In this document: positions 1 to 64,000 of the stretch, piece after piece
Layout of the letters: every line of letters begins with the position of its first letter
Position numbering within the stretch: the stretch's first letter is position 1
Assembly: GCA_017428545.1 (NCBI GenBank)
Contig: JAFRQR010000002.1
Span: 1 to 64,000, forward strand
DNA from: Clostridiales bacterium
GTDB taxonomy: Bacteria; Bacillota; Clostridia; Saccharofermentanales; Saccharofermentanaceae
DNA: 64,000 nucleotides
Direction: 5' to 3'
Notes under the pieces: generated by a model
Told to the model about the DNA's origin: nothing
What the model saw: the letters and a program-made list of their open reading frames with translations, nothing else
The model's database searches: none
Position numbers and translations under genes: made by a program

Positions 1-232
1 ACGACTGTCCGTTGAACACCTCCTGAATCAAGGTAATCTTTTCCTCTACGCTCCATTCTTTGTTCTGTGCTCTATGACTCAAAGAATCCATACCGCAACT
101 GTCATACGTTCGTACCCACTCCCTTATTTTGCTATGGAAGCGGCTAGAAGAGATATTATCTGGTGTTTTGGGATATTCTCCTTGCCGGTATAATTTCACA
201 CACTTTAATTTGAATTCTTTACTGTAACGCAT
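1..232 (-). CDS. IS3-family transposase OrfA-like protein, N-terminal part (partial)
   Basis: The minus strand from 232 is open to the window edge and gives about 77 residues starting MRYSKEFKLKCVKLY, with a helix-turn-helix style segment and WVRTYDSCGMDSL. This resembles the N-terminal DNA-binding part of IS150 InsJ/IS3 OrfA proteins, which bind the IS ends together with an OrfB integrase. The ATG at 232 follows an AAGGAGGG ribosome site with good spacing, but that site lies wholly inside a hairpin (238-270). The catalytic DDE part would lie outside the window, so it is unknown whether the element is intact. Confidence 0.7.
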   Translation of the reverse strand, partial: MRYSKEFKLKCVKLYRQGEYPKTPDNISSSRFHSKIREWVRTYDSCGMDSLSHRAQNKEWSVEEKITLIQEVFNGQS

Positions 233-237
233 AAAAA

Positions 238-270
238 TACCCTCCTTACTGTTGTCCAGTAAGGAGGGTA
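238..270 (-). promoter_or_regulatory. Hairpin that buries the transposase ribosome site
   Basis: A perfect 14-bp inverted repeat (arms 238-251 and 257-270) with a 5-nt loop lies just upstream of the transposase start on the minus strand. The downstream arm contains the whole AAGGAGGG Shine-Dalgarno sequence, so an RNA containing both arms would hide it. In IS10 and IS50 such structures stop translation from read-through transcripts; the same role is inferred here. Confidence 0.65.
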
Positions 271-506
271 CATATCAGATGGAAGACGCCCTTTTCAATA
301 TAGAAACTACAGTAAGAAAAGAGGCATTATCATTGATGTAAAACCGAAGATGTCATTTCTTTTCTCTTTCTTGCGTTCCCTTAAGTGGTAATTGATGTCT
401 ATGTTTATATTATAAAAAACATTTATCTTCTGAATTTTGTGAAAATATGAATTTTCTGTTTTTGAATAGAAAACAAACAAAATGACCCGATAAACTCAAA
501 CACATC

Positions 507-550
507 AATACAAGGTATTTTCTTGTATTCTCTTTTGTGAGACAATACAA
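507..550 (+). promoter_or_regulatory. Two mutually exclusive hairpins before the acyltransferase gene
   Basis: Three segments alternate: AATACAAG (507-514), CTTGTATT (522-529) and AATACAA (544-550). The middle one can pair perfectly with either neighbour, so only one hairpin can form at a time. They lie about 30 nt before the acyltransferase start. The rest of 312-579 is AT-rich and shows no gene and no convincing promoter. A switch role is only a guess. Confidence 0.35.
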
Positions 551-579
551 AGGATCTTTTAGATAAACAGGGGATATAT

Positions 580-1878
580 ATGTTAAAAGATGTGTTCAAT
601 TTCTGGTCGATCTTTCGTATCGCCACTTACTATTTTTTCTTTATGCTCCTTTTCTGGGGCAGTTCCAGTAAACTCGGCAAAAAGGATTTCCACAAAGATT
701 TTGCTTCTTTGGATGTCATGAAGTCGCTTCGCGGATTTGCCGCGATCGGTGTTATCCTTCACCATATTTCTCAGGAAATGATCTTTCAGAATGGTAAAGT
801 ACTGACTCCGTTTGTAAATGCCGGTGCTTTCTTCGTGGCGATCTTTTTCTTCTGTTCCGGTTACGGCCTGATCAAGAGTCTGGATTCCAAAGAGAATTAC
901 CTGCATGGTTTTGTAAAGAACAGGATCTTAAAGGGGATCATGCTCCCGTTTTACATAAATATCCTTCTTTATGCACTTTATTTCGCGATCACGAAAGTGA
1001 AGATGCCGGCACAGCAGTGGATCTTCAACTTTACCGGACTGACCATGATGAATGCTTATGCATGGTTCCCGGTCGTCCTTGCGCTCCTTTATCTTTTCTT
1101 TTTCCTTTGCTTCCGCTTCATCAAGAACCGTCCGGTATGCTTTGTCATCATCGGACTTCTGATCATCGGACTGGGTCTCGGATTCTGCTATAACGGACAT
1201 TTCGCATGGTGGTCGAGAAAGAAGGACAACTGGTGGATGTTCAACGCAAGTAATGTTCACTGGTGGCAGAACCAGAAGATCCTGTGGTTTAACGGTGAAT
1301 GGTGGGTCAATTCCGCTCCGGCCTTCCTGACAGGTCTGATCTTTGCCAATTACGAGTCAAAGATCGTACCGTTCTTCAAGCGCCTTTATGCTTTGAAGTT
1401 CCATGTTGTACTGCTTCTGACATATATTGCTTTCCGCCTTTCCGAGTATGGCCAGAGCCACTTCGGTTACTGGAGAGAGTACGAGATGAAGGGACCGCGC
1501 GTTGATCTTAAGATCGCGACCTATTTCTGCCAGGTTCCGCTTTTCGCGCTTGTCGGCTTCCTTGTGATCCTCTTTATGATGAAGTATCACGTCGAAAACC
1601 CCGTGACCAGATTCTTCGGAAAATACTCGCTGGATACATATCTTATGAACCTGATGGCTCTTGAGATCACGAGATATCTGATGGATAAGAAGAAGTTCCC
1701 GTTCATTATAAAGAAGAGCAACAAGCTTCTTATCTTTGCGATCACGGTATTTGTCCTGACGATCGTCCTGGGTGTTATCGAAAAGAAACTGACTGACCTG
1801 ATTAAAAAGCTTCTTTTCCCGAAGGAAAAGAAGCCTGAATCAAAGTCTGAAAACAAGCCCGAGGCGGTAACTGCCTGA
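580..1878 (+). CDS. Acyltransferase family 3 membrane protein
   Basis: This 432-residue protein is an integral membrane acyltransferase of the AT3 family (OatA/WecH/NodX type), which O-acetylates surface sugars such as peptidoglycan, teichoic acid or capsule. The family signature is seen near residue 48: SLRGFAAIGVILHHIS, with the conserved Arg in an SLRG context and the catalytic-type His. About nine or ten hydrophobic helices follow, then a lysine- and glutamate-rich cytoplasmic tail. There is no SGNH domain, so it is the short form. The ATG at 580 follows a GGGG-rich ribosome site. It stands alone and ends directly against a convergent lipoprotein gene, so its acceptor is not indicated by context. 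Confidence 0.85.
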   Translation: MLKDVFNFWSIFRIATYYFFFMLLFWGSSSKLGKKDFHKDFASLDVMKSLRGFAAIGVILHHISQEMIFQNGKVLTPFVNAGAFFVAIFFFCSGYGLIKSLDSKENYLHGFVKNRILKGIMLPFYINILLYALYFAITKVKMPAQQWIFNFTGLTMMNAYAWFPVVLALLYLFFFLCFRFIKNRPVCFVIIGLLIIGLGLGFCYNGHFAWWSRKKDNWWMFNASNVHWWQNQKILWFNGEWWVNSAPAFLTGLIFANYESKIVPFFKRLYALKFHVVLLLTYIAFRLSEYGQSHFGYWREYEMKGPRVDLKIATYFCQVPLFALVGFLVILFMMKYHVENPVTRFFGKYSLDTYLMNLMALEITRYLMDKKKFPFIIKKSNKLLIFAITVFVLTIVLGVIEKKLTDLIKKLLFPKEKKPESKSENKPEAVTA

Positions 1879-2490
1879 TTATTTGAGCAGTGCCTCGATG
1901 TTTGCGTTCAAATAGAACGGTGAGCGGATATGAAGATCATCCATAAACTTTTCAACACGCTTGAGCCAGTCGGCATCAAGATTGGCCAGCTCGCCGGATG
2001 AAAGAACGATAGAAAAAAATACCAGAACATCGTCCTGAATATAAATGCATTCGAACAGATACGTCATGCTGTCCTTACTTGTCAGCATGAGGTAAGAGTT
2101 GTCATCCTGGTCGTATTTGTAGATATTCGGATCACTTTCGGCAATGTGTTTTTCTGTTTCGACGACCTGATCGTAAAGCGATTGCGCGTCTTCTTTCTGC
2201 TGATAATCGTTATATACAACGATCAGCTGGCCGATCGTGTTTCCCAGTGTCTGGGAATATACTTCTACGAAGTGATCCCGCTTTGCCTGTGTCTCGTCGG
2301 TATTGTCAATAGTATTGTCGAGATCGTAATAGGCATTCCTGTCGCCGGCCGAAATGTCCTTCTTTTCGATCTGTAGATCTTCAAGCGCGTACTTTTCAAA
2401 GTTTGCGATATCCAGACGCGGTTTTTTCGAGCATGAACTAAGCTGAAGCATCAGGCCGAGAACAAGAACAAGAGAAAGTGCTTTTTTCAT
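1879..2490 (-). CDS. Putative lipoprotein of unknown function
   Basis: The product (203 residues) begins MKKALSLVLVLGLMLQLSSC, a lipoprotein signal with lipobox LSSC, so it should be tethered to the outer face of the membrane. The mature part is acidic, with a predicted helical middle and a beta-like C-terminal half; no family is recognised. The start at 2490 is chosen over an upstream in-frame ATG because it follows GGAGG and gives a clean signal peptide. Its stop abuts the stop of the convergent acyltransferase gene. It is divergent from a second lipoprotein gene at 2602. Confidence 0.75.
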   Translation of the reverse strand: MKKALSLVLVLGLMLQLSSCSKKPRLDIANFEKYALEDLQIEKKDISAGDRNAYYDLDNTIDNTDETQAKRDHFVEVYSQTLGNTIGQLIVVYNDYQQKEDAQSLYDQVVETEKHIAESDPNIYKYDQDDNSYLMLTSKDSMTYLFECIYIQDDVLVFFSIVLSSGELANLDADWLKRVEKFMDDLHIRSPFYLNANIEALLK

Positions 2491-2535
2491 AGTATCCTCC
2501 GATGAAATAGGTGGTTCTAATACGCGTTCCATCAT

Positions 2536-2565
2536 ATCACAAGTGCTATGTGTATGTGTTATAAT
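2536..2565 (+). promoter_or_regulatory. Possible promoter for the lipoprotein at 2602
   Basis: A perfect TATAAT (2560-2565) stands 18 bp after a weak -35 (ATCACA, 2536-2541). It lies between two divergent lipoprotein genes and 36 bp before the start of the downstream one. Confidence 0.4.
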
Positions 2566-2601
2566 TTTCATGAAAGAGTCTAGGAAAGAAGGAACTGCTT
2601 T

Positions 2602-3660
2602 ATGAAAAGAGCGATCTCGTTATTGACGGTTTTGGCGATGATGACGTCGTTTGCATGCTTTTTCAGTTCATGTAAAAAAGATGAGAATTCCGCAGATGGT
2701 AAAAGCCTTCTGAAATACGCATCACCGACCGAAACGGAAACTGAGACTGAGACTGAGACCGAGCCGGTGATCCAGACACAGACGGATCCCATCGATCCTA
2801 CGGATACGGATCCGACGACCAGCAGCAGCGATTCTCTTCAGAAGACTTCCATTGAAACGACTTCTTATGATTGTCCGACCTCAGTGATCGGGCCTCATGA
2901 GATTCCGGAATATGCGTATCAGGAGATCCTGATCGAAGATACCGTGATCCTCGACAAAGATGGTCTTACGATCCATGTTAACGGTTATCAGCTCGGGATG
3001 GGAACGGAACGCCTTCTGATGATGCATCTGGAGAACCAGACCGGGCATCCGATCTCTCTGAATTTAAAATCCTTGTCAGTTGACGGTTTTAAAGTTTCGC
3101 CGATGTGGCTTAAGAAATTTGAAGATGGTGCCAGCGAGGATTTTGATGTCGAGTTCTTTTTGACTCTCGGAAATGAGATCGGTCTTTGGGACCCCGGCAT
3201 GTTCCAGATCAGATTTGAAGTCGAATATACGGACACGGAGTCTGTTTATGTTTCCGATCCGGCAACGTTCTATACTTCGGTGTATGACCCGGCAAAAGTG
3301 TACGATCTGCCTTATGCGACTGTGCTTTTCGAGGATGCAAACGTTCGCATCTCGGCTGTTGATTTTGTTTATTTCAGAGATGAGCCGCGGCTTTACATCC
3401 TTTATGAGAATCTTTCTGCAGAAGCATATACTTTCCGTTTTGAAGAATCTTTGATTAACGGGTATCCGGCATCTTTGTTTACTTATGTCGGACTGGCTCC
3501 GGGGGAAAAGTATATAGATACTCTTTATATCAGAGAGAGTGATCTTGAAGAGATCGGTGTCGATACCATCGAAACGATTTCCGGGATCATAATGTATTCG
3601 ACAGCAGATAACTATTTTGACGGAACGCTCTGCGATCCGTTTACGCTGAGCGTTTCTTAA
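2602..3660 (+). CDS. Putative lipoprotein with Thr-Glu repeat linker
   Basis: The 352-residue product has a lipoprotein signal (MKRAISLLTVLAMM, lipobox FSSC with Cys at 24). A low-complexity stalk follows: six TE dipeptides at residues 43-54, then a D/P/T/S-rich stretch to about residue 90. The rest (about 100-350) looks like two beta-rich domains of similar style, compatible with immunoglobulin-like folds exposed on the cell surface. No enzyme motif is seen. The ATG follows GAAAGAAGGAA at suitable spacing. Several lipoproteins in this window share the same plan (lipobox, acidic Thr-rich stalk, beta domain). Confidence 0.75.
   Translation: MKRAISLLTVLAMMTSFACFFSSCKKDENSADGKSLLKYASPTETETETETETEPVIQTQTDPIDPTDTDPTTSSSDSLQKTSIETTSYDCPTSVIGPHEIPEYAYQEILIEDTVILDKDGLTIHVNGYQLGMGTERLLMMHLENQTGHPISLNLKSLSVDGFKVSPMWLKKFEDGASEDFDVEFFLTLGNEIGLWDPGMFQIRFEVEYTDTESVYVSDPATFYTSVYDPAKVYDLPYATVLFEDANVRISAVDFVYFRDEPRLYILYENLSAEAYTFRFEESLINGYPASLFTYVGLAPGEKYIDTLYIRESDLEEIGVDTIETISGIIMYSTADNYFDGTLCDPFTLSVS
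2728..2763 (+). repeat. In-frame 6-bp repeat encoding (Thr-Glu)6
   Basis: Six tandem ACN-GAR codon pairs, four of them near-identical ACTGAG/ACCGAG units, sit inside the lipoprotein gene at 2602. The unit is a multiple of three, so slippage would change stalk length without breaking the frame. Confidence 0.8.
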
Positions 3661-3677
3661 CAGAGGTTGTGTAAGCG

Positions 3678-4316
3678 ATGAAACTTGTGGATATGACATG
3701 CACCGGCTGTGGTGCCAATGTAACCGTGGATTCCGCTTTGAAAGTGGCAACTTGTACCGTTTGCGGGAAAAAGATGCTTATCTCAAGAGATGGCGAATAC
3801 GGAGCAGGTTACGATCGTGAGATGGGCCGTATCCAGGCGCAGCTCGATATGGAACAGGCCTGGAAAGAAGAACGCGAAGAGAAGCTCCGGAAGGAAGAAG
3901 AAGAGCGAAGAAGAAGGCAGGAGCAGGCCGAGATGGACCGCATCCGTCATCAGCTCAATAAGATCTGTATTGCAGAAGCGGTCATCTGCTTTTTGTTCCT
4001 TGCCTCTCCGATCGTTTTGTCTGACAGTGTCACTCAGGGCTGGATCCGTTTCTTTGCCGGCTTTGTCCAGCTTGGACTGATCGCTTTTGTCACGCTTTTC
4101 TTTACCAAGGATAAGTATTTCGGAAAAATCGTTCTGAGCTGTCTGATCTGTGCCGTTCTGACCGTCGTGACAACATTTTTTGCCAGTGCGGTCATATGGT
4201 TTGTTATCTTCAATGTGATCAAGCTGATCTGGATGATGCGGGTCGAAAGAGTCCGTTATTCATGGAAAGAGATCGCAGGCCAGGTCGTCGGAAAGAAGCA
4301 AGACACTCCCTCCTGA
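3678..4316 (+). CDS. Zinc-ribbon, coiled-coil membrane protein
   Basis: The 212-residue protein starts with a zinc ribbon (CTGC at residues 8-11 and CTVC at 27-30), continues as a highly charged helix rich in Glu, Lys and Arg (about 45-95, likely coiled coil), and ends with about three hydrophobic helices (about 98-185) and a basic tail. It is probably a membrane protein with a cytoplasmic metal-binding head. No known family is assigned. It lies 17 bp after the lipoprotein gene and 36 bp before an ADP-ribosylglycohydrolase gene, all on the same strand, so the group may be co-transcribed. Confidence 0.7.
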   Translation: MKLVDMTCTGCGANVTVDSALKVATCTVCGKKMLISRDGEYGAGYDREMGRIQAQLDMEQAWKEEREEKLRKEEEERRRRQEQAEMDRIRHQLNKICIAEAVICFLFLASPIVLSDSVTQGWIRFFAGFVQLGLIAFVTLFFTKDKYFGKIVLSCLICAVLTVVTTFFASAVIWFVIFNVIKLIWMMRVERVRYSWKEIAGQVVGKKQDTPS

Positions 4317-4352
4317 TTTCTGTTATAATGAACGAAAAGAGGAGAGGTTCTT

Positions 4353-5501
4353 ATGGATAAATCGAAGCTTCCGGAACGTTTGTCGGCGATCGTATCTGAT
4401 CGCGAAAAGTCTTTAGACCGTATCCGCGGTTGTATGATCGGCGGAGCGGCCGGGGATGCCTTGGGCTATCAGGTAGAATTTGTTTCTTACGATGAGATCC
4501 TTAAGAAATACGGCCCTTCGGGCATCACTTCATACGATGTCGATCCTGCTTTGGGAAAAGCACTTTTCTCCGATGATACGCAGATGAGCCTTTTTACCGC
4601 GAACGGTCTTCTTTGTGCACAGACAAGATCGGCGTTTCACAAACTTTCCTCGCCTTATCGCTCTTATGTATATCTTGCTTATCTTGACTGGCTTGAGACC
4701 CAGCGTGGCGACGCTCATGGTGAGCGGATCAGCTGGCTTCTCGATATTAAAGAATTATGGAGCTGCAGAGCTCCCGGTGCGACCTGCCTGGACGCGCTTT
4801 CTTCCGGAGAGCAGGGTTCTACGGAGCATCGGATCAATCACAGCAAGGGCTGTGGCGGTGTCATGCGAGTAGCACCGGTCGGCATCGCTCTTCGCGATAT
4901 GGATGACCGTACTGCCGATATAGAAGGCGGAGAGATCGCGGCTCTGACACATTCCCATTCTCTCGGATTTATGCCGGCTGCATTTTTGACGCATGTGATC
5001 AAGAAACTTGTTTCATCTGAGCAAAAGCCTGTCCTTCGCGAAGTGATCCGAGATGCCCGGGAAATGATCAGTGATATCTTTTCCGAAAGGAAGCATCTGG
5101 GAGCATTTTTGGAACTTATTGACCGGGCCGTTGCGCTTTCATGTAATCACGATAAGGATGAGGACAATATCTCCCGTATCGGAGCCGGCTGGTGTGGCGA
5201 TGAAGCTCTTGCCATTGCACTTTACTGTTCTCTTCGCTATTCGAATGACTTTTCAGCTGCCATTATCGCCGCGGTAAATCATAGCGGCGACAGCGATTCT
5301 ACCGGATCCATCACCGGAAATATCGTCGGTGCGCTTGTCGGATATGAAGCGATCGATGATATGTGGAAAAAAGATCTCGAATTAAAAGAGACGATATTGG
5401 AAATGGCCGATGATCTCTGCTATGGATGTCTCATGAATGAAGAGACTGATTATAAAGACGAAAATTGGCTTTCTAAGTACGCACGCTTTGACGGGAAGTA
5501 A
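4353..5501 (+). CDS. ADP-ribosylglycohydrolase family protein
   Basis: The 382-residue protein belongs to the DraG/ARH family, which uses two magnesium ions to remove ADP-ribose from proteins or small molecules. The N-terminal metal site is seen as FSDDTQMSLF (Asp74, Asp75, Thr76) after a GAAGDALG motif, and the C-terminal site as GDSDSTGS (Asp313, Asp315). Length and motif order are normal, so it should be active. The substrate is unknown; no ADP-ribosyltransferase is seen in the window. The gene has a GAGG ribosome site and is followed after 3 bp by a membrane protein gene, suggesting co-translation. Confidence 0.9.
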   Translation: MDKSKLPERLSAIVSDREKSLDRIRGCMIGGAAGDALGYQVEFVSYDEILKKYGPSGITSYDVDPALGKALFSDDTQMSLFTANGLLCAQTRSAFHKLSSPYRSYVYLAYLDWLETQRGDAHGERISWLLDIKELWSCRAPGATCLDALSSGEQGSTEHRINHSKGCGGVMRVAPVGIALRDMDDRTADIEGGEIAALTHSHSLGFMPAAFLTHVIKKLVSSEQKPVLREVIRDAREMISDIFSERKHLGAFLELIDRAVALSCNHDKDEDNISRIGAGWCGDEALAIALYCSLRYSNDFSAAIIAAVNHSGDSDSTGSITGNIVGALVGYEAIDDMWKKDLELKETILEMADDLCYGCLMNEETDYKDENWLSKYARFDGK

Positions 5502-5504
5502 GAT

Positions 5505-6158
5505 ATGGATCAGACACCGACGCCTACAAATAATGAGAATAAGCCTTTTTACCAGACAAAGGAATTTTGGATGGAAGTTCTGCGCGCAGCAGGAGTTGTC
5601 GTGATACTCGCGGTGATCGTTCTTGCCGGTATTACCGTCTACAAAAAGCTTAACGATTCAGATAAATCCTCTGATTCCGATTCCGAGAACAGATCCGGAC
5701 TTGTTTCGAGAAGCGGAGACCGCTTTCCGAAACTGAAAAAAGGAGAAGAACTACACATCGTTGTCACGGACATTAAAAACCTTTGTCGCGATGAGAATCT
5801 TTTGATCTTTGACGAGGGTGGCAAAGTTGAATTCACTGCTCTGAATGATGAAGCGAAAATGATCGTTTCCTCGGGTTCTGCGGAAGGAAAGTCTTTTGAT
5901 GAACTTATCAAACAGATGGTTACGTCAACGGCGCCGCTTGATGCAAGTGAACTGCTTGTTTCCGATTATTGTATGATTTATGACGGTTATCTCGATAATT
6001 CGGATCATTCTGCCGGATATGCATATCTTGAACTTATTTTGGGAGATAACGGTTATTACGTATTCGTTCAGGGGCTGGCAGCAGACCCTGAAGACCCATC
6101 GGTCGTAAAGGCAAGAGATTTTTCCAAACGATTGGAAGCATTTCTTAAACTTGCGTGA
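5505..6158 (+). CDS. Single-pass membrane protein of unknown function
   Basis: The 217-residue product has a polar N-terminus, one transmembrane helix (about residues 28-48, VVVILAVIVLAGITVY), a Ser/Asp-rich linker and a soluble domain of about 140 residues predicted to lie outside the cell. No family is recognised. It begins 3 bp after the ADP-ribosylglycohydrolase stop and is probably translationally coupled to it, so the two may work together. The gene ends before the T-box leader of thrS. Confidence 0.65.
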   Translation: MDQTPTPTNNENKPFYQTKEFWMEVLRAAGVVVILAVIVLAGITVYKKLNDSDKSSDSDSENRSGLVSRSGDRFPKLKKGEELHIVVTDIKNLCRDENLLIFDEGGKVEFTALNDEAKMIVSSGSAEGKSFDELIKQMVTSTAPLDASELLVSDYCMIYDGYLDNSDHSAGYAYLELILGDNGYYVFVQGLAADPEDPSVVKARDFSKRLEAFLKLA

Positions 6159-6185
6159 TTTTCTTACAGTAACGGTAAAAAGTGC

Positions 6186-6214
6186 TTGCATTTCGCAAAT
6201 CGTTGGAATAAACT
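6186..6214 (+). promoter_or_regulatory. Possible promoter of the thrS leader
   Basis: TTGCAT (6186-6191) and TAAACT (6209-6214) are separated by 17 bp and would start transcription just before the T-box stem I. The match is moderate. Confidence 0.4.
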
Positions 6215-6224
6215 GTAAAACAAT

Positions 6225-6480
6225 TAAAGGCATTGATGAGGATATGTTTTCCGACATCTTCATTCCTTACAGAGAGAAGAGACCTTAGGCTGGAAGTCTT
6301 TTTACGGGAATCATCGGAAAGTACCACCTCGGAGCCGCGCTTCGGAACGAGATTCAACTATGAAGCAGCCGCTGCCTACAAGCGTTAAAAGGGGTAATGA
6401 GTGGTCCGGAAAGGATTTCGGGCAATTAGGGTGGAACCGTGCAGCCATGCATCCCTATCATCGGGATACATGGCATTTTT
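6225..6480 (+). promoter_or_regulatory. T-box riboswitch (tRNA-Thr responsive)
   Basis: A T-box leader precedes thrS. Visible parts in order are AGAGAG followed by GGCTGGAAG of stem I, a specifier region GTACCACCTCGGAG whose ACC (6323-6325) is a threonine codon followed by the usual purine, the T-box core AGGGTGGAACCG (about 6428-6439), and the terminator hairpin at 6444-6474 with a T run. Uncharged tRNA-Thr pairs with the specifier and the T-box bulge and stabilises the antiterminator, so thrS is expressed when threonyl-tRNA is short. This leader fills most of the 369-base stretch between coding regions. Confidence 0.92.
6444..6480 (+). terminator. T-box terminator hairpin
   Basis: GCCATG-C-ATCCC pairs with GGGAT-A-CATGGC around a 7-nt loop and is followed by ATTTTT. 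This is the default structure that stops transcription before thrS when tRNA-Thr is charged. Confidence 0.88.
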
Positions 6481-6527
6481 GTATTCCGGAAAAGTAAGCT
6501 GCAAAACCAAAAAGGAGGAATGCGAAA

Positions 6528-8306
6528 ATGGTTGATTTTGCAAACAAAGAAGAAAGAAACAAGTATCGTCACAGTACCTCGCACATCATGGCGCAGGCGA
6601 TCAAGAGACTGTGGCCGGAGACGAAGCTTGCGATCGGCCCTGCCATTGATGACGGTTTCTACTATGATTTCGACAGAGATGAGGCTTTTTCCGCGGAAGA
6701 TCTTAAGAAGATCGAAGAGGAGATGAAGAAGATCGTAAAAGAGAATCTCCCGATCGAGCGTTTTGAACTGCCGCGTGCGGAAGCAAGAAAACTTATGGAA
6801 GAAAAAGGTGAACCGTATAAGGTCGAACTGATCGACGATCTTCCTGAAGATGCGGTCATCTCGTTTTATAAGCAGGGTGAGTTTACTGATCTTTGCGCCG
6901 GTCCTCACATGGAATCGACAGGTGAGATCAAAGCATTCAAGCTTCTTTCCTGTGCCGGTGCATACTGGAGAGGTTCGGAAAAGAATAAGATGCTCCAGCG
7001 TATCTACGGAACGGCTTTCCCTGACAAAGAGCAGCTGAAGGCATTTGTTGCCGCAAGAGAAGAGGCACTCAAGCGCGACCACAACAAGCTCGGACGTGAA
7101 CTTGAGTACTTCACAACTGTTGATTATATCGGTCAGGGTCTTCCGATCCTTCTTCCGAAAGGTGCCCGTGTCATCCAGCTTCTTCAGCGCTGGGTCGAGG
7201 ATTATGAACAGTCCAAGGGCTGTCTTCTGACCAAGACACCGTATTTTGCAAAACGTGACCTTTATAAGATCTCCGGTCACTGGGATCATTATCGTGATGG
7301 TATGTTCATCATGGGTGATCCGGATGATGAGTCGAAAGAGTGCTTCGCACTTCGTCCGATGACCTGCCCGTTCCAGTATCAGGTTTTCCTGAACCGCCAG
7401 AGAAGTTACCGTGACCTGCCGATGCGTCTGACCGAGACATCCACTTTGTTCCGTAATGAGGACAGTGGCGAGATGCATGGTCTGATCCGTGTCCGTCAGT
7501 TTACTATCTCAGAGGGACATTTCATCATCCGTCCTGACCAGCTGGAGCAGGAATTCAGCAACTGCCTTGAAATGGCCAAGTATTTCCTCGGAACCGTAGG
7601 TCTTCTGGAAGACTGTACTTTCCGTTTCTCCCAGTGGGATCCGGCAAACCCGAAGAATAAGTACGAAGGTACTGCCGAGCAGTGGGAAGAGGCTCAGGCT
7701 GCGATGAAGAAGATCCTCGACGATCTCGGACTGGAGTACACCATCGGAATCGATGAGGCTGCTTTCTACGGACCGAAGCTCGACATTCAGTATAAGAATG
7801 TATTCGGTAAGGAAGATACTCTCGTTACCATCCAGATCGATATGCTCCTTGCTGAAAAGTTCGGAATGGAATACATCGACAAAGACGGACAGAAGAAACT
7901 GCCGTACATCATCCACAGAACCAGCCTCGGCTGCTTCGAAAGAACTCTGGCATACCTCATCGAGAAGTATGCAGGCTGCCTGCCGCTTTGGATGGCACCG
8001 GAACAGGTCCGTATCCTGCCGATCGCAGATGCGCATCTTGACCGTGCTTTCGAGATCCGTGACGCTCTTATTGCCAAGGGTATCCGCGCGGAGGTCGATG
8101 ACCGTTCCGAAAAACTCGGTAAGAAGATCAGAGAAGCAAACATCAATAAGGTCATCTACATGTTCACAGTAGGTGATAAGGAAGTCGAGGAGGGCACCGT
8201 ATCCGTACGTTCCCGTTTCGAAGGTGATCTTGGTTCCATGACCATCGATGAAGTATCGGCTAAGCTTCTTGAAGAAATCGAAACAAAGAAAGCCGTAAAG
8301 CAGTAA
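6528..8306 (+). CDS. thrS: Threonyl-tRNA synthetase lacking the TGS domain
   Basis: The 592-residue enzyme attaches threonine to tRNA-Thr. It begins almost at once with the editing domain (HSTSHIMAQAI near residue 16), followed by the class II catalytic core with motif 2 around FRNEDSGEMHG, the zinc-site Cys in RPMTCPFQYQVF, and the C-terminal anticodon-binding domain (VRILPIADAH onward). The usual N-terminal TGS domain of about 60 residues is missing; the T-box terminator 47 bp upstream leaves no room for it. The start follows AAGGAGG at good spacing. Control is through the T-box. The editing domain is present, so mischarged Ser-tRNA should still be cleared. Confidence 0.95.
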   Translation: MVDFANKEERNKYRHSTSHIMAQAIKRLWPETKLAIGPAIDDGFYYDFDRDEAFSAEDLKKIEEEMKKIVKENLPIERFELPRAEARKLMEEKGEPYKVELIDDLPEDAVISFYKQGEFTDLCAGPHMESTGEIKAFKLLSCAGAYWRGSEKNKMLQRIYGTAFPDKEQLKAFVAAREEALKRDHNKLGRELEYFTTVDYIGQGLPILLPKGARVIQLLQRWVEDYEQSKGCLLTKTPYFAKRDLYKISGHWDHYRDGMFIMGDPDDESKECFALRPMTCPFQYQVFLNRQRSYRDLPMRLTETSTLFRNEDSGEMHGLIRVRQFTISEGHFIIRPDQLEQEFSNCLEMAKYFLGTVGLLEDCTFRFSQWDPANPKNKYEGTAEQWEEAQAAMKKILDDLGLEYTIGIDEAAFYGPKLDIQYKNVFGKEDTLVTIQIDMLLAEKFGMEYIDKDGQKKLPYIIHRTSLGCFERTLAYLIEKYAGCLPLWMAPEQVRILPIADAHLDRAFEIRDALIAKGIRAEVDDRSEKLGKKIREANINKVIYMFTVGDKEVEEGTVSVRSRFEGDLGSMTIDEVSAKLLEEIETKKAVKQ

Positions 8307-8335
8307 TACCTTTACTGGTCTGATTCAAAAGAACT

Positions 8336-8399
8336 AAAAAAGAAGTTTTCTTGTGCCTGCACCCGGGAAATCCGGGGAAGCACTTGAAAACTTCTTTTT
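8336..8399. terminator. Long terminator hairpin between thrS and a convergent lipoprotein gene
   Basis: AAAAAGAAGTTTTC pairs with GAAAACTTCTTTTT, enclosing a second stem GTGC/GCAC and a CCCGG/CCGGG tip. The A and T flanks suit termination in both directions. Its plan (TTTC-TT-GTGC, then GCAC-TT-GAAA) recurs at 55798-55871. Confidence 0.85.
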
Positions 8400-8437
8400 G
8401 TATTTCTGATTTGATCTTATATCAGATCATTAACGGA

Positions 8438-9547
8438 TCATGCGTCAAAACCGAAGTCCCAAAGGCCGACTGCCTGGATAAGCTGGTAGTAGCTCTCGGA
8501 AGGATCGGCATTCGGATATACATCGATTCCGGCGATCAGAAGAACGGTTTCATCATAGTACATATAGAAATCGTAGGAATGATTGTCCTCTGTCTTTACA
8601 TTTGAAAGGAAAAGATTAAGAGTGCCCTTGTATGTGTCCTCAATGAGTTCTTCGCAATCCGGTTTCATGCTTCTGAATTGCTCCACATAAGCATCATAGT
8701 CGTCCTTGATGAGAGAAGAATCCTGACTTTCGTAATAGTAGAAGATGAAATCTTCATCATATTCATAATTGCGTTCAAGGTCGTTTCCGTAACGATTTTC
8801 TTCAACTGTGAAACCGAAGTCTTTGAGTACCTGGTCGAGTTCATCACCGACGAGGACCTGATGTACACCGCCGGTAACAGACGATGCGGAAGGATCCGTA
8901 TCGGAAGAAGTAGGTGCCTCTGTGGTTGTTGTCGGTTCTTCTGTAGTTGTGGTAGTCGGTTCTTCAGTCGTTGTTGTCGGATCAGGTTCGATCGGAGACA
9001 GATAGTAATCAAGATCCTCGAATCCGTTAAAGAGAAGATCATATATCGCAGAATCGTCAACGATCTTCCACTCGTCATCTTCACTCTCAAGCGAGACTTT
9101 TACGGTCTTTTTGGATGTTTTTGCCTCTCCGATGGCCTCGATGATGCTGTCTTTATCTGCCTGACCATCGAAATTGTCGAGAACTTTAGAAAGATCAATA
9201 TAATTGACCTTTACTTTCGCCGTGCAGGTGCTGGTCTTTTTCTTTTCTTTGATCTCTGTCTCTTCCACTTCGAGAGAAGCTCTCTTTAAGAGGGTCTTAA
9301 CGATCTCTTCCTCGTCGCCTGTCAGATCAAGATCCAGAAGTTCGGATTCAGGAGCATAATCCTCGATCTTGGAAAGCGATAACTTTTTAAGCTGTTTGCC
9401 GTATCCTTCAAAAACCTCCACGATCTCTTCATCGGCATCGCCGCCATCGTCTTTACCGTCTTTCTTGGAAGACTTGCTTGTGCACGATGTCAGAAGAAGA
9501 GAAAAAGTAAGTAATGCGGATACAAAACTGATAAGTCTTTTTTTCAT
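8438..9547 (-). CDS. Putative lipoprotein with Thr/Glu/Pro stalk
   Basis: The 369-residue product starts MKKRLISFVSALLTFSLLLTSC, a lipoprotein signal (lipobox LTSC). A first domain (about 45-190) is helical and acidic and resembles the DUF4878-like or NTF2-like domains found in secreted lipoproteins. A stalk of repeated TTTTEEP units (about 193-222) follows, then a C-terminal alpha/beta domain of about 130 residues. The function is not known. The start follows GAGGGG. It is convergent with thrS across a shared bidirectional terminator. Confidence 0.75.
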   Translation of the reverse strand: MKKRLISFVSALLTFSLLLTSCTSKSSKKDGKDDGGDADEEIVEVFEGYGKQLKKLSLSKIEDYAPESELLDLDLTGDEEEIVKTLLKRASLEVEETEIKEKKKTSTCTAKVKVNYIDLSKVLDNFDGQADKDSIIEAIGEAKTSKKTVKVSLESEDDEWKIVDDSAIYDLLFNGFEDLDYYLSPIEPDPTTTTEEPTTTTTEEPTTTTEAPTSSDTDPSASSVTGGVHQVLVGDELDQVLKDFGFTVEENRYGNDLERNYEYDEDFIFYYYESQDSSLIKDDYDAYVEQFRSMKPDCEELIEDTYKGTLNLFLSNVKTEDNHSYDFYMYYDETVLLIAGIDVYPNADPSESYYQLIQAVGLWDFGFDA

Positions 9548-9661
9548 ATTTTCCCCTCGTTTCTATTTACTATATAAAAAATAATATAATCTTTACCACA
9601 TAAAAGCAAATGGAAACTTTATAAAATCGCAAAATGCTTCGTATTTTCATTGTATTTTTTG

Positions 9662-9690
9662 TTGACAAGAGCGCAATTAAGAATTATCAT
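9662..9690 (+). promoter_or_regulatory. tRNA-Pro promoter
   Basis: TTGACA (9662-9667) and TATCAT (9685-9690) are separated by exactly 17 bp, and the tRNA starts 13 bp after the -10 box. This is a near-consensus housekeeping sigma promoter. Confidence 0.85.
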
Positions 9691-9703
9691 TTATAAGTCG
9701 CGA

Positions 9704-9779
9704 CGGGGTGTGGCTCAGGTGGTAGAGTGCTTGCTTCGGGAGCAAGAGGCCGCGAGTTCGAGTCTCGCCACTCCGACCA
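9704..9779 (+). tRNA. tRNA-Pro (anticodon CGG)
   Basis: The 76-nt cloverleaf includes an encoded CCA. The acceptor stem is CGGGGTG/CACTCCG, the anticodon stem CTTGC/GCAAG with loop TTCGGGA (anticodon CGG, reading CCG), and the T arm GCGAG/CTCGC with TTCGAGT. It has its own promoter and terminator. Confidence 0.96.
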
Positions 9780-9785
9780 GACGAT

Positions 9786-9819
9786 GCGTCCGATGCCGAT
9801 TGGCATCGGGCGCTTTTTC
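9786..9819 (+). terminator. Terminator of tRNA-Pro
   Basis: A 12-bp stem (GCGTCCGATGCC with GGCATCGGGCGC, one G-U pair) and a 4-nt loop are followed by TTTTT. Confidence 0.93.
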
Positions 9820-9874
9820 TTTATCCGGATTTAACGTATAATCATGATATCTGTTTTGGAAATGGAGAATGCTT

Positions 9875-10648
9875 ATGGATGAGATAATTAACTGGCTTAT
9901 ATCTCCGAAGCCGTATCTTTGCGTGGCAACGGTCATCATCGCCTTAATCGTCTGGTTTGCGCTGCGCCGTTTTATCAATAAGTTGTTTGACAAAAATGCC
10001 GGTAAGAACGGTATTGTTTCTATTCTGGTAAATGTGATCCGTTATTTTCTTATTATCCTTTGTGTTCTTGTGATCCTCCAGATCAACGGCATTAATGTTA
10101 CAAGTGCAATTGCAGGTCTCGGAATTGCCAGTGTTATCGTAGGTCTTGCTCTTCAGGATGCTTTGAAAGACATCATTATGGGTGTCAATATCATTAGCGA
10201 GAACTTTTTCCGTGTGGGAGATATCATCAAGATCGACAACTATTCGGGAAAAGTGGACAGTATGTCTTTAAAATCCACACATATCGTAAATGGTGAAGAA
10301 GGATATGAGATGCATATCTGTAACCGTAATATCGATAAGGTCTATCGCTTGACGGATGTTCTTCCGATCGATATCCCGCTGTCTTACGGTGAGTCCAGAG
10401 AGAAGATAACGAGCGTATTTAATGAGATCGTTAAAGAGATCTCTTCCTGGAAAGAGATCCGTAAAGCGGAGTTTCTCGGGCTTAATGAATATAAGGATTC
10501 CTGCATGATGTACCGCCTCCGGATCAATTGTGCCCCGACACAGCGGGTCGCCGTCAGAAGAAAAGTCCTCAAGAAGATCGATGATACCCTTCAGAAGAAC
10601 GGCATCATTATCCCTTACCCGCAGATGGATGTTCATCTGGATAAGTGA
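9875..10648 (+). CDS. MscS-type mechanosensitive ion channel
   Basis: The 258-residue protein is a small-conductance mechanosensitive channel that opens under membrane tension to release solutes after osmotic downshock. Helices lie at about 13-31 and 50-70, followed by the pore-lining TM3 (SAIAGLGIASVIVGLALQ), then the beta domain (NFFRVGDIIKID) and a C-terminal alpha/beta domain ending MDVHLDK. The start at 9875 is preferred to an ATG two codons upstream because its GGAG lies 7 nt away rather than 1. The gene stands alone after the tRNA terminator. Confidence 0.92.
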   Translation: MDEIINWLISPKPYLCVATVIIALIVWFALRRFINKLFDKNAGKNGIVSILVNVIRYFLIILCVLVILQINGINVTSAIAGLGIASVIVGLALQDALKDIIMGVNIISENFFRVGDIIKIDNYSGKVDSMSLKSTHIVNGEEGYEMHICNRNIDKVYRLTDVLPIDIPLSYGESREKITSVFNEIVKEISSWKEIRKAEFLGLNEYKDSCMMYRLRINCAPTQRVAVRRKVLKKIDDTLQKNGIIIPYPQMDVHLDK

Positions 10649-10718
10649 ATGAACAGCCGCATTTTGGAGTAAGGCAGATATATTTGAAGAAGGTTTTTAA
10701 AGCGGGGAAAAAGGAGAA

Positions 10719-11249
10719 ATGAAAAAGAGTTATATTGTTGCAATCATCATTCTGGGAGTTATCGTTCTCGGCATGCTCGGCTATGGCTGGTATACATCAT
10801 ACGGGCCGGGAAGTGATAAGGCACAGGTGAAAAAGAGGGTAGAATACTGTCTGGAGTCATGCGGCGGAATCAACCATAACAGAAGCACATGGTCGACATA
10901 CAAGCCCGAAGAGACGGATCTTGAACTCGGAACATCTGCAATAAATCTTTGCAGTTATCTTGATAAAGGCGATTTTGAAGATGAGGAGCTCGCGCGTCAA
11001 GCTCTTCTTATGGGCGTCATTTTTGATATCGACGAAGTTAACCGCAGGGATGACACTTACATTGTAACCGTTGAATTGAAGAGAGTAGATGGAACGACCG
11101 GAAAATGCTACTTCATTTTTGACAAGAAATTCGGTTCCTGGGATCTGAATGAATCCTGCCTTGAGAATGCGGTTTATGTCGGCAACGGTTATGGCGGAGA
11201 TAGCGGTGATCTTATGAATCTTGTATTCAGTCTCCTGGAAGCTTTGTAA
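10719..11249 (+). CDS. Membrane-anchored protein of unknown function
   Basis: The 176-residue product has one N-terminal helix (residues 6-24, IVAIIILGVIVLGMLGYGW) and a soluble exported domain of about 145 residues with mixed helix and strand. It contains four Cys (near 44, 49, 68 and 126) that could pair. No family is recognised. The ribosome site is AAAGGAG. It ends before a clear terminator and may share a transcript with the MscS gene 70 bp upstream. Confidence 0.65.
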   Translation: MKKSYIVAIIILGVIVLGMLGYGWYTSYGPGSDKAQVKKRVEYCLESCGGINHNRSTWSTYKPEETDLELGTSAINLCSYLDKGDFEDEELARQALLMGVIFDIDEVNRRDDTYIVTVELKRVDGTTGKCYFIFDKKFGSWDLNESCLENAVYVGNGYGGDSGDLMNLVFSLLEAL

Positions 11250-11273
11250 TCGGCCGAAAAACAGGAAAAAAGC

Positions 11274-11316
11274 AGAGGCTGTCTCTTTCCTTTACGAAAG
11301 CAGCAGCCTCTTTTCT
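11274..11316 (+). terminator. Terminator after the gene at 10719
   Basis: AGAGGCTG pairs with CAGCCTCT across an internal GCTTTC-like loop and is followed by TTTTCTTT. Confidence 0.85.
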
Positions 11317-11331
11317 TTGTTCACAAAGATT

Positions 11332-11345
11332 CGAAATCGATTTCG
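11332..11345. promoter_or_regulatory. 14-bp palindromic operator candidate, copy 1
   Basis: CGAAATCGATTTCG is a perfect palindrome with a central CG step, as in many LacI-family operators. It ends 9 bp before the xylanase -35 box. An identical copy is at 55056-55069, upstream of the DUF4867 gene. Confidence 0.5.
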
Positions 11346-11354
11346 GAAAAATCA

Positions 11355-11383
11355 TTGAAGTTCTTTTTCCTTTCGGATAATAT
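11355..11383 (+). promoter_or_regulatory. Xylanase promoter
   Basis: TTGAAG (11355-11360) and TAATAT (11378-11383) are 17 bp apart. The leader that follows carries a small perfect hairpin (CCGGGA/TCCCGG, 11402-11417) just before the ribosome site. Confidence 0.55.
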
Positions 11384-11439
11384 GGGATAGTAATTAATTA
11401 CCCGGGAGGATTCCCGGCTAGGTAAATGGAGGAATTTTT

Positions 11440-13596
11440 ATGTTGAAGAAGAAGATCGGCGCTATGTTCCTGGCGCTGGCGATGCTCTCTTCCATTGCTC
11501 TGACAGCCTGCAACAGCTCCGACAAAGGAGAGTCTGAGTCTGCAGCTTCTGAGGTTGCTACCGAAAGCGCAACAGAAACTGAAACAGAAACAGAACCTAC
11601 TTCCACGGAGAGTGCTGTTCCCAGCATTATGGAAGACTTTGGCGGTGATGCGATCACTTATGAGCCGCGTGGTGAAGTTCAGCTGGATGTTGAAGATGCT
11701 GATGGTGCGGATGGAAAAGTACTTCACGTTTCCAACCGTACGGAAAACTGGAATGGTGTAAACTTCCCGTGTGACAACATGGCAGGTAACACTATCAATA
11801 TCAAGACTTCTGTTAAGTCTCCGAGTGATCATGTCATCATTTCTCTGCAGTTTGACATGCTCGGAAGCACAAAGTATGAAAATGTCATTCACATCTCCGG
11901 ATGCAAGGATTCTTTTGCAGTCGGTGAAGGTACAACTCCGATCCCGGAGACGGCTACAAACGTATACGTATACGTTGAGAACAGCACGACCGATGATATC
12001 TACATCGATTATATGTATGTAACGATCGAAGGCGATTATTTTGATCCGGCAAATGCCGCTGATGTTGAACTGGTCGATATCTCTTCCTATGAATCCCTGA
12101 AGGATCTTTACAAGGATGACTTCTATATCGGATGCTGCGTTCCGGATTCATTCGTTACAAGCCCTGTAGAAGAGCCGAGAACACTGCTTCTTAATCAGTT
12201 CAACTCCATCACATGTGAAAATGAGATGAAGCCTGAGAACGTTCTTGATGCTGCAACGACTCTTGCTGATCCTGAAAAGTACAACGAGAGCCCGGCACTT
12301 GATTTTACCAAGGCCATCACGATCCTTGACTTTGCTAAGGAAAACAACCTCAAGATGCGTGGTCATACTCTCGTATGGCACTCTCAGACACCGGACTGGT
12401 TCTTCTATGAGAACTACGATACATCCGCAAACCTCGCTAGCCGCGAGCTCATGCTGAAGCGTCTTGAGAACTATATCAAGGGTGTATTCGAATTTGTTAA
12501 CACGAATTATCCGGGTATGTTCTATGCATTTGACGTTGCCAACGAGTGTGTTGACGACTCCAATAATCTGCGTGAGAGCAACTGGACTAAGACGATCGGT
12601 CCGGATTTTCTCGAGTATGCTTTTAAGTATGCAAGACAGTATGCCGGCGATGACATCAAGCTTTTCTACAATGACTACAACGAGTATGACAGTGGAAAGC
12701 AGGATAAGATCATCGAAGTTCTTAAACCGATCGCCGAGGCAGGTAACCTTGACGGTATGGGTCTGCAGTCCCATATCTCCAGCCCGGTCTCCATGGAGAG
12801 ATATATCGGCGCTCTTAAGAAGTATGCGGACGAACTCGGTGTTACGATCCACGTAACCGAGCTTGATGTAAACGCGGTGAAGTCTTCTGCGAACCAGGAT
12901 TATGAGCAGGGTCTGTATTTCCAGAATCTGTTCTCTGAGCTCCTTAAGGCTAAGGCTGAGGGCTATGATATCGAGAGCGTAACGATCTGGGGTCTCACAG
13001 ATGCAGGATCCTGGCGTTCTTCCGATACACCGGTCCTTTTCCGTGGCGATCTTTCCAAGAAGCCGGCATTTGATGGTGTCGTTCTTGCTAAGAAGGGCGG
13101 CGAACTTGAAAAGCCTTCTGACTATGTTGAGCCGCCGAAGGATGACGATCCGTTTGACGATAACTTTGAAGATGGCACATTTGCAGGTTCTGCCCGCGCA
13201 GGTGCTACCGTGAAAGTGGTTGACGGCGCTTACGAAGGCGACAAGTGTGTACTCGTTTCCGGTGCTACGGAGACATGGGATGGTTATGTAGTTAACCTTT
13301 CCCGTTTCCTCGGTAAGAAACTGAAGGTTTCCTTCGCTGTTAAGTCTACAGCTGCACAGGTTTCTTTCAGTGCAGATATCGCTGATCTGTGGCCTCACAT
13401 CATTGAGGTCGATACCACGAGCGGTGATTGGGTATTTGTTGAAGGCGAACTCGACCTGACAACAAATAAGTGGGTACTGCCGACCGGTGAAGTTGAAGTA
13501 CCGGCTGATCTCGATTCTCTCGTTCTTTACTGGGAGACCCAGGATTGTACAGATGATCTCTATATCGATGCAGTTCATATGGAGGTTGTCGGATAA
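11440..13596 (+). CDS. Cell-surface GH10 endo-beta-1,4-xylanase with two CBM-like domains
   Basis: The 718-residue lipoprotein cuts the beta-1,4 backbone of xylan. It has a lipoprotein signal (lipobox LTAC, Cys24), a Thr/Glu stalk (about 40-58), an N-terminal beta-sandwich resembling CBM4/9/22 (about 62-195), the GH10 barrel (about 210-550) and a second CBM-like sandwich (about 565-718). GH10 motifs are clear: MKPENV, RGHTLVWHSQTPDWF, FDVANE with the acid/base Glu369, and HVTELDV with the nucleophile Glu474. The start follows GGAGG. The enzyme should be tethered to the cell, favouring capture of xylo-oligosaccharides. It is a single-gene unit with its own promoter, candidate operator and terminator. 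Confidence 0.95.
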   Translation: MLKKKIGAMFLALAMLSSIALTACNSSDKGESESAASEVATESATETETETEPTSTESAVPSIMEDFGGDAITYEPRGEVQLDVEDADGADGKVLHVSNRTENWNGVNFPCDNMAGNTINIKTSVKSPSDHVIISLQFDMLGSTKYENVIHISGCKDSFAVGEGTTPIPETATNVYVYVENSTTDDIYIDYMYVTIEGDYFDPANAADVELVDISSYESLKDLYKDDFYIGCCVPDSFVTSPVEEPRTLLLNQFNSITCENEMKPENVLDAATTLADPEKYNESPALDFTKAITILDFAKENNLKMRGHTLVWHSQTPDWFFYENYDTSANLASRELMLKRLENYIKGVFEFVNTNYPGMFYAFDVANECVDDSNNLRESNWTKTIGPDFLEYAFKYARQYAGDDIKLFYNDYNEYDSGKQDKIIEVLKPIAEAGNLDGMGLQSHISSPVSMERYIGALKKYADELGVTIHVTELDVNAVKSSANQDYEQGLYFQNLFSELLKAKAEGYDIESVTIWGLTDAGSWRSSDTPVLFRGDLSKKPAFDGVVLAKKGGELEKPSDYVEPPKDDDPFDDNFEDGTFAGSARAGATVKVVDGAYEGDKCVLVSGATETWDGYVVNLSRFLGKKLKVSFAVKSTAAQVSFSADIADLWPHIIEVDTTSGDWVFVEGELDLTTNKWVLPTGEVEVPADLDSLVLYWETQDCTDDLYIDAVHMEVVG

Positions 13597-13620
13597 TTCC
13601 GGACAAACAGATTTATCAGA

Positions 13621-13653
13621 AGGAGCCGTGTCTTCGGATGCGGCTCCTTTTTT
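13621..13653 (+). terminator. Xylanase terminator
   Basis: AGGAGCCG pairs with CGGCTCCT around a UUCG-containing tip and is followed by six T. Confidence 0.93.
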
Positions 13654-13739
13654 CTATCGGAGCCATCTTGTTATGCTATACTTGATGTATCGGTGAAAAG
13701 TGCTTTTCACGGAGTAAGGAAGAAGTAGGTGGTCGACAA

Positions 13740-14243
13740 ATGAGTATCTGTGCAATTGTTGCCGTAGATGAAAACTGGGGGATCGGAAATAAAGGTGAGC
13801 TCTTGATCAGCCTTCCGGAAGACCAGAAACAGAATTTCAAAGTAAAAACACTGGGACATCCTGTTATCTACGGGAGAAAGACACTTGAGACCTTTCCCGG
13901 CGGGAAGCTCCTTCCGGGGCGGCCGAATATCATCCTTTCCCGAAATCCGGACCTGAAAGTAGAAGGCGCGATCGTTATGCATTCGGTGGAAGAGGTGCTC
14001 GAATATGCCCGAAAGGATCCGAAAGAGACCTTTTTCATCATCGGCGGAGCGCAGATCTATGAGCAATTCCTGCCATATTGTGATACATGCGTCATATCTA
14101 AGATACATAAGGCATTCGAAGCAGATGCGTTTTTCCCGAATCTTGATAACCTCAAAGAGTGGAAGCTGCTGAGCCGCGAAGCCACCGTGAACTCGGTAAA
14201 GGGCGTAAGCTTTGCAATATGGACGTATACGAGATCTGAGTGA
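13740..14243 (+). CDS. folA: Dihydrofolate reductase
   Basis: The 167-residue enzyme reduces dihydrofolate to tetrahydrofolate with NADPH. Typical motifs are ICAIVAVDENWGIG at the N-terminus, the active-site acidic residue in LPEDQ, GRKTLETFP for NADPH binding and FFIIGGAQIYEQFLP. Length is normal. No thyA is next to it, unlike in many Firmicutes; it stands alone between two terminated units. The ribosome site is TAGGTGG. A promoter is not clear in 13654-13739. Confidence 0.95.
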   Translation: MSICAIVAVDENWGIGNKGELLISLPEDQKQNFKVKTLGHPVIYGRKTLETFPGGKLLPGRPNIILSRNPDLKVEGAIVMHSVEEVLEYARKDPKETFFIIGGAQIYEQFLPYCDTCVISKIHKAFEADAFFPNLDNLKEWKLLSREATVNSVKGVSFAIWTYTRSE

Positions 14244-14259
14244 AAAAACGGTATGTAAA

Positions 14260-14362
14260 TATGCACAATTGGCGTGTGTGCAACATGCACAAATAAAAAC
14301 GTTTCGCCATGTGCAAACTCTACAAATGCGTTGTTGACTCGTCATGGGGCGAAAGTTATAAT
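14260..14362 (+). promoter_or_regulatory. Strong promoter with iterated motif and inverted repeat
   Basis: TTGACT (14334-14339) and TATAAT (14357-14362) have a 17-bp spacer. Upstream, three similar 9-mers (TATGCACAA at 14260, CATGCACAA at 14283, CATGTGCAA at 14308) recur every 23-25 bp. An imperfect inverted repeat (TTTCGCC-ATG near 14302-14311 and CATGGGGCGAAA at 14344-14355) brackets the -35 box. This suggests a regulated, strong promoter for the HPr-like gene. Confidence 0.7.
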
Positions 14363-14436
14363 GTGCTTGCAAGGTTAGGAAAGACCTTGAAAAGAAAAGA
14401 AGGAAATAACTCATTTACTTAAAGGAGGTAGTCACC

Positions 14437-14703
14437 ATGAAGGCTTTTAACATGAGCAATGTAGATGTTCACCAGTTTATGCAGGCATTGGATTCCTGTT
14501 CCGGCGATGTAATGCTTATTACCGATGAGGGTGACAAGTTCAATCTCAAGAGCAAACTGAGCCAGATCACAGGTCTGATGAAACTCATCGAGGGCGGTAA
14601 GCTTGTTGATGCGAAGATCTACTGCTCCAACCAGGAAGATGAAGCTCTGCTTTTCAGACTGAATCTTTTCGGAACAGTTGAAGATGTCGATCATATCGGC
14701 TGA
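14437..14703 (+). CDS. HPr-like protein lacking the phosphocarrier histidine
   Basis: The 88-residue protein aligns by eye with the phosphocarrier HPr: an FNLKS block near residue 35 matches the NLKS regulatory-serine segment (Ser46 of HPr), and DEALLFRLNLF matches the last helix. At the position of the catalytic His15 it has Ser7, so it should not carry phosphate in sugar transport. This is the pattern of Crh and other HPr-like regulators, where Ser46-type phosphorylation controls carbon catabolite genes. The alignment is an inference. It has a very strong ribosome site (AAAGGAGGT), a near-consensus promoter and its own terminator, so it is probably abundant. Confidence 0.6.
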   Translation: MKAFNMSNVDVHQFMQALDSCSGDVMLITDEGDKFNLKSKLSQITGLMKLIEGGKLVDAKIYCSNQEDEALLFRLNLFGTVEDVDHIG

Positions 14704-14757
14704 TCTTCGATGAAAAGGTAGGATCTTCTGATCCTGCTTACTAATCAGTAACTCAGA

Positions 14758-14789
14758 AGGAGTTGCCGCAAGGGCAGCTCCTTTTCTTT
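14758..14789 (+). terminator. Terminator of the HPr-like gene
   Basis: AGGAGTTGCC pairs with GGCAGCTCCT (one G-U) around a short GCAAG-type loop, followed by TTTTCTTT. Confidence 0.9.
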
Positions 14790-14854
14790 ATATTTTCTTA
14801 GTACATTTAACTGCTTTTACAGTTATAATGTCATGGTAGGAGGTAGTTCGGGGT

Positions 14855-15718
14855 ATGATAAAAGAACTGAAAGCAAATTTTTACAGGATCTTGCGATCTA
14901 AGTCTTTTATTGTGATCTGTATCCTTATTTTTGTCGGCGCAGTTTTTTCCGCACTGGAGATTAAAATGATTGCCGACAATCCCGGGGACTGGATCGGTTA
15001 TGTTGAAGAAGCAATGGCCGGAGCAACCGAATCATCAGAATCTGTAGCGATAAATTACGAAGATGCGTCAGCATCGGCGGCTGTCTTTACCACGAATATT
15101 ATAAATCTCGGTGAAGTTGACAATCTGACAGGCGTTATGCGTATGACATGGTGTGTCGATCTTATTTTTTTTCTGCATTGCATATTTATCGCATTATTTA
15201 TTTCCGCCGAGTATAAGTCGCATTTTCACGTCAATCATTTCTCTTTAAATTCCAGCCCGGTATTCATCGTGCTGATTGAGTGGATCTCTCTCATGATCAC
15301 TGTAGTGGCCGTTGAGCTTATCGCTTATGGGATCGCAATCGGGATTTCCGTACTGATTTGCGATTCATTCTCTTTATCTGATGTCGCAACCTTCGTCAAA
15401 TACGGGGTTCTCATGATGGGTGTCATGATCGTATATGCCTCATTTGCGTTCATGATGGCATATCTGCGTAGGGCTGCAGCACTTTCGATCGTTTTAAGTT
15501 CTCTATTTGTTTTCGGTATTTTGGATTTTATTTGTGGTTTTGCTTCTGTATGGATCAGTTTTGTGCAGTATTTCGCGCTGAATAATATATTCACTTCCAT
15601 TGCTTATGGTCATTACGGCTCGATCAATTACGCTTTTGAAGTGGTTGTGATCCTCTTTTATCTTGCTGTTTTTCTCGGCATTCCGCTTATTGTTGCATCG
15701 ACCCGTGATCCGTACTAA
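14855..15718 (+). CDS. ABC-2-type membrane permease (orphan)
   Basis: The 287-residue protein has the plan of ABC-2 permeases: a cytoplasmic amphipathic start (MIKELKANFYRILRSKSF), a first membrane helix, an extracellular loop of about 60 residues rich in acidic and small residues, then five more helices. Such permeases export lipids, antibiotics or peptides with a separate ATPase. No ATPase gene is adjacent, so the partner must be encoded elsewhere, or the protein has another role. The ribosome site is GGAGG; a TATAAT at 14824-14829 with a poor -35 may be its promoter. Confidence 0.7.
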   Translation: MIKELKANFYRILRSKSFIVICILIFVGAVFSALEIKMIADNPGDWIGYVEEAMAGATESSESVAINYEDASASAAVFTTNIINLGEVDNLTGVMRMTWCVDLIFFLHCIFIALFISAEYKSHFHVNHFSLNSSPVFIVLIEWISLMITVVAVELIAYGIAIGISVLICDSFSLSDVATFVKYGVLMMGVMIVYASFAFMMAYLRRAAALSIVLSSLFVFGILDFICGFASVWISFVQYFALNNIFTSIAYGHYGSINYAFEVVVILFYLAVFLGIPLIVASTRDPY

Positions 15719-15775
15719 GAACAGTTCTTTTGTGGTATAATAATATGTCACGAAATTGCGTTCTTAGGAGATTTT

Positions 15776-16612
15776 ATGATCAACTATCTATATAATGCCA
15801 GAGATATAGCCGCGTATTTCAAATGGGCGGGTGTTTCATCCCACCAGGAGAAGGAGTATTTGAATTATATTTTTCAGATCGGCGCGGATATTCTCGCAAA
15901 ACCATTAACAAGAGATTATGACGAGTTTGAAAAGGCCGTCTACAGGGAACTTTACTATCTGTGGTCGGAAGGCTTTGAAAACGAGTTTTCAGATATTGCG
16001 ACGATTGCTCCGAAGGGCGCAGTCTCTTTGATCTGCGACCAGGAGTTTATTACGCTGGAATCGTATATGAAGCTTCTGGCGCTGCACCTTATCTTTTCGC
16101 GCAATCTTCCGTATGTTCATGTGAATTTCACGGGGTTCATGCTTCCTTTGGGATTGAAGGGTGAATTCTCCGATTATGAGAAAAATGTGGTAAAGGCCTG
16201 CGAGATCCTGCATTTAACGACCCATGACGTATATAACCAGCCGTTTGATCTCAATCTCGGTATTCCGGACGAAACACTTTGTCTTTGCCTGGATACTGAG
16301 TTCCGGAAGACTCTTTCCGAACATGAAGATATCAGAAAACGGTTTATTAAGAATGCGGCTACACGTCTTCAGGAGTTCAAGAAGACTTCTGCGGCGATCG
16401 AAGAAAAGGAAGAGAAGAAAAAGCAGCGGCTTTTGAAAAGAAAGATGGCTCGTGAAACGGCAAAAGCACTGAGGGAAGCTGCCAAAGCTAAAATGGCAGA
16501 GGAAGAAAAGCGTTCAAAAGGGAAGAAGTCTTCTTCCAAGAGCACCGTTTCTTCTTCTGAAAAGAGTACGCAAACGACGAAAAAGGAAACCAATAAGGGG
16601 AAGAAACAATAA
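15776..16612 (+). CDS. Protein of unknown function with a basic Lys/Glu/Ser tail
   Basis: The 278-residue product is soluble. Residues 1-200 form a mixed, mostly helical domain with many aromatic residues (YLYNARDIAAYFKWAGV at the start). Residues 200-278 are a long charged helix followed by a Lys/Ser/Thr-rich disordered tail ending KKETNKGKKQ, which could bind nucleic acid or the ribosome. No family is recognised. It begins after AGGAG, with a TATAAT at 15736-15741 upstream, and is followed after 45 bp by the activase gene. Confidence 0.65.
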   Translation: MINYLYNARDIAAYFKWAGVSSHQEKEYLNYIFQIGADILAKPLTRDYDEFEKAVYRELYYLWSEGFENEFSDIATIAPKGAVSLICDQEFITLESYMKLLALHLIFSRNLPYVHVNFTGFMLPLGLKGEFSDYEKNVVKACEILHLTTHDVYNQPFDLNLGIPDETLCLCLDTEFRKTLSEHEDIRKRFIKNAATRLQEFKKTSAAIEEKEEKKKQRLLKRKMARETAKALREAAKAKMAEEEKRSKGKKSSSKSTVSSSEKSTQTTKKETNKGKKQ

Positions 16613-16657
16613 TAGAGCGTTGAAAAAGAAGGAAACGTAAGGGGAAAGAAAGTTTTC

Positions 16658-19600
16658 ATGGAACAAGTCAGAAGAATGGGCCTGGATATCGGCTCAACAA
16701 CGATCAAGATCGTAATCACTGAAGATGAGAATGTGATCTACTCGGAATATCGAAGACACCACTCGGATATTGCCGGAGAACTGCTTAACGCATTTGAAGA
16801 AGTAAATAAGAAATTTCCGGGCCTTGAGGCTCGTGTACAGATCACCGGATCCGGCGGACTTTCCGTAGCTAAATGGCTGGGCCTTGATTTTGTTCAGGAA
16901 GTTATCGCAGAGACGGTAGCGATCACGAAATATCATCCGGAAACGGATGTCATCATCGAACTCGGCGGTGAGGATGCCAAGATCACGTATCTGCATCCTG
17001 TTCCGGAACAGCGAATGAACGGTACCTGCGCCGGCGGTACAGGTGCTTTTATCGACCAGATGGCCACGCTTCTGCGTACGGATGCGGATGGACTTAATGA
17101 ACTTGCCAAGTCCTATACGACACTTTACACGATCGCGTCGCGCTGCGGCGTATTCGCCAAGAGTGACCTGCAGCCGCTCATCAATGAAGGTGCGGCTAAA
17201 GAGGATCTTGCGGCTTCTATCTTCCAGGCGGTAGTTAACCAGACGATCGCAGGTCTTGCCTGCGGACGTCCGATCCGGGGTCATATCGCTTTCCTCGGCG
17301 GTCCGCTTTTCTTTAACTCGGAGCTTCGTAAAGCTTTTGAGAGGACGCTTGAGGAACAGGTCAAATCTTTCTGGATCCCGGATAATGCGCAGATCTATGT
17401 AGCGCTCGGTGCTGCTCTCGGTGCAAAAGGTGAGCCGGTAAAACTTTCCGATCTGATCTCGTCTTTTTCCACGAAAGAAGGTTTTGAACCGGATATCAAG
17501 CGTATCGCGCCGCTTTTCGCGGATGCGCATGAAAAAGAACTTTTCGATGAGCGTCATCAGAAAGCGACTCTCGATCTTTATCAGCTCTCGAAACAGAAAG
17601 GTCCGTGCTATCTGGGTATTGATGCCGGAAGTACAACGACGAAGGCCGTTCTCATTAACGAAGAAGGCCAGATGGTCTATACCTACTATGCCAGTAACCA
17701 GGGAAATCCTGTAAAGAGTGCCGTTAATATCGTCAAGCAGCTCTATGAACAGATGCCGCCTGAGACATATATTGCCAACAGCTGTGTAACCGGATACGGT
17801 GAAAACATTATCCGTGCCGCTCTCGGCGTGGACCTCGGTGAGATCGAGACCATGGCGCACTTCCAGTCCGCGAAGTATTTCTGTCCGGATGTCGATTTTA
17901 TCATCGATATCGGCGGTCAGGACATGAAGTGTATGAAGATCCGAAACGGAGTTATCGACTCCATCATGCTCAACGAGGCATGTTCTTCCGGCTGTGGATC
18001 GTTCATCCAGACATTTGCGGAAAACCTGAATATGGATGCACATACATTCTCGATCGAGGCGCTTTCCGCGGAGAATCCGGTAGACCTCGGTACAAGATGT
18101 ACGGTATTTATGAACTCCAAAGTTAAGCAGGCGCAGAAGGAAGGCGCAACGGTCGGTGATATTTCCGCAGGCTTATCTTATTCGGTCGTCCGTAATGCTC
18201 TTTATAAAGTCATCAAGATCCGCGATACACAGGAGCTCGGAAAGAAGATCGTCGTACAGGGCGGTACGTTCTTAAACGATGCGATCCTTCGCTGTTTTGA
18301 GCTCATTTCCGGCCGTGAGGTCATCCGTCCGAACGTAGCCGGCCTGATGGGTGCTTTTGGCGCGGCGATCATCGCGAAAAAACGCATGCCGAAAGATCAG
18401 AAGGTCTCCGGACTTCTCGGACTGGAAGATCTGAATAACTTCGATATGACGACAGAGATGACGACATGTCCTCTTTGTACGAACCACTGTAAGCTCACGA
18501 TCTCGACTTTCAGTAACGGAGAACGTTTTATTTCCGGTAACCGCTGCGAAAGAGGAGAAGGTAAGGAGAAGGCGAAAGATACCCTTCCGAACCTGATCGC
18601 TTACAAATACGCCAGAACATTCCGTTATAAGCCGCTGGCCAAAGATAAGGCTCCGAGAGGCGAGATCGGTGTTCCGAGAGCGCTCAATATGTACGAGAAC
18701 TATCCTTTCTGGTTTACGGTCCTGACGGAACTCGGGTTCTCGGTCATCATCTCTCCGAGATCGAACCATGAGCTTTTCGAAAAGGGCATGGATTCTATCC
18801 CGTCCGAGAGCGTCTGCTATCCGGCAAAACTTGTGCACGGCCATATCGAGGCGTTGATCGAAAAGGGCATCAAGACGATCTTCTATCCGGATGTGCCTTA
18901 TGAGCGTCATGAGAACAAGCAGTCCGGCAATCACTTTAACTGCCCGATCGTAGCTTCCTATCCGGAAGTTATCCGAAATAACCTCGAGAACATAAAGGAC
19001 AAGGGGATCAAGTATCTCAATCCTTTCCTGCCGCTCGATAACGACGATGCCCTTGCCGAGCAGCTGGCGATCGCACTTGCTGACTTCGGTGTTACCAAGG
19101 CGGAAGCCGCAAAGGCCGTTGCCGCAGGTAATAAAGAGTACGATGAGTATAAGGCAGACATCAGAAGAAAGGGCCAGGAGGTCATTGAGGATCTCGAAAG
19201 GACAGGCCAAAAGGGTATCGTTCTTTCCGGCCGTCCGTATCACACGGATCCGGAGATCCATCACGGTATTCCGGAGATGATCAACTCCTTAGGTCTTGCT
19301 GTCTTAAGTGAGGATAGTGTTGCCGTCCCGGGAAGACTTCAGCGTCCAATCCGTGTCGTCGACCAGTGGATGTACCATACTCGTCTTTACGAAGCTGCAG
19401 CTTATGTGGCCACAAACGATAATCTGGAACTCGTCCAGCTGACGTCTTTCGGCTGCGGCCTTGATGCCGTAACCTCCGATCAGGTGCAGGAGATCCTGGA
19501 ATCCCAGGGAAAACTCTATACGCTCCTTAAGATCGACGAGGTCAGTAACCTCGGTGCCGCCCGTATCCGTATGCGTTCCCTCAAGGTTGCCATGGACGAG

Positions 19601-21049
19601 CGTGAAGCGGCGAGAAAAGACGGCACGCTGGTCAAGCGCGAGAAGAAATCCTATACGATCAAGCGTGTTCCTTTTACCGAAGAACATAAAAAACGTCATA
19701 CGATCCTTGCGCCGCAGATGGCACCGATCGAATTCGAATTCGTCGAAGCGGTCTTCCATAACCACGGATATAAGCTTAAAGTCCTGAAAGAAGCGACTCA
19801 GGCGGATATCGAGTGCGGACTGCGGTTTGTAAATAACGATGCATGCTTCCCGACGGTCATTGTTGTCGGACAGATGATCAACGCGATCCTATCAGGTGAA
19901 GTCGATCGTGATAACACCACGGTCCTGATCACACAGACCGGTGGCGGATGCCGTGCGACGAACTATGTTGCTTTCCTTCGAAAAGCACTGCGCGAAGCAG
20001 GTTACGGCGATATTCCGGTCATTGCTCTTTCCGTACAGCAGTTCGAAAAGAACCCGGGCTTTAGGCCGACGTTTCCGTTCATTAACAGCGCGCTGCGTGC
20101 GATCTGCTATGGCGATATGCTGCAGACGCTGCTCCTTCGCGTCCGTCCGTACGAGAAGGTCAAAGGTTCGGCAAATGCACTGTATCAGTTCTGGAACCGC
20201 TGCGGTAAGCTGTTCTTCAATCCGAAGGAAAGATTCGAAGATATTACGACTGAGTACATCATGGCAGAAGCCTGCAAGAACGAGCCTCTGACAGATGAGG
20301 AAAAGAAGGCGGTCGAAGATCTTCTTACGGAACTTCACTGCACCAAGGTCGGCCGTCCGTCTTCCTATAAGCGGATGATCGATGCAACGATCGATACTTT
20401 CGATAAGTTCCCGATGCTTGATATTCCGAGGAAGCCGCGTGTCGGTCTGGTCGGCGAGATCCTCGTTAAGTTCCAGCCGGATGCCAATAACCATGCAGTA
20501 GACGTTGTTGAGCAGGAAGGCTGTGAAGCCGTCGTTCCGGGTCTTCTGGACTTCTTCCTCTATTGCACGATGGGCCCTGTCTGGGCAGCCGAGCATCTCG
20601 GAAGAAGTAAGAAGAGCGCTTGGCTGAGTAACCGCGGAATCGATCTTTTGCAGTCATATAGAAGCCATATCATCAAGAAGATGGAGGAGACCGGAAAGTT
20701 CCAGCTTCCTCAGAGCATCCGCCACATGGCGAAAAAAGCAGAAAACGTTCTTTCCTGCGGCAACAACAACGGTGAGGGATGGTTCCTGACTGCCGAAATG
20801 ATCGAACTGATCGAAAGTGGCGTCCCGAACATCATCTGCGCGCAGCCTTTTGCATGCCTTCCGAACCACGTTACCGGTAAGGGTATGATCAAAGAACTCC
20901 GCCGTCAGTATCCGGAGAGTAACATCATTCCGATCGACTACGATCCGGGTGCCAGTGAGGCCAACCAGCTCAACCGAATTAAGCTTATGGTCAGCACGGC
21001 GCATTACCGTGAGGAAATGAAGCGTCAGGAAAAAGAGAAGAATACTTAA
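16658..21049 (+). CDS. Giant acyl-CoA dehydratase activase-related protein
   Basis: The 1463-residue protein fuses two BcrAD/BadFG/HgdC-type ATPase domains (about 6-255 and 322-590) to a DUF2229 segment (about 650-870) and a C-terminal HgdB-like region. HgdC-type activases use ATP to push an electron from a [4Fe-4S] cluster into 2-hydroxyacyl-CoA dehydratases. The first domain has [21 protein letters not shown] and [10 protein letters not shown], which supply the cluster cysteines; the second has [22 protein letters not shown] and GTRCTVF. The fused form is widespread in Clostridia, but its substrate is unknown. No dehydratase genes are adjacent. The gene starts after AAGGGGAAAG and is 18 bp from polA. 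Confidence 0.88.
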
Positions 21050-21067
21050 ACTTAGGGAGATACCGAT

Positions 21068-23839
21068 ATGTCTGATGCCAAACGATTACTTCTGGTAGAT
21101 GGAAACAGTATCATTAACCGTTCCTACTATGCGACAGCAGGGCGGAATAATCTTACGGCACCGGACGGTACACCTACAGGAGCTGTAAATATCTATCTCA
21201 ATACTCTTTCGAAGTATATCTTAGAGGTTGAGCCGACGCACACCTGCACGCTTTTCGATCTGAAAGCGCCGACATTCCGCCATAAGGCCTATGACGGATA
21301 CAAAGGCACCAGAAAGGGCATGCCGGACGATCTGGCGGCCCAGATGCCCGTTCTCAAGGAAGTCCTCGATGCTATGGGATTTCCCCGTTATGAGCAGGAA
21401 GGCTTCGAAGCGGACGACCTTATCGGTACACTGAAAACGATGGGCGTAGAGGCCGGATTTGATGTCTTTATCTTAAGCGGAGATAAGGACGATTTCCAGC
21501 TGATCGATGAGCATACCAAAGTGATCATGCCGGTCACCAAGAAGGATGGTTCAGGCACCGATTACTACGACGAGGCGCTTTTCCAGGAGAGATACGGCAT
21601 TCCGACTTGTGATTTTGTTACGGCAAAAGCACTTATGGGCGACAGTTCCGATAACATCCCGGGTGTAAAGGGCATCGGCGAAAAGGGTGCGATGGATCTT
21701 GTAAGAAAGTATAAGACTCTCGATGGCCTTTATGAGCATCTTTCCGAACTCAGTCCGAAACTTCGCGAAAAACTCGAGACAGATAAAGATAACGCTTATA
21801 TGTCCCTGATGCTCAGTAAAATCGTGACGGATGCAAAGATCGGCATCACGCTCGATGAACTTGTAAGAAAGCCTCTGGACAATGCGTCTGCGGCTGCATG
21901 TTTCTATAAGTACGGATTCCGTTCGCAGATGAAAAAGTGGAATATCGATGAGGCTTCTGTTGCCGAGGCAACTCCGGTCGTTGAAGAAACCGAGGAAGAA
22001 GCAGGATATCCGAAACTTTCCGGGAAGCGTCCTTCGATCCTTTTGAATAAAGATGCTGCCTCTTCGATGAAAACGATCCTTTCCGTAATTTCCGGCGGGC
22101 AGCCTGCCGCTATCGATATGATCGATCAAAACGGCCCCGTACTCGGCCTTTCCGTAGCTGCGGATGAAGTCTATATCTGGTCCAAAGAAGAAGATATCAA
22201 AATGGTTCTGGCTGAACTTGAGAATGCCGGAATCGGTACCACAAAAGAAAAAGCGCCGGTCGTTTACAGCGCAAAGAATCACTTCAAACTCCTTCCCGAC
22301 GGCCTGTTATTCGACCATGTCTTTGATGTGGAGATCGCAGGGTATGTCCTGAATTCAATAGAAGGCGCAGATCCTTCTTTTGAGATGCTTGTTGAGCATG
22401 GTACACATCGTCCGTTTCCGATCCTGGAAGACTACGGACAGGCAAAAGACGACAACAAGAAAGTAAACCGTCAGCAGGATCTTTTTGCACTGATCGACGG
22501 AACGGAAGAAACTTCAAAAGAACTTACGGAAGACGATGTCCTCGACTTTTCTTATCGGGTGCTTCTTGTTAGGTGGCTCTCTTACTATCAGAGAGCGGAT
22601 ATCCAAGATCAGGGGATCGAAAAACTGATCTATGAGATCGAAATGCCTCTGGTAATGGTACTTGACCGCATGGAAAGAAGAGGCGTTCTTGTTGACGTCA
22701 GTAAGATCGACGAGCTTCATAAAGAGTTTGACGGAAAGGTCCGTGAACTTGAAAAAGAGATATATGAACTTGCAGGAGAAGAGTTCACCATTCTTTCACC
22801 CAAGCAGCTCGGAAAAGTGCTTTTTGATAAGCTCGGTCTTCCTTCCGGAAAGAAACTTGCCAGCGGCGGATATTCCACGAATTCCGAAGAACTTGAAAAG
22901 ATCCGTGATCAGCATCCGATCGTCAATAAGATCCTCGAATACCGCCAGATCCAAAAACTGGATTCGACCTTTGTCATGGGCTTGAAAAAGAGTATTTCCG
23001 AAAAGGACGGAAGAGTGCATACGACGTTCAGCCAGGCGATGACCAACACGGGAAGGCTTTCGTCTTCGGATCCGAACCTGCAGAATATCCCGATCAGAAC
23101 TGATCTGGGATCTCTGATCCGCGAGACGTTTGTCGCCAAAGACGGATATGTCCTGATCGATGCCGACTACTCGCAGATCGAGCTCCGCCTTTTAGCGGCG
23201 ATTTCTCACGATGAAGAGATGATCTCCGCTTTCCGCGAGGGAAGAGACATCCATACAAAGACTGCCTGCGGTATTTTCGGAGTTCCTGCCGATAAGATCA
23301 ATCCCGCTATGCGTGCGGCGGCTAAACGCGTCAATTTCAGTATTGTATACGGCGTCAGTGATTACGGCCTTTCTCAGGATCTCGGCGTAAGTGTCTATGA
23401 AGCAAAGCGGTATATCGAAGAGTATTATCGACAGTTTCCGACGATCAAGCCTTGTCTTGACGGCTTTAAGCAGGAAGGAAAAGAGAAGGGCTACGTTTCG
23501 ACATTGTTCGGAAGAAGAAGGATCCTCAAAGAACTGACTTCGGCGAACTATAACATCAGAAGTTTCGGTGAGCGTGCCGCGATGAATACGCCGATCCAGG
23601 GCACGGCTGCAGATATTATCAAACTGGCGATGAATCGTGCCGAGCAGTCCCTTCGTGAAAAAGGATTTGATGCCAAGCTCATCCTTCAGGTGCACGACGA
23701 ACTGATTGTTGAAGCCAAGGAAGATATCGCGGAAGAAGCGGCAAAAGTGCTTTCCGAGGCGATGGAAAAAGTGATCGAACTGGATGTGCCGCTCATTGCG
23801 GAAGCAAGAATAGGAAAAACGTGGGCGGAAGCCCACTGA
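21068..23839 (+). CDS. polA: DNA polymerase I
   Basis: The 923-residue enzyme fills gaps and removes RNA primers in replication and repair. It has an N-terminal 5'-3' exonuclease domain (LLVDGNSIINRSYYA, FEADDLIGTL, LSGDKDDFQL, GDSSDNIPGVKGIGEKGA), a middle exonuclease-like domain (about 315-520) in which the usual DxE metal motif is not seen, so proofreading is probably lost, and a full polymerase domain with motif A (DYSQIELRLLAAIS, about 699), motif B (AAAKRVNFSIVYG) and motif C (VHDELIVE). Length is normal. It forms a unit with coaE, 18 bp downstream, a common Firmicutes arrangement. Confidence 0.97.
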   Translation: MSDAKRLLLVDGNSIINRSYYATAGRNNLTAPDGTPTGAVNIYLNTLSKYILEVEPTHTCTLFDLKAPTFRHKAYDGYKGTRKGMPDDLAAQMPVLKEVLDAMGFPRYEQEGFEADDLIGTLKTMGVEAGFDVFILSGDKDDFQLIDEHTKVIMPVTKKDGSGTDYYDEALFQERYGIPTCDFVTAKALMGDSSDNIPGVKGIGEKGAMDLVRKYKTLDGLYEHLSELSPKLREKLETDKDNAYMSLMLSKIVTDAKIGITLDELVRKPLDNASAAACFYKYGFRSQMKKWNIDEASVAEATPVVEETEEEAGYPKLSGKRPSILLNKDAASSMKTILSVISGGQPAAIDMIDQNGPVLGLSVAADEVYIWSKEEDIKMVLAELENAGIGTTKEKAPVVYSAKNHFKLLPDGLLFDHVFDVEIAGYVLNSIEGADPSFEMLVEHGTHRPFPILEDYGQAKDDNKKVNRQQDLFALIDGTEETSKELTEDDVLDFSYRVLLVRWLSYYQRADIQDQGIEKLIYEIEMPLVMVLDRMERRGVLVDVSKIDELHKEFDGKVRELEKEIYELAGEEFTILSPKQLGKVLFDKLGLPSGKKLASGGYSTNSEELEKIRDQHPIVNKILEYRQIQKLDSTFVMGLKKSISEKDGRVHTTFSQAMTNTGRLSSSDPNLQNIPIRTDLGSLIRETFVAKDGYVLIDADYSQIELRLLAAISHDEEMISAFREGRDIHTKTACGIFGVPADKINPAMRAAAKRVNFSIVYGVSDYGLSQDLGVSVYEAKRYIEEYYRQFPTIKPCLDGFKQEGKEKGYVSTLFGRRRILKELTSANYNIRSFGERAAMNTPIQGTAADIIKLAMNRAEQSLREKGFDAKLILQVHDELIVEAKEDIAEEAAKVLSEAMEKVIELDVPLIAEARIGKTWAEAH

Positions 23840-23857
23840 CATAAGTGGAGGAAGAAG

Positions 23858-24466
23858 ATGTTTGTTTTAGGTGTAACAGGTGGTATCGGAACCGGTAAAA
23901 GCACTGTTTCCGGATACTTTCGAGATAAGGGAGTCGAAGTTCTCGATGCGGACGAGATCTCCAGAAAAGTTACCGATGTCGGAGGCGCCGCGCTTCCTGA
24001 GATCGCCGAGCTTTTCGGTCCTCGCGCACTTACGGCAAACGGTGCCCTTAACAGAAAATATGTCGCGTCTTTGGTATTCACCGAGAAGAAAAAACTCGAC
24101 AAACTCTCCGCGATCGTCCATCACTATGTGCTTACTACCATCGGCGAAGAGATCGCCAAAGCTGCCGAGCGCAAGGTGAAACTGATCGTACTTGATGTTC
24201 CGATACCGGTAAGACATGGTTTTGTGGATGTCTGCAACCAGATCCTCGTCGTCAGCAGCAGTGACGACATCCGTCTCGAAAGACTGGTGCTCCGCGGCAT
24301 GGACCGTGATGATGCGAAAAAGAGAATGGCGATGCAGATGACTCGTGAAGAATACGAAGAACTTGCCGACCGGGTTCTCGTGAATGACGGTACGATCGAG
24401 GAATTATATGAACAGATCGATCGTTATGTGAAAGAAGAACTGAACGAACGGGGAATCCGGTTATGA
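23858..24466 (+). CDS. coaE: Dephospho-CoA kinase
   Basis: The 202-residue kinase performs the last step of coenzyme A synthesis, phosphorylating the ribose 3'-OH of dephospho-CoA. The P-loop GGIGTGKST is at residues 8-16, followed by LDADEISR and the family's LDVPIPVRHGF segment (usually LDIPLLFE). The ribosome site is GGAGG. It lies between polA and a small membrane protein gene whose ATG overlaps its stop by 4 bp. Confidence 0.95.
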   Translation: MFVLGVTGGIGTGKSTVSGYFRDKGVEVLDADEISRKVTDVGGAALPEIAELFGPRALTANGALNRKYVASLVFTEKKKLDKLSAIVHHYVLTTIGEEIAKAAERKVKLIVLDVPIPVRHGFVDVCNQILVVSSSDDIRLERLVLRGMDRDDAKKRMAMQMTREEYEELADRVLVNDGTIEELYEQIDRYVKEELNERGIRL

Positions 24467-24789
24467 CGGCAGGGATCATTTTATCTTCGGTATTTATGGT
24501 TTTTTCCCTGACGGTCACGCTGCTTTTCTTTACGGCGCTTAAGAAAAAGCCATATTCGAAATTTGCAGGCGCTTCGACCGCCGTTTATGCGTCCGCATGC
24601 CTGATGATCCTGCTGCTTGCGATCTTTAAGAAGGATCTTCCGATCCTGTTCTTTATCCTTGCAGACGTTCTGGCCACGATGGTCTGCGGTATGATCACGC
24701 TTATGATGATCGTCCTTTTTGCAAAAACAACTCCTGTGGAGACGATAAAACCGAAAGAAGATGAAGACGTAAAAGATCTGACAGAGTAA
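24463..24789 (+). CDS. Small three-helix membrane protein of unknown function
   Basis: The 108-residue protein has three hydrophobic helices (about 4-25, 35-53 and 60-86) and an acidic cytoplasmic tail (KPKEDEDVKD). The start overlaps the coaE stop (ATGA), so translation is probably coupled. It is 12 bp before the ABC exporter gene. No family is recognised. Confidence 0.65.
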   Translation: MTAGIILSSVFMVFSLTVTLLFFTALKKKPYSKFAGASTAVYASACLMILLLAIFKKDLPILFFILADVLATMVCGMITLMMIVLFAKTTPVETIKPKEDEDVKDLTE

Positions 24790-24801
24790 AGGAGAATCGC
24801 T

Positions 24802-26703
24802 ATGGGAATGGGTGGTCCGGGTCCGATGAGAATGGGTCCTCGTGGTTTTCTGACAGAAGAAGAAAAGAAGAACAAACCGAAGGTCGATAAGAAACTCATT
24901 AAGCGCATCGCCTCGTATATGAAGCCTTATAAGCTTCAGTTTGCTCTTGTGTTCCTTGCGATCCTGCTTTCTGCTGTTATCGGTCTTTTCCCGTCGATCA
25001 TTACCGGAAGGATCGTGGATAAGGCGCTCCTCGGCGATGATATGGGGCTTCTTATCAAACTCCTGCTTCTGGCATTTGCCGCACTTACGGCTTCGCAGGT
25101 GATCAGTGTTCTCGAAAGTTACATCAATGCATGGATCTCCCAGCGTATCATTTTTGATATGAAGAACGAGATGTACCGCCACCTTCAGTGGATGCCGCAC
25201 AGTTTCTTTACGACAGAGAAACAGGGCGACATCATTACCCGTATGAATACGGATATTTCAGGCGTCAGCTCGGTTATTTCCAATACCCTTTCCAGCTGCA
25301 TAAATAATCTGGCGACGGTAATTACTACTCTTGTTGCCCTCTTTACGCTTAGTATTCCGCTGGCGCTTGTCGGCATCCTCATTATTCCGCTTCTGATCAT
25401 TCCGACGCGGAATGTCGGACAGCAGCGTTATAAGATGCTTACCAAGACGCAGGAAAAGAATGACGAACTGAATCAGGTCATCAACGAGACGCTCTCGGTT
25501 TCCGGTTCCATGCTCGTTAAGCTTTTCACAAGAGAAGACAAAGAGTATGAGAACTTTGTGGAAGTCAACGAGCAGGTGACTCGCCTTTCCCTGAAAGAGC
25601 AAAGAAGCGGTAAATGGTTCCGTGTCATGATGGGCATGTTCACCCAGGTCGGTCCGCTCCTGATCTACTTTGCCGGCGGTATCTGCATCATCAAAAAGTA
25701 CGATCCGAACCTGACCGTCGGTGTCGTTACGGCAACCGTGGCACTCATCAACCGCCTTTACCGGCCGGTCGAATCGCTCATGAATCTGGGTGTCGATTTT
25801 ACCAGGTCACTGGCGCTTTTCACGCGTATCTTCGACTATTTCGATCGTGAAAATCCGCTTAAGTCACCGGAAAACGGCAAAAAGCCGAATGTAACGAATA
25901 AAGACATCGTTTACGATCACGTCAAGTTCTCCTATACGCCGGAAAAAGAACTGCTCAAGGACGTTTCTTTTACTGTTCCGGGTGGCAAGATGTACGCGAT
26001 CGTCGGTCCTTCCGGCTCAGGTAAATCTACAGTCGTAAACTTCATTCCGCGTCTTTACGATGTTGAAGAGGGAAGTGTCACGATCGCAGGCGAAGACGTC
26101 CGTAACTTCGATCTTACGTACCTTCGCCAACAGATCGGTGTGGTTACGCAGGATACGTATCTGTTTAACGGGACCATTAAAGAAAACCTTCTTTATGCCA
26201 AAGAAGACGCAACGGATGAAGAAATCGAAAAAGCCTGCAAGATCGCAAGTATCGACGAGTTCATCAAAAACCAGCCGGACGGATATGACACGATGGTCGG
26301 AAACCGAGGACTTAAGCTTTCGGGTGGTGAGAAGCAGAGATTAAGTATTGCCCGAGTGATCCTTAAAGATCCGAAGATCCTCATTCTCGACGAGGCCACG
26401 AGTGCCCTCGATTCGATCTCTGAAAACGCGATCTCCGAGGCTCTTGAAGTATTAATGCAGAATCGGACTTCTATTGTTATCGCGCACAGGCTTTCGACCA
26501 TCATGAAAGCCGAAAAGATCGTTGTTATCGCCGACGGACATGTTGCCGAACTCGGCACGCACCAGGAGCTTCTTGAAAAGAACGGCATTTACAGAGACCT
26601 TTATGAGACACAGTTCCGTCAGGTCCTCGAAATGCAGGATAAGTCCAAGACCGGCGATCCGGAGTGGGAAGATAAGAAAATGATCCAAAATGACGTGTAC
26701 TAA
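24802..26703 (+). CDS. ABC exporter, fused permease and ATPase
   Basis: The 633-residue half-transporter has an unusual Gly/Met/Pro-rich N-terminus (MGMGGPGPMRMGPRG), six membrane helices (about 45-330), and an ATPase domain with Walker A GPSGSGKST, Q-loop GVVTQDTYLF, signature LSGGEKQRLS, Walker B ILILDEATSAL and switch His in IVIAHRLST. It resembles the MsbA/BmrA lipid and multidrug exporter group and should act as a homodimer or with a partner. It is the last gene of the polA-coaE group and ends 32 bp before the convergent ychF gene. No terminator is visible there. Confidence 0.93.
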   Translation: MGMGGPGPMRMGPRGFLTEEEKKNKPKVDKKLIKRIASYMKPYKLQFALVFLAILLSAVIGLFPSIITGRIVDKALLGDDMGLLIKLLLLAFAALTASQVISVLESYINAWISQRIIFDMKNEMYRHLQWMPHSFFTTEKQGDIITRMNTDISGVSSVISNTLSSCINNLATVITTLVALFTLSIPLALVGILIIPLLIIPTRNVGQQRYKMLTKTQEKNDELNQVINETLSVSGSMLVKLFTREDKEYENFVEVNEQVTRLSLKEQRSGKWFRVMMGMFTQVGPLLIYFAGGICIIKKYDPNLTVGVVTATVALINRLYRPVESLMNLGVDFTRSLALFTRIFDYFDRENPLKSPENGKKPNVTNKDIVYDHVKFSYTPEKELLKDVSFTVPGGKMYAIVGPSGSGKSTVVNFIPRLYDVEEGSVTIAGEDVRNFDLTYLRQQIGVVTQDTYLFNGTIKENLLYAKEDATDEEIEKACKIASIDEFIKNQPDGYDTMVGNRGLKLSGGEKQRLSIARVILKDPKILILDEATSALDSISENAISEALEVLMQNRTSIVIAHRLSTIMKAEKIVVIADGHVAELGTHQELLEKNGIYRDLYETQFRQVLEMQDKSKTGDPEWEDKKMIQNDVY

Positions 26704-26735
26704 AGATAGAATGATCCGCGATACAAAATCTGCTT

Positions 26736-27827
26736 TTATACGTTGAATCGGAAGAGAACGACATCTCCATCCTTCATGACATATTCCTTGCCTTCGGATC
26801 TTACAAGTCCTTTTTCTTTGGCAGCAGTATAGGTGCCACAAGCCATCAGATCGTCGAAAGCAACAACTTCAGCACGGATAAATCCTCTTTCGAAATCAGA
26901 GTGGATCTTACCTGCGGCCTGAGGAGCTTTGGTTCCGTTCTTGATCGTCCAGGCGCGGACTTCCTGAGGACCGGCGGTCAGGTAGGAGATAAGACCGAGA
27001 AGCTTATAGCTTGCCTGGATCATCTTATCGAGGCCGGACTGGGAAAGACCGAGTTCTTCAAGGAACATAGCCTTTTCTTCCGGATCGAGCATGGCGATCT
27101 CTTCTTCGATCTTAGCAGAGATAACGACACATTCTTCGCCGGATCGTGCTGCGATCTCCTGAACCGTCTTAACATATTCGATGTCCGGGTTGGAAATATC
27201 GCTCTCTGCGATGTTTGCCACGTAAAGTACCGGCTTTAAGGAAAGAAGAGCGAGGTCTTTTACAAATTCCATTTCTTCCTCGTCAAAGGTGAGGGAACGG
27301 GCCGGCTTTTCTTCTTCGAGAGTCTTCGCGATCCTCTCATAGCAGTCCAGTTCAGCCTGGAATTTCTTGTCGCCGCCTTTCATCATCTTCCTGACTTTGT
27401 CCAGACGACGGTCCATATATTCCATATCGGAAAGGATGAGCTCGAGTTCGATGGTTTCAATATCGCGCTTCGGGTTTGCGCCGCCGTCTACGTGTACGAC
27501 ATTTGAGTCATCGAAGCAGCGTACTACATGAACGATCGCATCTACTTCACGGATGTTTGCCAGGAACTTGTTTCCGAGACCCTCGCCCTTACTTGCGCCA
27601 CGGACAAGTCCGGCGATATCTACAAATTCGATAACAGCCGGTGTGTACTTTTCAGGGTTATACATCTTGGCAAGTTCATCCAGACGGCTGTCAGGAACGG
27701 AAACAACGCCTACGTTCGGTTCGATCGTACAGAAAGGATAGTTTGCGGATTCCGCGCCGGCCTTTGTGATCGCGTTAAAAAGTGTGCTCTTGCCGACGTT
27801 CGGCAAACCTACGATACCCAGTTTCAT
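26736..27827 (-). CDS. ychF: Redox-regulated ATPase YchF (Obg-like)
   Basis: The 363-residue P-loop protein belongs to the YchF/OLA1 branch of the Obg family, which prefers ATP and binds ribosomes. G1 is GLPNVGKST (residues 6-14), then [14 protein letters not shown] for G3, NIAESD in the position of the usual NKxD, and a C-terminal TGS domain ending [10 protein letters not shown]. Length is normal. It is a single gene with its own promoter and reads divergently from comM. Confidence 0.96.
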
Positions 27828-27870
27828 GAAATGACCTCATCTTTATTAAGATTTATATTAACAACGCCAT

Positions 27871-27898
27871 ATTATAGCACATTTCATACTTTTGTCGT
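27871..27898 (-). promoter_or_regulatory. ychF promoter
   Basis: On the minus strand ACGACA (27898-27893) and TATAAT (27876-27871) are 16 bp apart, 44 bp before the ychF ATG. Confidence 0.55.
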
Positions 27899-27974
27899 GT
27901 TTTGTAGTAAAAAACAGCAGATATACAAAAAGAGAAAGAGTAAACTCGTGTAAATCCTATGCAGGAGGCACGAA

Positions 27975-29531
27975 ATGACAAATATCTCTCCTAAAAACGC
28001 AAGCGTAAAGACCTTATATCTTCAAGGCCTGGAAGGAATGGTCGCCGAAGTCGAGGCGTCGATCTTCCCGGGTCTTCCAAGCTTTGAAGTGGTGGGCCTT
28101 GGCGACTCCTCGATACGTGAAGCCAAAGAAAGAGTTCGTGCCAGCATCCGGTCCTGCGGATTTACCTTCCCGAATCAGAGGCTTCTTGTAAATATCTCCC
28201 CGGCGTATCTTCATAAATCCGGATCCTCTTTTGACCTTGCGATCGCCATGGCGATCCTTCTTGCCACGGGTCAGGTGCAAAAACAGGTAAAAGATATCGT
28301 CATATATGGTGAACTGTCACTGACCGGTGAAGTCCGTCCCGTACCCGGAAGTGTTTCCCGTCTTTTATGCCTGGAGACGGAGAATCAAAACACCTGTATC
28401 GTTCCGAGAAAAGATATGGACGAAGCTTTTCTTCTCGGAGCAAAGGTCAGGGGAGTGGAAACTCTGATGGAGGCAATATCAGTCGTTTCCGGGAAATCAA
28501 TAGACCATGGGGAAGAACCTTTTCCTGAGGTGGATGAAGAATTATCTGAACCATCCATAGATATTTCGACGCTTCGAGGACAGCCTGCTGCACTTCGCGC
28601 AATCACTCTTGCGGCTTCAGGGTTTCACAATATGCTGCTTGTCGGATCTCCGGGTACCGGCAAATCCTTATCGGCCAGGATCCTTCAAGGAATCCTTCCT
28701 CCACTGACAAAGGAAGAAAAGATCGATCTTCTACGCGTAGAAAGCTCCCTTTCGGTGCTTTCGAAGGAGAGTATCGCCTCAAGGGAACGACCATTCCGAT
28801 ATGTTCACCATACATGTACTCCGTCCGCGATGGTGGGAGGCGGCAGGAATGCTGTCCCGGGAGAGATCTCGCGGGCCTTGAACGGAATACTGTTTCTCGA
28901 CGAATTACCTGAGTTTTCGCCCCAAGTCCTGGACCTCCTTCGCGTGCCGATCGAAACCGGAGAGATGAAAGTCTCCAGAAATAACTGTACCAATGTATTT
29001 CCGGCAAGATTCATGCTGGTCGGCGCAATGAATCCCTGCAGATGCGGCAAGTGTCTGGAAGCGCCGGCAGAATGTACTTGTTCTCCCTCCATGATTGCAT
29101 CTTATCAGGGAAAAGTCAGTGGAGCTCTTTTAGACCGGATGGATATATTCTGCCCCTTAAATCACATTAGTGAAGACTCATTACTCGAAACAATGAAAGG
29201 CGACTATTCTCCTGAAAGCCCCGATTGGAGAAAGAAAGTAGATGAGGTCTGGGACAGGCAATATGAGCGATGTAAAAAAGCTGGCATCCCTCCGGTAAGA
29301 AACGGCGAGTGCCGGGAAAGTAACCTGGGAGAGCTTTTCCGGCTGGGCCAAAAAGAGATGGAGTATGCGGCAATGGTCGCCCATCAGATGCAGCTGTCGG
29401 TTCGGGGGCTGCAAAGAATGGTCAGGCTCTCCCGTACGATTGCAGATATGGATGGTGATCGCGACGTAAAAACGGAACATATCGTGGAAGCTGTCTCGTT
29501 CCGGCTTCCCAACTGGGGAGAAAAGAAATAG
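27975..29531 (+). CDS. comM: ComM/YifB family Mg-chelatase-like AAA+ protein
   Basis: The 518-residue AAA+ protein belongs to the ComM/YifB family; ComM is a hexameric helicase that drives branch migration during integration of transformed DNA. It has the Lon-like N-terminal domain (VEASIFPGLPSFEVVGLGD), Walker A GSPGTGKS, Walker B LFLDELPEF, the family-typical MNPCRCG, and the C-terminal lid. The ribosome site is GCAGGAGG. It is followed after 24 bp by dprA, so two natural-transformation functions are paired. Confidence 0.93.
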   Translation: MTNISPKNASVKTLYLQGLEGMVAEVEASIFPGLPSFEVVGLGDSSIREAKERVRASIRSCGFTFPNQRLLVNISPAYLHKSGSSFDLAIAMAILLATGQVQKQVKDIVIYGELSLTGEVRPVPGSVSRLLCLETENQNTCIVPRKDMDEAFLLGAKVRGVETLMEAISVVSGKSIDHGEEPFPEVDEELSEPSIDISTLRGQPAALRAITLAASGFHNMLLVGSPGTGKSLSARILQGILPPLTKEEKIDLLRVESSLSVLSKESIASRERPFRYVHHTCTPSAMVGGGRNAVPGEISRALNGILFLDELPEFSPQVLDLLRVPIETGEMKVSRNNCTNVFPARFMLVGAMNPCRCGKCLEAPAECTCSPSMIASYQGKVSGALLDRMDIFCPLNHISEDSLLETMKGDYSPESPDWRKKVDEVWDRQYERCKKAGIPPVRNGECRESNLGELFRLGQKEMEYAAMVAHQMQLSVRGLQRMVRLSRTIADMDGDRDVKTEHIVEAVSFRLPNWGEKK

Positions 29532-29555
29532 CGGTGATAAGAAAGGATGATTGGT

Positions 29556-30725
29556 ATGGATACGAAACTGGCATCGGATCTGTTTTGCTCACTTCTCATG
29601 GCAAATCACATTATGTCGGGAACCCAGATAATAAGCACGATCTCAAAAGCGGGGCTTGAAACAGTTGAGTCTTTCTGGAGAGCCCATGAAGACTATATGA
29701 ATGCCGATCATCTTTCTTCAGACCAGATCGACCGTTTCGACAAATTCAGGAAAAGTGAGGTCTATGCCAAGTTCGAAACGTATGTGGACTATTGTTCCAA
29801 TCATCAGATCCGCTCTGTTGACAGGTTGGATCCTGCATATCCCGGGTATATGCAGAATCTGACCAATATGCCGTTTGTTTTGTTCTACAAGGGTGATTTT
29901 TCTCTTCTAGGCGAAAAGAAGTCTCGAGTCTGTATTGTAGGGACCAGGCGTCCGTCTGCTTACGGAAGGCGCGTGACACGTGAGTTCTCGGAAAAATTAT
30001 CAAGGCATGATCTTGTGATCGTCAGCGGTCTTGCCAGAGGTGTCGATACTCTTGCCCACGAAGGATGCCTTTCAGCCGGTGGAAAAACGATCGCTGTTAT
30101 GCCTTGCGGCTTGGATCGAATATATCCAAAAGAAAACCGTGACCTTTTTGACAGGATCTCAAAAGAAGGGCTGCTGTTGTCTGAACTGTTTCCGGGTCAG
30201 GACCCATTAAGAACCTACTTTCCGGCAAGAAACAGGATCTTATCTGCGATATCTGACTGTGTACTGATCACAGAAGCGGGTAAGAACAGCGGAACACTTC
30301 ATACCGCAAGCTTTGCCGCGGCTCAGGGACGAGAGGTTTTTGCGATTCCCAGCATAATCTATTCGGAAACGGCTGAGGGGAATCTTTCTCTTCTTCGGGA
30401 TGGTGCTTCCGTTGCGATCGAACCTGAGGATCTCCTTGCCTATCTTGCAAAGGTGGTATTTTTCCGGGAATTAGAAGAGATCAAAGACGTATATGACCGC
30501 AAAGTCATGGAACGGAAAATAAAAGAAGCACCAGAATCGATCACTTCTGAAGAAATAAGACGGATCCTGATCGACTATTTAAGTTCTTGTGAGCTCTCTG
30601 TTGATGAGATCGTAAGAGAAAGCGGACTTCCGTACAGATCTGTGATCAAGGAGCTTGGAAAGATGGAACTTGAGGGCAGTGTTACTCGTGAACGGCAAAA
30701 ATATGTTTTGACAATTCGCTTTTAA
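29556..30725 (+). CDS. dprA: DNA-processing protein DprA
   Basis: The 389-residue protein loads RecA on single-stranded DNA taken up by transformation. The Rossmann-like DprA core is clear (VCIVGTRRPSAYGR, VSGLARGVDTLAHEG, GLDRIYPKEN, PARNRILSAISD, EAGKNSGTLHTA), and a winged-helix domain follows at the C-terminus (about 325-389). The ATG at 29556 is chosen because AAGG lies 9 nt upstream; an ATG three codons earlier abuts that site. The topA promoter lies inside its 3' end. Confidence 0.94.
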   Translation: MDTKLASDLFCSLLMANHIMSGTQIISTISKAGLETVESFWRAHEDYMNADHLSSDQIDRFDKFRKSEVYAKFETYVDYCSNHQIRSVDRLDPAYPGYMQNLTNMPFVLFYKGDFSLLGEKKSRVCIVGTRRPSAYGRRVTREFSEKLSRHDLVIVSGLARGVDTLAHEGCLSAGGKTIAVMPCGLDRIYPKENRDLFDRISKEGLLLSELFPGQDPLRTYFPARNRILSAISDCVLITEAGKNSGTLHTASFAAAQGREVFAIPSIIYSETAEGNLSLLRDGASVAIEPEDLLAYLAKVVFFRELEEIKDVYDRKVMERKIKEAPESITSEEIRRILIDYLSSCELSVDEIVRESGLPYRSVIKELGKMELEGSVTRERQKYVLTIRF

Positions 30726-30736
30726 TGAATTATATA
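30708..30736 (+). promoter_or_regulatory. topA promoter, overlapping the dprA stop
   Basis: TTGACA (30708-30713) is followed after 17 bp by TATATA (30731-30736). The -35 box lies in the last codons of dprA. Confidence 0.75.
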
Positions 30737-30776
30737 TAATTACTGTCAAGAAAATTCAACAGGAGTTTAGCCAGAC

Positions 30777-32981
30777 ATGAGCAAAAACCTAGTAATCGTA
30801 GAGTCCCCGGCGAAGGCGAAGACCATCGGCCGTTATTTGGGAAAAGAATATAAGATCGCAGCTTCGGTTGGTCACATAAGAGATCTTCCGTCATCGACGA
30901 TGGGTGTCGATGTCCGCCGTGACTTCAAACCGACATACATTAACATGCGCGGAAAAGAGAAAGTCATCCGCGAACTTAAAGATCTCGCAGAATCTGCAGA
31001 TCGCGTATATATCGCAACGGACCCTGACCGCGAGGGAGAAGCTATTGCATGGCATATAGCAAAGGTCCTGAACATTGACCTTAATGATGATTGCCGTATC
31101 TCTTTTAACGAGATCACGGAAAAGGCGATCAAAAACGCGATCATGTCTCCGAGAAAGATCGATATCGATCTTGTAAATGCCCAGCAGGCAAGAAGAATTC
31201 TTGACAGACTCGTTGGTTATGAATTAAGTCCGCTCCTTTGGAGCAAGGTCCGTAAAGGCCTTTCTGCAGGACGTGTACAATCCGTTGCGACAAAACTTGT
31301 CGTTGACAGGGAAAAAGAGATCGAAGCATTTGTTCCGGAAGAATACTGGAACATCAATGCCGAGCTGACTCCGAAAAATACCAGCTTCCCGTTCAAAGCC
31401 AGATACCATGGCGAAAAGAAGAACGGTAAGATCGAGAAGGTAAAGATCTCCAGTAAAGAAGAGACCGATGCACTTCTTGCAAGGATCAAGAACGGTGAGT
31501 ATTCCGTCGATTCCGTTAAGAAGGGCAGAAAGCACCGACAGCCTTTTGCTCCGTTTACGACAAGTACACTTCAGCAGGAAGCATCAAGAAGGATCAGTTT
31601 TACATCCCGAAAGACCATGAGCGTGGCTCAGCAGCTTTACGAAGGTGTTGAGATCAGCGGTCAGGGCCAGGTAGCTCTTGTTTCTTATATCCGTACAGAC
31701 TCCGTCCGTGTTTCTGATGAGGCGATGACGGCAGCAAGAAGACTGATCGCCGAAAAGTATGGTGAGAAGTATCTTCCGAAGTCTCCGAGAAAGTATTCCA
31801 ATAAGAACTCTGCCCAGGATGCTCACGAAGCGATCCGTCCGGCGCACTTTGAACTTGATCCTGAGTCGATCAAATCGTCTCTGAGCGTTGATCAGTACCG
31901 TCTTTATAAGCTGATCTGGGACCGTTTCCTTGCATCTCAGATGTCTTCTGCAGAAGTAGATACCGTTTCTCTTGATGTAATCTGCCAGCACTCGATCTTC
32001 CGTGCCCAGGGTGAAACGATCCAGTTCCAGGGCTTCCTTGCCGCTTACGCAGATGTTGCTGAAGAGACAAATGACGATGATAAGAATGTAAAAGCAAAGC
32101 TTCCGGACCTTACCGACGGACAGGCACTTGACCTGATCGATATTAAGTCCGAACAGAAGTTTACGCTCCCGCCGGCGAGATTTACCGAAGCTACTTTAAT
32201 CAAGACTCTTGAAGAAAAGGGTATCGGCCGTCCGTCTACCTATGCGCCGACGATCTCGACGATCCTTGAAAGAAACTACATCGATAAGAAGGGCAAGATC
32301 ATTTATCCGACGGAACTGGGAAAAGTCGTAACGCTTCTGCTTTCCGAAAACTTTACCGAGATCGTAGATGTTTCTTTTACGGCAGATATGGAATCCAAGC
32401 TCGATGAGATCGAAGTCGGAAAGAAAGACTGGGTCAAGGTTTTAGGCGAGTTCTATCCGCCTTTCCACGAACTTATCCTTAAGGCAAGTTCCGATGTTTC
32501 CAAAGTGAAGATGGAAGAAAAGCAGACCGGTGAAAAGTGCCCGGATTGCGGCGGTGACCTGATCATCAAGGAAGGCCGTTACGGACAGTTTGTCGCATGC
32601 TCTCACTTCCCGGAGTGTAAGTATACCCGTAATGTCGAAGTAACGGTAAAGGGATCCTGCCCGCTCTGCGGTTCCGGTCTTGTTTCTCACCGTTCGAATA
32701 AATACAAGGGAAGAGTTTTCTATACCTGTGACAAAAAGGGTTCCGATGCGGAATGCGGTTTTATCAGCTGGTATCTGCCTGTAGAAGGACAGAAGTGTGA
32801 TACATGCGGAAGCTATATGGTCTGGAAGAGATTCCGCGGCCGCGCTTATCCGAAGTGCGCTAATCCGGACTGCCCGAAGAATACAGCCAAAAAAGCATCT
32901 AAGTCTGAGGATGAAGAGAAGCCGGCAAAAGAGAAGAAGAGCACAAAGAAAAAATCTTCCAAGACTGAGCAAGAGGCTTGA
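30777..32981 (+). CDS. topA: DNA topoisomerase I
   Basis: The 734-residue type IA enzyme relaxes negative supercoils. The Toprim domain is at the N-terminus (LVIVESPAKAKTIGRYLG, and ATDPDREGEAIAWH with the metal acids). The active-site Tyr lies in VSYIRTDSVRVS (about residue 304). Three C-terminal four-cysteine zinc ribbons are seen from about 588 (CPDCGG, CPLCGS, CDTCGS), then a Lys/Glu/Ser tail. Length is normal for Firmicutes. trmFO starts 3 bp after the stop, a conserved pairing. Confidence 0.97.
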   Translation: MSKNLVIVESPAKAKTIGRYLGKEYKIAASVGHIRDLPSSTMGVDVRRDFKPTYINMRGKEKVIRELKDLAESADRVYIATDPDREGEAIAWHIAKVLNIDLNDDCRISFNEITEKAIKNAIMSPRKIDIDLVNAQQARRILDRLVGYELSPLLWSKVRKGLSAGRVQSVATKLVVDREKEIEAFVPEEYWNINAELTPKNTSFPFKARYHGEKKNGKIEKVKISSKEETDALLARIKNGEYSVDSVKKGRKHRQPFAPFTTSTLQQEASRRISFTSRKTMSVAQQLYEGVEISGQGQVALVSYIRTDSVRVSDEAMTAARRLIAEKYGEKYLPKSPRKYSNKNSAQDAHEAIRPAHFELDPESIKSSLSVDQYRLYKLIWDRFLASQMSSAEVDTVSLDVICQHSIFRAQGETIQFQGFLAAYADVAEETNDDDKNVKAKLPDLTDGQALDLIDIKSEQKFTLPPARFTEATLIKTLEEKGIGRPSTYAPTISTILERNYIDKKGKIIYPTELGKVVTLLLSENFTEIVDVSFTADMESKLDEIEVGKKDWVKVLGEFYPPFHELILKASSDVSKVKMEEKQTGEKCPDCGGDLIIKEGRYGQFVACSHFPECKYTRNVEVTVKGSCPLCGSGLVSHRSNKYKGRVFYTCDKKGSDAECGFISWYLPVEGQKCDTCGSYMVWKRFRGRAYPKCANPDCPKNTAKKASKSEDEEKPAKEKKSTKKKSSKTEQEA

Positions 32982-32984
32982 GAT

Positions 32985-34316
32985 ATGGATGTTCCACAGA
33001 TTACGATCATCGGAGCCGGTCTTGCGGGATCTGAAGCGGCGTATCAGGCTTCCCGTCTCGGCGTGAAGGTGCGTCTTTATGAGATGAAGCCTGTAAGAAA
33101 GAGTCCGGCACATCATAGCGATGGTTTCGCGGAACTTGTCTGCAGTAATTCCCTTCGGTCCAATCAGCTGGAAAACGGTGTCGGACTTTTAAAGGAAGAA
33201 TTACGTATACTCGGTTCTTTGATCATGCAGTCAGCAGATAAGAGCCAGGTCCCTGCAGGTGGAGCGCTTGCCGTTGACCGTGAAGAATTTTCAGGATTTA
33301 TCACGAAGACGATCCTTGAGGATCCAAATATTGAAGTGATCTACGATGAGATCCACAGTATTCCCGACGACGGTATCGTTGTGATTGCTACAGGTCCGCT
33401 TACAGACGGAGATCTTTATGACAGCATCATGGAAAAGACAGGGCATCAGGACATGCACTTTTTTGATGCGGCTGCTCCGATCGTTACAGAAGAAAGCATT
33501 GACAGAACTATCTGTTTTGCGATGTCCCGTTATGGAAAAGGCGGAGACGACTATCTTAACTGTCCGATGAATGAGGAAGAGTACCGGCGTTTCTATGAAG
33601 CACTTACAACAGCGGAACTTGCTGATGTGAAGGGTTTTGATAAAGAAACGGTATTCGAAGGCTGCATGCCGATCGAGACCATGGCTAAGCGCGGCTTTGA
33701 TACGATGCGGTTCGGACCTTTGAAACCTGTAGGATTGATCGATCCGAGAACAGGTGAAGAACCGTACGCCTGTGTGCAGCTTCGCCAGGATGACAGAAGT
33801 GCTTCGATCTATAATATCGTAGGATTTCAGACCAGACTGAAATTCCCCGAGCAGAAGCGTGTCTTTCAGATGATCCCGGGTCTTCAGAACGCCGAGTTCT
33901 CCAGATATGGTGTCATGCATCGAAATACATACATCGAATCTCCGAAACTTCTTTCTTCCGAGTACCGGATGAAAGATGATCCTGATGTGTTCTTTGCCGG
34001 ACAGATCACGGGTGTTGAAGGATATATTGAATCTACGGCTTCCGGTTATCTGGCAGGATATTATGCGGCGCTTTCTGCACTTGGAAAAGAAAGTCCGGTA
34101 AAGTTTTCTTCCGAAACCATGATCGGTGCGATGGCAGCCTATATTTCGGATCCCGGAGTAAAGCATTTTGCGCCGATGAATGCTAATTTCGGGCTGGTAG
34201 CGCCATTGGGATACCGGGTGAAAGGCAAAAAGAAAGAGAAGAATCTGGCATATGCTGAGCGTGCGCTTGCTGAAGTTCGCCAAAACAATGAAAAGATGGA
34301 GATGTTAAGAAGATGA
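32985..34316 (+). CDS. trmFO: Folate-dependent tRNA (uracil-54-C5)-methyltransferase
   Basis: The 443-residue FAD enzyme makes ribothymidine at position 54 of tRNA, taking the methylene from methylene-tetrahydrofolate. The FAD Rossmann motif is IIGAGLAGSEAAYQ at residues 7-20, followed by the GidA-family ELVCSNSLRSNQ, VPAGGALAVDRE and the C-terminal GQITGVEGYIESTASG. It is coupled to topA upstream, and its stop overlaps the next start by 4 bp. Confidence 0.96.
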   Translation: MDVPQITIIGAGLAGSEAAYQASRLGVKVRLYEMKPVRKSPAHHSDGFAELVCSNSLRSNQLENGVGLLKEELRILGSLIMQSADKSQVPAGGALAVDREEFSGFITKTILEDPNIEVIYDEIHSIPDDGIVVIATGPLTDGDLYDSIMEKTGHQDMHFFDAAAPIVTEESIDRTICFAMSRYGKGGDDYLNCPMNEEEYRRFYEALTTAELADVKGFDKETVFEGCMPIETMAKRGFDTMRFGPLKPVGLIDPRTGEEPYACVQLRQDDRSASIYNIVGFQTRLKFPEQKRVFQMIPGLQNAEFSRYGVMHRNTYIESPKLLSSEYRMKDDPDVFFAGQITGVEGYIESTASGYLAGYYAALSALGKESPVKFSSETMIGAMAAYISDPGVKHFAPMNANFGLVAPLGYRVKGKKKEKNLAYAERALAEVRQNNEKMEMLRR

Positions 34317-35191
34317 GTCAACAACCGCTGATTTCGGGAGACTGGGATAAGGTAGAATCGAAAAAGGGCTTTTTCCGCTCCTTTGCCAGAGACTGGGGCA
34401 AAGTATTCGGCGGAAACGCATTCTTGCTATTAGGCAATATGATCGTTTTTGTTATTGCTCTTTGCGTGGTCATGCTTTTTCTGCCGATGGTGTTTCCCGT
34501 ATTCCTTCCGGACAAACTGAAGGAGTACATTCTGGACACGGGCCTTGTGGACAAGGCACTTGTCACGGATGAGTCGGTAAATAATATCTACTATCTGATG
34601 TGTATGATCAGTTCTTTTGCGCTTTGCGGCCTGGGTCTGGTTACAAATGGCCCGTTTTGTTCAGCTGTCAGCTATTACTTTAAAAACGTACTGATCGGCG
34701 AGAATGATTTTAAAGCGGATATCAAAAAAGGTCTCAAGGACAACTGGAAAAGATCGCTCGGAGCTTCGGTCATTTCATTGATTATTACGATCATTCTTAT
34801 CTACAATATCGGTTTTTACCAGAGCGGTGCCATGTGGACGGGCGTTGCTGCAATGGCGGCAAAATCTTTCTTTTTCTGTCTGCTTTCGTTCTGGAGCTGT
34901 ATGCAGCTTTTTGTCTATCCTTTGATCGCTTGTGTCGAACTTACCTTTAAAGAAGTCTATAAGAATGCGGCATTGATAACGGTGCAGAATTTCCCGATCG
35001 CGATTTTGGTGTTCGTGATTCAGCTGGCCCTTTTCATAGTGTTGCCGTTCCTGTTCGTATTCCAGTTCGGATCTACGGGCTATGCGATCATGGTCATCTT
35101 GTATTTGCTTTTCTCTTTCGGATTTATCGGATACATCTCCATGTATCTGACTTGGCGCGCCATTCAGAAAGTCCTTAACAGTAAAGTATAA
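34313..35191 (+). CDS. Multi-pass membrane protein, YesL/DUF624-like
   Basis: The 292-residue protein has about five or six long hydrophobic helices (about 35-60, 85-110, 150-168, 180-205, 222-250 and 255-280). The layout, with a GP-containing loop after helix 2 and a mobile charged loop (YYFKNVLIGENDF), is reminiscent of the YesL/DUF624 family, but the match is by eye. The start overlaps the trmFO stop (ATGA). Its role is unknown; it ends the topA operon just before the phospho-signalling island. Confidence 0.6.
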   Translation: MSQQPLISGDWDKVESKKGFFRSFARDWGKVFGGNAFLLLGNMIVFVIALCVVMLFLPMVFPVFLPDKLKEYILDTGLVDKALVTDESVNNIYYLMCMISSFALCGLGLVTNGPFCSAVSYYFKNVLIGENDFKADIKKGLKDNWKRSLGASVISLIITIILIYNIGFYQSGAMWTGVAAMAAKSFFFCLLSFWSCMQLFVYPLIACVELTFKEVYKNAALITVQNFPIAILVFVIQLALFIVLPFLFVFQFGSTGYAIMVILYLLFSFGFIGYISMYLTWRAIQKVLNSKV

Positions 35192-35224
35192 GCGCTAAGT
35201 TGTTTACCGTTTTTGATCTGTTAA

Positions 35225-35254
35225 TTGTACTTTTACATATATTTGAGATAGAAT
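35225..35254 (+). promoter_or_regulatory. Possible promoter of the phospho-signalling island
   Basis: TTGTAC (35225-35230) and TAGAAT (35249-35254) are 18 bp apart and lie 32 bp before the first gene of the five-gene island. The intergenic stretch 35192-35285 has no terminator. Confidence 0.45.
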
Positions 35255-35285
35255 AGAAGATAATCTGTTTGTGAGGTATGTGTAA

Positions 35286-36764
35286 ATGATACAGTGTGAA
35301 CGTGGTCATTTTTATGACGAGAGTCGTTATAGCAGCTGCCCTTATTGCAGCCAGGTTTCAGTAGCCCCCAGATCCGTGACCCCTCCGGTTGCTCCGAATA
35401 TGGAGATCCCGACGCCGTCTTGTGGAAAGACTGTTGCGGTAGAGGGAGTTGAAACAGCACCTTCCGTCGGTAAAACTGTAGCCATTGACATGCCGGCCGA
35501 ACAATTTGCGCCGATCAATAAGACGGTTGCTATCTCTGAACCGCCGCTCGATTTCCCGCCGGTAACACCGATTGCTCCGCCGGCTCCGGCTTATACCCCG
35601 TCGCCTGCCCAAGCACCCGTAGCTCAGGCTCCTGTACAGGCACCTGTTGCTCCGGCTCCGATCCCGACTCCGGCAGTTCCGGCAGCAGCTCCGGCCATAG
35701 CTGATATTCCGGTTTCTGCACCTGTTTCTGCACCGATAGCTCCTGCTCCGCAAGTTCCGGCGCAGCCTGCTGCTGCATCTTATGCTGAAGATATGAATGC
35801 AGGTATTCCGTATAATGGTGTATCTGAAACTCCTGAGCGTATCCTTACCGAACAGATCTCGATCGATCTCCCTGTTACAGGCCTTGGCGTTTCCGATCAT
35901 CCGAAGCCGATCCTTCAAGAAGAAAAGTTCTATCAGTCCTCTCCGGACAGACCATATGCCGTTACCGGTCTGGGGGTAAAAGAAAACCCGACTCCGATCC
36001 CGAACGATGTCGGCGCAACTTTCCCGATCCCTTCGGATGGAAGCAGTGCTTCTTCATCAGCCCAGCCGGGTCAGGCTGAAGCAGTTGCTTTTGCCGCATT
36101 CGGCTTCCCGGGCGGACCGATGCCGGGAATGGTTCCCGGTGTTCCGATGCCAGGTGCTCCGGCGGCTCCGCAGGCTCCTGCAGCTCCTGCTGTAACTGAT
36201 CCTGTCGAAGAAAAGGTTCAGGAAACCTCCGTATCAGAGGCAGCTCCGCAGATCTCTGTTTCAGAAACCGTTTCCGAGACTCCGGCTTCAGAAGCAGTTC
36301 CGGATTTCCCATCCACGGAACCTGCTGAGATCCCTGTAGATGCTCCTTCTCCGGTCATTGAAGAACCTAAGCCTTCGGATCCGAATGCTACAGTCGCTTT
36401 GACGGAATCGGATATGGATTTCATTCCGCGCGTACATGCCAGAGCTTTCCTTGTAGGCATTGATGGCCCTATGACAGGTGCCAGCTATGTATTCCAGGAA
36501 TCCAGAGCTGTCATTGGACGACAGAAGAATTATGAGATCTCCCTTTATCGTGACAATTCCGTATCCAGAAGCCCGCACGCGATCCTTACATACAATAAGG
36601 ATGCACTTCGTTATGCAGTCGCTCCGGGCGATGCGGATAAGAAAGTATCCGTTAACGGTGCTTTTATCGAGGGAGAGACCGAACTGAAGCTTTATGACGT
36701 GATCGGTGTCGGCCAGTCCAGATTGCTGTTCATTCCTGTATGTAGCGAGAAGTTTGCATGGTAA
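35286..36764 (+). CDS. Zinc-ribbon FHA protein with long Pro/Ala linker
   Basis: The 492-residue protein has an N-terminal zinc ribbon (CERGHFYD and CPYC, residues 4-21), a long disordered linker rich in Pro, Ala and Thr (about 28-380), and a C-terminal FHA domain (about 386-486) with GRQ at 411-413, SRSPH at 427-431 and VNGAF, the phospho-threonine-binding loop residues. There is no signal or membrane helix, so it should be cytoplasmic. The linker holds four copies of a TVA motif (GKTVAVE with Thr49, GKTVAID with Thr64, NKTVAIS with Thr80, NATVALT with Thr369) and two of VTGLGV (197-202, 226-231). It probably acts as a phosphorylated scaffold for the kinase at 39774. The next gene overlaps by 7 bp. 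Confidence 0.85.
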   Translation: MIQCERGHFYDESRYSSCPYCSQVSVAPRSVTPPVAPNMEIPTPSCGKTVAVEGVETAPSVGKTVAIDMPAEQFAPINKTVAISEPPLDFPPVTPIAPPAPAYTPSPAQAPVAQAPVQAPVAPAPIPTPAVPAAAPAIADIPVSAPVSAPIAPAPQVPAQPAAASYAEDMNAGIPYNGVSETPERILTEQISIDLPVTGLGVSDHPKPILQEEKFYQSSPDRPYAVTGLGVKENPTPIPNDVGATFPIPSDGSSASSSAQPGQAEAVAFAAFGFPGGPMPGMVPGVPMPGAPAAPQAPAAPAVTDPVEEKVQETSVSEAAPQISVSETVSETPASEAVPDFPSTEPAEIPVDAPSPVIEEPKPSDPNATVALTESDMDFIPRVHARAFLVGIDGPMTGASYVFQESRAVIGRQKNYEISLYRDNSVSRSPHAILTYNKDALRYAVAPGDADKKVSVNGAFIEGETELKLYDVIGVGQSRLLFIPVCSEKFAW

Positions 36765-37696
36765 TAGCGCTGAACCAAATCGTTGATACGTACACGAAGT
36801 ATTTCGACAAGGTAAAGTGGATCTTTGCCGCTTGCCTTGTCGTTTTGCTGATCATTTTGCTCATTCACATTCTTGTTTCGGGAAGAAAAAGAAACTCTCC
36901 GGATGCTTCGGACGCTTCGGAAAAATCTGAAAAATCCCTGTATATGGACAATGGCAGATTCCGAATCGAGATCGGGAATGTCCAGGGGACGGGCGAAAGA
37001 GAAGAGCAGCAGGATGCATTTGCTTTTTCACCAAGTTCAAAATGGAAGGATAAAGGATTCCTTGCCGTGCTCTGTGACGGTATGGGCGGCCTGGATTCAG
37101 GAGCGGCGATCTCAAATAAGCTTGTTTCGGATATTATCGCCGAGTTCCCGTATTCTTTCGAGAAACTGAAAGACGGCTGGATCCTCGATGCCCTGTCCAA
37201 TGAGATATTCCAGAATTACGCAGGAAGAGGCGGTACGACTCTTATCATCACTTATATCAAAGATGATAAGATGTGGTTTGCATCTGTCGGTGACAGCGAT
37301 CTTCTGCTTTTGCGTAACGGCCGCATCTATGCGATGAATACCCGACAGGAGTATGGAAATACTCTTCTGATGAGAGCCGCGGAGGGCGCGGTCTCTATGG
37401 ATCAGGCGCTTTTCCATTCGGATGCGGCGGCGCTGACGGAGTTCATGGGCGCAAAGCATACCAATCCGGACTTTTCGATCGTTCCGTGGCAGGTCATGGA
37501 TAACGATGTATATTTGTTGTGTTCTGACGGTATCAGTGATACGCTTTCCTTTGAAGAAATCAGGGAGGCTATGATGCATACTCCTTCGGAATGTGCGGAA
37601 CTCCTTGAAAAAGGGATCATTCAGAAGAGTAAGAAATATCAGGATAATTACACGGCGATCATATTTGCCGTGCATAAAATAGGAGGTAATAGTTGA
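36758..37696 (+). CDS. Membrane-anchored PP2C-type protein phosphatase
   Basis: The 312-residue protein has one membrane helix (about 21-41), a short charged linker and a cytoplasmic PP2C domain. Metal-binding acids are seen in EQQDAF (Asp86), LCDGMGGLDSG (Asp107), SVGDSDLLLL, CSDGISD and DNYTAI. It should remove phosphate from Ser/Thr at the membrane, opposing the kinase four genes on. The start overlaps the FHA gene by 7 bp, so translation is probably coupled. The stop is 1 bp before the protease start. Confidence 0.9.
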   Translation: MVIALNQIVDTYTKYFDKVKWIFAACLVVLLIILLIHILVSGRKRNSPDASDASEKSEKSLYMDNGRFRIEIGNVQGTGEREEQQDAFAFSPSSKWKDKGFLAVLCDGMGGLDSGAAISNKLVSDIIAEFPYSFEKLKDGWILDALSNEIFQNYAGRGGTTLIITYIKDDKMWFASVGDSDLLLLRNGRIYAMNTRQEYGNTLLMRAAEGAVSMDQALFHSDAAALTEFMGAKHTNPDFSIVPWQVMDNDVYLLCSDGISDTLSFEEIREAMMHTPSECAELLEKGIIQKSKKYQDNYTAIIFAVHKIGGNS

Positions 37697-37697
37697 T

Positions 37698-39056
37698 ATG
37701 AAGTGGGTAAGACGTATCTTTATGTTTCTTCTGATACTGGCGATCGCGGGGTGTGGAGTGCTTGCATTCCTGAACTTCCGTGACTGGTCGGATGCCAAAG
37801 AAGAACTCGATGAAGTAAAAGCGGAAAAGTTCATTTCTGACGAAGAAGGGGTGGGATTTGCACCGGATGAAAACCAGAAATCTGTTGCTTTTATCCTTTG
37901 CGTAGCGGAGGATGGTTCAGGATATATTTACTGGGGTTCTTCCTTTGCCGTCGGATCTGATGTCGATGGAAAAGTCCAGTATCTGGTCACCAATGGTCAT
38001 GTCGTTCAGCCGCATAAAGAGTTGGGCTGTTCGATCCATGTAGTATTCGAGGACAACGAGATGGTTACTCCGGAAGTCGTTTTCTATGAAAATGATGAGA
38101 ATCTGGATATGTCCATTCTCAAACTTCCTGAACCTGTAAGCGTCAGAAAGCCTGTTGTTATCCGTGACTCGGATACTGTCAAAGCCGGTGAAAAATGTCT
38201 TGCTATCGGTTATCCGGATAAAGCAGCAGAAGTTGATTCGAATTTTTCCGGTGATATTTCCAGCCAGTCTGTCAACTCCGGTGTCATCTCTAACACAAAT
38301 GTCATACCGTCCCAAAAGGCTTATACGACATTCCAGCACGACTCCTTTATTTCTCATGGTAACTCCGGTGGTCCTCTGTTTGATAAGGATGGTTTCCTGA
38401 TCGGCATGAATACTCTCGGCCGTGAAGATACGGACAGCGTTAACTACGCCATCGTTTCCAACACGGTCATGGAGATTCTTGATGAATATGATGTAGATTA
38501 TGTGACCAGCGAGGACTATCTCGATGATATTGATAGTGAGCAGTCTGCTGCAAAGAAGAAGTTTGATAAGAAGCATGAAGCCGCTCTCTCCGATGCAGAG
38601 GATGAAGTAACAGAGGCCAGAAACAAGATGCTGGTATTTGTTATTGCGGCAGCTGTCTGCGCGATCGCTCTGCTTATCCTTTTCATCGTCGGTAACAAGA
38701 AAGTCGTTATGGTGGGTGAACAGGATGACGGAAAGAAGTCCTATCTTATTTGCACAAAGGGTATTTTCGCCGGCCAGTCTTTCGAGATGGCAGATAACAC
38801 GATGACGATCGGACGTGATAAGAACTCCTGTACATTTGTATTCCCGGAAGATACTCCGGGTATCAGTTCGAATCACTGTTCCGTCTACTTTGATGCCAGA
38901 ACGAAGACATTTGTCCTGACAGATAACGGTTCCACATACGGAACATATCTTAGTAACGGAAGAAAACTTACAAAGGGCGTTCCGGAAAAACTGGTTCCGG
39001 GCTCCACATTTGCACTTGCTGATAAAGCAAATGAATTTATGGTAGACAGAAAGTAA
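37698..39056 (+). CDS. Two-pass trypsin-like protease with cytoplasmic FHA domain
   Basis: The 452-residue protein has a membrane helix (about 7-27), an S1-type (HtrA-like) serine protease domain outside the cell (about 60-265), a charged helical linker (about 275-310), a second membrane helix (311-332) and a cytoplasmic FHA domain (about 355-445). The triad is His101 (VTNGHVV), Asp137 (NLDMSI) and Ser223 (GNSGGP). The FHA domain keeps IGRDK, SSNH and NGSTYGTYLSNG. No PDZ domain is present. The arrangement could let kinase signalling control an outside protease, or the reverse. The ribosome site is AGGAGG. Confidence 0.9.
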   Translation: MKWVRRIFMFLLILAIAGCGVLAFLNFRDWSDAKEELDEVKAEKFISDEEGVGFAPDENQKSVAFILCVAEDGSGYIYWGSSFAVGSDVDGKVQYLVTNGHVVQPHKELGCSIHVVFEDNEMVTPEVVFYENDENLDMSILKLPEPVSVRKPVVIRDSDTVKAGEKCLAIGYPDKAAEVDSNFSGDISSQSVNSGVISNTNVIPSQKAYTTFQHDSFISHGNSGGPLFDKDGFLIGMNTLGREDTDSVNYAIVSNTVMEILDEYDVDYVTSEDYLDDIDSEQSAAKKKFDKKHEAALSDAEDEVTEARNKMLVFVIAAAVCAIALLILFIVGNKKVVMVGEQDDGKKSYLICTKGIFAGQSFEMADNTMTIGRDKNSCTFVFPEDTPGISSNHCSVYFDARTKTFVLTDNGSTYGTYLSNGRKLTKGVPEKLVPGSTFALADKANEFMVDRK

Positions 39057-39061
39057 GTAAG

Positions 39062-39769
39062 ATGGATCACTATTCGTACACAAATGTCGGCGGACACGAG
39101 CCGAACTGCGATTATGCACAGGTCATTGAGCATGATGATCAGGTTCTGATCGTCCTTTGTGACGGTTTGAACGGCATGCCGAGCGGTGACCAGGCGGCTA
39201 AGATCATATCAGATGAGGCTATGGCGGCCTTTCTCCAAGGAGAAGGGCCTTCAGCCGTTTGTGTGACTGCGAATAAGAAATTCCGTGAAATGCAGTTTGA
39301 CAACGTGGATTTCAGAAGAGCCGGCGCTACGATCTGTGCCGTCCGTATCCGTGACGGAAAATGCGAATGGGCCAATGTGGGTGATTCTCATATCTATCAC
39401 TTTTCGAATGGAGCTTTGGCTCATCACTCAGTGGATGATACGCCGACTTATCGGTCCTTTGAACGTGGAGAGATCGATTATGAAGCAATCCGCGAGCAGG
39501 AAGACCGTACGGGAATGACGATCTGCATCGGACAAAAAGAAGAGATCGTTCCTCACGAAGAATCATTCGATATCGCAAAAGGCGACGGGATCCTCGTTTG
39601 TTCCGACGGTTTCTGGGAGTATGTCTACGAGACGGAGATGCTCATCGATCTTCATAAGTCCTATACACCTAAGGACTGGGCAGAGAAGATGATCCTTCGT
39701 GCTACACAGAGAAGTCATCTCAAAGGTGACAATCTGACTTTGGTAACTTACATTAAACAGGCAGGGTGA
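39062..39769 (+). CDS. Soluble PP2C-type protein phosphatase
   Basis: The 235-residue protein is a PP2C domain alone, with no membrane helix. Motifs are NCDYAQ (Asp17), LCDGLNGMPSG (Asp34; the usual DGMGG is changed to DGLNG), WANVGDSHIY, CSDGFWEYV and GDNLTLV, so the metal acids are kept. It should dephosphorylate Ser/Thr in the cytoplasm. It is the second phosphatase of the island; the two differ in location and probably in target. It sits 5 bp after the protease gene and 4 bp before the kinase gene. Confidence 0.88.
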   Translation: MDHYSYTNVGGHEPNCDYAQVIEHDDQVLIVLCDGLNGMPSGDQAAKIISDEAMAAFLQGEGPSAVCVTANKKFREMQFDNVDFRRAGATICAVRIRDGKCEWANVGDSHIYHFSNGALAHHSVDDTPTYRSFERGEIDYEAIREQEDRTGMTICIGQKEEIVPHEESFDIAKGDGILVCSDGFWEYVYETEMLIDLHKSYTPKDWAEKMILRATQRSHLKGDNLTLVTYIKQAG

Positions 39770-39773
39770 AGGC

Positions 39774-42173
39774 ATGGATACGAGTAAACTTTGTTTTGGA
39801 TGTTTTAGTGATCACGACGGTTCAGGTCCCTGCCCGCGATGCGGTTATGACCTGTCCAAGGCGAAACACCCATTTGTTGCACTTCCGATCGGAACGATCC
39901 TTAACGGCCGATATCTGACCGGACGCGTACTTGGCGTGGGCGGTTTCGGTGTCACGTATCTGGCTTTCGATATGACATTAGAGATCAATGTCGCGATAAA
40001 AGAGTATCTTCCGTCGGGCATCGCACTTCGCGATTCGGATCGTTACACGATGACCGTAAGTTCTCCGGAAGAACAGACGAAGTTCAATACAGGGGCAACC
40101 AAGTTCCTCGATGAGGCCCGCCTTCTCGCTAAACTCCGCGACGTGCCGAATATCGTTACGGTTCAGGATTATTTCCGTGAGAACAATACTGCCTATTTCG
40201 TCATGGAGTATATCGAGGGTGTCGACCTGATGAAGTACACACAGTCGAAGGGTGGAAAACTGCCGTTCCAGGAAGCACTCTATCTGCTTCTGCCGGTCAT
40301 CGACTCTTTGGCGCATGTTCATGCACATAATCTTCTGCATCGTGATATCAGCCCGGACAACATCGTTGTCATGAAAAACGGAAGTACAAGACTTTTGGAT
40401 TTTGGTGCTGCCCGTCTTGCCGTTGATACCGAAAAGAGTAAGTCCATCATCTTAAAGCATGGCTTTGCTCCGGAAGAACAGTACAGAAAACACGGAAACC
40501 AGGGGCCGTGGTCCGATGAGTATGCCCTTGCTGCCACGATGTACCTGATCCTTACGGGGGTAATGCCGCCGGATGCGATCGAACGAGTTCATGAAGATAC
40601 TTTGCAGTCTCCGATCGAACTTGGCGTGGATATTCCACAGTATGCCAATGATGCCTTGATGAAAGCGCTTTCCGTCAATGCATCCGGTCGTTTCCCGGAC
40701 ATGACTTCGTTCTCTGAAGCTCTGACGGGAAGAAAAGGAGCGGCGACTGTTCATTCAGCTTCTTATGCGGCTTCTTATACACAGCCTCAGGCTCCTTCTT
40801 CTGATGAACTTCCGACTGCGGGTAATTCGTATGATGACGGAAAAATGGTTGAGGGAAGAACCGTTGCCATGGATCAGGATTCTTCGGAGAATACGAATCC
40901 TGCGCAAAAAGTGCTTTCACCGTCGATCCTTGCTCCGGATCAGCAGAGCCAGAATCCGTCCGTACAGCAGACAGGCGGATCCGTTGCGGCACCCCAAACC
41001 CGGAAGAAGAGCATCTGGAAACGTCCGCTGACATATGTGATCGCGGGTATCGTGGCACTTGCCGGTATCGGTACGGCCGTCGGTGTCTACATTTCCCGGA
41101 ATTATGAATTCGGTACTTCCACGACCGCAAAGAAAACGACAAGAAAAACGCGCGCGACTGCGACAGATCCGAAACCGACTCCGAAGCCGACGATCCCGGA
41201 TCCTGATATTGCTACGGGAACAGATGTCAATGTATATACGGATAATGTCAGAAACTTTTCGATCTCGGCATCTACGGATTATGCTTTCCAGAACGATAAC
41301 GGCCTTTTCACGCTTACCCGATCCGATCAGACATGCACGGTCTACACGGATCTGATCGATGGAATTGAAGGTATGCGCGTAGATTCGCTCATGGATTTCA
41401 ATGCGCAGAGCGACAAGATCCTGACCTATTATATTCAGGATGTTCTTGGTTACAATGATCTGGTTATGACGACCGACTACTTTTATAAGCATACCTTTAA
41501 CGGCAATACGGCATTCGAGTATAGCGGCAATGCCTACAAAAACGGTCTGAACAATGATATTACCATCCTTGTTTATGAAAGGAAGGAAGCCCCGGGTGTC
41601 TTTGTGACTTGTGGTTTTATTCCGGCAGATGAGTATGGTATGTACGATCAGAATGATGTCGATTCTGTATCCGAGATCCTAGTCTCTTTGGCAGAAAAAT
41701 CCGAGCGGAACAGCGATTACGTATTTTATACGAGCGATGACATGCCGGAATTTGTTTACCGTTCTTCCGATGTTGCTTCCGTAACCGATGCAACGATCGG
41801 AAATGATATCAGAACTTTGGAACTCACTCTTTCCAATGTTACTGACCCGGATTCGAAACTGTTTATCATTTCGCTTGGATCTTTGGATTCGATCACGGCG
41901 GCTTGTACGGCGACCGAGCAGGCACTCGCTTTCCAGTATAAGTTCGGCGGATATACTTCGATGACTCCTGTACTTCGTACGAATAACGAGGTCAGGATCA
42001 GAGACTATACTCTCACTAAGATCGAAGATGAATCGAAGACCATGGACTGCACGGCTTGTGTGATCAATTTAAACGGCGAATTCTATTCGGTGATCGCCAC
42101 ATGCTGTAACCAGGAGGATCTTGAAAGCGTAACGCTTGATTTTACCTTGCTTGTTAAGACTATGGTCGAGTGA
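39774..42173 (+). CDS. Transmembrane Ser/Thr protein kinase with zinc ribbon
   Basis: The 799-residue protein has an N-terminal zinc ribbon (CFGC and CPRC, residues 7-23), a Hanks-type kinase domain (about 43-318), a cytoplasmic linker (about 320-415), one membrane helix (418-440) and an outside region of about 355 residues, Thr/Lys/Pro-rich then two beta-type domains. The P-loop is LGVGGFGVTY, the ATP lysine Lys76 (VAIK), the catalytic Asp191 in HRDISPDN, and DFG is 209-211. The usual catalytic-loop lysine is Ser193. The linker carries GRTVAMD (Thr363), the same motif as in the FHA protein. There are no PASTA repeats, so this is not PrkC. It is probably the sensor of the island. Confidence 0.9.
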   Translation: MDTSKLCFGCFSDHDGSGPCPRCGYDLSKAKHPFVALPIGTILNGRYLTGRVLGVGGFGVTYLAFDMTLEINVAIKEYLPSGIALRDSDRYTMTVSSPEEQTKFNTGATKFLDEARLLAKLRDVPNIVTVQDYFRENNTAYFVMEYIEGVDLMKYTQSKGGKLPFQEALYLLLPVIDSLAHVHAHNLLHRDISPDNIVVMKNGSTRLLDFGAARLAVDTEKSKSIILKHGFAPEEQYRKHGNQGPWSDEYALAATMYLILTGVMPPDAIERVHEDTLQSPIELGVDIPQYANDALMKALSVNASGRFPDMTSFSEALTGRKGAATVHSASYAASYTQPQAPSSDELPTAGNSYDDGKMVEGRTVAMDQDSSENTNPAQKVLSPSILAPDQQSQNPSVQQTGGSVAAPQTRKKSIWKRPLTYVIAGIVALAGIGTAVGVYISRNYEFGTSTTAKKTTRKTRATATDPKPTPKPTIPDPDIATGTDVNVYTDNVRNFSISASTDYAFQNDNGLFTLTRSDQTCTVYTDLIDGIEGMRVDSLMDFNAQSDKILTYYIQDVLGYNDLVMTTDYFYKHTFNGNTAFEYSGNAYKNGLNNDITILVYERKEAPGVFVTCGFIPADEYGMYDQNDVDSVSEILVSLAEKSERNSDYVFYTSDDMPEFVYRSSDVASVTDATIGNDIRTLELTLSNVTDPDSKLFIISLGSLDSITAACTATEQALAFQYKFGGYTSMTPVLRTNNEVRIRDYTLTKIEDESKTMDCTACVINLNGEFYSVIATCCNQEDLESVTLDFTLLVKTMVE

Positions 42174-44362
<2,189 letters not shown>

Positions 44363-44370
44363 AGCCTCAT

Positions 44371-44399
44371 ATTATAAATGCAATTGACGTTGATGTATA
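44371..44399 (-). promoter_or_regulatory. queA-tgt promoter
   Basis: On the minus strand TATACA (44399-44394) and TATAAT (44376-44371) are 17 bp apart. The -10 is 8 bp before the queA start, so the leader is very short or absent. Confidence 0.5.
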
Positions 44400-44413
44400 G
44401 TAGGTGGTATCAT
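44384..44413 (+). promoter_or_regulatory. dapA promoter, overlapping the queA promoter
   Basis: TTGACG (44384-44389) and TATCAT (44408-44413) are 18 bp apart. The -35 box lies inside the spacer of the divergent queA promoter. Confidence 0.6.
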
Positions 44414-44486
44414 TTTATGAGGTTTTCCGTGTTGTTGAAAACGCCGAAAAACCATTGAAATCTCAAAAGAAATGGAGGCATGAGTT

Positions 44487-45377
44487 ATGAAGAAGCCCGT
44501 TTTTGTCGGTTCCGCGGTAGCGCTGATCACACCCTTTAACGAAGGAGGTGTGGATACCAAAAAACTTAAGGCTCTTATTGACTTCCATTTAGCACATAAG
44601 ACAGATGCGATCTTAGTGGCTGCCACAACAGGTGAGGCGGCTACAATGCCGGATGAAGAACACCTTGCTACGATCCGTACGGTCGTAGAATATGTAAATG
44701 GCCGTGTCCCGGTTATTGCCGGTACGGGAAGTAACGATACCGCACATGGCATCAAGCTTGCAAAGGAAGCAACAGCGATCGGTGCCGATGCTCTTCTGGC
44801 CGTTACACCTTATTACAATAAGACATCCCAGGAAGGTATCTATCGTCATTTCAAGGCAACTGCCGAGGCGACACATCTTCCGATCATCGTTTATAACGTT
44901 CCCTCGAGAACGAATCTTAACATCGCTCCGGCGACGTATAAGAGACTTTCCGAGATCGAGAACATCATTGGTGTAAAGGAATGTAACATGAACCAGGTCC
45001 CGGAGACGGTAAGTCTTTGCGGTGACGACCTGATCCTTTATTCCGGTGAGGACGGACTTGTCGTTCCGCTCCTTTCCATGGGCGGTAAGGGCGTTATTTC
45101 CGTTGCGGCACATATCGTTCCGGAAACGATGCACGATATGGTCACTTCTTTCCTCAATGGCGATGTCAAGGGTGCCGCGAAGATGCAGGCAGAGATTATT
45201 CCGCTTGTAAAAGCACTGTTCTCGGACGTTAACCCGATCCCGGTCAAGGAAGCGCTGAACATCTTAGGCTGGGATATCGGTTCCTGCCGTATGCCGCTTT
45301 GCGATATGAGCGAAGACGGAAAGGCAAAGCTCGCAGAAGTTCTGAAGCAGTACGATCTTTCCTTCCACAAGGCCTGA
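44487..45377 (+). CDS. dapA: 4-hydroxy-tetrahydrodipicolinate synthase
   Basis: The 296-residue aldolase condenses pyruvate with aspartate semialdehyde, the first step of the lysine/diaminopimelate branch. Motifs are GSAVALITPF, the TTGEAATM segment, VPVIAGTGSNDT, YYNKTSQEG, VYNVPSRT and the Schiff-base Lys164 in GVKECN. The ribosome site is GGAGG. dapB follows after 33 bp, pairing two consecutive enzymes. No lysine riboswitch is seen in the 124-bp region upstream. Confidence 0.97.
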   Translation: MKKPVFVGSAVALITPFNEGGVDTKKLKALIDFHLAHKTDAILVAATTGEAATMPDEEHLATIRTVVEYVNGRVPVIAGTGSNDTAHGIKLAKEATAIGADALLAVTPYYNKTSQEGIYRHFKATAEATHLPIIVYNVPSRTNLNIAPATYKRLSEIENIIGVKECNMNQVPETVSLCGDDLILYSGEDGLVVPLLSMGGKGVISVAAHIVPETMHDMVTSFLNGDVKGAAKMQAEIIPLVKALFSDVNPIPVKEALNILGWDIGSCRMPLCDMSEDGKAKLAEVLKQYDLSFHKA

Positions 45378-45410
45378 TCTGTCCTTTATCTACAAGAAAG
45401 AGAGATATCT

Positions 45411-46175
45411 ATGTCACAAGTAAGAGTTTTCTTAAGCGGCTGTATGGGCCGTATGGGCCGTGTCATCACTGACATGTGCGCCGAATATGATGACACCGTG
45501 ATCGTTGCCGGTTCCGATGTCATCAGTAATCCGAATTCCACATTCCCGATCTATTCGGATCCGACGGAATGCAAGGAAGAATTTGATGTGATCATCGATT
45601 TTTCCCATGTCAGTGCTTTTGCCAAGATCACTGAACTGGCGGAAACGAAGAAGAAGCCGATCGTTATGTGCACGACCGGTCTTTCTGATGAACAGAAGAC
45701 CGCGTTAAAAGCACTGTCCGAGAAAGTCGGTGTTTTCTATTCGGGAAATATGTCCCTGGGCATCAATGTGCTTATCAATCTTGTAAAAAAGGCAGCTGCC
45801 CAGCTTTATCCGGACTTTGATATCGAACTTGTCGAGGAACATCACAACAAAAAACTCGATGCTCCGTCCGGCACGGCACTGATGATCGCCGATGCAATGA
45901 ATGACACATTGGGCGGTCAGCTGGAGTATGTCTATGAACGCCAGTCCAAGCGTGCACAGCGTGAAAAGAAGGAACTCGGCATCCATTCCATCCGCGGCGG
46001 AAATATCGTCGGAGAGCATAAAGTCATGTTCATCGGCGGAGAAGAGATCGTTACGGTTTCTCACAGCGCCCAGACGAGAAGCGTATTTGCAAGAGGTGCC
46101 GTCCGCGCCGCAAAGTATATGCTCGGAAAAGAACCGGGAATGTACGATATGCAGAAAATGATCGGAGACGATTAA
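45411..46175 (+). CDS. dapB: 4-hydroxy-tetrahydrodipicolinate reductase
   Basis: The 254-residue NAD(P)H enzyme reduces the DapA product to tetrahydrodipicolinate. The nucleotide motif SGCMGRMGR is at the N-terminus, and the family signature EEHHNKKLDAPSGTA with the catalytic His/Lys lies near residues 141-155. Length is normal. It follows dapA in the same operon and is followed after 43 bp by yajC. Confidence 0.96.
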   Translation: MSQVRVFLSGCMGRMGRVITDMCAEYDDTVIVAGSDVISNPNSTFPIYSDPTECKEEFDVIIDFSHVSAFAKITELAETKKKPIVMCTTGLSDEQKTALKALSEKVGVFYSGNMSLGINVLINLVKKAAAQLYPDFDIELVEEHHNKKLDAPSGTALMIADAMNDTLGGQLEYVYERQSKRAQREKKELGIHSIRGGNIVGEHKVMFIGGEEIVTVSHSAQTRSVFARGAVRAAKYMLGKEPGMYDMQKMIGDD

Positions 46176-46218
46176 CAAAAAACATATACTCAGGAAACAG
46201 AAACGGGAGGAATAATAC

Positions 46219-46692
46219 ATGTTTCATTTTGCTTTAGATGCTGCAAGTTCTGATGCAGCAGGCGCACAGGGTGCCAATCCTTTAATTATGATCGCGATCT
46301 TCGCGTTCTTTATCATTATCTGGTATTTCCTTGCACTTCGTCCGCAGAGAAAGAAGGAAAAAGAACTGAAAGCGAAGATCGAGAAGATGCGCGTCGGCGA
46401 TCAGGTCATTACGATCGGCGGTCTTGTAGGTAAGGTTGCCAATATCCGTGATGATGAGGTCACGATCATGACTTCTGCTGCCAATACACTTGTGACATTT
46501 AAGAAGAATGCCGTCAATACGATCATTTCCCGTGATGCAAAGGCAACTGATAAGTCTGCTGATAAGGCTTCTTCCGAAGAGAAGAAATCTGACAAGATCG
46601 TTCTGAAGAAGAAGGAAAAAGAGGCTTCTTCCGATACAGAGAAGGTTCAGGAGTCTTCCGAAACATCTGATCTCGGAGAAATCAAAGAGTAA
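46219..46692 (+). CDS. yajC: Preprotein translocase subunit YajC
   Basis: The 157-residue protein is the small accessory subunit of the SecDF-YajC complex. One membrane helix (about 24-42), then FLALRPQRKKEKE and the cytoplasmic domain RVGDQVITIGGLVGKV are typical. A Lys/Glu/Ser-rich tail (about 112-157) makes it longer than usual. secD and secF are not adjacent, and yajC sits between dapB and dnaG instead of next to tgt. The ribosome site is GGGAGGA. Confidence 0.92.
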   Translation: MFHFALDAASSDAAGAQGANPLIMIAIFAFFIIIWYFLALRPQRKKEKELKAKIEKMRVGDQVITIGGLVGKVANIRDDEVTIMTSAANTLVTFKKNAVNTIISRDAKATDKSADKASSEEKKSDKIVLKKKEKEASSDTEKVQESSETSDLGEIKE

Positions 46693-46710
46693 TCAAAAAG
46701 GACAGTAATA

Positions 46711-48585
46711 ATGAGCACCGGCCGCGGCGGAATCCCCAATGAAGTAGTGGAAGAAATCATTTCCCGAAGCGACATTGCTTCGGTCGTAGGTCAGTATGTG
46801 CAGTTTACAAAGAATTCCGGAAACAATCTTTTCGGCCTTTGTCCTTTTCATTCCGAAGATACACCGTCTTTTTCCGTATCCACCAATAAGCAGATGTTTT
46901 ATTGCTTCGGATGCCATAAGGGCGGCGATGTCGTAACATTCATCAAGGAGATCGAGCATCTTTCTTATGTGGAAGCTCTCAAGTTCCTTGCCGAAAAGGC
47001 CGGTGTCACGATTCCGGAGCCGGATGATGCCAATTACAGAAAAGAAGAGCAGCTTCGAAAGCGTCTTAAAGAGGCGCTTCTCGAGGCTGCGCGCTATTAT
47101 TATAAGAATTTCAAATCCGAAAAAGGAGATGCGGCAAGAGCATATCTGAAGAAAAGAGCGATCGCTCCTGCTACTGCGACCAAATTCGGACTCGGTTATG
47201 CGCCGGATGAGTGGAGCGGTCTTTATGACCACCTCGTAAGTAAGGGCTTTTCCCAGTACGAGATCCAAAAATCTGGTCTTTTCGTTACCACCAAAAACAA
47301 CAAAACGATCGATCTGTTCCGTGGAAGGCTGATGTTCCCGATCTTTAATGCGATGGGTGAACTGATCGCGTTCGGCGGCCGTATCATCGGGGACGGAAAT
47401 CCGAAATATGTCAACTCTCCGGAGACCCCCGTTTATTCCAAACAGAGAAACCTCTATGCACTAAACTTTGCCAAACAGTCGAAGATGAAGCAGATCATCG
47501 TCGTTGAAGGCTATATGGATGTCATTTCCATGCATCAGGCAGGAGTCACGAATGCGGTAGCTTCTTTGGGTACGGCGCTTACCGAAAGGCAGCTGGATCT
47601 CTTGGAAAGATATTGTGAAGAGGTAGTGCTTTTCTATGATTCGGATAAAGCCGGCCAGAACGCCGCAGTCCGGGGACTTAAGATGCTCATGGAAAGAAAG
47701 AAGAAGCATACCGGAATGACGACACGTGTGCGTGTGGCGAAGGTCCCGAACGGAAAAGATCCGGATGAATTCATCCGTGAATACGGGAAAGATGAGTTCG
47801 CCAAAGTCGTCGAATCGGCGGTTTCGGTACTTGATTATCTTGTGGATTCCGCATATCTTCAGAGTCAGGAGAGCGGGGAATTCGACCCGATCAAATTCCA
47901 GCAGCTGATCTCTACCTATCTTTCCTGGGAGGACAACCTGATCCTTCGCGAAAGAGCGGCATATAAGGCTGCGCAGATCTTAGGTGTCTCTTCGCAGTCT
48001 GTCATGTCGGAAGCAGGTAAGCGTTCAGATCAAAGTAAAAAAGAAGCGATCGAGCAGTCGCGGCGCGATGTAAAAAAGCAGGAAGAGATCCTTCCCGAGA
48101 AGCAGATCAGTGAAACGGCGACCCGCGATGAACTGGTGCTTGTCTGCCTTTTGGCATCTCTTGGCGATAAGTATGCCGACTTTGTCAGAAACTACGGGGA
48201 AGAGCCGCTGGAGACAGACTTTTCTTTAGGCTCCATGCGTCAGATCGTAAAGAATATCCTTCCGGATCTTAAAGAAGGGAAACTGGATTCCCGGAAACTT
48301 CTGGCGGCAGGCGATAATCTGATCCTAAACCGCCGCCCGGCCAATGATACCATCTCGGAGGCGCTGATGAGCGTTAAGTACGGCGATAATGCCGAGGATC
48401 TCATGAAGAATACTCTTGACTACCTTTATCGGGTAAGAATGAGCGTATATACAAGACAGAAGGATGTTCTGGCAAGAAGACTCGATGTCATGGCGGAAGG
48501 TCCGGACCGTGATGCGACGGAAAGCCTTTTGAGATCGACCCTTTCTTATCTTACCGAACTGAAGAAGAAGATGGGTAAACGCTGA
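46711..48585 (+). CDS. dnaG: DNA primase
   Basis: The 624-residue primase makes RNA primers for replication. The CHC2-type zinc site is at residues 47-73 (CPFH and CFGCHKGGD), the primase core carries FGLGYAP and MFPI, the Toprim fold has VVEGYMDVIS and FYDSDKAGQ, and the C-terminal part (about 450-624) should bind DnaB helicase. Length is normal. Its stop overlaps the trmK start (ATGATG). In many Firmicutes rpoD follows dnaG directly; here it does not. Confidence 0.96.
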   Translation: MSTGRGGIPNEVVEEIISRSDIASVVGQYVQFTKNSGNNLFGLCPFHSEDTPSFSVSTNKQMFYCFGCHKGGDVVTFIKEIEHLSYVEALKFLAEKAGVTIPEPDDANYRKEEQLRKRLKEALLEAARYYYKNFKSEKGDAARAYLKKRAIAPATATKFGLGYAPDEWSGLYDHLVSKGFSQYEIQKSGLFVTTKNNKTIDLFRGRLMFPIFNAMGELIAFGGRIIGDGNPKYVNSPETPVYSKQRNLYALNFAKQSKMKQIIVVEGYMDVISMHQAGVTNAVASLGTALTERQLDLLERYCEEVVLFYDSDKAGQNAAVRGLKMLMERKKKHTGMTTRVRVAKVPNGKDPDEFIREYGKDEFAKVVESAVSVLDYLVDSAYLQSQESGEFDPIKFQQLISTYLSWEDNLILRERAAYKAAQILGVSSQSVMSEAGKRSDQSKKEAIEQSRRDVKKQEEILPEKQISETATRDELVLVCLLASLGDKYADFVRNYGEEPLETDFSLGSMRQIVKNILPDLKEGKLDSRKLLAAGDNLILNRRPANDTISEALMSVKYGDNAEDLMKNTLDYLYRVRMSVYTRQKDVLARRLDVMAEGPDRDATESLLRSTLSYLTELKKKMGKR

Positions 48586-49259
48586 TGATGTCAGGAGTTG
48601 AAGATATTTCTCTGTCCCCGCGTTTACAGGCCGTTGCCGATATGATCCCCGGTAGTAGCACTGTCGTTGATGTCGGCTCCGATCACGGCCTTTTGGGTTC
48701 TTATTGCCTGTCTTTTGGTCTTTGCAGATATGTCATTGCTACGGATATCCATGAAGGTCCTGCCATGAGGACGCTTGAGCAGTTGAAAGCTTTTAAAGAC
48801 CGTTGTGAGGTCAAAGTGACAGACGGCCTTACGGGAGTTGAACTTAAAGAGGACATGACTGTCGTGATCGCAGGTATGGGCGGTCTTGAGATCTGTAAGA
48901 TCCTGAAAAACGCGCTTTCTTCAGAAAGGTCTGTTCCGAAGGGCATGAAGATCATTCTCCAGCCGCAGAAGTCGCATTATGAACTTAGGGCTTTTCTAAG
49001 TGCGAACGGATTTGCTATTCTGAAAGAGCGGATCGTTATTGAAAAAGACAGGTTCTTTTATACCGTAATTCTTGTCGAATATACGGGAGATGCTTATGAA
49101 CTGTCGGATGACGAGAAATACTTGGGACCGGTGATCCTTAAGGACCGGCCCGAAAACTACGGAGAATATATCGCGCATGAGAAAAAGGTCTTCGGCAAAA
49201 GAGCTCTCGGAGATCCCAAATGTGCACAAATACTGAAGAATTGGGAGAAGTACCTATGA
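48585..49259 (+). CDS. trmK: tRNA (adenine-22-N1)-methyltransferase
   Basis: The 224-residue SAM-dependent Rossmann enzyme (TrmK/YqfN family) methylates A22 of tRNAs with long variable arms. Motifs are LSPRLQAVADMI, VVDVGSDHGLLG for SAM binding and VIAGMGGLEI. It overlaps dnaG by 1 bp and the Nif3-like gene by 4 bp, the same gene order as yqfN-yqfO in Bacillus. Confidence 0.92.
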   Translation: MMSGVEDISLSPRLQAVADMIPGSSTVVDVGSDHGLLGSYCLSFGLCRYVIATDIHEGPAMRTLEQLKAFKDRCEVKVTDGLTGVELKEDMTVVIAGMGGLEICKILKNALSSERSVPKGMKIILQPQKSHYELRAFLSANGFAILKERIVIEKDRFFYTVILVEYTGDAYELSDDEKYLGPVILKDRPENYGEYIAHEKKVFGKRALGDPKCAQILKNWEKYL

Positions 49260-50023
49260 GTGATTACTATGTAAAAGATGTCATTTCGGCCATGGAGAAG
49301 ATCGCTTCTCCGGATCTTGCCTGTGAATGGGACAGGATCGGTCTTATGATCGGAGATGCCAACGAGCATGTCAAGGGCGTGCTTCTGGCTCTGGATACGC
49401 AGTCTGAGACGATCGATGAAGCGATGAAGACCGGATCGAACATGATCATTACACATCATCCGCTGTTTTTTGAACCGCTGACATGTGTTGATTATCAGAC
49501 GCCTCGCGGAGCAAATGTCAGAAAACTGATCAAAAACGATATCCAGCTTTATTCGGCACATACCAATCTGGATAAAGCGCCTAACGGCGTCAATCAGGCA
49601 CTGGCAACAGCGCTCGGCCTTGTCATGCAGATCAGTCTTGAAGATGTCGAGATCGGCCTTTGCGGAAGTGTCGGACAGTCTTCCGTTTCGCTTTTCGGGT
49701 TTGCCGATATGGTAAAAGAAAAGCTGGGTGCAAGCGGACTTATACTCAACACGGACAAAGATAAGGAAGTATCGCGCGTATTTGTGCAGGGCGGTGCTTT
49801 TGAAGAAGAATCGATTCCGGTCCTTAAGTCCTACCGTGTCGACGTGGTCGTCACCGGCGAGATGAAGCATCACAATATGATCGACCTTGAAGAATCCGGC
49901 ATTGCGGTCATCGCGGCTGGCCATGAAGTCACAGAACGCATAGTGCTTCCGAGTTTGAAAGAACAGCTTTTGAACATATTGCCGAAATTGCCGGTTTCTG
50001 TTTATAACGGACATAAATGGTGA
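49256..50023 (+). CDS. Nif3-like dinuclear metal centre protein
   Basis: The 255-residue protein belongs to the Nif3/YqfO/GCH1-type-2 family, a metal-binding toroid of unclear substrate; its conserved partnership with TrmK suggests a tRNA or folate-related role. Family motifs are LACEWDRIGLMIGD, MIITHHPLFF, YSAHTNLDKAPNGVNQALA and the late GEMKHHNMIDLEE and GHEVTERIVL metal residues. It lacks the long middle insert of the Bacillus form. The ATG at 49256 overlaps the trmK stop. Confidence 0.92.
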   Translation: MSDYYVKDVISAMEKIASPDLACEWDRIGLMIGDANEHVKGVLLALDTQSETIDEAMKTGSNMIITHHPLFFEPLTCVDYQTPRGANVRKLIKNDIQLYSAHTNLDKAPNGVNQALATALGLVMQISLEDVEIGLCGSVGQSSVSLFGFADMVKEKLGASGLILNTDKDKEVSRVFVQGGAFEEESIPVLKSYRVDVVVTGEMKHHNMIDLEESGIAVIAAGHEVTERIVLPSLKEQLLNILPKLPVSVYNGHKW

Positions 50024-50055
50024 CAAAATCGCTAGAAGAATCAACCTCGTTCGAT

Positions 50056-50061
50056 TATAAT
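50056..50061 (+). promoter_or_regulatory. rnpB -10 box
   Basis: TATAAT lies 9 bp before the first paired base of the RNase P RNA. The -35 (about 50033-50038, TAGAAG) is weak. Confidence 0.6.
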
Positions 50062-50070
50062 GTATATGTT

Positions 50071-50429
50071 TTCTGAGCTGAACCGGATGATCGCGGGCAC
50101 AAGTGCCGAAAGGCCGTGCGTGAGGAAAGTCCGGGCTCCATAGGACGAGGGTGCCGGGCAGTTCCCGGTGAAGGTAACTTTAAGGAAAGTGCAACAGAAA
50201 AGAAAACCGCCGCATCCTTCGGGATACGGTAAGGATGAAAAGGCGAGGTAAGAGCTCACCGGCGGTACGGTAACGTATCGGCCTTGTAAACCCCACCCGG
50301 AGCAACGCCATGGAAAGACATTACTGCGGTCCGCAGGTCTTGAGGAGGCGGCTTGAGCCGGAACGAAATTTCCGGTCTAGATAGATGATCATCTTCTACA
50401 GAACCCGGCTTATAGGTTCAACTCGGAAA
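50071..50429 (+). ncRNA. rnpB: RNase P RNA, type A
   Basis: This is the catalytic RNA that trims tRNA 5' ends. Conserved blocks are GAGGAAAGTCCGGGCTCC near the 5' end, the GGTAAGAGCTCACCGG segment in the middle, and the 3' AACCCGGCTTATAGG. The ends (TTCTGAGCTGAACC and GGTTCAACTCGGAA) pair as P1 and set the limits. The middle block fits the ancestral type A rather than the Bacillus type B fold. It accounts for most of the non-coding stretch 50024-50491. An 8-bp hairpin at 50446-50464 without a T run follows. Confidence 0.95.
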
Positions 50430-50491
50430 ATGTTACCTGATCAACACATGCCGTCCCGGCGTGTCGAAATAGAAGAAAGAAGGATGAATAC

Positions 50492-51664
50492 ATGGCGGAA
50501 TCTTATTTGAGTCGAGGAGTTTCTCCCACGAAAGACGATGTTAAGAAGGCAGTTGCTAACCAGGATAAGGGTGCTTTCCCGGGTGCTTTTTGCAAATTGA
50601 TCGATGATCTCGGCGGAGATCCGGATTACTGCACAGCGATCCATGCGGACGGTGCCGGAACGAAATCTTCCGTAGCTTACATCGCTTATCGCGAGACAGG
50701 AGACCTTAAGTGGTTCCGCGGCATCGCTCAGGACTCTCTGGTCATGAATACCGATGACCTGGCCTGTGTCGGCGCGATCGAAAAACTTTCTCTGTCCAAT
50801 ACCATCGGAAGAAACGCGCACCGTGTGGACGGTAAGTGCATCGCAGCCGTGATCGAAGGCTATAACGATATCGTCGGAAAACTCCAGGGCATGGGCTTTG
50901 ACCTTTCCATGTGCGGCGGTGAGACTGCTGACGTCGGAGACCTGGTCCGTACGCTGATCGTTGACTCTACGATCGTTACGCGTGTTGCCAGAAAGAACGT
51001 TATCAACGCGGCAAACATCAAGCCGGGCCATGTGATCGTCGGTCTTGCTTCTTTCGGTCAGGCGACATATGAGGATTCCTACAATTCCGGTATTTCCAGT
51101 AACGGCCTTACGGCTGCACGTCATATGCTCCTTTGCAAAGATTATCTGAAAGAATATCCGGAGTCCGTTTCCGAGACGATCCCGGAAGATAAGGTATACT
51201 GCGGTAAGTTCCGTCTGACGGATAAGCTTCCGAACAGCGATCAGACAGTTGCCGAGGCGATCCTTTCCCCGACAAGAACATTCCTTCCGGTCATCCGTGA
51301 TGTACTTGATGCTTACCGTTCTTCCATTTCCGGTATTATCCACTGCACAGGCGGCGGGCAGGCAAAATGCCGTGATTTCGGTAAGAACATCCGTATCATC
51401 AAGGATAATCTTTTTGATCTTCCGCCGATCTTCCAGGCGATCTATGAGTCAGGTGAGATCCCGATGAAGGAAATGTATCAGGTATTTAACTGCGGTCACA
51501 GAATCGAATTCTACTGCGATGAGAGCGTTGCTTCCGGCATCATGGAGATCGCAAAGAAGTATAATATCGATTCCCGTATCGTCGGCCGTGTCGAGGCCCT
51601 CCCTGAAGGATCCGAGAACCAGGTCGTTATCCGCAGTAACGGTGAAGAGTACATCTACGGCTGA
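50492..51664 (+). CDS. purM: AIR synthase (PurM), long Bacteroidota-type form
   Basis: The 390-residue enzyme closes the imidazole ring of 5-aminoimidazole ribonucleotide in purine synthesis. It has YLSRGVSPTKDDVKKAV, HADGAGTKSS, GIAQDSLVMNTDDLACVGA and MCGGETADVGD, then the C-terminal HCTGGGQAKC half. The longer form with a YxxRGVS start is the one I know from Bacteroidota, not the ~345-residue Bacillus/E. coli form. Other pur genes are not adjacent; it sits alone after rnpB, which fits import by transfer or a relocated gene. The ribosome site is AGAAGGA. Confidence 0.85.
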   Translation: MAESYLSRGVSPTKDDVKKAVANQDKGAFPGAFCKLIDDLGGDPDYCTAIHADGAGTKSSVAYIAYRETGDLKWFRGIAQDSLVMNTDDLACVGAIEKLSLSNTIGRNAHRVDGKCIAAVIEGYNDIVGKLQGMGFDLSMCGGETADVGDLVRTLIVDSTIVTRVARKNVINAANIKPGHVIVGLASFGQATYEDSYNSGISSNGLTAARHMLLCKDYLKEYPESVSETIPEDKVYCGKFRLTDKLPNSDQTVAEAILSPTRTFLPVIRDVLDAYRSSISGIIHCTGGGQAKCRDFGKNIRIIKDNLFDLPPIFQAIYESGEIPMKEMYQVFNCGHRIEFYCDESVASGIMEIAKKYNIDSRIVGRVEALPEGSENQVVIRSNGEEYIYG

Positions 51665-51665
51665 T

Positions 51666-52538
51666 ATGTTTTTCCGAAAGCTGAAAAGAACAAAAATCAT
51701 AGGGATCACGTCATTTTTGATCGTGGTCTCTATGTTTATGTCGTCCTGCTCGCTGGGAAGCATTCCTTCACGGACTTCTTCAGACAGTGCTTTTTCCGAG
51801 GAAACATCGGACCCTTCCGAAACGAATGATTCCGAAACAACTGAAGAAGAGGGTGTCGATTCCGATCTAAAAGCACTTGCCGAGAAGTATATGCAGGTCT
51901 TAAAAGAAGGAGATCCCTCAAAAGTGTGTTCGATCTTCGAATTAAGCGCAAGTGATGTATTGCCGGCCACTTATCCCTGTGATAAAGAACTGTTCAAAAC
52001 TCTCTTTGCAAATATGTCCTATAGCATCGGATCTCTGATCACGATGGATTATTCGGATTATGATATAGCTGTGGATTGCACATTGCCGGATGTCCGAGGA
52101 TGCGTCGATGAGGTACTGAAAGACGAGGTATTCATGGTCGAAGCCTGTAAGCCCTGGATCGTTGCCATGAGCGAACAGTATGAATCTGAAGAGGTCACCC
52201 TGGCATACGCGGCCATGAAAAATGACATCCTTGTGGAAGCATTAAGACGCATCAACGAAGGTGAGTATACAGGAACGCTGATGTTCTCGGGCAGTTTTAC
52301 GTTTCATGATAACGGCGGCAAATGGCTTTGCAAAAAGACACCTGATTTTGTCGGGATCTGCGGCACGGACAACTACATGAAGAAGGTCGCGATGATCAAC
52401 ATGACGACCGAATATATGATTATCGAGGAGTATGGAGCGACGCTTGCGATCGTTCATACGATCACTGTCGAGAAGTACAAAGAACTTATGGAACTTAAGA
52501 AAAATGAGATAATTGATGCGACGTCGGAAATGAATTAA
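51666..52538 (+). CDS. Putative lipoprotein of unknown function
   Basis: The 290-residue product has a lipoprotein signal starting MFFRKLKRTKIIG with lipobox MSSC (Cys28), an acidic Ser/Thr/Glu stalk (about 35-65) and one mostly helical C-terminal domain (about 70-280) of the NTF2-like/DUF5105 style found in clostridial lipoproteins; the family call is a guess. The start at 51666 is taken because it opens the signal peptide; the frame is open further upstream inside purM but that part reads as shadow. It lies 1 bp after purM, so it may be co-transcribed with it. Confidence 0.7.
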   Translation: MFFRKLKRTKIIGITSFLIVVSMFMSSCSLGSIPSRTSSDSAFSEETSDPSETNDSETTEEEGVDSDLKALAEKYMQVLKEGDPSKVCSIFELSASDVLPATYPCDKELFKTLFANMSYSIGSLITMDYSDYDIAVDCTLPDVRGCVDEVLKDEVFMVEACKPWIVAMSEQYESEEVTLAYAAMKNDILVEALRRINEGEYTGTLMFSGSFTFHDNGGKWLCKKTPDFVGICGTDNYMKKVAMINMTTEYMIIEEYGATLAIVHTITVEKYKELMELKKNEIIDATSEMN

Positions 52539-52546
52539 AAAAAGTG

Positions 52547-52575
52547 TTGACAGACGCTTTTGCTATCGCTATAAT
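52547..52575 (+). promoter_or_regulatory. tRNA-Lys promoter, perfect consensus
   Basis: TTGACA (52547-52552), a 17-bp spacer and TATAAT (52570-52575) match the vegetative consensus at all twelve positions. Confidence 0.9.
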
Positions 52576-52616
52576 AATCAACGTTCGCTAAAGGAAATAT
52601 CCTTTTTGCGGCAGAT

Positions 52617-52692
52617 GTACCTTTAGCTCAGTTGGTAGAGCAACTGACTCTTAATCAGTGGGCCCAGGGTTCGAGTCCCTGAAGGTGCACCA
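52617..52692 (+). tRNA. tRNA-Lys (anticodon CTT)
   Basis: The 76-nt cloverleaf includes an encoded CCA. The acceptor stem is GTACCTT/AAGGTGC with one G-U, the anticodon stem ACTGA/TCAGT with loop CTCTTAA (anticodon CTT, reading AAG), and the T loop TTCGAGT. It starts about 41 bp after the -10 box, so the precursor has a long 5' leader. Confidence 0.96.
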
Positions 52693-52694
52693 AT

Positions 52695-52727
52695 AAAACC
52701 GAATCGGTCTTACCGGTTCGGTTTTTT
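52695..52727 (+). terminator. Terminator of tRNA-Lys
   Basis: ACCGAATCGG pairs with CCGGTTCGGT (one G-U) around a 5-nt loop and is followed by six T. Confidence 0.93.
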
Positions 52728-52800
52728 GTTTTCTCTTAGTATAATCATCTTTCTTCAGCGATATGATTCGGAGTATAATCGTCCTGTGGGGGTGAGGTCG

Positions 52801-53709
52801 ATGACAGGACAGCCTGAAGCATATCTTTTCGGACAGATATTAGGGACACATTCATTTCTTCTTCGAGATGGGTTCTTAAAGCCGGACGAGTATTCGGAGA
52901 TCGAAGCACAGTATTTTCTTCCCGGCGGAGAGACGGGAACTGCGGCAACGGTTTTAAGTTCACTTGGAGTTTCCGTACGTATGACCGGGACTATGGTCGG
53001 AACAGAAGTTGCACCTATGCTCAATCAGTTCTATTCGGACAGATCCGTAGATCTTTCCTCGATCGATTATATGAATGACGATAAAGGCGTTATGGATTAT
53101 GTTGTCATCGCAGGCCTCGTACGTTCACCGATGGGACGCTTCGCCACTTTGTTTTCCAGCGGGAAACGCTTCTGGAGCATTCCGAAAGAAGAAGATATCA
53201 TCGGCTGCAAAGCCGCCGCGATCGATCCGTTTTTCGGAGAGGAGACATTGAAAGCAGCCGAGATCTGCGTAAAGAATAGTATTCCATATGTTACGATCGA
53301 CAGTCCCCATGAATCGTATCTGCATCAGCATGCAGCGATCAACGTCGTTTCCAAAGAATGTACGGCGAAAGATTATCCCGGGATGTCAGCAGAAGAGATC
53401 ATGGAACTTATGAAAAGCACATCTTCCGGGTTAACGGTCATCACGCAGGGCGGGGGAGAGATGCTCTACGGAAGATCCGGGAAAGAGACAAAGAAGATGA
53501 GTCCTTTTTCCGTGGAAGTAAAGAGCACTCTCGGCGCAGGCGACACTTATAAGGCCGGATGCGTGTATGCACTGATCCATAAAATGAGCGATGAGCAGAC
53601 GGTGAGATTCGCAAGTGCCTGCTCCGCGGTGGCGATCTCGAGATTTCCGCTGCCGCTCTTCCCACCGAAATTAGAAGAAGTAAATGATTTGATCAATAAT
53701 GTGCTATAA
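52801..53709 (+). CDS. PfkB-family carbohydrate kinase
   Basis: The 302-residue protein belongs to the ribokinase/PfkB family, which phosphorylates sugars or nucleosides. The C-terminal signature STLGAGDTYKAGC with the catalytic Asp of GAGD (about residue 261) is clear, and the N-terminal GGETGTAATVLSSLG segment fits substrate binding. The substrate cannot be told. The ATG at 52801 follows GGGGGTGAGG; longer in-frame starts would run into the tRNA terminator. The sulfhydrylase gene is 43 bp downstream. Confidence 0.87.
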   Translation: MTGQPEAYLFGQILGTHSFLLRDGFLKPDEYSEIEAQYFLPGGETGTAATVLSSLGVSVRMTGTMVGTEVAPMLNQFYSDRSVDLSSIDYMNDDKGVMDYVVIAGLVRSPMGRFATLFSSGKRFWSIPKEEDIIGCKAAAIDPFFGEETLKAAEICVKNSIPYVTIDSPHESYLHQHAAINVVSKECTAKDYPGMSAEEIMELMKSTSSGLTVITQGGGEMLYGRSGKETKKMSPFSVEVKSTLGAGDTYKAGCVYALIHKMSDEQTVRFASACSAVAISRFPLPLFPPKLEEVNDLINNVL

Positions 53710-53752
53710 TCTTGATGTTGTGGCGTAAAGCCAATGCTAGGAGGAAGTTCAA

Positions 53753-55036
53753 ATGGATAATAATTTCAGAATTGAAACCAATTGTGTTCAGGGTGCTTAT
53801 CAGCCGAAAAACGGTGAATCAAGAGTAATGCCGATCGTTCAGAGTACAACATGGAAGTATTCTTCGACCGAGCAGATGGGCCGCCTTTTTGACCTTGAAG
53901 AAAGCGGGTATTTCTATACTCGTCTTGCCAATCCGACAAGCGATCTCGTTGCTGCTAAGATCTGCATGCTCGAGGGCGGTGTTGCCGCTATGCTGACTTC
54001 TTCCGGACAGGCTGCGAATTTCTTCGCTATTTTCAATGTCTGCGAGGCCGGTGATCACATCGTTTGTTCTTCTGCGATCTACGGCGGTACATATAATCTG
54101 TTCGCGCACACCATTAAAAAGATGGGTATCGAGGCGACATTCGTTTCCCCGGATGCTACAGAAGAAGAGATCCAGGCAGCGATCAAACCGAATACCAAAC
54201 TCGTTTTCGGTGAGACGATTGCGAACCCTGCTCTGAATGTCCTTGATATCGAAACATTTGCAAAAACAGCTCATAAGAACGGTCTTCCGTTCATGATCGA
54301 TAACACATTTGCCACTCCGATCAACTGCCGTCCGATCGAATGGGGCGCAGATATCGTCATCCACTCCACAACAAAATACATGGATGGTCATGCGACTTCC
54401 GTTGGCGGATGTATCGTAGATGCCGGTACTTTTGACTGGGCGAAATATCCGGAGAAATTTGCCGGACTCGTTGAGCCGGATGAGACATATCACGGCGTTT
54501 CCTATACAGGCCGTTTCGGAAAGTCTGCTTTCATTATGAAGGCAGTTGCCCAGCTGATGCGTGACCTCGGTTCTATTCCGGGTCCGATGAATGCATTCCT
54601 TCTGAATATCGGTCTGGAGACACTGCATCTTCGTATGCCGCGTCATTGTGAAAATGCCTTGGCAATTGCGCAGTATCTGCAGAATCATCCGAAGATCTCC
54701 TGGGTATCCTATCCAGGTCTGCCCGGTGATAAAGAGTATGAAAAGGCGCAGAAATATATGCCGAACGGTACGTGCGGTGTGCTTTCCTTTGGCGTAAAGG
54801 GCGGAAGAGAAGCTTGCGTGAAATTCATGGATTCACTGAAACTTGCCGCGATCTGCACTCACGTTGCTGACTGCAGAACCTGCGTGCTGCACCCGGCTTC
54901 CCATACACATCGTCAGATGAATGATGAAGAACTTATGGCGGCAGGCGTAAGTCCGGATCTGATCCGTTTCTCAGTCGGTATCGAGAATAAAGATGACATT
55001 ATCGCAGATATCGAACAGGCTTTGGCAAACGTCTGA
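53753..55036 (+). CDS. O-acetylhomoserine sulfhydrylase-type PLP enzyme
   Basis: The 427-residue enzyme belongs to the Cys/Met metabolism PLP family (MetY/MetB/MetC fold). The PLP lysine is Lys208 in HSTTKYMDGHA, with SSGQAANFFAIF and YGGTYNLFAHTIKKMG near the phosphate site. The length and the long C-terminal half favour MetY, which makes homocysteine from O-acetylhomoserine and sulfide, but related specificities such as methionine gamma-lyase are possible. The ribosome site is AGGAGGAAG. No S-box riboswitch is present in the short upstream gap. Confidence 0.88.
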   Translation: MDNNFRIETNCVQGAYQPKNGESRVMPIVQSTTWKYSSTEQMGRLFDLEESGYFYTRLANPTSDLVAAKICMLEGGVAAMLTSSGQAANFFAIFNVCEAGDHIVCSSAIYGGTYNLFAHTIKKMGIEATFVSPDATEEEIQAAIKPNTKLVFGETIANPALNVLDIETFAKTAHKNGLPFMIDNTFATPINCRPIEWGADIVIHSTTKYMDGHATSVGGCIVDAGTFDWAKYPEKFAGLVEPDETYHGVSYTGRFGKSAFIMKAVAQLMRDLGSIPGPMNAFLLNIGLETLHLRMPRHCENALAIAQYLQNHPKISWVSYPGLPGDKEYEKAQKYMPNGTCGVLSFGVKGGREACVKFMDSLKLAAICTHVADCRTCVLHPASHTHRQMNDEELMAAGVSPDLIRFSVGIENKDDIIADIEQALANV

Positions 55037-55055
55037 TAAACGCATCGGAATTTGA

Positions 55056-55069
55056 CGAAATCGATTTCG
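55056..55069. promoter_or_regulatory. 14-bp palindromic operator candidate, copy 2
   Basis: This is the same perfect palindrome (CGAAATCGATTTCG) as at 11332-11345, again followed by an A run and CATT, here 31 bp before a TAGAAT -10 candidate (55101-55106). Confidence 0.5.
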
Positions 55070-55083
55070 AAAAAGCATTTCTT

Positions 55084-55120
55084 TTTACGCTCCTTTTATG
55101 TAGAATAGAAGGAGCGTAAA
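55084..55120 (+). promoter_or_regulatory. 12-bp inverted repeat around the DUF4867 -10 box
   Basis: TTTACGCTCCTT (55084-55095) and AAGGAGCGTAAA (55109-55120) are perfect inverse copies. The 13-bp loop holds TAGAAT (55101-55106). It may be the sulfhydrylase terminator (followed by TATTTT), an operator, or both. Confidence 0.5.
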
Positions 55121-55144
55121 TATTTTCCACAGGAGGAATTGTAT

Positions 55145-55780
55145 ATGAAGATTTACAGCGTACTGGACAAAGAATTTGCTCCATATGGCAAGGTTTTGAC
55201 AGGATATGACGTATCCGGCCTTATTAAGGCTCTTGACGAGAAGACACCGCTTCCGGATGGCGTTGAATATGTGATGAGCTGTGCTGATCTTGAGTACACA
55301 GATGCTTTTGGCGTACTTCAGAATAATGCATACGGCGGAATGCCGATCCAGCTCGGTTACTGCAATGGTCACAACACCAAGCTCAACTGCCTCGAGTATC
55401 ACCGTGACAGCGAGCTGAACATCGGTTCTACTAATTTTATCCTTCTGCTTGCAAAGGCTGACGATATCGTAGACGGCAAGCTCGACACTTCCAAGGTCAT
55501 GGCTTTTAAGGCGGAAAAAGGTCAGGTAGTTGAAGTTTACGAAACATCCCTGCACTATGCTCCTTGCTCTGCAAAGAAGGGTGAAGGCTTTAAGGTCGTT
55601 ATCGCTCTTCCGAAGGGCACAAACGGCGCAGTTCCGGCTCTTACAGCTTATAACGAAGAAGATAAGTGGATGACAGCCTGCAATAAGTGGCTTCTGGCTC
55701 ACGAGGAATCCTCCGAAGCAAAGAGCGGCGCTTATGTTGGTCTGACAGGTGTTAACCCGGATATCGCTGATCTGATCTGA
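55145..55780 (+). CDS. DUF4867 family protein
   Basis: The 211-residue protein matches the DUF4867 family by its start (MKIYSVLDKEFAPYGKVLTGYD), the central GGMPIQLGYCNGHNTKLNCLEYH metal-like segment and SLHYAPCSA. The family is cupin-like and is found in Clostridia, often near sugar-use genes; its reaction is not known. Possible ligands are His and Glu in GYCNGHN and LEYHRDSE. The ATG at 55145 lies 8 nt after AGGAGG. It has its own terminator and shares a candidate operator with the xylanase, hinting at a role in plant sugar use. Confidence 0.8.
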   Translation: MKIYSVLDKEFAPYGKVLTGYDVSGLIKALDEKTPLPDGVEYVMSCADLEYTDAFGVLQNNAYGGMPIQLGYCNGHNTKLNCLEYHRDSELNIGSTNFILLLAKADDIVDGKLDTSKVMAFKAEKGQVVEVYETSLHYAPCSAKKGEGFKVVIALPKGTNGAVPALTAYNEEDKWMTACNKWLLAHEESSEAKSGAYVGLTGVNPDIADLI

Positions 55781-55797
55781 TTCAAATCATAAAAATC

Positions 55798-55871
55798 GAA
55801 AAAGAAATAAGCTTTCTTGTGCTGGTCCTCGGCTTTGCCTGCGGAGGCACTTCGAAAGCTTTTTCTTTTTC
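55798..55871 (+). terminator. Terminator of the DUF4867 gene
   Basis: AAGCTTTC pairs with GAAAGCTT, enclosing GTGC/GCAC, CCTC/GAGG and GGC-TTT-GCC stems, followed by TTTTTCTTTTT. The plan matches the thrS terminator at 8336-8399. Confidence 0.85.
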
Positions 55872-56015
55872 CTTTCTATGATGATTTAATCAGAGTGAGA
55901 TCGTCGCCGGAGAGATTTCTTTTGCTTAGAATAATGGAATGAATCAGATTAAATCAGTGGCTGCGTTTTCGGCGTGTTATAATGTGTGTATTCTTTGGTA
56001 TTGGGGTAATTTGTT

Positions 56016-56540
56016 ATGGGTAAGGCTTTATTTAATGAGAACCCGGTTTCGGTTTCTTTTGAGACGCTTCCGGGGCAGGAGTATCCGAAAGTTCTAGATA
56101 TGGATGTAACGGCAATGAAGAAGAAGGTGATCCAGCTTCTTTCCGTTGTTACGGTGTGTGGCGCTTTGCTTGTCCTGATCGGTTTTTCCATGCCGGATTT
56201 CACTTTTGCGAGGACCTTCGGTATATTGGTCATTCTGACTTCGATCGGATATTTTACTGTGTTGTTCATTAATCTCAAAAGAGCAGTGAGCCGCATTACG
56301 ATCGAACAGAATGGTTTTTCCGTCAATAACGATCACTTTGTGAATGACGGTATGTTGAAGGTGACGATCAAGCCGTTCTTTCCGATCGCCGGAGCAGCGG
56401 ATAATGTCTATTTGACGGTGTTTTCTTCAACCGGGAAGTATAAATACTGGTTTGGTGTGAAAGAAGATGAAACAGCAAAAGCTGCCAGATCGGCTGTGAA
56501 AAGTGCTCTTTCGCAGCTTGCTCCTCCGATCCACTTCTAA
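56016..56540 (+). CDS. Two-helix membrane protein of unknown function
   Basis: The 174-residue protein has a short cytoplasmic start, two membrane helices (about 44-64 and 71-92) and a C-terminal cytoplasmic domain of about 80 residues with a beta-rich, PH-like look (RITIEQNGFSVNNDHF, then KYKYWFGVKED and a final helix). YcxB- and DUF304-type proteins share this plan, but the match is by eye. A TATAAT at 55978-55983 without a good -35 may be its promoter; the ribosome site is GGGGTAA. Confidence 0.6.
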   Translation: MGKALFNENPVSVSFETLPGQEYPKVLDMDVTAMKKKVIQLLSVVTVCGALLVLIGFSMPDFTFARTFGILVILTSIGYFTVLFINLKRAVSRITIEQNGFSVNNDHFVNDGMLKVTIKPFFPIAGAADNVYLTVFSSTGKYKYWFGVKEDETAKAARSAVKSALSQLAPPIHF

Positions 56541-56573
56541 AGAATTCAGATCGATGAGAAATCAGTAAAACAA

Positions 56574-56619
56574 AATCTCTCAAGCGACGAATCCGGTGCG
56601 CTTGAGAGATTCTTGTTTT
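56574..56619. terminator. Bidirectional terminator
   Basis: A perfect 13-bp stem (AATCTCTCAAGCG and its inverse) with a 12-nt loop lies between two convergent genes and is flanked by A-rich and T-rich runs. Confidence 0.93.
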
Positions 56620-56637
56620 TAGTCAATGTATATTGAA

Positions 56638-57987
56638 TCAGCTGAAGAACTCCTTGTAGAGCGTTCTGACCGCATAAGAGCAGTATTCTTCACGAACACC
56701 GAACATGACGGAGATCTCGGAAGCACCCTGGTTGATGAGCTCTAAGTTGATACCTGCTTTGGAAAGAGCAGTTGCGGCTCTTGCCGTAGTACCTACCGTA
56801 TTCGCCATCGCTTCACCGACGATCATGACGATCGCAAGGTCGCGGTTTACGGAAACGTTATCGACGTTCAGTTCGAGACTGATGCGCTGGATGATGCGGC
56901 GCTCCTTTTCCGGAGTGAAGTCGGCAGATCTCAGGATAATGGATACCGAGTCGATACCGGAAGGCATGTGCTCGATGGAAAGGCCTTCATCAGCGATGAT
57001 GCCGAGGACCTTAACCAGGAAGCCGACCTCGCGGTTCATCAGGTACTTGCTCATGTTCAGCGCGCAAAAGCCCTTTTCACCGGCGATACCGGTAACGAGT
57101 GAATCGTAGTGGGTACGCCTGCTGACGATCATGGTGCCCTTACCGGACGGGTTGTTGGTATTCTTGATGTTTACCGGAATACCACGGACGAATGCCGGGT
57201 AGAGAGCTTCCTCATGAAGTACCTGGAATCCTGCATAAGCAAGTTCACGCATTTCATCGTAAGTGATCTCGGTGACCGGGAACGGATCTTTAACAAGATT
57301 AGGGTTAACGGCAAAGACGTTATCTACATCGGTCCAGTTTTCGTATACGGTCGCGTGAAGCGCTGCCGCAAGGATCGCACCGGTGATGTCGGAACCGCCA
57401 CGGGAGAAAGTAATGATCTCGCCTTCCTTGGAGTATCCAAAGAATCCCGGAAATACGCAAAGCTCGCGAAGACGGGAAAGATCTGCCAGATTGTCATAGG
57501 ACTCCGGAAGGATCTTTACGTGTCCGCCCGGTTCGGTCTCAAGAAGAAGACCTGCGACCTTCGGGTTGCAGTAAGTAGCTTTGTGTCCGATCTTGGTAAG
57601 GTATGTGGAAACCAGGCGGGCGCAGCTGTCTTCACCCAAAGCCTTCGTTGCATCCATGAAATGCGCGGCATCTTTTACCGGCTGGCTGATGGATTCCTCG
57701 ATGTTTTCTTTGATGGACTGCATGCAATCCGGGATCTCGAGCTCTTCGCAGATGGAAGCGAAACGGTCGAGAACGGCTTGAAGTTCTTTTTCTCCGGACT
57801 GGCCGGAGATCTTGGCATCAGCAAGTGCGATAAGAAGGTCGGTTACCTTGATATCGGATGAAAAGCGCTTACCGGGAGCGGATACGACGACCACGCGTCT
57901 TTCCGGATCGCTCAGAATAATATCGCAGACCTTCTTGATCTGAGTGGCGTCTGCACACGATGAACCACCGAACTTAGTTACTTTCAT
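56638..57987 (-). CDS. lysC: Aspartate kinase
   Basis: The 449-residue kinase makes aspartyl phosphate, the first step to lysine, threonine and methionine. The N-terminal kinase has KVTKFGGSSCADA, a VVVSAPGK motif, SRGGSDITGAILA and EAL; two ACT domains follow (about 300-449) and should bind a feedback amino acid, probably lysine. The ATG at 57987 is where the family starts. Its Shine-Dalgarno is odd: GAGGAGG lies 23 nt away with a hairpin between (see the leader entry). An earlier ATG at 58020 would be almost leaderless. Confidence 0.93.
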   Translation of the reverse strand: MKVTKFGGSSCADATQIKKVCDIILSDPERRVVVVSAPGKRFSSDIKVTDLLIALADAKISGQSGEKELQAVLDRFASICEELEIPDCMQSIKENIEESISQPVKDAAHFMDATKALGEDSCARLVSTYLTKIGHKATYCNPKVAGLLLETEPGGHVKILPESYDNLADLSRLRELCVFPGFFGYSKEGEIITFSRGGSDITGAILAAALHATVYENWTDVDNVFAVNPNLVKDPFPVTEITYDEMRELAYAGFQVLHEEALYPAFVRGIPVNIKNTNNPSGKGTMIVSRRTHYDSLVTGIAGEKGFCALNMSKYLMNREVGFLVKVLGIIADEGLSIEHMPSGIDSVSIILRSADFTPEKERRIIQRISLELNVDNVSVNRDLAIVMIVGEAMANTVGTTARAATALSKAGINLELINQGASEISVMFGVREEYCSYAVRTLYKEFFS

Positions 57988-57996
57988 ATCAGTAAT

Positions 57997-58018
57997 CAGG
58001 AAAACTCCTGACCTCCTC
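57997..58018 (-). promoter_or_regulatory. Hairpin between ribosome site and lysC start
   Basis: On the minus strand GAGGAGGT (58018-58011) is followed by a perfect CAGGA/TCCTG hairpin (58010-57997) and then 9 nt to the ATG. If folded, the hairpin brings the ribosome site to normal distance. A second GGAG lies in the stem. Confidence 0.45.
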
Positions 58019-58033
58019 ATTTTAATCACTCGT

Positions 58034-58062
58034 ATTATATAGATATTATTGCGCTTTCTCAA
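58034..58062 (-). promoter_or_regulatory. lysC promoter
   Basis: On the minus strand TTGAGA (58062-58057) and TATAAT (58039-58034) have a 17-bp spacer. Transcription would start near 58027, giving a leader of about 40 nt, too short for a lysine riboswitch. Confidence 0.75.
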
Positions 58063-58152
58063 GGGAAAGGAGCAATACTTGCGCTTTTTTTATATCATTG
58101 GTATCCTACAGACAGTTTTTCGAATGCTTACGAAATGAGGCTTTTATACTCT

Positions 58153-58644
58153 ATGGGCAACATTTTCCGTCCGGATCTATGTGCAGATAAAGTCGCGGAT
58201 ATCGATCTTACGGCCCTTCGCGAAAAGGGCTTTCGTTTCGCTCTTTTGGACTTCGACAATACTCTTGCGCCGGACCATTCCAAAGAACCCGTTCCTTATT
58301 CCTATGAGATGATCGAAAAGCTCCGTGAAGCAGGCTTTTCCATGTGCCTTGTATCCAATGCGAAATCCGACCGATCCAAAAACATTGCCGAGATGCTGAA
58401 GATCCCTTGCGTTTCCTATGCTAATAAGCCCGGAACTTCAGGAGTCCTAAAAGCAATGGAGCTGCTTGGCGCGGACAAGTCGGATACGGTCATGGTAGGA
58501 GACCAGCTGTTTACGGATATTGCGGCGGGTAACCGTGCCGGGCTTTATACGGTCTTTGTTGAGAAATATGCCCGAAAAGAGGTTTTTTACGTGGCTCTTA
58601 AGAGGATCCCTGAGTGGGTGATCCGAAAGATCTGCCGCTTCTGA
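58153..58644 (+). CDS. YqeG-family HAD phosphatase
   Basis: The 163-residue HAD-superfamily protein has motif I DFDNTLAPD (Asp nucleophile near residue 37), motif II VSNAKSD and the late GDQLFTDIAAGNRAG. YqeG enzymes are class IIIA HAD phosphatases; the mitochondrial and plant relatives dephosphorylate phosphatidylglycerol phosphate, so a lipid role is possible. The start at 58153 matches family N-termini and has GAGG upstream at long spacing; an ATG six codons earlier has no ribosome site. Confidence 0.85.
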   Translation: MGNIFRPDLCADKVADIDLTALREKGFRFALLDFDNTLAPDHSKEPVPYSYEMIEKLREAGFSMCLVSNAKSDRSKNIAEMLKIPCVSYANKPGTSGVLKAMELLGADKSDTVMVGDQLFTDIAAGNRAGLYTVFVEKYARKEVFYVALKRIPEWVIRKICRF

Positions 58645-58709
58645 TATGCTCTGAAATACGGGCGCTTTTGTGAAAAATGGATAAAATCGTTATTTTCTCG
58701 CCTTTTTAC

Positions 58710-58743
58710 TTGCGGTTTTGAATATGTTAAAGTAAACTATACT
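58710..58743 (+). promoter_or_regulatory. Possible efp promoter
   Basis: TTGCGG (58710-58715) and TAAACT (58733-58738) are 17 bp apart, with an overlapping TATACT at 58738-58743. The match is weak. The intergenic stretch is AT-rich. Confidence 0.35.
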
Positions 58744-58792
58744 ATCGTGAATAAATTTGTTATAAATTATAAGTATATTCGGAGGAACATTT

Positions 58793-59350
58793 ATGATTAG
58801 CGCTGGTGATTTTAGAAACGGTATGTGCTTCGAGATGGACGGTCAGGTTTTCCAGGTCGTGGAATTCCAGCACGTTAAGCCTGGTAAGGGTGCCGCTTTC
58901 GTACGTACTAAGTATAAGAACGTAAAGACAGGCTCTGTTGTTGAGCGCAGCTTCAACCCGAACGAAAAGTTTGAGCAGGCTCAGCTGGAGAGAAATGATA
59001 TGCAGTACATCTACTCTGATGGTGATCTGTACTACTTCATGGATCAGGAGACATATGAGCAGCGTCCGATCTCCAAAGAGAACATCGGCGATAATATCCG
59101 TTTCCTGAAGGAAGAAATGATCTGTAAGGTTCTTTCCTACAAGGGTGAGATCTTCGGCGTAGAGCTTCCGATCGTTGTTGAACTCGAGATCACAGAGTGC
59201 GAGCCGGGTGTTCGTGGTGATACGACAAACAACGCGACCAAGATCGCTACACTTGAGACAGGTGCTACAGTTAAGGTACCGCTCTTCGTTAACCAGAATG
59301 AGATCATCCGTGTAGATACACGTACAGGTGAATATCTCGAACGTGCATAA
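58793..59350 (+). CDS. efp: Elongation factor P
   Basis: The 185-residue factor rescues ribosomes stalled on proline runs. Domain I holds [14 protein letters not shown] with the tip Lys32, then the OB domains with [22 protein letters not shown]. Length is normal. The tip loop is PGKGAA; the modification enzymes are not in the window. In Bacillus the spoIIIA operon and accBC lie between efp and the Asp23 gene; here the two are only 40 bp apart. Confidence 0.97.
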
Positions 59351-59390
59351 TCTCACGTTCTGATTTTCGTCGAGAAGGGAACTGTCGAAG

Positions 59391-59771
59391 ATGGGTGAGA
59401 ATCTCGTATCGGAATCGATTAAAGGCGAACGCTCGATGTCGCAGGGCTTTGTTGCTCAGTATGCAGCAGAAGCCGCCCTGCGTACGGAGGGCGTTGCTCG
59501 TCTTACGGCGTCTGTTCCCGTCGTGCTTAAGGAATCACTTGGTTTCGTGCATGAGGGGAAAGGTGTTCTGGTTCAGTTTTCCGAAAATGAGGAAGGCTTC
59601 GTTTCCGTCACTGTCTATCCCGTCGTGTATTATGGTATGATTATTCCAGAGGTGGCCTGGGCGATCCAGGAGCGCGTCAAGGAAGATGTTGAAAAGTATA
59701 CAGGTCTTGTTGTGGAGTCTGTAAACGTCCATGTCTGTGGCGTGGTGTTAAGAGAGGAGAACAACTCATGA
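59391..59771 (+). CDS. Asp23/Gls24 family envelope stress protein
   Basis: The 126-residue protein belongs to the Asp23/YqhY family, linked to cell-envelope stress and, for YqhY, to control of acetyl-CoA carboxylase. Typical parts are YAAEAALRTEGVARL, a Val-rich central strand and the final IQERVKEDVEKYTGL with VNVHVCGVV. It overlaps amaP by 4 bp. A start at 59436 (MSQGF) is also possible. Only one Asp23 copy is seen here. Confidence 0.9.
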   Translation: MGENLVSESIKGERSMSQGFVAQYAAEAALRTEGVARLTASVPVVLKESLGFVHEGKGVLVQFSENEEGFVSVTVYPVVYYGMIIPEVAWAIQERVKEDVEKYTGLVVESVNVHVCGVVLREENNS

Positions 59772-60319
59772 ACCGAATCATCCGCTTTGTCCTGATCGTT
59801 TATTCGACGATCCTTGCGATATTGTCCCTGCTTTTGCTATATGCTCTTGCCGATGACGGTATCTTTGCCGACCTGCTTTCCCCTTTGTCCAATATCGTTA
59901 CCGATCCGTATAAGAAGTACATCTATCTTGCCGTACTTCTCGTGATTTTGGGCTCCTGTGTCATCACGGTTACCTATTGCCTCTTAAACGGCCGTCTCAG
60001 TAAGACCCGTATCCGCCAGACGGAGATCGGTTATGTTGAGATCGGCGTTGATGCCATCGAGAGTATCGCACTGAACTCGGCAAAGAGTGCCCAGGCAGGT
60101 ATCAAAGCAGCCCGTGCACGCGTATTCTCGGCGAAAAATAACGCGATCCGCGTTTACTTAAGTGCTGTTCTTTATTCCAACGTAGAAGTTCCTTCGACCA
60201 TGGGTAAAGTACAGGAGCGTATTAAGAAAGATATTGAACGTTATACCGGTATTACAGTTGAGAATGTTTCCGTTAAGGTAAGTCGCGTAGAGCCTGTAGT
60301 TGCAAAGGTGGAACGTTAA
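59768..60319 (+). CDS. amaP: AmaP-like alkaline shock membrane anchor
   Basis: The 183-residue protein has two membrane helices (about 5-28 and 53-75) and a cytoplasmic Asp23-like domain (about 80-183) ending in IKKDIERYTGITVENVSVKV. In Staphylococcus AmaP recruits Asp23 to the membrane. It overlaps the Asp23 gene by 4 bp, so the pair is probably coupled, and is followed 3 bp later by a DUF2273 gene. Confidence 0.88.
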   Translation: MNRIIRFVLIVYSTILAILSLLLLYALADDGIFADLLSPLSNIVTDPYKKYIYLAVLLVILGSCVITVTYCLLNGRLSKTRIRQTEIGYVEIGVDAIESIALNSAKSAQAGIKAARARVFSAKNNAIRVYLSAVLYSNVEVPSTMGKVQERIKKDIERYTGITVENVSVKVSRVEPVVAKVER

Positions 60320-60322
60320 CGA

Positions 60323-60559
60323 ATGAGAGCCCTGTTCGTCAAATTCTTCGATATGTTAAAAGACAAGAATTCCGGCAAGATCGGCGCCGGGATCGCGTTT
60401 GTCTTTGCGTTGTTTTTGGTGATCTTCGGCTTTCTTAAGACATTGTTTATTATCATTCTGACCGTGATCGGCTATGTGGTAGGCGCATTGCTTTTCTCGG
60501 ATAAGAATAAAGTTAAGGACTGGATGGATAAGATCCTTCCGCCCGGGAGGTTTCGATGA
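60323..60559 (+). CDS. DUF2273 small membrane protein
   Basis: The 78-residue protein has two close membrane helices (about 20-37 and 38-60, with GAGIAFVFALFLVIFGFLKT then a Gly-Tyr-Val-Val-Gly-Ala segment) and a charged C-terminus. DUF2273 proteins accompany Asp23 and AmaP in many Firmicutes and probably join the same membrane complex. The stop overlaps the nusB start by 4 bp. Confidence 0.85.
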   Translation: MRALFVKFFDMLKDKNSGKIGAGIAFVFALFLVIFGFLKTLFIIILTVIGYVVGALLFSDKNKVKDWMDKILPPGRFR

Positions 60560-60960
60560 GCAGAAGAGAAGCACGTGAAGCTGCTTTCGCATTTTTATAT
60601 CAGTTGAATTTCAGAAACGAGCCCGTTTCCGAGCAGAAAGAGATGTACCTTCGGCTGCATCCGCTCGAAGAGGGTGATCTTCCGTATTTTGATGAGATCA
60701 CATCCGGTGTTTTCGAAAAGAAGGACGAGCTCGACAACGAATATTCTAAGTATCTGAAAGACTGGAAACTGAGCCGTCTTCCGAAGGTCGACGTTATCCT
60801 TCTTCGGATCGCGGTCTATGAAATGCTACATGTGGAAGATATTCCGGTAAGCGTGTCGATCAATGAAGCTGTCGTTCTTGCCAAGAGATACAGCTCTGAA
60901 GAGTCCAAGAGTTATATCAACGCTGTTCTCGGAAAGATAGGAAACGATCTGGAAAAATAA
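60556..60960 (+). CDS. nusB: Transcription antitermination factor NusB
   Basis: The 134-residue all-helical protein binds boxA RNA with NusE (S10) in rRNA antitermination. Family features are MSRREAREAAFAFLYQL at the start, LKDWKLSRLPKVDVILLRIAVYEML, and INEAVVLAKRYSSEESKSYINAVLG. The ribosome site is GGGAGG. The stop overlaps the xseA start by 1 bp. Confidence 0.96.
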   Translation: MSRREAREAAFAFLYQLNFRNEPVSEQKEMYLRLHPLEEGDLPYFDEITSGVFEKKDELDNEYSKYLKDWKLSRLPKVDVILLRIAVYEMLHVEDIPVSVSINEAVVLAKRYSSEESKSYINAVLGKIGNDLEK

Positions 60961-62171
60961 TGGAACAGACAGTATTTTCCGTATCGGAATTGAATGCGTA
61001 CGTAAGCACACTGCTCAGTAGTGACGGTGTGCTTTGTCAGTTATGCGTCAAAGGCGAGATCTCCGGATATAAGCGTTATCCGTCCGGACATGCGTATTTC
61101 CAGCTCAAAGATGCCAACAGTTCCGTTTCCTGTGTGATGTTTAAGGGAAACTTTTATCACATGCAGTTCGTTCCCGAAAACGGCATGAAAGTCCGTGTCT
61201 ACGGGCGTGCAGCTCTATATTCCGTCGACGGAAAGTTCCAGATCGTTGTCGCCATGATGGAAGAAGACGGGCTCGGAGAGCTTTTCAAGGAGTTTGAACT
61301 GAGAAAAGCGAAAATGGCGGCAGAAGGTCTTTTTGACGAAGAACATAAGAAGCCGATCCCGTACCTTCCGAAAAGGATCGGTGTCGTAACATCTCCGAAA
61401 GGCGCTGTCATCCAGGATATCCTGAATGTTTTAAATCGAAGATTCCCGAACTACGATCTGCTGATCGCTCCGTCTTCCGTACAGGGAAAAGAAGCTTCCG
61501 CGGAATTGATCCGCGGCCTGAAACTTCTGGATGAGCGCGAGGATATCGATGTTATCATCATCGCGCGTGGCGGCGGTTCAATGGAAGATCTTTGGTGTTT
61601 CAATGACGAAGCGCTCGGACGTGCCATCTATAATGCCAAAACTCCGGTCATCTCTGCTGTCGGACATGAGACGGACTTTACGATCTGCGACTTCTGTTCT
61701 GATCTTCGCGCACCGACGCCGTCAGCTGCCGCGGAACTTGTTCTTCCGAATAAGGAAGAGGTCGCTTCGCGTCTGGATGTTTCCGGCGGAAAACTTGCAC
61801 TTGCGATGAAAAACTTCATAAAGAATAAGCGCTTTCTTCTCGAGAGCCTTTCGAAACACAGGGCGCTTGTTGAACCGAAGTTCCGTATCGAAAAAGAGAT
61901 GCAGCGCTGCGATATGCTTTATGGAAAACTCAATGAGCGTTTCGCGGCATCTTTTGAAAAGAAGAACAGTGCTTTTTCTACGGACCTGGCAAAGCTCGAA
62001 GCTTTGGATCCCATGAAGGTGCTTCTCCGCGGATATGCCCGCGCCACCGACAAAGACGGCCGGACAGTTGATTCTGTAAAATGTGTTAATATAATGGAAG
62101 AGGTTTTGATCTCGGTATCGGATGGTGTTATCCGGACAAGCGTAACGGGAATCGAGGCAAAAGAGGGTTAA
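60960..62171 (+). CDS. xseA: Exodeoxyribonuclease VII large subunit
   Basis: The 403-residue catalytic subunit degrades single-stranded DNA from both ends. It has the OB fold (CVKGEISGYKRYPSGHAYFQLKD), the catalytic region (RIGVVTSPKGAVIQDI, IARGGGSMEDLW, ISAVGHETDFTI, DLRAPTPSAAAE), a coiled-coil middle and a C-terminal segment. Length is slightly short but normal for Firmicutes. xseB follows 3 bp later, as usual. Confidence 0.97.
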   Translation: MEQTVFSVSELNAYVSTLLSSDGVLCQLCVKGEISGYKRYPSGHAYFQLKDANSSVSCVMFKGNFYHMQFVPENGMKVRVYGRAALYSVDGKFQIVVAMMEEDGLGELFKEFELRKAKMAAEGLFDEEHKKPIPYLPKRIGVVTSPKGAVIQDILNVLNRRFPNYDLLIAPSSVQGKEASAELIRGLKLLDEREDIDVIIIARGGGSMEDLWCFNDEALGRAIYNAKTPVISAVGHETDFTICDFCSDLRAPTPSAAAELVLPNKEEVASRLDVSGGKLALAMKNFIKNKRFLLESLSKHRALVEPKFRIEKEMQRCDMLYGKLNERFAASFEKKNSAFSTDLAKLEALDPMKVLLRGYARATDKDGRTVDSVKCVNIMEEVLISVSDGVIRTSVTGIEAKEG

Positions 62172-62174
62172 GAA

Positions 62175-62405
62175 ATGGCTGAGAAAAAGAATGACATGAC
62201 ATATGAGCAGGCGGTCGCCGAGCTCGAAGAGATCATCCGTAGACTTGAATCGGGTGAGGCAACACTGGATGAATCGATCGCGCTTTATTCTCGAGGCATG
62301 GAACTTTCTAAGTTCTGTAAAGACAAGCTGGATTCTATCGTAAAGAAGATCAGCATCCTCGGTCAGGACGGCTCGAGCGAAAGTGCTTTTGGAGAAGAGA
62401 AATGA
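62175..62405 (+). CDS. xseB: Exodeoxyribonuclease VII small subunit
   Basis: The 76-residue helical-hairpin protein forms the small subunit of ExoVII; several copies wrap the XseA coiled coil. The signature TYEQAVAELEEIIRRLESGE followed by LDESIALYSRGMEL is clear. The stop overlaps the ispA start by 4 bp. Confidence 0.96.
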   Translation: MAEKKNDMTYEQAVAELEEIIRRLESGEATLDESIALYSRGMELSKFCKDKLDSIVKKISILGQDGSSESAFGEEK

Positions 62406-63304
62406 CAGAGAAGATCTCCTATTTTATGAAAAAGTACCAGGACCGCATCGAAGAGCTTCTTTTGGATGTGTTTCCGTCTGAACTATCGGAAGATCCGACG
62501 GTAAAAGCGGCGATGTACAGCCTTCTTGCCGGCGGTAAGCGTATCCGCCCTGTTCTTATGTACATGGTTTCCGAGATGCTTAAGATCGATCTTAAAGACG
62601 TCGATGATTTTGCCGCGGCCATGGAGATGGTCCACACATATTCACTGATACATGACGATCTTCCGTGCATGGATGATGACTGTTTAAGAAGAGGTAAGCC
62701 GACCTGCCATGTCGCGCATGGTGAGGCATTTGCGCTTCTTGCGGGCGATGCACTTTTGAATCGTGCTTTCGAACGTGTGCTTGTTGCCGTTACCAAGGAT
62801 CCGGCAAATGCTTCCGCGGCTTCTTACTTTGCCGGTAATACCGGTATCCTCGGCATGATCGGCGGACAGAGCATCGATCTTGCATCGGAAGGAAAGAAAA
62901 TCGAGACGGGACTTCTTTGTGAACTTCACGAAAAGAAGACAGGCGCTCTGATCAATGCTTCCTGCCTGATCCCGTATTTCATTTATGCTTCCAGAAACGG
63001 TGAAGATAAGAAGCTTTATGATCTGATCCACCGTTTCTCCGCAGGGACGGGTCTCGGATTTCAGATCAAGGACGATCTTTTGGATGTTCAGGCCGATCAA
63101 TCTGTCCTCGGCAAAAGCACCGGTAAGGACGCAAGAGATAACAAATCCACATTCGTTACCGTTTTCGGCGAAAAGAGCGCCCAGCAGATGCTTGACGATA
63201 CCTATGGTGACGTTTATGAGGCTTTGGATGAGTTATCTTCTCTCGGATTTGATGTTACGGTACTTCGCCAGTTCAGCGATGTTCTGCAGAATAGGGTGCA
63301 GTGA
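62402..63304 (+). CDS. ispA: Polyprenyl (farnesyl) diphosphate synthase
   Basis: The 300-residue enzyme condenses isopentenyl and allylic diphosphates, usually to farnesyl diphosphate. The first Asp-rich motif is DDLPCMDDD (about residues 85-93), after GGKRIRPVL; the second is IKDDLLD with LGKSTGKDARDNKSTFV. The residues before the first motif (HTYSLIH) fit short-chain synthases of IspA type. It sits between xseB and dxs, the Firmicutes order, linking chain building with precursor supply. Confidence 0.95.
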   Translation: MTEKISYFMKKYQDRIEELLLDVFPSELSEDPTVKAAMYSLLAGGKRIRPVLMYMVSEMLKIDLKDVDDFAAAMEMVHTYSLIHDDLPCMDDDCLRRGKPTCHVAHGEAFALLAGDALLNRAFERVLVAVTKDPANASAASYFAGNTGILGMIGGQSIDLASEGKKIETGLLCELHEKKTGALINASCLIPYFIYASRNGEDKKLYDLIHRFSAGTGLGFQIKDDLLDVQADQSVLGKSTGKDARDNKSTFVTVFGEKSAQQMLDDTYGDVYEALDELSSLGFDVTVLRQFSDVLQNRVQ

Positions 63305-63307
63305 TCT

Positions 63308-64000
63308 ATGAAACCTACGCCTGTATTAGATACGATTAAGAGCCCGAATGATGTGGCCGGTCTTACTTTAGAAAAGAGTAAAGAACTCGCAGATGAACTT
63401 CGCGAGGTCATTATCGACCGTGTCAGTCAAAACGGCGGGCATCTGGCTTCGAGCCTGGGTGTCGTCGACCTTACGATCGCACTTCTTTCAGAGTTTACTC
63501 TTCCGCATGACCAGATCGTCTGGGACGTCGGACATCAGGCATATGCGTATAAGCTTCTGACCGGAAGAAAAGACCGTTTCGATACGCTACGTAAGTTCGG
63601 AGGTATTGCGGGATTTCCGAAGAGAAGTGAGAGTGAATACGATGTCTTTGGTGTCGGACACAGTAGTACGTCTGTATCTGCAGCTCTCGGACTTCTCCGT
63701 GCCAAGAAGCTTAAGGGTGATGACGGACACGTTATTGCCGTGATCGGTGACGGCGCGATGACCGGCGGAATGGCTTTTGAGGCCTTAGACGATACGGGCC
63801 ACTTTAATGAGAACCTTATCGTAATCTTAAATGATAACGAAATGTCGATCGACAAGAACGTCGGCGGCCTTTCCAAGGCGCTTTCCAATCTTCGTTCTTC
63901 GGCCGGATACATCCGTACCAAGGGAAAAGTCGAAAGATTCCTTCTTCATATTCCGCTCATCGGAAAGCCGATCGCTAAATTCTTAGTTGCGATCAAGACC
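63308..64000 (+). CDS. dxs: 1-deoxy-D-xylulose-5-phosphate synthase, N-terminal part
   Basis: The first 231 codons are present and the gene runs off the window. DXS joins pyruvate and glyceraldehyde 3-phosphate with thiamine diphosphate, the entry step of the MEP isoprenoid pathway. Visible motifs are GGHLASSLGVVDLT, WDVGHQAYAYKLLTGR, FGVGHSSTSVSAALG and the thiamine motif GDGAMTGGMAFEAL followed by NDNEMSID. The ATG at 63308 follows the ispA stop by 3 bp. Confidence 0.96.
   Translation, partial: MKPTPVLDTIKSPNDVAGLTLEKSKELADELREVIIDRVSQNGGHLASSLGVVDLTIALLSEFTLPHDQIVWDVGHQAYAYKLLTGRKDRFDTLRKFGGIAGFPKRSESEYDVFGVGHSSTSVSAALGLLRAKKLKGDDGHVIAVIGDGAMTGGMAFEALDDTGHFNENLIVILNDNEMSIDKNVGGLSKALSNLRSSAGYIRTKGKVERFLLHIPLIGKPIAKFLVAIKT

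Follow-up and report, generated by a model that had tools for sequence, protein, structure and literature searches.

The outputs of bacterial Ser/Thr kinases are mostly not known. In mycobacteria, a cell-wall operon unrelated to secretion, pknA-pknB-pstP-fhaA-fhaB, encodes a PASTA kinase, a PP2C, and a pair of FHA proteins; it is linked to RodA/PbpA but lacks a protease. On the proteolytic side, DegS, the membrane-anchored HtrA-type site-1 protease of the sigma-E pathway, acts outside the cytoplasm and responds to an activating ligand located on the same side of the membrane as the protease itself. The T7SSc, -e, -f, and -j variants (Garrett 2024) combine, within a single Bacillota locus, a membrane kinase bearing an external domain with PPM/PP2C and FHA proteins, and all possess a TsxC ATPase and a WXG100 protein; the text of that paper does not mention a trypsin-like protease (PMC11217815). 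The threonine phosphorylation pathway of T6SS, PpkA/PppA/Fha, directs a kinase, a PP2C, and an FHA protein at a membrane partner (PMC3953482), and the GarA/OdhI switch carries a phospho-acceptor Thr motif N-terminal of its FHA domain (PMC12321487). Zinc-ribbon or zinc-finger proteins also enter such modules: in archaeal ArnA-ArnB, a zinc-finger FHA protein belongs to a kinase-dependent module with a vWA partner that controls archaellum expression (PMC6509490), and in the GAP1-N2 systems (Kaur 2020), a zinc-ribbon kinase adjoins PP2C and vWA genes (PMC7159879).

Here, we describe a five-gene Clostridial locus in which a kinase/PP2C/FHA circuit is joined to a membrane protease. It is this joining that we found undescribed in the papers searched, the circuits themselves being known. 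The kinase/PPM-PP2C/FHA set resembles that of the T7SS variants, but TsxC and WXG100 are absent from the present genome and a protease is present. Compared with the T6SS pathway, no T6SS genes accompany the locus and the membrane partner bearing the FHA domain is the protease, while the phosphate-binding Arg/Ser pair of T6SS Fha (R30/S46) has counterparts here. A Thr motif precedes the FHA domain as in GarA/OdhI, which differ by their ETTS motif and metabolic-enzyme targets and have no zinc ribbon, tandem motifs, or membrane protease. The zinc-ribbon FHA protein within a kinase module recalls ArnA-ArnB, which has no protease, whereas GAP1-N2 systems are actinobacterial, GTPase centered, and without an FHA-protease. 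The mycobacterial operon has the same kinase/PP2C/two-FHA composition, the protease occurring only in the present operon. Relative to HtrA/DegS, the PDZ regulator is swapped for a second transmembrane (TM) helix and a cytoplasmic FHA domain.

The sequence-only reading had linked such sets to type VI and VII secretion and knew of no described system with this composition. The mycobacterial operon and ArnA-ArnB extend the first point beyond secretion; in view of the T7SS variants, the second stands only for the combination that includes the protease and not for kinase/PP2C/FHA sets as such. We found no paper on a protease-FHA protein with kinase and PP2C, in a search of journal papers that covered part of the subscription literature.

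Results

Within the window, i.e., the whole 64,000-nucleotide stretch analyzed, the ORF list gives five genes, all on the + strand like the domains and motifs within them: FHA1 (35286-36764, 492 aa), PP2Cm (36758-37696, 312 aa), protease-FHA (37698-39056, 452 aa), PP2Cs (39062-39769, 235 aa), and the kinase (39774-42173, 799 aa). Read 5' to 3', the junctions are a 7-bp overlap followed by gaps of 1, 5, and 4 bp, in agreement with the order (zinc-ribbon FHA, membrane PP2C, protease-FHA, soluble PP2C, kinase) and the 1- to 7-bp spacing first read from the sequence. Relatives keep the genes together: the order is identical in 22 of the 22 genus members searched, with topA-trmFO on one side and tgt on the other wherever contigs extend that far. 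The locus belongs to the core genome and lies amid housekeeping genes (topA, trmFO, DUF624, tgt, and queA). In profile searches, the 2.9-Mb genome has in total three kinase, four PP2C_2, and two Pfam-FHA matches, of which the 6.9-kb locus holds one, two, and one, respectively. Since such matches are few genome-wide and the order is kept throughout the genus, the grouping is not due to chance. Directly upstream of FHA1, a consensus promoter scan returned no + strand site; by eye, a putative promoter can be seen at ~35226-35255 (TTGTAC-N18-TAGAAT).

The kinase (Pkinase, 1.3e-29) comprises a zinc ribbon (39792-39845), a Ser/Thr kinase domain (39906-40718) with Lys76, Asp191, Asn196, and Asp209, a linker, a predicted TM helix (~41028-41093), and an external region (~41211-42170). 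AlphaFold (pLDDT 89.6, pTM 0.85) and Foldseek (CyanoP, TMt 0.73) predict for the latter a tandem PsbP/Mog1/DcrB-like fold. PP2Cm (PP2C_2, 2.6e-7) has an N-terminal TM helix (~36818-36886) followed by positive charges and a predicted cytoplasmic PP2C domain with conserved metal-ligand Asp residues; PP2Cs (PP2C_2, 5.9e-10) is soluble. A residue survey of the domains found the catalytic Lys/Asp/Asn/Asp of the kinase and the metal-binding Asp of the PP2Cs retained, i.e., the residues of an active Ser/Thr kinase and of active PP2Cs. As first read, the unit encodes, in conserved order, a writer and two erasers. The kinase is not of the PrkC/PknB PASTA type (NF033483, 149 bits against a cut-off of 450), nor are kinase and PP2C the PrkC-PrpC orthologs, the true pair lying on another contig, C13 (518 bits).

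The protease-FHA protein (Trypsin_2, 1.9e-22; FHA, 1.5e-12) is predicted to start with TM1 (37701-37769), followed by an external protease domain (~37884-38486), a helical stalk with TM2 (38508-38693), and a cytoplasmic FHA domain (38739-39053). A lipoprotein reading of its N-terminus (IAGC) was rejected because the Cys is not conserved among orthologues. The domain has the S1C trypsin fold with the His-Asp-Ser triad of HtrA/Deg proteases, and the triad (His101, Asp137, and Ser223) is complete and invariant in all members sampled. The arrangement claimed beforehand, a complete triad outside and an FHA domain inside, thus agrees with the predicted topology, which places the FHA domain past TM2. 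In the AlphaFold model (pLDDT 85.9), a single unbroken helix (residues 271-332, stalk and TM2) runs from the protease towards the FHA domain. Foldseek matched Deg1/DegP/DegS-deltaPDZ (E ~1e-13) and also RsgI9 of Clostridium thermocellum (S1C-NTF2 ectodomain). Pfam detected no PDZ domain in the protein, the second TM helix and FHA domain occupying that place. As modeled, it is a DegS-like HtrA protease without PDZ, connected to its FHA domain by one predicted helix. In the pocket of this domain (Arg373, Ser390, and His393), Arg is retained in 71, Ser in 73, and His in 73 of 73 sequences, and Tyr, at position 414 of the present protein, replaces the usual Asn in 59 of them. Phosphothreonine binding is therefore likely but not certain, and affinity or specificity may be unusual.

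FHA1 begins with a CHCC zinc ribbon (35286-35351; C4, H8, C18, and C21 invariant) and continues through a Pro/Ala-rich linker of ~350 aa to a C-terminal FHA-like domain (~36438-36761). The Pfam match of the latter, to the FHA-like Yop-YscD_cpl model, stays below the cut-off at 7.8e-6, but FHA1 can be aligned with homologues bearing FHA signatures. An OdhI model gave no match to FHA1, which is not a member of the OdhI/GarA protein family. In the linker, three TVA motifs occur in tandem, GKTVAV (35424-35441), GKTVAI (35469-35486), and NKTVAI (35517-35534); Thr49 is 100% conserved in 21 sequences, and Thr64 and Thr80 are likewise 100% conserved. The fourth, ATVAL (Thr369; 36387-36401), lies directly N-terminal of the FHA-like domain in a GarA/OdhI-like position. 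The same G-K-T-V-A motif with an invariant Thr recurs in the juxtamembrane linker of the kinase (GRTVAM, Thr363; 40854-40871), where M358, G361, T363, and V364 are invariant in 23 kinases against a mean linker conservation of 0.57.

Genome-wide, K-T-V-A-hydrophobic gave 19 DNA matches, three in FHA1 and at most one in every other gene; none of the 16 others is in tandem, and most resemble folded domains or non-coding frames. In the FHA1 linkers of distant relatives, the motif is found at 71 of 182 Thr (2.7 in shuffles, maximum 9), and in 21 of 30 relatives the FHA domain starts exactly 17 residues after the last motif. It is also present in a vWA-FHA protein and in the protease linker of two clusters (L073 and L108). 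The TVA threonines are best read as putative phospho-sites and FHA docking sites. Since residue +3 is not consistently hydrophobic in relatives, the motif falls outside any one known FHA class. The PASTA kinase (PrkC type) encoded elsewhere in the genome could phosphorylate these sites too, which counts against the circuit reading. Within the genus, the FHA1 phosphothreonine pocket is partly degraded (R and S retained, STN loop gone); this and the four conserved motifs make FHA1 more likely a phospho-substrate or scaffold than a reader. Of the two FHA readers initially proposed, that of the protease is thus kept as a likely reader, and FHA1 is better seen as substrate or scaffold.

Outside the genus, 25 of 29 complete clusters combine kinase, PP2C, zinc-ribbon FHA, and membrane protease-FHA. 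Among 85 genomes of a sister genus, 9 have both FHA1 and protease-FHA, 2 have FHA1 alone, none has the protease alone, and 74 have neither (Fisher p 1e-10 for co-occurrence, uncorrected for phylogeny). The kinase ectodomain varies among lineages (PsbP-like, DUF5050, or LRR) while the protease stays constant. In Christensenella, the protease is fused to a degenerate kinase domain (pseudokinase) where the FHA would be, so a phosphothreonine reading is not universal for this protease. Some other clusters carry an additional PrsW-protease/FHA fusion, and [C.] asparagiforme has both PrsW-protease/FHA and kinase/FHA fusions, together with GATEPV repeats that may hold phosphothreonine. A 135-aa protein without Pfam family lies between protease and kinase in seven distant loci; besides it, the recurrent unlabelled neighbors of the distant clusters have no common functional family, and no secretion ATPase recurs beside them.

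The absence of secretion genes, asserted at the outset, holds for the locus and, as regards type VII secretion, extends to the genome (98% complete): EccC/EssC (TsxC) searches gave one FtsK-like match (104 bits, cut-off 778), and no PF06013 (WXG100) match was obtained. Among the locus neighbors, no T6SS structural gene is linked. The set is hence neither embedded in a secretion locus nor a T7SS component. An anti-phage defense system was also rejected, PADLOC matching generic kinase, protease, and PP2C only in what is core genome.

Discussion

We give an even chance to a model in which the operon is a phospho-threonine circuit with the outward-facing HtrA-type membrane protease as its output. 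In its favor count the conserved order and ingredients, the co-occurrence of FHA1 and protease-FHA, the TVA enrichment, the Arg and Ser retained in the protease FHA, the continuous helix, and the protease-pseudokinase, PrsW-protease/FHA, and kinase/FHA fusions; the Tyr in the pocket, the variable +3 residue, the PASTA kinase, and the loss of the FHA in Christensenella count against it. The observed parts, with their catalytic residues, conserved gene order, and common motif, would work together on the predicted folds and membrane topology as follows. Through its tandem PsbP-like ectodomain, the kinase would sense an envelope cue and phosphorylate the TVA Thr at two places, its juxtamembrane linker and the long FHA1 linker. 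These phospho-threonines would be docking points for the cytoplasmic FHA domain that the protease carries, and clustering or strain may then pass through the continuous stalk-TM2 helix to the external HtrA/DegS-like protease, which would cut an envelope or surface substrate, possibly by site-1-type cleavage. Membrane-bound PP2Cm and soluble PP2Cs would remove the phospho-marks. The inside-out direction is our inference: signals could run either way, as the sequence-only reading had it, topology and helix suit both, and direction is not readable from sequence.

The opposite flow, in which the external protease senses or cleaves and a change relayed through TM2 to the FHA domain frees or presents the scaffold for a cytoplasmic output, suits the topology and continuous helix equally, and RsgI9, one of the Foldseek matches, belongs to the RsgI anti-sigma factors, which signal across the membrane. 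We nevertheless judge it unlikely, as the kinase already provides a variable external sensor and no sampled member deviates in the triad, so that proteolysis itself matters. About as improbable is that phosphothreonine binding serves location only, keeping an HtrA-like protease that is always active close to the kinase complex (e.g., at the septum or at envelope damage), its activity unchanged. FHA domains act mostly through binding, and constitutive activity is possible for HtrA proteases that lack PDZ, but the unbroken helix exceeds the need of a tether, a point that is not decisive. A feedback sheddase, the protease clipping the ectodomain of the neighboring kinase and thus ending signaling, would fit one operon and the same side of the membrane; it is very unlikely given that ectodomains differ wholly among lineages while the protease is unchanged. 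We attach just as slight a probability to control of an unlinked secretion or assembly machine, with a mycosin-like processing protease. The T7SS variant loci include a kinase and a PPM phosphatase along with FHA parts (PMC11217815), and an orphan DUF6382-FHA gene resembling TseJ/TsfJ is present in the genome, but this reading is opposed by the EssC, WXG100, and secretion ATPase searches reported above.

If the inside-out model is true, proteolysis across the membrane would be regulated by phosphorylation, and a membrane protease would be switched from inside, unlike the logic of DegS. More tentatively, and at somewhat below an even chance, the locus may represent a widespread unnamed Clostridial system in which cytoplasmic Thr phosphorylation gates proteolysis outside, with swappable kinase ectodomains, a shared TVA phospho-code, and FHA domains placed on HtrA-like protease, PrsW, vWA, and RDD proteins. 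A likely output, its reader, the erasers, and candidate phospho-sites are encoded side by side and conserved over gut and rumen Clostridia, which would open a whole pathway from kinase to surface proteolysis to testing with purified parts. Carriers include the cultured [Clostridium] asparagiforme DSM 15981, which has a complete genome. A vWA partner also occurs in related Clostridial clusters.

Results

The five open reading frames proposed by the sequence-only reading were recovered in the window with their positions and junctions, namely, the zinc-ribbon FHA protein FHA1 (35286-36764), the membrane phosphatase PP2Cm (36758-37696; Pfam PP2C), the trypsin-like membrane protease with a predicted cytoplasmic FHA domain, protease-FHA (37698-39056; Trypsin_2 and FHA), the soluble phosphatase PP2Cs (39062-39769; PP2C), and the kinase (39774-42173; Pkinase), the first two overlapping by 7 bp and the later junctions leaving 1, 5, and 4 bp. 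FHA1 matched Pfam weakly and below cut-off (Yop-YscD_cpl, an FHA-like family), its FHA pattern becoming visible once aligned with 45 homologues. Just 3 kinase, 4 PP2C_2, and 2 Pfam-FHA matches were found in the whole genome (2.9 Mb, 98% complete), of which the operon holds one, two, and one, respectively. Apart from it, on contig C13, lie PrkC, the housekeeping PASTA kinase, and its phosphatase PrpC. A second phospho-signalling cluster (contig C31, ~331.6 to 336.3 kb; L041:6616-11301) comprises a membrane PP2C, a vWA-like protein, and a protein with weak similarity to kinases, in an arrangement different from that of the operon and without FHA.

The protease was present in 22/22 genus-mates searched. 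Every contig reaching the locus (L044 to L065, ending inside PP2Cm in L062 and inside the kinase in L047) showed the order topA, trmFO, a DUF624 membrane protein, FHA1, PP2Cm, protease-FHA, PP2Cs, kinase, and tgt, the proposed five-gene unit thus being conserved among the genus-mates searched. The DUF624/MusI-like protein directly upstream (34313-35191) is fast-evolving and was not found with the module elsewhere. In the sister genus g5, FHA1, PP2C, protease-FHA, and kinase occur together in ~9 of 85 genomes, at another chromosomal place and mostly with a small extra protein replacing the soluble PP2C. FHA1 and protease-FHA were both present in 9 of these genomes, FHA1 only in 2, protease only in 0, and neither in 74 (P = 1e-10, a value overstating independence because the genomes are related). 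A conserved ~135-aa protein with no family assigned (L067:10447-10854 and homologues in six other loci) sits between protease-FHA and kinase, where the soluble PP2C would be. Class-wide, protease and FHA segments were adjacent in at least 11 of 293 genomes, as counted among the matches listed.

A scan of GTDB genomes yielded 80 named loci, and all open reading frames of distant loci were relabelled with HMMs built in this analysis. The 29 complete clusters outside the genus contained PP2C in 28, kinase in 26, a second FHA protein in 27, and all of these in 25, figures that describe the company of protease-FHA, through which the clusters were picked, and not its frequency. The usual order, in Lachnospiraceae and many others, is kinase, zinc-ribbon FHA, PP2C, protease-FHA, and PP2C; alternatively, the kinase comes last and two PP2Cs stand in front. 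Larger clusters, as in [Clostridium] asparagiforme DSM 15981 (L123) and a Paenibacillaceae MAG (L120), encode several kinases together with added vWA-TM-FHA, RDD-FHA, and PrsW-FHA proteins. The expanded version in the former, a cultured organism with a complete genome (L123:3064-20972), also encodes a kinase-FHA, an FHA1 with GATEPV repeats, and, downstream, four kinases with DUF5050 or LRR ectodomains.

As claimed, the protease triad is complete, H101/D137/S223 being invariant in the homologues compared. The domain groups with HtrA/Deg proteases by sequence and fold, with DegS lacking its PDZ among the nearest structures, and no PDZ domain was found in protease-FHA. Positive charges before TM1 (MKWVRR) and after TM2 (GNKK) predict an N-in, protease-out, FHA-in topology. 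In the AlphaFold model (pLDDT 85.9), helix 2-42 lies at the N-terminus and a single 62-residue helix (271-332) connects the protease, via TM2, with the cytoplasmic FHA side. Within the FHA domain, the phosphate ligands Arg373 (71/73) and Ser390 (73/73) are kept, whereas Tyr replaces the usual Asn in 59/73; binding is thus likely, short of proven. In Christensenella (L128:9848-11920 and L134:9839-12010), an outward trypsin-like protease is joined via TM2 to a degenerate domain of the same kinase family, which has lost its catalytic Asp motif and beyond which lie one more TM and additional C-terminal sequence.

In FHA1, a long linker of disordered appearance separates the zinc ribbon from the FHA-like domain. 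The linker bears islands of a TVA motif (GKTVAV, GKTVAI, NKTVAI, and ATVAL) whose Thr conservation reaches 100% within the genus, with repeats of SDIGKTVAV in g5 and of GKTVAV, GATVAP, or GATEPV in other Clostridia. Among 31 distant FHA1 proteins, 71/182 linker Thr lie within [KAE]T[VE][AGPS], whereas shuffles of the same composition gave 2.7 (maximum 9). In 21/30, the last copy stands exactly 17 residues ahead of the FHA start, recalling the phospho-acceptor motif of GarA/OdhI (PMC12321487). Genome-wide, K-T-V-A-hydrophobic gave 19 DNA matches (control, 25), 3 being the FHA1 copies. Further conserved Thr-bearing islands, PYAVTGLGVKENPTPIP and DVGATFPIP, lie at 35871-36032. The FHA1 pocket keeps GR, Ser, and STN in most Clostridia; this genus has lost the STN loop and g5 also GR. 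Given this pocket loss and the TVA motifs, FHA1 of this genus appears more a scaffold or substrate than the second reader proposed.

The kinase conserves catalytic Lys76, Asp191, Asn196, and Asp209, and in the genus repeats the TVA motif of FHA1 as MVxG[KR]TV[AG]M; the juxtamembrane linker around it varies, but T363 is invariant. Its ectodomain model (AlphaFold, pLDDT 89.6, pTM 0.85) shows tandem PsbP/Mog1/DcrB-like domains matching CyanoP (2xb3, TMt 0.73), LpqN, and DcrB. Other lineages have DUF5050 or leucine-rich repeats outside the same kinase type; it is thus the sensor that is swapped, the remainder being retained.

Discussion

We propose, at roughly even odds, that the operon is a phospho-threonine circuit gating an outward protease. 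An external signal would activate the kinase, which would phosphorylate TVA threonines on itself and FHA1; from their sequence, we infer that these motifs are both phospho-sites and docking sites for FHA domains. The FHA of the protease would dock there, the continuous helix would relay docking to gate the external protease, and the two PP2Cs would erase the phosphorylation. DegS and PrsW are both site-1 proteases of anti-sigma factors, and the PrsW-FHA of expanded clusters thus suggests a site-1 cleavage theme.

Two other readings are unlikely, in which protease-FHA is an outside-in sensor or the contact of FHA with phosphothreonine serves localisation only; that the protease is a sheddase for the kinase seems far more improbable still. 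A secretion regulator is equally hard to credit. The signalling logic is like that of the recently described T7SS variants, in which a kinase, a PPM phosphatase, and FHA proteins occur together, yet every one of these variants has TsxC and WXG100 (PMC11217815); neither is here, so the five-gene unit is not a T7SS member. The EssC model gave one FtsK-like match far below cut-off in this genome, no WXG100 was found in it, and the surroundings of the distant clusters share no recurrent ATPase gene, in agreement with the earlier statement that no secretion gene is present here.

Our literature search found no description of protease-FHA with kinase and PP2C, preprints and many subscription papers lying outside its scope, so one may exist. 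Kinase/PP2C/FHA circuits are already known, and the operon would be one of them with a type of output that appears new. Elsewhere in this genome (contig C35, ~17.9 to 19.1 kb; L042:8900-10120), a DUF6382-TM-FHA gene, an orphan next to genes for ATP synthase, resembles TseJ/TsfJ of T7SSe/f, although neither a T7SS ATPase nor WXG100 was found in the genome. The window also encodes a GH10 xylanase with CBM4/9 (11440-13596), as would fit a bacterium that degrades plant fibre in the gut or rumen.
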